Under the pieces are notes generated by a model, which searched no databases, was not told where the DNA came from, and saw only the letters and a program-made list of their open reading frames with translations. The translations under genes were made by a program, and so were the position numbers. A DNA stretch of 7,255 bases from Candidatus Sumerlaeota bacterium (GTDB taxonomy: Bacteria; CG03; SLGR01): positions 1-7,255 of the forward strand of contig SLGR01000158.1 of assembly GCA_007136585.1 (NCBI GenBank). The letters are read 5' to 3'. Below, piece by piece: positions 1-7,255 of this stretch; within the stretch, counting starts at the first letter, position 1; the number at the start of each line of letters is the position of its first letter.

Positions 1-1098
1 AAAAAGATGGATGAGCTCATACCCCTGGCTGAAAAATACGGTATGCCGTTTATAGGGTTATGCACAGACGAACGGGGCGTTGCCTCCACTCACGAACGGA
101 AACTTGAGATCGCGGAGAAGATAATAACCTACGCCGGGAAGCATATAGACGAAAACAAGGTGATTATCGACCCCGTGGTACTGGCGGTTTCTTCGGATAC
201 CGCTTCTGCTTCTCTCACACTCAAGGCCCTGGGAAAGCTTGGACGGAGGAGCCTTCTGGGTATATCAAACGTTTCATCGGGTATGCCCCAGCGGGCTCTC
301 CTTAACCAGGTCTTTGCCTCCCTGGCCGTGAAAGAGGGGGTTTCTGCCCTGATAGTGAACCCGCTTGACGCCGATCTTGTATACGCGGTCTATGCCGCGG
401 CACTGCTTTCGGGAAGAGACCCGGGGGGGAGGCGGTACCTTGATTTCTTTTCTCCGGGAGAAGAGGATTTCAAGTTCACAGATCCCCTCTCGCAGGCTCT
501 TATTGACGGGGATGCCGAAGCAGGGGTTTCGGAAGCCGAAAAACGTATCGCTGAAAAACAGGATCCCCTTGAGATAATAAACACCGCTGTTCTCCCCGCG
601 CTGGAAAAGGCGGGAGAGCTTTATGAACGCAGAGTTTACTTTCTTCCCCAGCTGATAAGCACCGCCAGGTGCGCGGAGAAGGTCCTGGGAGTACTTGAAA
701 GCAATATACCTCCGGAAACCCGGACCCCGGAGAAGAAGGTTCTTATAGCTACCGTTGAGGGGGATATACACGATATAGGCAAGAACCTGGTCGCGCTGAT
801 GCTCCGGAACCACTCATGCCGGGTTCTGGATCTCGGGGTAGATGTCCCGGCCGGGAAAATAATAGAGGAGGCCCGGAGGTTCGGGGCGGATCTCATCGCT
901 CTCTCGGCGCTTATGACCAACACTGCTTCAAGGATGGCTGAAACAGCCGCGCTTATAAAAAGCGGAAACCTTGATATACCGCTCCTTATAGGCGGCGCGG
1001 CGGTAACCGAAAAGTTCGCCTCCGGGATAGGGGCCCGGTACTCGCAAGATGCGGTAAGCGCCGTGAAGACGGCGGGAGAGATATTTTCCCAAAAATGA
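1..1098 (+). CDS. metH: Cobalamin-dependent methionine synthase (MetH), C-terminal part; 5' end outside window
   Basis: This is the methyl-carrying half of 5-methyltetrahydrofolate--homocysteine methyltransferase, which moves a methyl group from methyl-THF to cobalamin and then to homocysteine in the cytoplasm. The frame is open from base 1, so the ATG at 7 is very probably internal. Numbering from that Met, residues 1-150 are the end of a pterin-binding barrel, with NVSSGMPQR followed by IVNPLD, as in MetH. Residues about 159-235 are the helical B12 cap (YFLPQL). Residues 243-363 are the B12-binding Rossmann domain, with D253-I-H255-D-I-G258 (His255 is the lower cobalt ligand), S300 and the G329-G-A loop. 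The protein stops right after this domain, so the C-terminal AdoMet reactivation domain of E. coli MetH is absent. A homocysteine-binding N-terminal domain is expected upstream but cannot be seen. A corrinoid methyltransferase with another acceptor remains possible. The stop overlaps the next start (ATGA). Confidence 0.9.
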   Translation, partial: KKMDELIPLAEKYGMPFIGLCTDERGVASTHERKLEIAEKIITYAGKHIDENKVIIDPVVLAVSSDTASASLTLKALGKLGRRSLLGISNVSSGMPQRALLNQVFASLAVKEGVSALIVNPLDADLVYAVYAAALLSGRDPGGRRYLDFFSPGEEDFKFTDPLSQALIDGDAEAGVSEAEKRIAEKQDPLEIINTAVLPALEKAGELYERRVYFLPQLISTARCAEKVLGVLESNIPPETRTPEKKVLIATVEGDIHDIGKNLVALMLRNHSCRVLDLGVDVPAGKIIEEARRFGADLIALSALMTNTASRMAETAALIKSGNLDIPLLIGGAAVTEKFASGIGARYSQDAVSAVKTAGEIFSQK

Positions 1099-1718
1099 AG
1101 GAGCGGCTGCTAATTTTTATCCTGATATGCTATGTGCGTATTGTAGGGTGGACCTCAAAATCCCGTTATATGGGACAGGAGCTTCTCCCTCCCCCCCCAT
1201 TCATATACGCTTTCTGGCATAACAGGCTGATTTTTATGTCATACCTGCACCGGGGGCGGGGCATAAAGTCGCTTGTTTCAACTTCCAGGGACGGTGATGT
1301 TGCCTCAAAAGTGGCCGCCTCAATGGGGTACAGGATGATAAGGGGAACCGCCTCCGATCCCCGGAGCGGCACCCGTTCCTTCAGGAGTATGATAAGAAAC
1401 CTCCGGAAAGGGGCGGTTGTAGCCTTAACCCCGGACGGGCCCCGGGGCCCCTCCCGCAGGGTAAAGCCCGGAACGGCTTTCATAGCGCGGAGTTCGGGGT
1501 GCCCGGTTATTCCGCTATCGTGTTCCGTGAAGAGAAAAAAAGTTCTGAAAACCTGGGACAGGTTCCAACTGCCTCTTCCTTTTAATCGGGTTATAGCCGT
1601 TTCGGGCTCCCCCGTTTACATAGGAAAAAAAGAAGATATCCCCTCGGCCTGCCTGAGGATCGGGAAGGCTATTGAATCGGTAACCCTTAAGTCCGACGCT
1701 CTGGTCCGGGATCTGTGA
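1095..1718 (+). CDS. DUF374 lysophospholipid acyltransferase-like protein (LpxJ-type lipid A acyltransferase candidate)
   Basis: A 207-residue protein of the LPLAT superfamily, DUF374 branch. The N-terminus (residues 5-19) is hydrophobic and likely sits in the inner membrane. The family signature is complete: FWHNRL at 40-45 with His42, STSRDG at 62-67 with Asp66 (the expected His/Asp catalytic pair), RGT at 83-85 and TPDGPRGP at 112-119. DUF374 proteins such as H. pylori LpxJ are known as late (secondary) lipid A acyltransferases, and the position directly before waaA supports that role here; the exact acyl donor and position are inference. The ATG overlaps the metH stop by four bases and the gene ends in a GTGA overlap with waaA, so translational coupling is likely. 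No strong Shine-Dalgarno precedes the ATG. An eight-C run lies near the start of the gene and encodes part of a Pro32-Pro35 stretch. The length is normal for the family. Confidence 0.88.
   Translation: MKERLLIFILICYVRIVGWTSKSRYMGQELLPPPPFIYAFWHNRLIFMSYLHRGRGIKSLVSTSRDGDVASKVAASMGYRMIRGTASDPRSGTRSFRSMIRNLRKGAVVALTPDGPRGPSRRVKPGTAFIARSSGCPVIPLSCSVKRKKVLKTWDRFQLPLPFNRVIAVSGSPVYIGKKEDIPSACLRIGKAIESVTLKSDALVRDL
1191..1198 (+). repeat. Homopolymeric C8 tract inside the acyltransferase gene
   Basis: Eight consecutive C residues, preceded by CCT, encode part of Pro32-Pro35 of the DUF374 protein just before its FWHNRL motif. A one-base slip would frameshift the enzyme before all catalytic motifs. It is reported as a simple repeat; any phase-variation role is speculation, because runs of 7-8 identical bases occur elsewhere in the window. 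Confidence 0.6.
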
Positions 1719-2956
1719 TATACTTTTACCAGTTTCTCTATACCGCTTTTCTTGCGGCAGCCCTGCCCGCAGCGGCGGCCGGGGCGGCTCTTTCCCCTGT
1801 TTTTTCCAGGGGTATAAACGAGAGACTGGGTATATACCCGCGCAGAAGAGTTAAGCGGCTGAGATCAATGAGCTCCCCTCTCTGGGTCCACGCCGCCTCG
1901 GTGGGGGAGGTCAGGCTTCTCGGCGGAATCCCGGGGTTTCCTTCCGGGGATACCCTTATAACCTGCACTTCCGCGGCGGGGCGCGATACCGCAAGGAAAC
2001 TTTACCCGTCGGCTGTAACTCTCCTTATGCCCCTTGATATTATCTTTCTTCACAGGCGTCTTATCGGGCTGGCCTCCCCCCGGCGTCTTCTCATAATGGA
2101 GACGGAGCTCTGGCCGGCGATGGTAAGAGCTGCCCGGTCTATCCCGGTTGTTATCTTAAACGGCAGGCTCTCAGACAGCAGAATGAGGGTATACAGGCTG
2201 CTTAAAAAGCCCCTCTCAGATCTTCTCTCAGGGGTAGTGGAAGTCTACGCAAGCAGCCCGGAACACGGCGCGAGGTTCCGTGAGATAGGTATAGGGGCCC
2301 GGGTCCGGGTCCTTGGGGCCAACCTGAAGTTCAATTATACCCCGCCCCGCCCTGATCCTGAAGATCCCAGGTACTCCGGCGCCGGGGCCCGGGTCGTGGT
2401 ATGCGGTTCCACCCACACCGGGGAGGAAGAAATACTTGCGGATGTATTTATCAGGCTCCGCCGGAGGTTCCCCCGCGCCGCGCTTATATTATCCCCCAGG
2501 CGCCTCTCGCGTGTTGAGGAGGTTCTGGAGATGCTTCAAAAGAAAGGCCTTTCCGCTGAGCGCTGGAGCCTGAAAACAGATCCCGTGAAACCCTCCTCTG
2601 CCGTGGTCATTGATACCCTGGGAGAGCTGCCCGCGGTCTACTCGCTGGCCGAGGCCGCCTTCATAGGAGGTTCGCTTATCCCGCACGGAGGGCATAATAT
2701 GATAGAGGCGGCAGCCTCGGGCGTGCCGATCATTTCCGGGAAACATATTCAGAATTTTCGTCGGAGCGCCGGTTTTTTCATTGAGCGGGACGGCATGCGG
2801 CTGGTATCCGGACCCAAAGAGCTGTATAATGAGCTTAACGATATCTTTTCTGATCCCCGCCGGGGCGCGGAAGCCGGGGCGCGGAACCTGGAGGTTTTCC
2901 GGGAGAAGAAAGAGATACTTATAAGGACCATAAAGGAGGCGACGGCGCCGGTATGA
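1715..2956 (+). CDS. waaA: 3-deoxy-D-manno-octulosonic acid (Kdo) transferase WaaA/KdtA
   Basis: A GT30 enzyme that transfers Kdo from CMP-Kdo to the lipid A precursor at the inner face of the cytoplasmic membrane. Residues 1-30 form a hydrophobic membrane anchor. The segment NERLG (35-39) carries the conserved Glu36 that matches the proposed catalytic base of the family. It is followed by WVHAASVGE (57-65), ETELWP (129-134), and the C-terminal donor-site motif GGS-x3-HGGHN (318-328) with the downstream Glu331. At 413 residues the length is typical. The start is a GTG whose last two bases belong to the TGA of the preceding gene (GTGA); no in-frame ATG precedes the conserved region apart from Met52, which would remove the anchor and Glu36. 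The gene ends in an ATGA overlap with the channel gene. Whether it adds one, two or more Kdo residues cannot be told from sequence. Confidence 0.95.
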   Translation: MIYFYQFLYTAFLAAALPAAAAGAALSPVFSRGINERLGIYPRRRVKRLRSMSSPLWVHAASVGEVRLLGGIPGFPSGDTLITCTSAAGRDTARKLYPSAVTLLMPLDIIFLHRRLIGLASPRRLLIMETELWPAMVRAARSIPVVILNGRLSDSRMRVYRLLKKPLSDLLSGVVEVYASSPEHGARFREIGIGARVRVLGANLKFNYTPPRPDPEDPRYSGAGARVVVCGSTHTGEEEILADVFIRLRRRFPRAALILSPRRLSRVEEVLEMLQKKGLSAERWSLKTDPVKPSSAVVIDTLGELPAVYSLAEAAFIGGSLIPHGGHNMIEAAASGVPIISGKHIQNFRRSAGFFIERDGMRLVSGPKELYNELNDIFSDPRRGAEAGARNLEVFREKKEILIRTIKEATAPV

Positions 2957-3957
2957 TATTTAAAAGGGTTTTAATAGTTATTCTTATGCTTACGGCTGTG
3001 CTATTAGCAGGCGCTGCCGGTTATATAATCCTGGAGAACTGGGATTTCATAGATGCGGTATATATGAGTGTTATAACACTCTCTACCGTAGGGTACAAGG
3101 AAGTCGCGGAACTCTCAACGGCGGGGAAGGCTTTTACCATAGCCCTTATAGGGGGCGGGGTAATAGCCGTTACCCTTGCGATCGGAATGTTTACGAAGAT
3201 AATACTTGAGGGGGAACTGGGAGAATACCTCAGGAGGAGACAGATGGAGAAAAGAATAGAGTCGCTTGACGAACATATAATAGTATGCGGACTGGGTGAG
3301 CTTGGCGAGGAGGTAGTGCGAAACCTGGCCGAGGACGGCGAGGATTTTGTCGTGATTGAAAACTCTGAAGAAGCCATAGGAAAGGCGGAGAAATTCGTGG
3401 GGGATCACCCCAGTATCAGGGGTGATGCCAGGGAGACCGAGGTTCTTGAGAGCGCGGGGATATCAAAGGCCAGGGCCCTCATAACCTGCCTGGGCTCGGA
3501 TAGTCAGAACCTTTTCGTGGTTATAACCGCCAGGGAACTCAACCCCTCCCTGACCATAGTCACCGAAGCCATTGACCATAACGTCCGGGAGAAACTCCGC
3601 CGGGCGGGAGCAGATCATATAATAGCGCCTACCCAGATAGGGGGCTTAAGGATGTCCAGGGTGGCGACCAAACCTGCCGTAGTATCTTTCCTTGATGTCG
3701 TTACGGGCGGCCCCGGAGGCCGGGAGTTGTATATGGAGTCCGTCCGGGTTATGGAAAACTCCGAGGTGGCCTCCAGAACCCTTGCCGAGGCCAGGATACC
3801 CAGTAAGACGGGACTCATAGTTCTCTCTATAAGGAAAAAACAGATCGGACAGTTCATTTACAACCCCTCCTCCCAGACGGTTCTTGAACCCGGGGATGAG
3901 CTGATAGTGATGGGGGAGGACGAGAGCCTTCGTAAACTCAGGAAATACATATCCTGA
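2953..3957 (+). CDS. Two-TM potassium channel subunit with RCK (TrkA-N/TrkA-C) domain
   Basis: A 334-residue inner-membrane K+ channel subunit of the MthK/GsuK general type. Residues 4-27 are TM1, 33-44 the pore helix, 45-48 the filter TVGY, and about 58-84 TM2. A basic linker (RRRQMEKR, 94-101) leads into a Rossmann RCK domain with G113-L-G115-E-L-G118 and an acidic residue (Glu136) at the end of the second strand, which favours NAD(H)-type dinucleotide binding. The C-terminal TrkA-C subdomain ends with LEPGDELIVMG. Two oddities: the last Gly of the canonical TVGYG filter is Lys49, and an internal Met98 with a strong Shine-Dalgarno lies at the TM2/RCK boundary. The start ATG overlaps the waaA stop; AAAGGAGG ends 13 bases upstream, a rather long spacing. 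The place between waaA and heptosyltransferases is unusual. K+ selectivity is inferred from the filter; the ligand is unknown. Confidence 0.92.
   Translation: MIFKRVLIVILMLTAVLLAGAAGYIILENWDFIDAVYMSVITLSTVGYKEVAELSTAGKAFTIALIGGGVIAVTLAIGMFTKIILEGELGEYLRRRQMEKRIESLDEHIIVCGLGELGEEVVRNLAEDGEDFVVIENSEEAIGKAEKFVGDHPSIRGDARETEVLESAGISKARALITCLGSDSQNLFVVITARELNPSLTIVTEAIDHNVREKLRRAGADHIIAPTQIGGLRMSRVATKPAVVSFLDVVTGGPGGRELYMESVRVMENSEVASRTLAEARIPSKTGLIVLSIRKKQIGQFIYNPSSQTVLEPGDELIVMGEDESLRKLRKYIS
3232..3246 (+). promoter_or_regulatory. Internal Shine-Dalgarno and ATG within the channel gene
   Basis: AGGAGG at 3232-3237 is followed six bases later by an in-frame ATG at 3244 (Met98). It is the best-spaced ribosome binding site in the operon and better than the one at the annotated start of the same gene. 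Initiation here would give a soluble RCK protein of about 237 residues, starting roughly ten residues before the first Rossmann strand. In MthK an internal Met at the equivalent place is known to yield separate RCK subunits. The caveat is that AGG-AGG-AGA also simply encodes three Arg, and AGG is a common Arg codon here. Confidence 0.5.
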
Positions 3958-3968
3958 AGAACCGGAAA

Positions 3969-4931
3969 ATGAGAGTTATACTGATAAGATATTCCTCACT
4001 TGGCGACGTGGTCCTGGTAACTTCAGTTGCAAGAAGCATAAAAACGGCCTACCCCGAAGCCGAGGTTGATATACTTACAAAAGAGGAGTATTTCCCTGTA
4101 TTTTCTCATAACCCGGATATAGGAAGGGTTCTCAGCCGCCCCCCGTTCAGGGAGAGGTACGATTATATGGCCGATCTCCACTCAAGTATCAGGTCCGCTC
4201 TTTCCCGGAGACTTATCCGGGCCGGGCGGAAAATGGTATATAACAAGGCCGCGACTGCAAGGCGGGTCTTTCTTCACTCGGGTATGATGCAGGGAACCCT
4301 GGAGAAAACCGTTCCGGAGAGATATATTGAGCCTTTTATTCAGGCGGGTTTGAAAGTAACCCTCTCAAAGCCCCGGATAGAGGTTTCTCCCCGGGAGGAG
4401 GAAGAGGCCTCGCGCCTTGCCTGTCCCGGCCCGTACCTTGCACTTGTGCCGGGAGCCAAGTGGATGACAAAAGAGTGGTTCCAGGAAAAGTACGTTCAGC
4501 TTATTATAAAAGCCTCCCGGGAGCTTGGGCTTAATACGGTGATTCTGGGAACGGAAGAGGAGAAGAAGCTTTCGGATTCCATAGTTGCGGGCACGGGAAC
4601 CTTCAGGAGCCACGTTATAAACCTTGCCGGAAAAACGGATATACGCTTATTTGCCGCGCTGATTAAAGGGGCCGCAGCCGCGGTTACACCTGATTCGGCG
4701 GCTCTTCACATAGGGTGGGGATTATCTGTCCCTGTTGTGGCCTTATTCGGACCCACGGTAAAAGAGTTCGGGTTTCAGCCGGATGACGAAAAGGTAGCGA
4801 TACTTGAGAAGGACCTTGAATGCCGCCCCTGCAGTCTGCACGGTTCGGCAAAATGCCGGTACACCGACAGGGCCTGTATGCAGAGGATAGAGGTTCATGA
4901 GGTGATAGATGCCCTCCGGGGATTCCTGTAA
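3969..4931 (+). CDS. Glycosyltransferase family 9, LPS heptosyltransferase-like (first copy)
   Basis: A 320-residue cytoplasmic GT-B enzyme that should transfer heptose or a related sugar from an ADP-sugar to the Kdo-lipid A core. The N-terminal acceptor-side domain shows YSSLGD with the catalytic-position Asp13, then DLHSSIRS and a Lys/Arg-rich K-x4-RR stretch typical of GT9. The nucleotide-sugar domain shows PGAKWMTKEW (161-170), DSAALH (242-247; the usual DSG-x2-H has Ala at the Gly position) and FGPT (260-263). Near the C-terminus Cys285, Cys288, Cys296 and Cys303 form a C-x2-C-x7-C-x6-C cluster. The ATG lies 11 bases after the channel stop with only a weak ribosome binding site, which suggests coupling. 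It follows waaA in pathway order, fitting heptosyltransferase I or II, but I cannot assign which, nor exclude another sugar donor. Confidence 0.9.
   Translation: MRVILIRYSSLGDVVLVTSVARSIKTAYPEAEVDILTKEEYFPVFSHNPDIGRVLSRPPFRERYDYMADLHSSIRSALSRRLIRAGRKMVYNKAATARRVFLHSGMMQGTLEKTVPERYIEPFIQAGLKVTLSKPRIEVSPREEEEASRLACPGPYLALVPGAKWMTKEWFQEKYVQLIIKASRELGLNTVILGTEEEKKLSDSIVAGTGTFRSHVINLAGKTDIRLFAALIKGAAAAVTPDSAALHIGWGLSVPVVALFGPTVKEFGFQPDDEKVAILEKDLECRPCSLHGSAKCRYTDRACMQRIEVHEVIDALRGFL
4899..4905 (+). promoter_or_regulatory. Shine-Dalgarno for the second GT9 gene
   Basis: GAGGTGA, a seven-base match to the anti-Shine-Dalgarno, lies inside the end of the first GT9 gene; its GAGG core ends six bases before the ATG at 4909. 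It decides the start: no other ATG, GTG or TTG occurs in this frame before the conserved YLGD motif. Confidence 0.7.
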
Positions 4932-5895
4932 CTCTCTAATAATACAGACAGCCTACCTGGGCGACGCGGTTCTTACCCTTCCCCTGGTCTCGGCGCTTAA
5001 ATCCGCCGGTCACCGGGTAAGTATTCTCTGCCGCCCCGAGTTCTCCGGGATATTTGAGGACTGCCCCGATGCGGACAGGGTCCTGGTCTACAATAAAAAG
5101 AGAACCCGGAACCCGGGGGAAAGAAGCCTGATCAGACTTGTCTTAACCCTTAAGAAGGAGAAATTCACTCACGTTTTTCTCCCCCAGAGGTCCTTCAGGA
5201 GCGGCCTTGCGGCGTTTCTTGCCCGTATCCCGGTGAGATCCGGGTTTACCAGGGGCGGGGGCCGGTTTTTTATTAACCGTAAAACCGTATATGACTGGGG
5301 GACCCACGAGGTTCTGCGGATTCTATCGCTGGCCGAGGCTGCGGGGATAGAGTCCGGAGCTCCCCGTTTCAGCCTTCGTCCCCGCCCTGAACTAGTACGG
5401 AAGTACCGCGGTATTTTCGGAAATGCTGAACACCTGGTTGGGTTTGCTCCGGGTAGCAACTGGCCTACCAAGAGGTGGCCGGCGGAGAGGTTTTCGGAGA
5501 CGGCCGGGCGGATTCCGGAGGGTGTAAGAGCGGTTTTCCTCGGAAAGGAGCCCGCGGAAGGTGTTCCTCCCGGCGCCGTTGACCTTACCGGGAAAACCTC
5601 TGTAAGGGAACTTACGGCAGCTGTCAGCCTCCTTGACCTGCTTGTCTCAAACGATTCCGGGATAATTCACGTGGCCGCGGCCCTAGGGGTGAGGGTCTGC
5701 GCTGTATTCGGCCCTACGGTTCCGGGGATGGGGTTCTCTCCATACGGGGACGGGCATATCCTTATTGAAAATAGAGGATTAGAGTGCCGTCCGTGCGGTC
5801 TGCACGGCCCCCGCCGGTGCCCCGAAAAACATTTCAGGTGTATGAAGGATATTCCCGCCGAAAGAGTTCTTGAGAAAATACTGAAACTATTGTAG
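4909..5895 (+). CDS. Glycosyltransferase family 9, LPS heptosyltransferase II-like (second copy)
   Basis: A 328-residue GT-B glycosyltransferase, homologous to but clearly diverged from the gene before it. It shows YLGDAVLTLP with Asp19 in the catalytic position, a SFRSGLAA segment typical of WaaF-type enzymes, PGSNWPTKRW (181-190), the canonical DSGIIH (249-254) and FGPT (267-270). The C-terminal Cys293, Cys296, Cys304 and Cys311 repeat the exact C-x2-C-x7-C-x6-C spacing of its neighbour. It would add the second heptose (WaaF-like) or another core sugar using an ADP-activated donor. The start at 4909 overlaps the previous gene by 23 bases and gives an eight- to nine-residue extension (MPSGDSCNS) ahead of the usual first strand; it is supported by GAGGTGA upstream. 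WaaF assignment is a resemblance only, since GT9 subfamilies are hard to separate by eye. Confidence 0.9.
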   Translation: MPSGDSCNSLIIQTAYLGDAVLTLPLVSALKSAGHRVSILCRPEFSGIFEDCPDADRVLVYNKKRTRNPGERSLIRLVLTLKKEKFTHVFLPQRSFRSGLAAFLARIPVRSGFTRGGGRFFINRKTVYDWGTHEVLRILSLAEAAGIESGAPRFSLRPRPELVRKYRGIFGNAEHLVGFAPGSNWPTKRWPAERFSETAGRIPEGVRAVFLGKEPAEGVPPGAVDLTGKTSVRELTAAVSLLDLLVSNDSGIIHVAAALGVRVCAVFGPTVPGMGFSPYGDGHILIENRGLECRPCGLHGPRRCPEKHFRCMKDIPAERVLEKILKLL

Positions 5896-5921
5896 AGTTA
5901 TCCCGGAGAACCAACTCAATT

Positions 5922-7181
5922 ATGATAAGTTTGAGGAAAAACAGAGAAAGAAAAGGGATGCGAAAAAAAGCAGTGCCGAAACTCAGCCTTGTGACGGATT
6001 TTCTTATATACGGGGGGATACTTCTTCATATAACCATGCTGATCCCTTCCCCCGTGGGCTCGGGAGGTCAGGATATAGGCATATACCTTGCCTTTATCCT
6101 TATAGCTGCTACCAGAAAAACGGATTACAGGGATATTTTTTTCAACCGTCTTTCTGCGGTTTACCTCACTTATATGTTATTTCTTTCCCTATCAACCCTC
6201 CTGGCCCTGGAACTCTCAGAGGCGCTGGTGATACTTACCCGTGGAATATCCAGGTCAACGGCCCTCTTTTTTGTAATACAGATCTTATGCAAGAGCCGTT
6301 TGAGGAGGGATAATATCTTTGCCCTCTCGCTTTTTCCGTTTTTCCTGGCATACCTTTCCGCCACCGCGTACCTGCCCCCTCTTTTTGGGGTGGATTACGG
6401 GTTTGAAGGGCTAAAATCACTGGGTCTATGGCATAACAGGACAGCGCTGTACCTGAATATCGTCCTTCCGGTCTCAGTTCTTAACTTTACCCTTTTAAAA
6501 AATAAAGCGCTTAAAATAACTCTAGGGCTGTTTATACTTCTGGGCGCTGCGGCGGTTCCGCTTACCCTCTCCCGCGGCGGTATAATATCGTTTGTTCTTC
6601 TGGCGGTGATGCTGACTGCGGGTTTTTCTTTCACAGGCCCCGGGGCGCTGAAAAGATACCGCGCGGCGGCGTATATTCTTTTAGGTGCGGCGGTTATAAG
6701 CGGTATACTCTTTTTTCCTAGAATAATCCACAGATTTGAAACCACGGAATGGGATACGTTTACCGGACGCAGTGATACGATATGGCCCGCCGCAATAGAT
6801 GCATTCCGGCGCCGCCCCTTTCTGGGGTACGGGGTTCAGCGACTCTATAACGTGACTGATATCATAAACCCCCATACTCACAATATTTTTCTACAGGCGC
6901 TATTTGAGGGCGGGGTAGCGGGAACTCTTATTTATATTCTGATGCTTATCCTCTTTCTTAAGAGAGCTTTTACTCAGGTAAGGGCGGAGAAATCCACTTT
7001 TTACGGGCTCTCGTTTATATGCGTTTTTTTTGCGGTACTCCTTCTTCACGGTATGATAGAGGTTGTCAGACTGCGCTCACTGGCCTTTTTTCTCTCTTCA
7101 ATATGGTTTTACGATGCGTACCAGAACTTAAAAAAACCGGGTTCAGGCGGGTCCCCGAAACCCTTGCCTCAGGGGAACTGA
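5922..7181 (+). CDS. O-antigen ligase family membrane protein (WaaL/Wzy_C)
   Basis: A 419-residue polytopic inner-membrane protein with roughly ten or more hydrophobic segments from residue 24 to the low 400s, a basic N-terminus and a short Gly/Pro-rich tail. The Wzy_C signature is present: LSRGG at 216-220 with Arg218 at the start of a transmembrane segment, a large loop with FTGRSD and RRRPFLGYG, then HTHNIFLQ with His318/His320 followed by EGG-x2-G. In WaaL, a conserved Arg and His of these regions are needed for joining undecaprenyl-linked glycan to lipid A-core on the periplasmic side. Its position after core glycosyltransferases favours WaaL, but the same fold includes Wzy polymerases and sequence alone does not separate them. 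The chosen ATG is 26 bases after the previous stop with GGAG 13 bases upstream; an in-frame ATG at 5958 (residue 13) is an alternative start. Confidence 0.86.
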   Translation: MISLRKNRERKGMRKKAVPKLSLVTDFLIYGGILLHITMLIPSPVGSGGQDIGIYLAFILIAATRKTDYRDIFFNRLSAVYLTYMLFLSLSTLLALELSEALVILTRGISRSTALFFVIQILCKSRLRRDNIFALSLFPFFLAYLSATAYLPPLFGVDYGFEGLKSLGLWHNRTALYLNIVLPVSVLNFTLLKNKALKITLGLFILLGAAAVPLTLSRGGIISFVLLAVMLTAGFSFTGPGALKRYRAAAYILLGAAVISGILFFPRIIHRFETTEWDTFTGRSDTIWPAAIDAFRRRPFLGYGVQRLYNVTDIINPHTHNIFLQALFEGGVAGTLIYILMLILFLKRAFTQVRAEKSTFYGLSFICVFFAVLLLHGMIEVVRLRSLAFFLSSIWFYDAYQNLKKPGSGGSPKPLPQGN

Positions 7182-7224
7182 GGATTTTAATACCGGTGGC
7201 CTCTCTCTGTATTCCGGGTTTTGT

Positions 7225-7229
7225 GGAGG
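7225..7229 (+). promoter_or_regulatory. Shine-Dalgarno for a downstream gene
   Basis: GGAGG ends nine bases before a GTG at 7239, in the short gap after the WaaL-like gene. The spacing is good, and this is the main reason for proposing that a new gene starts here. Confidence 0.5.
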
Positions 7230-7238
7230 GGTAAGACC

Positions 7239-7255
7239 GTGAAACCCCCCATTAT
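7239..7255 (+). CDS. Probable start of an eighth gene (partial, runs off window)
   Basis: A GTG codon followed by AAA-CCC-CCC-ATT (reading M-K-P-P-I) starts nine bases after GGAGG and stays open to the window end. Only five full codons are visible, so no product can be named. An in-frame TTG at 7221 is a weaker alternative. The bases between the WaaL-like stop and this start (7182-7238) show no convincing terminator, so the gene would be part of the same operon. Confidence 0.4.

Follow-up and report, generated by a model that had tools for sequence, protein, structure and literature searches.

The potassium channel gene in the window (the whole stretch of DNA that was analysed, 7,255 nucleotides) very probably makes a free RCK subunit of ~26 kDa by internal initiation, as judged from a comparison of homologous sequences. 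The comparison indicates that, across bacteria, selection maintains the site at Met98 as a translation start, and the proposal of the earlier note that one gene encodes both a channel and a free RCK subunit is strongly supported at the sequence level by Shine-Dalgarno (SD) and start-codon tests on 123 homologues. Two products are, with high likelihood, read from one frame, namely a pore subunit and a free RCK subunit that would complete the ring as in MthK.

The window is an LPS-core gene cluster that encodes a B12-binding protein, a DUF374 protein, kdtA/waaA, the channel, two heptosyltransferases, and an O-antigen ligase; the channel gene sits inside this LPS core/O-antigen cluster (window 7-7181) and overlaps kdtA/waaA through the sequence ATGA. 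The full-length channel subunit (2953-3957, + strand, as are all features below) comprises 334 residues with a 2TM pore and a single RCK, as assigned from the ORF, the domain search, and the nearest solved relatives. The 2TM pore is confirmed by the Pfam domain Ion_trans_2 (residues 12-84, 2986-3204; E 2e-15), and the selectivity filter TVGYKE (3085-3102) is a variant of TVGYGD in which the fifth position is non-canonical. One RCK is present per chain, with a single TrkA_N N-lobe (residues 109-226, 3277-3630) that carries the nucleotide-binding motif GLGELG and a single TrkA_C C-lobe (residues 262-333, 3736-3951), both identified by Pfam. The best solved relatives are MthK (phmmer E 5e-31) and GsuK. 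A related-locus search of the contigs of this genome returned one distant locus only. A second 2TM-RCK channel in the same genome (L165, G000:C105) is 40% identical, and its linker also contains AAGGAGAAGGAAAATG. Only 58 of the 123 homologues have Gly at the fifth filter position, where Arg, Lys, Glu, Ser, Met, and Gln are also common, and the residue after it is mostly Glu in place of the usual Asp; such variation is unusual for a K+ channel family.

The internal site consists of the SD sequence AGGAGG (3232-3237), the spacer AGACAG (3238-3243), and the in-frame ATG of codon 98 (3244-3246), exactly as described in the earlier note, and the position claimed for Met98 between TM2 and the first RCK strand agrees with the Pfam boundaries of the pore and TrkA_N domains. 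The product predicted from this start contains 237 residues (3244-3957) and retains both RCK lobes. The internal site is indeed better spaced than that of the gene start (2935-2956), where GGAGG (2935-2939) lies 13 bases from the ATG at 2953, and the anti-SD duplex energies in the usual window are -10.3 kcal/mol for the internal site and -3.4 kcal/mol for the gene start. Genome-wide, AGGAGG-N6-ATG occurs 31 times, compared with 25 times for a reversed control pattern, and a second + strand copy of AGGAGG is present in the window at 2517, with N8 spacing before an ATG. The anti-SD pattern was not found in the incomplete assembly G000 and is present once in G001 of the same family. The motif in one genome is thus not significant, and the observation is weak if taken alone. 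The genome-wide count is a point in favor of an explanation by chance, in which the protein conserves Arg-Arg-X-Met and Arg is commonly encoded by AGG. Because the motif is not enriched in a single genome, its significance comes only from the comparison of relatives.

Homologues were searched for in 386 genomes, with ~11 kb fetched around most matches, and the resulting alignment contains 123 proteins from 119 genomes and 83 GTDB families. For each of the 322 columns, the anti-SD duplex energy of bases -16 to -5 was compared with that of synonymous draws, in which the codon usage was taken from the genes flanking each homologue. Column 98 ranks first of the 322, with a mean energy of -7.3 kcal/mol observed against -2.9 kcal/mol expected (z=-20.8); columns 97-101 alone approach it, their windows overlapping the same bases, and the next column is at -4.6. 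Permutation of synonymous codons within each gene gives a z of -18.7 for column 98, with a standard deviation of 1.4 for the other columns. The signal persists upon thinning of the alignment to less than 60, 50, 45, and 40% identity (z from -15.6 to -8.0, the latter with n=32 at <40%), and is found both without the phylum of the window (z=-18.1) and in the 16 sequences of that phylum alone (z=-8.1). A strong SD with an ATG, GTG, or TTG start near column 98 is present in 105 of the 123 homologues, mostly as GGAGG-N6, and in approximately 18 a strong site or a start is missing. ATA replaces the ATG in a single homologue, that of G007, whose gene (L168, ~4960-5770) is broken by an in-frame TAG and has no usable start; the neighbours of this broken copy are similar to those in the window.

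The question raised in the earlier note of whether AGGAGG-N6-ATG is kept in homologues has a divided answer: the hexamer itself varies (CGGAGG, GGGAGG, TGGAGG, AAGAGG, and AGGAGA), and the SD core, the spacing, and the start codon are kept far beyond the expectation from codon usage. Within the order of the window, the hexamer also varies (CGGAGG, AACAGGAG), with a GGAGG or AGGAG core staying just 5' of the ATG. CGN codons in homologues, which the earlier note had regarded as evidence against an internal start, do encode the first Arg in some of them; before AGG this codon is mostly CGG, which preserves GGAGG. The codon preceding AGG most often specifies Arg (AGG 27, CGG 9), Gly (GGG 22), Lys (AAG 10), or Trp (TGG 6), and for Arg-Arg and Gly-Arg pairs NGG-AGG is used in 39% of cases in the linker versus 3.6% in neighbouring genes. 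The residue before AGG therefore varies and its codon mostly ends in SD bases, which indicates that the SD is kept while the amino acid changes. This conservation across different amino acids, together with the synonymous-codon nulls and the dipeptide control from the flanking genes, leads to rejection of the chance explanation, which is considered exceedingly improbable.

The codons at column 98 itself also bear on initiation. Met occupies this column in 81 of the homologues; where Val is present, it is encoded by GTG in 14 of 15 cases (4.9 expected), and Leu is encoded by TTG in 7 of 12 (1.4 expected). Taken together, GTG or TTG is used in 21 of 27 sequences versus 6.3 expected (joint P=2.7e-10), which is the first rank among the columns, the next having a P of 0.002. 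Protein function gives no reason for such a choice among synonyms, whereas a start codon requires it, so the bias fits a start codon. For 20 homologues, the best start is displaced from column 98 by 1-4 codons, and the SD is found correspondingly upstream of the shifted start. Additionally, the mRNA from -12 to +24 at column 98 is less structured than the synonymous null (z=+5.7), with a mean z of -2.1 and a maximum of 2.7 for the other sampled columns.

Pausing of ribosomes at SD-like sequences behind membrane segments has been put forward in earlier work, and the site is located just after TM2 in a membrane-protein gene. Both points are in favor of a ribosome pause that would allow insertion of the two TM helices before the RCK domain is made, with Met98 being incidental. 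A pause needs no start codon, however, yet Val and Leu are encoded by GTG and TTG; shifted sites retain the spacing between SD and start, and the mRNA is open, as it is at starts. Moreover, the nine dual-RCK channels analysed, which possess the same kind of membrane part, lack the site (see below). Pausing is accordingly regarded as quite improbable, and selection for an internal translation start is the preferred reading.

Other channel types were analysed by alignment-based tests of the control families and their start-codon counts. The Slo-like single-RCK family (PF22614; 400 residues, 2TM; L197-L226) was chosen as a negative control and proved positive, and its role was reassigned after the data had been seen. 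Like the channel of the window, Slo-like channels have two TM segments, one RCK, and an internal SD and start in the linker, but their RCK is of another family and the start is usually TTG, which is read as Leu in the long protein. The linker column contains 17 TTG, 4 GTG, and 3 ATG codons in 30 sequences; TTG or GTG encodes 21 of 26 Leu/Val residues versus 4.3 expected (P=2.6e-13), and the SD column is at the top of 378. GsuK and the other dual-RCK channels have pore and RCK domains related to those of the window channel, but they contain two RCKs per chain rather than one. In the small set of nine dual-RCK channels, no internal SD or start is found at the equivalent place in the linker (z near 0), whereas nine sequences taken at random from the first family give a z below -3.9 in each of 30 draws. 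A dual-RCK chain already supplies eight RCKs per tetramer, so a free RCK subunit is not needed. A Kef-like control shows no signal among its approximately 6-11 true relatives, and this result carries little weight. E. coli Kch resembles the window channel in being a K+ channel with a C-terminal RCK and a linker Met (Met240), but differs in that Met240 is preceded only by a weak, badly spaced AAAGGA located 12 bases upstream (in-window energy -3.8).

These results bear on a dispute in the literature. Roosild et al. (2009) reported that Kch-type linkers invariably contain a Met and that Kef linkers do not, and argued against a general octamer by citing E. coli Kch (PMC2920069); in the E. coli Kch work of Kuo (2003), as cited in PMC2920069, removal of the internal Met reportedly left expression and function unaltered. 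Kong et al. (2012), in contrast, stated that most single-RCK channels have internal starts, for which dual-RCK channels have no need (PMC3510474). The lack of a good SD in E. coli Kch suggests why the Kch experiment was negative.

The closest precedent is MthK, in which an internal start at Met107 gives a soluble RCK that completes the octameric ring (PMC9440719, PMC2573919, PMC3510474), so that each tetramer carries eight RCKs, four tethered and four free (PMC9440719; PMC3510474). MthK and the window channel share the architecture of a 2TM pore and one RCK, and in both the internal Met is separated by exactly 10 residues from the His aligned in the first RCK strand (Met107 to H117 and Met98 to H108). 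The placement of an internal start at the same point in MthK by the earlier note agrees with this, but its statement that Gln also precedes that Met does not hold: Gln precedes Met104 (REQM104), and Leu precedes Met107 (KLM107), in contrast to the Gln before the internal Met of the window channel. The window channel is further distinguished by its bacterial rather than archaeal origin, its TVGYKE filter, and a distant sequence relationship (the E-value given above). A comparison of the RCK domains reveals an additional difference at the Ca2+ site of MthK, which is formed by D184, E210, and E212: the aligned residues of the window channel are C179, E205, and I207, so that two of the three Ca2+ residues are not conserved, whereas the nucleotide motif GLGELG is kept. 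Because the GxGxxG motif is kept and two of the three Ca2+ residues are replaced, the ligand of this channel is probably a nucleotide rather than Ca2+.

The two starts would be used in different ways. The ATG at 2953 shares bases with the TGA that ends kdtA/waaA just upstream (ATGA, 2953-2956), so translation from the main start is probably coupled to that gene and would not require a separate SD. Little or no SD is present at the usual spacing of the main start in the order of the window, being weak in four relatives (L154-L157), unlike the internal start, which has a strong SD in this order. The balance of the products is thus probably set by coupling versus direct recruitment, and since the internal SD is much stronger, more free RCK than full-length subunit may be produced. 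Ribosomes starting at 2953, probably through coupling, would yield the full pore subunit, and those recruited independently to the SD at 3232-3237 would start at Met98 and yield the soluble RCK, which we infer to be made in this organism. An eight-RCK gating ring would then most likely be built from four of the pore subunits and four of the free RCKs, as in MthK.

Both the octameric ring and the role of the free RCK in completing it are suggested by the analogy with MthK, and the ring also by the contrast between single- and dual-RCK channels. Because the ring role is transferred from MthK, because the need for octamers has been contested by some authors on functional grounds (PMC2920069), and because a main start almost without an SD in the order of the window could leave the free RCK in excess, the free RCK might instead be made for another purpose, such as the control of other K+ transporters or the adjustment of channel number. 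The signal is found, however, in single-RCK channels of two families and not in dual-RCK channels, as ring completion predicts, and a role outside the ring is considered unlikely. Completion of the gating ring is the preferred reading of the function of the free subunit.

The principle is known from MthK, and the gene in the window adds a case. The literature search found no paper that tests the internal start at the nucleotide level or reports GTG or TTG starts; as far as was searched, the conserved nucleotide signature, the GTG and TTG starts, and the contrast between single- and dual-RCK channels constitute new evidence. The generality of the MthK arrangement is disputed, in that E. coli Kch can do without its internal Met and the general relevance of the octamer has been questioned, and the general signature lends new support to the disputed generalisation. 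It is likely that internal initiation is the general source of the second RCK layer in single-RCK bacterial channels, marked in two or more distinct families by an SD with ATG, GTG, or TTG and missing from channels that have two RCKs in one chain, with the free RCK possibly the more abundant product in the order of the window. The comparative signature makes it possible to test from sequence whether a channel makes a free RCK, and it covers GTG and TTG starts that are invisible to a search for Met. For channels of this type, the production of two parts from one gene looks to be the rule, and half of the complex is probably overlooked when such a gene is cloned or annotated as encoding a single protein.
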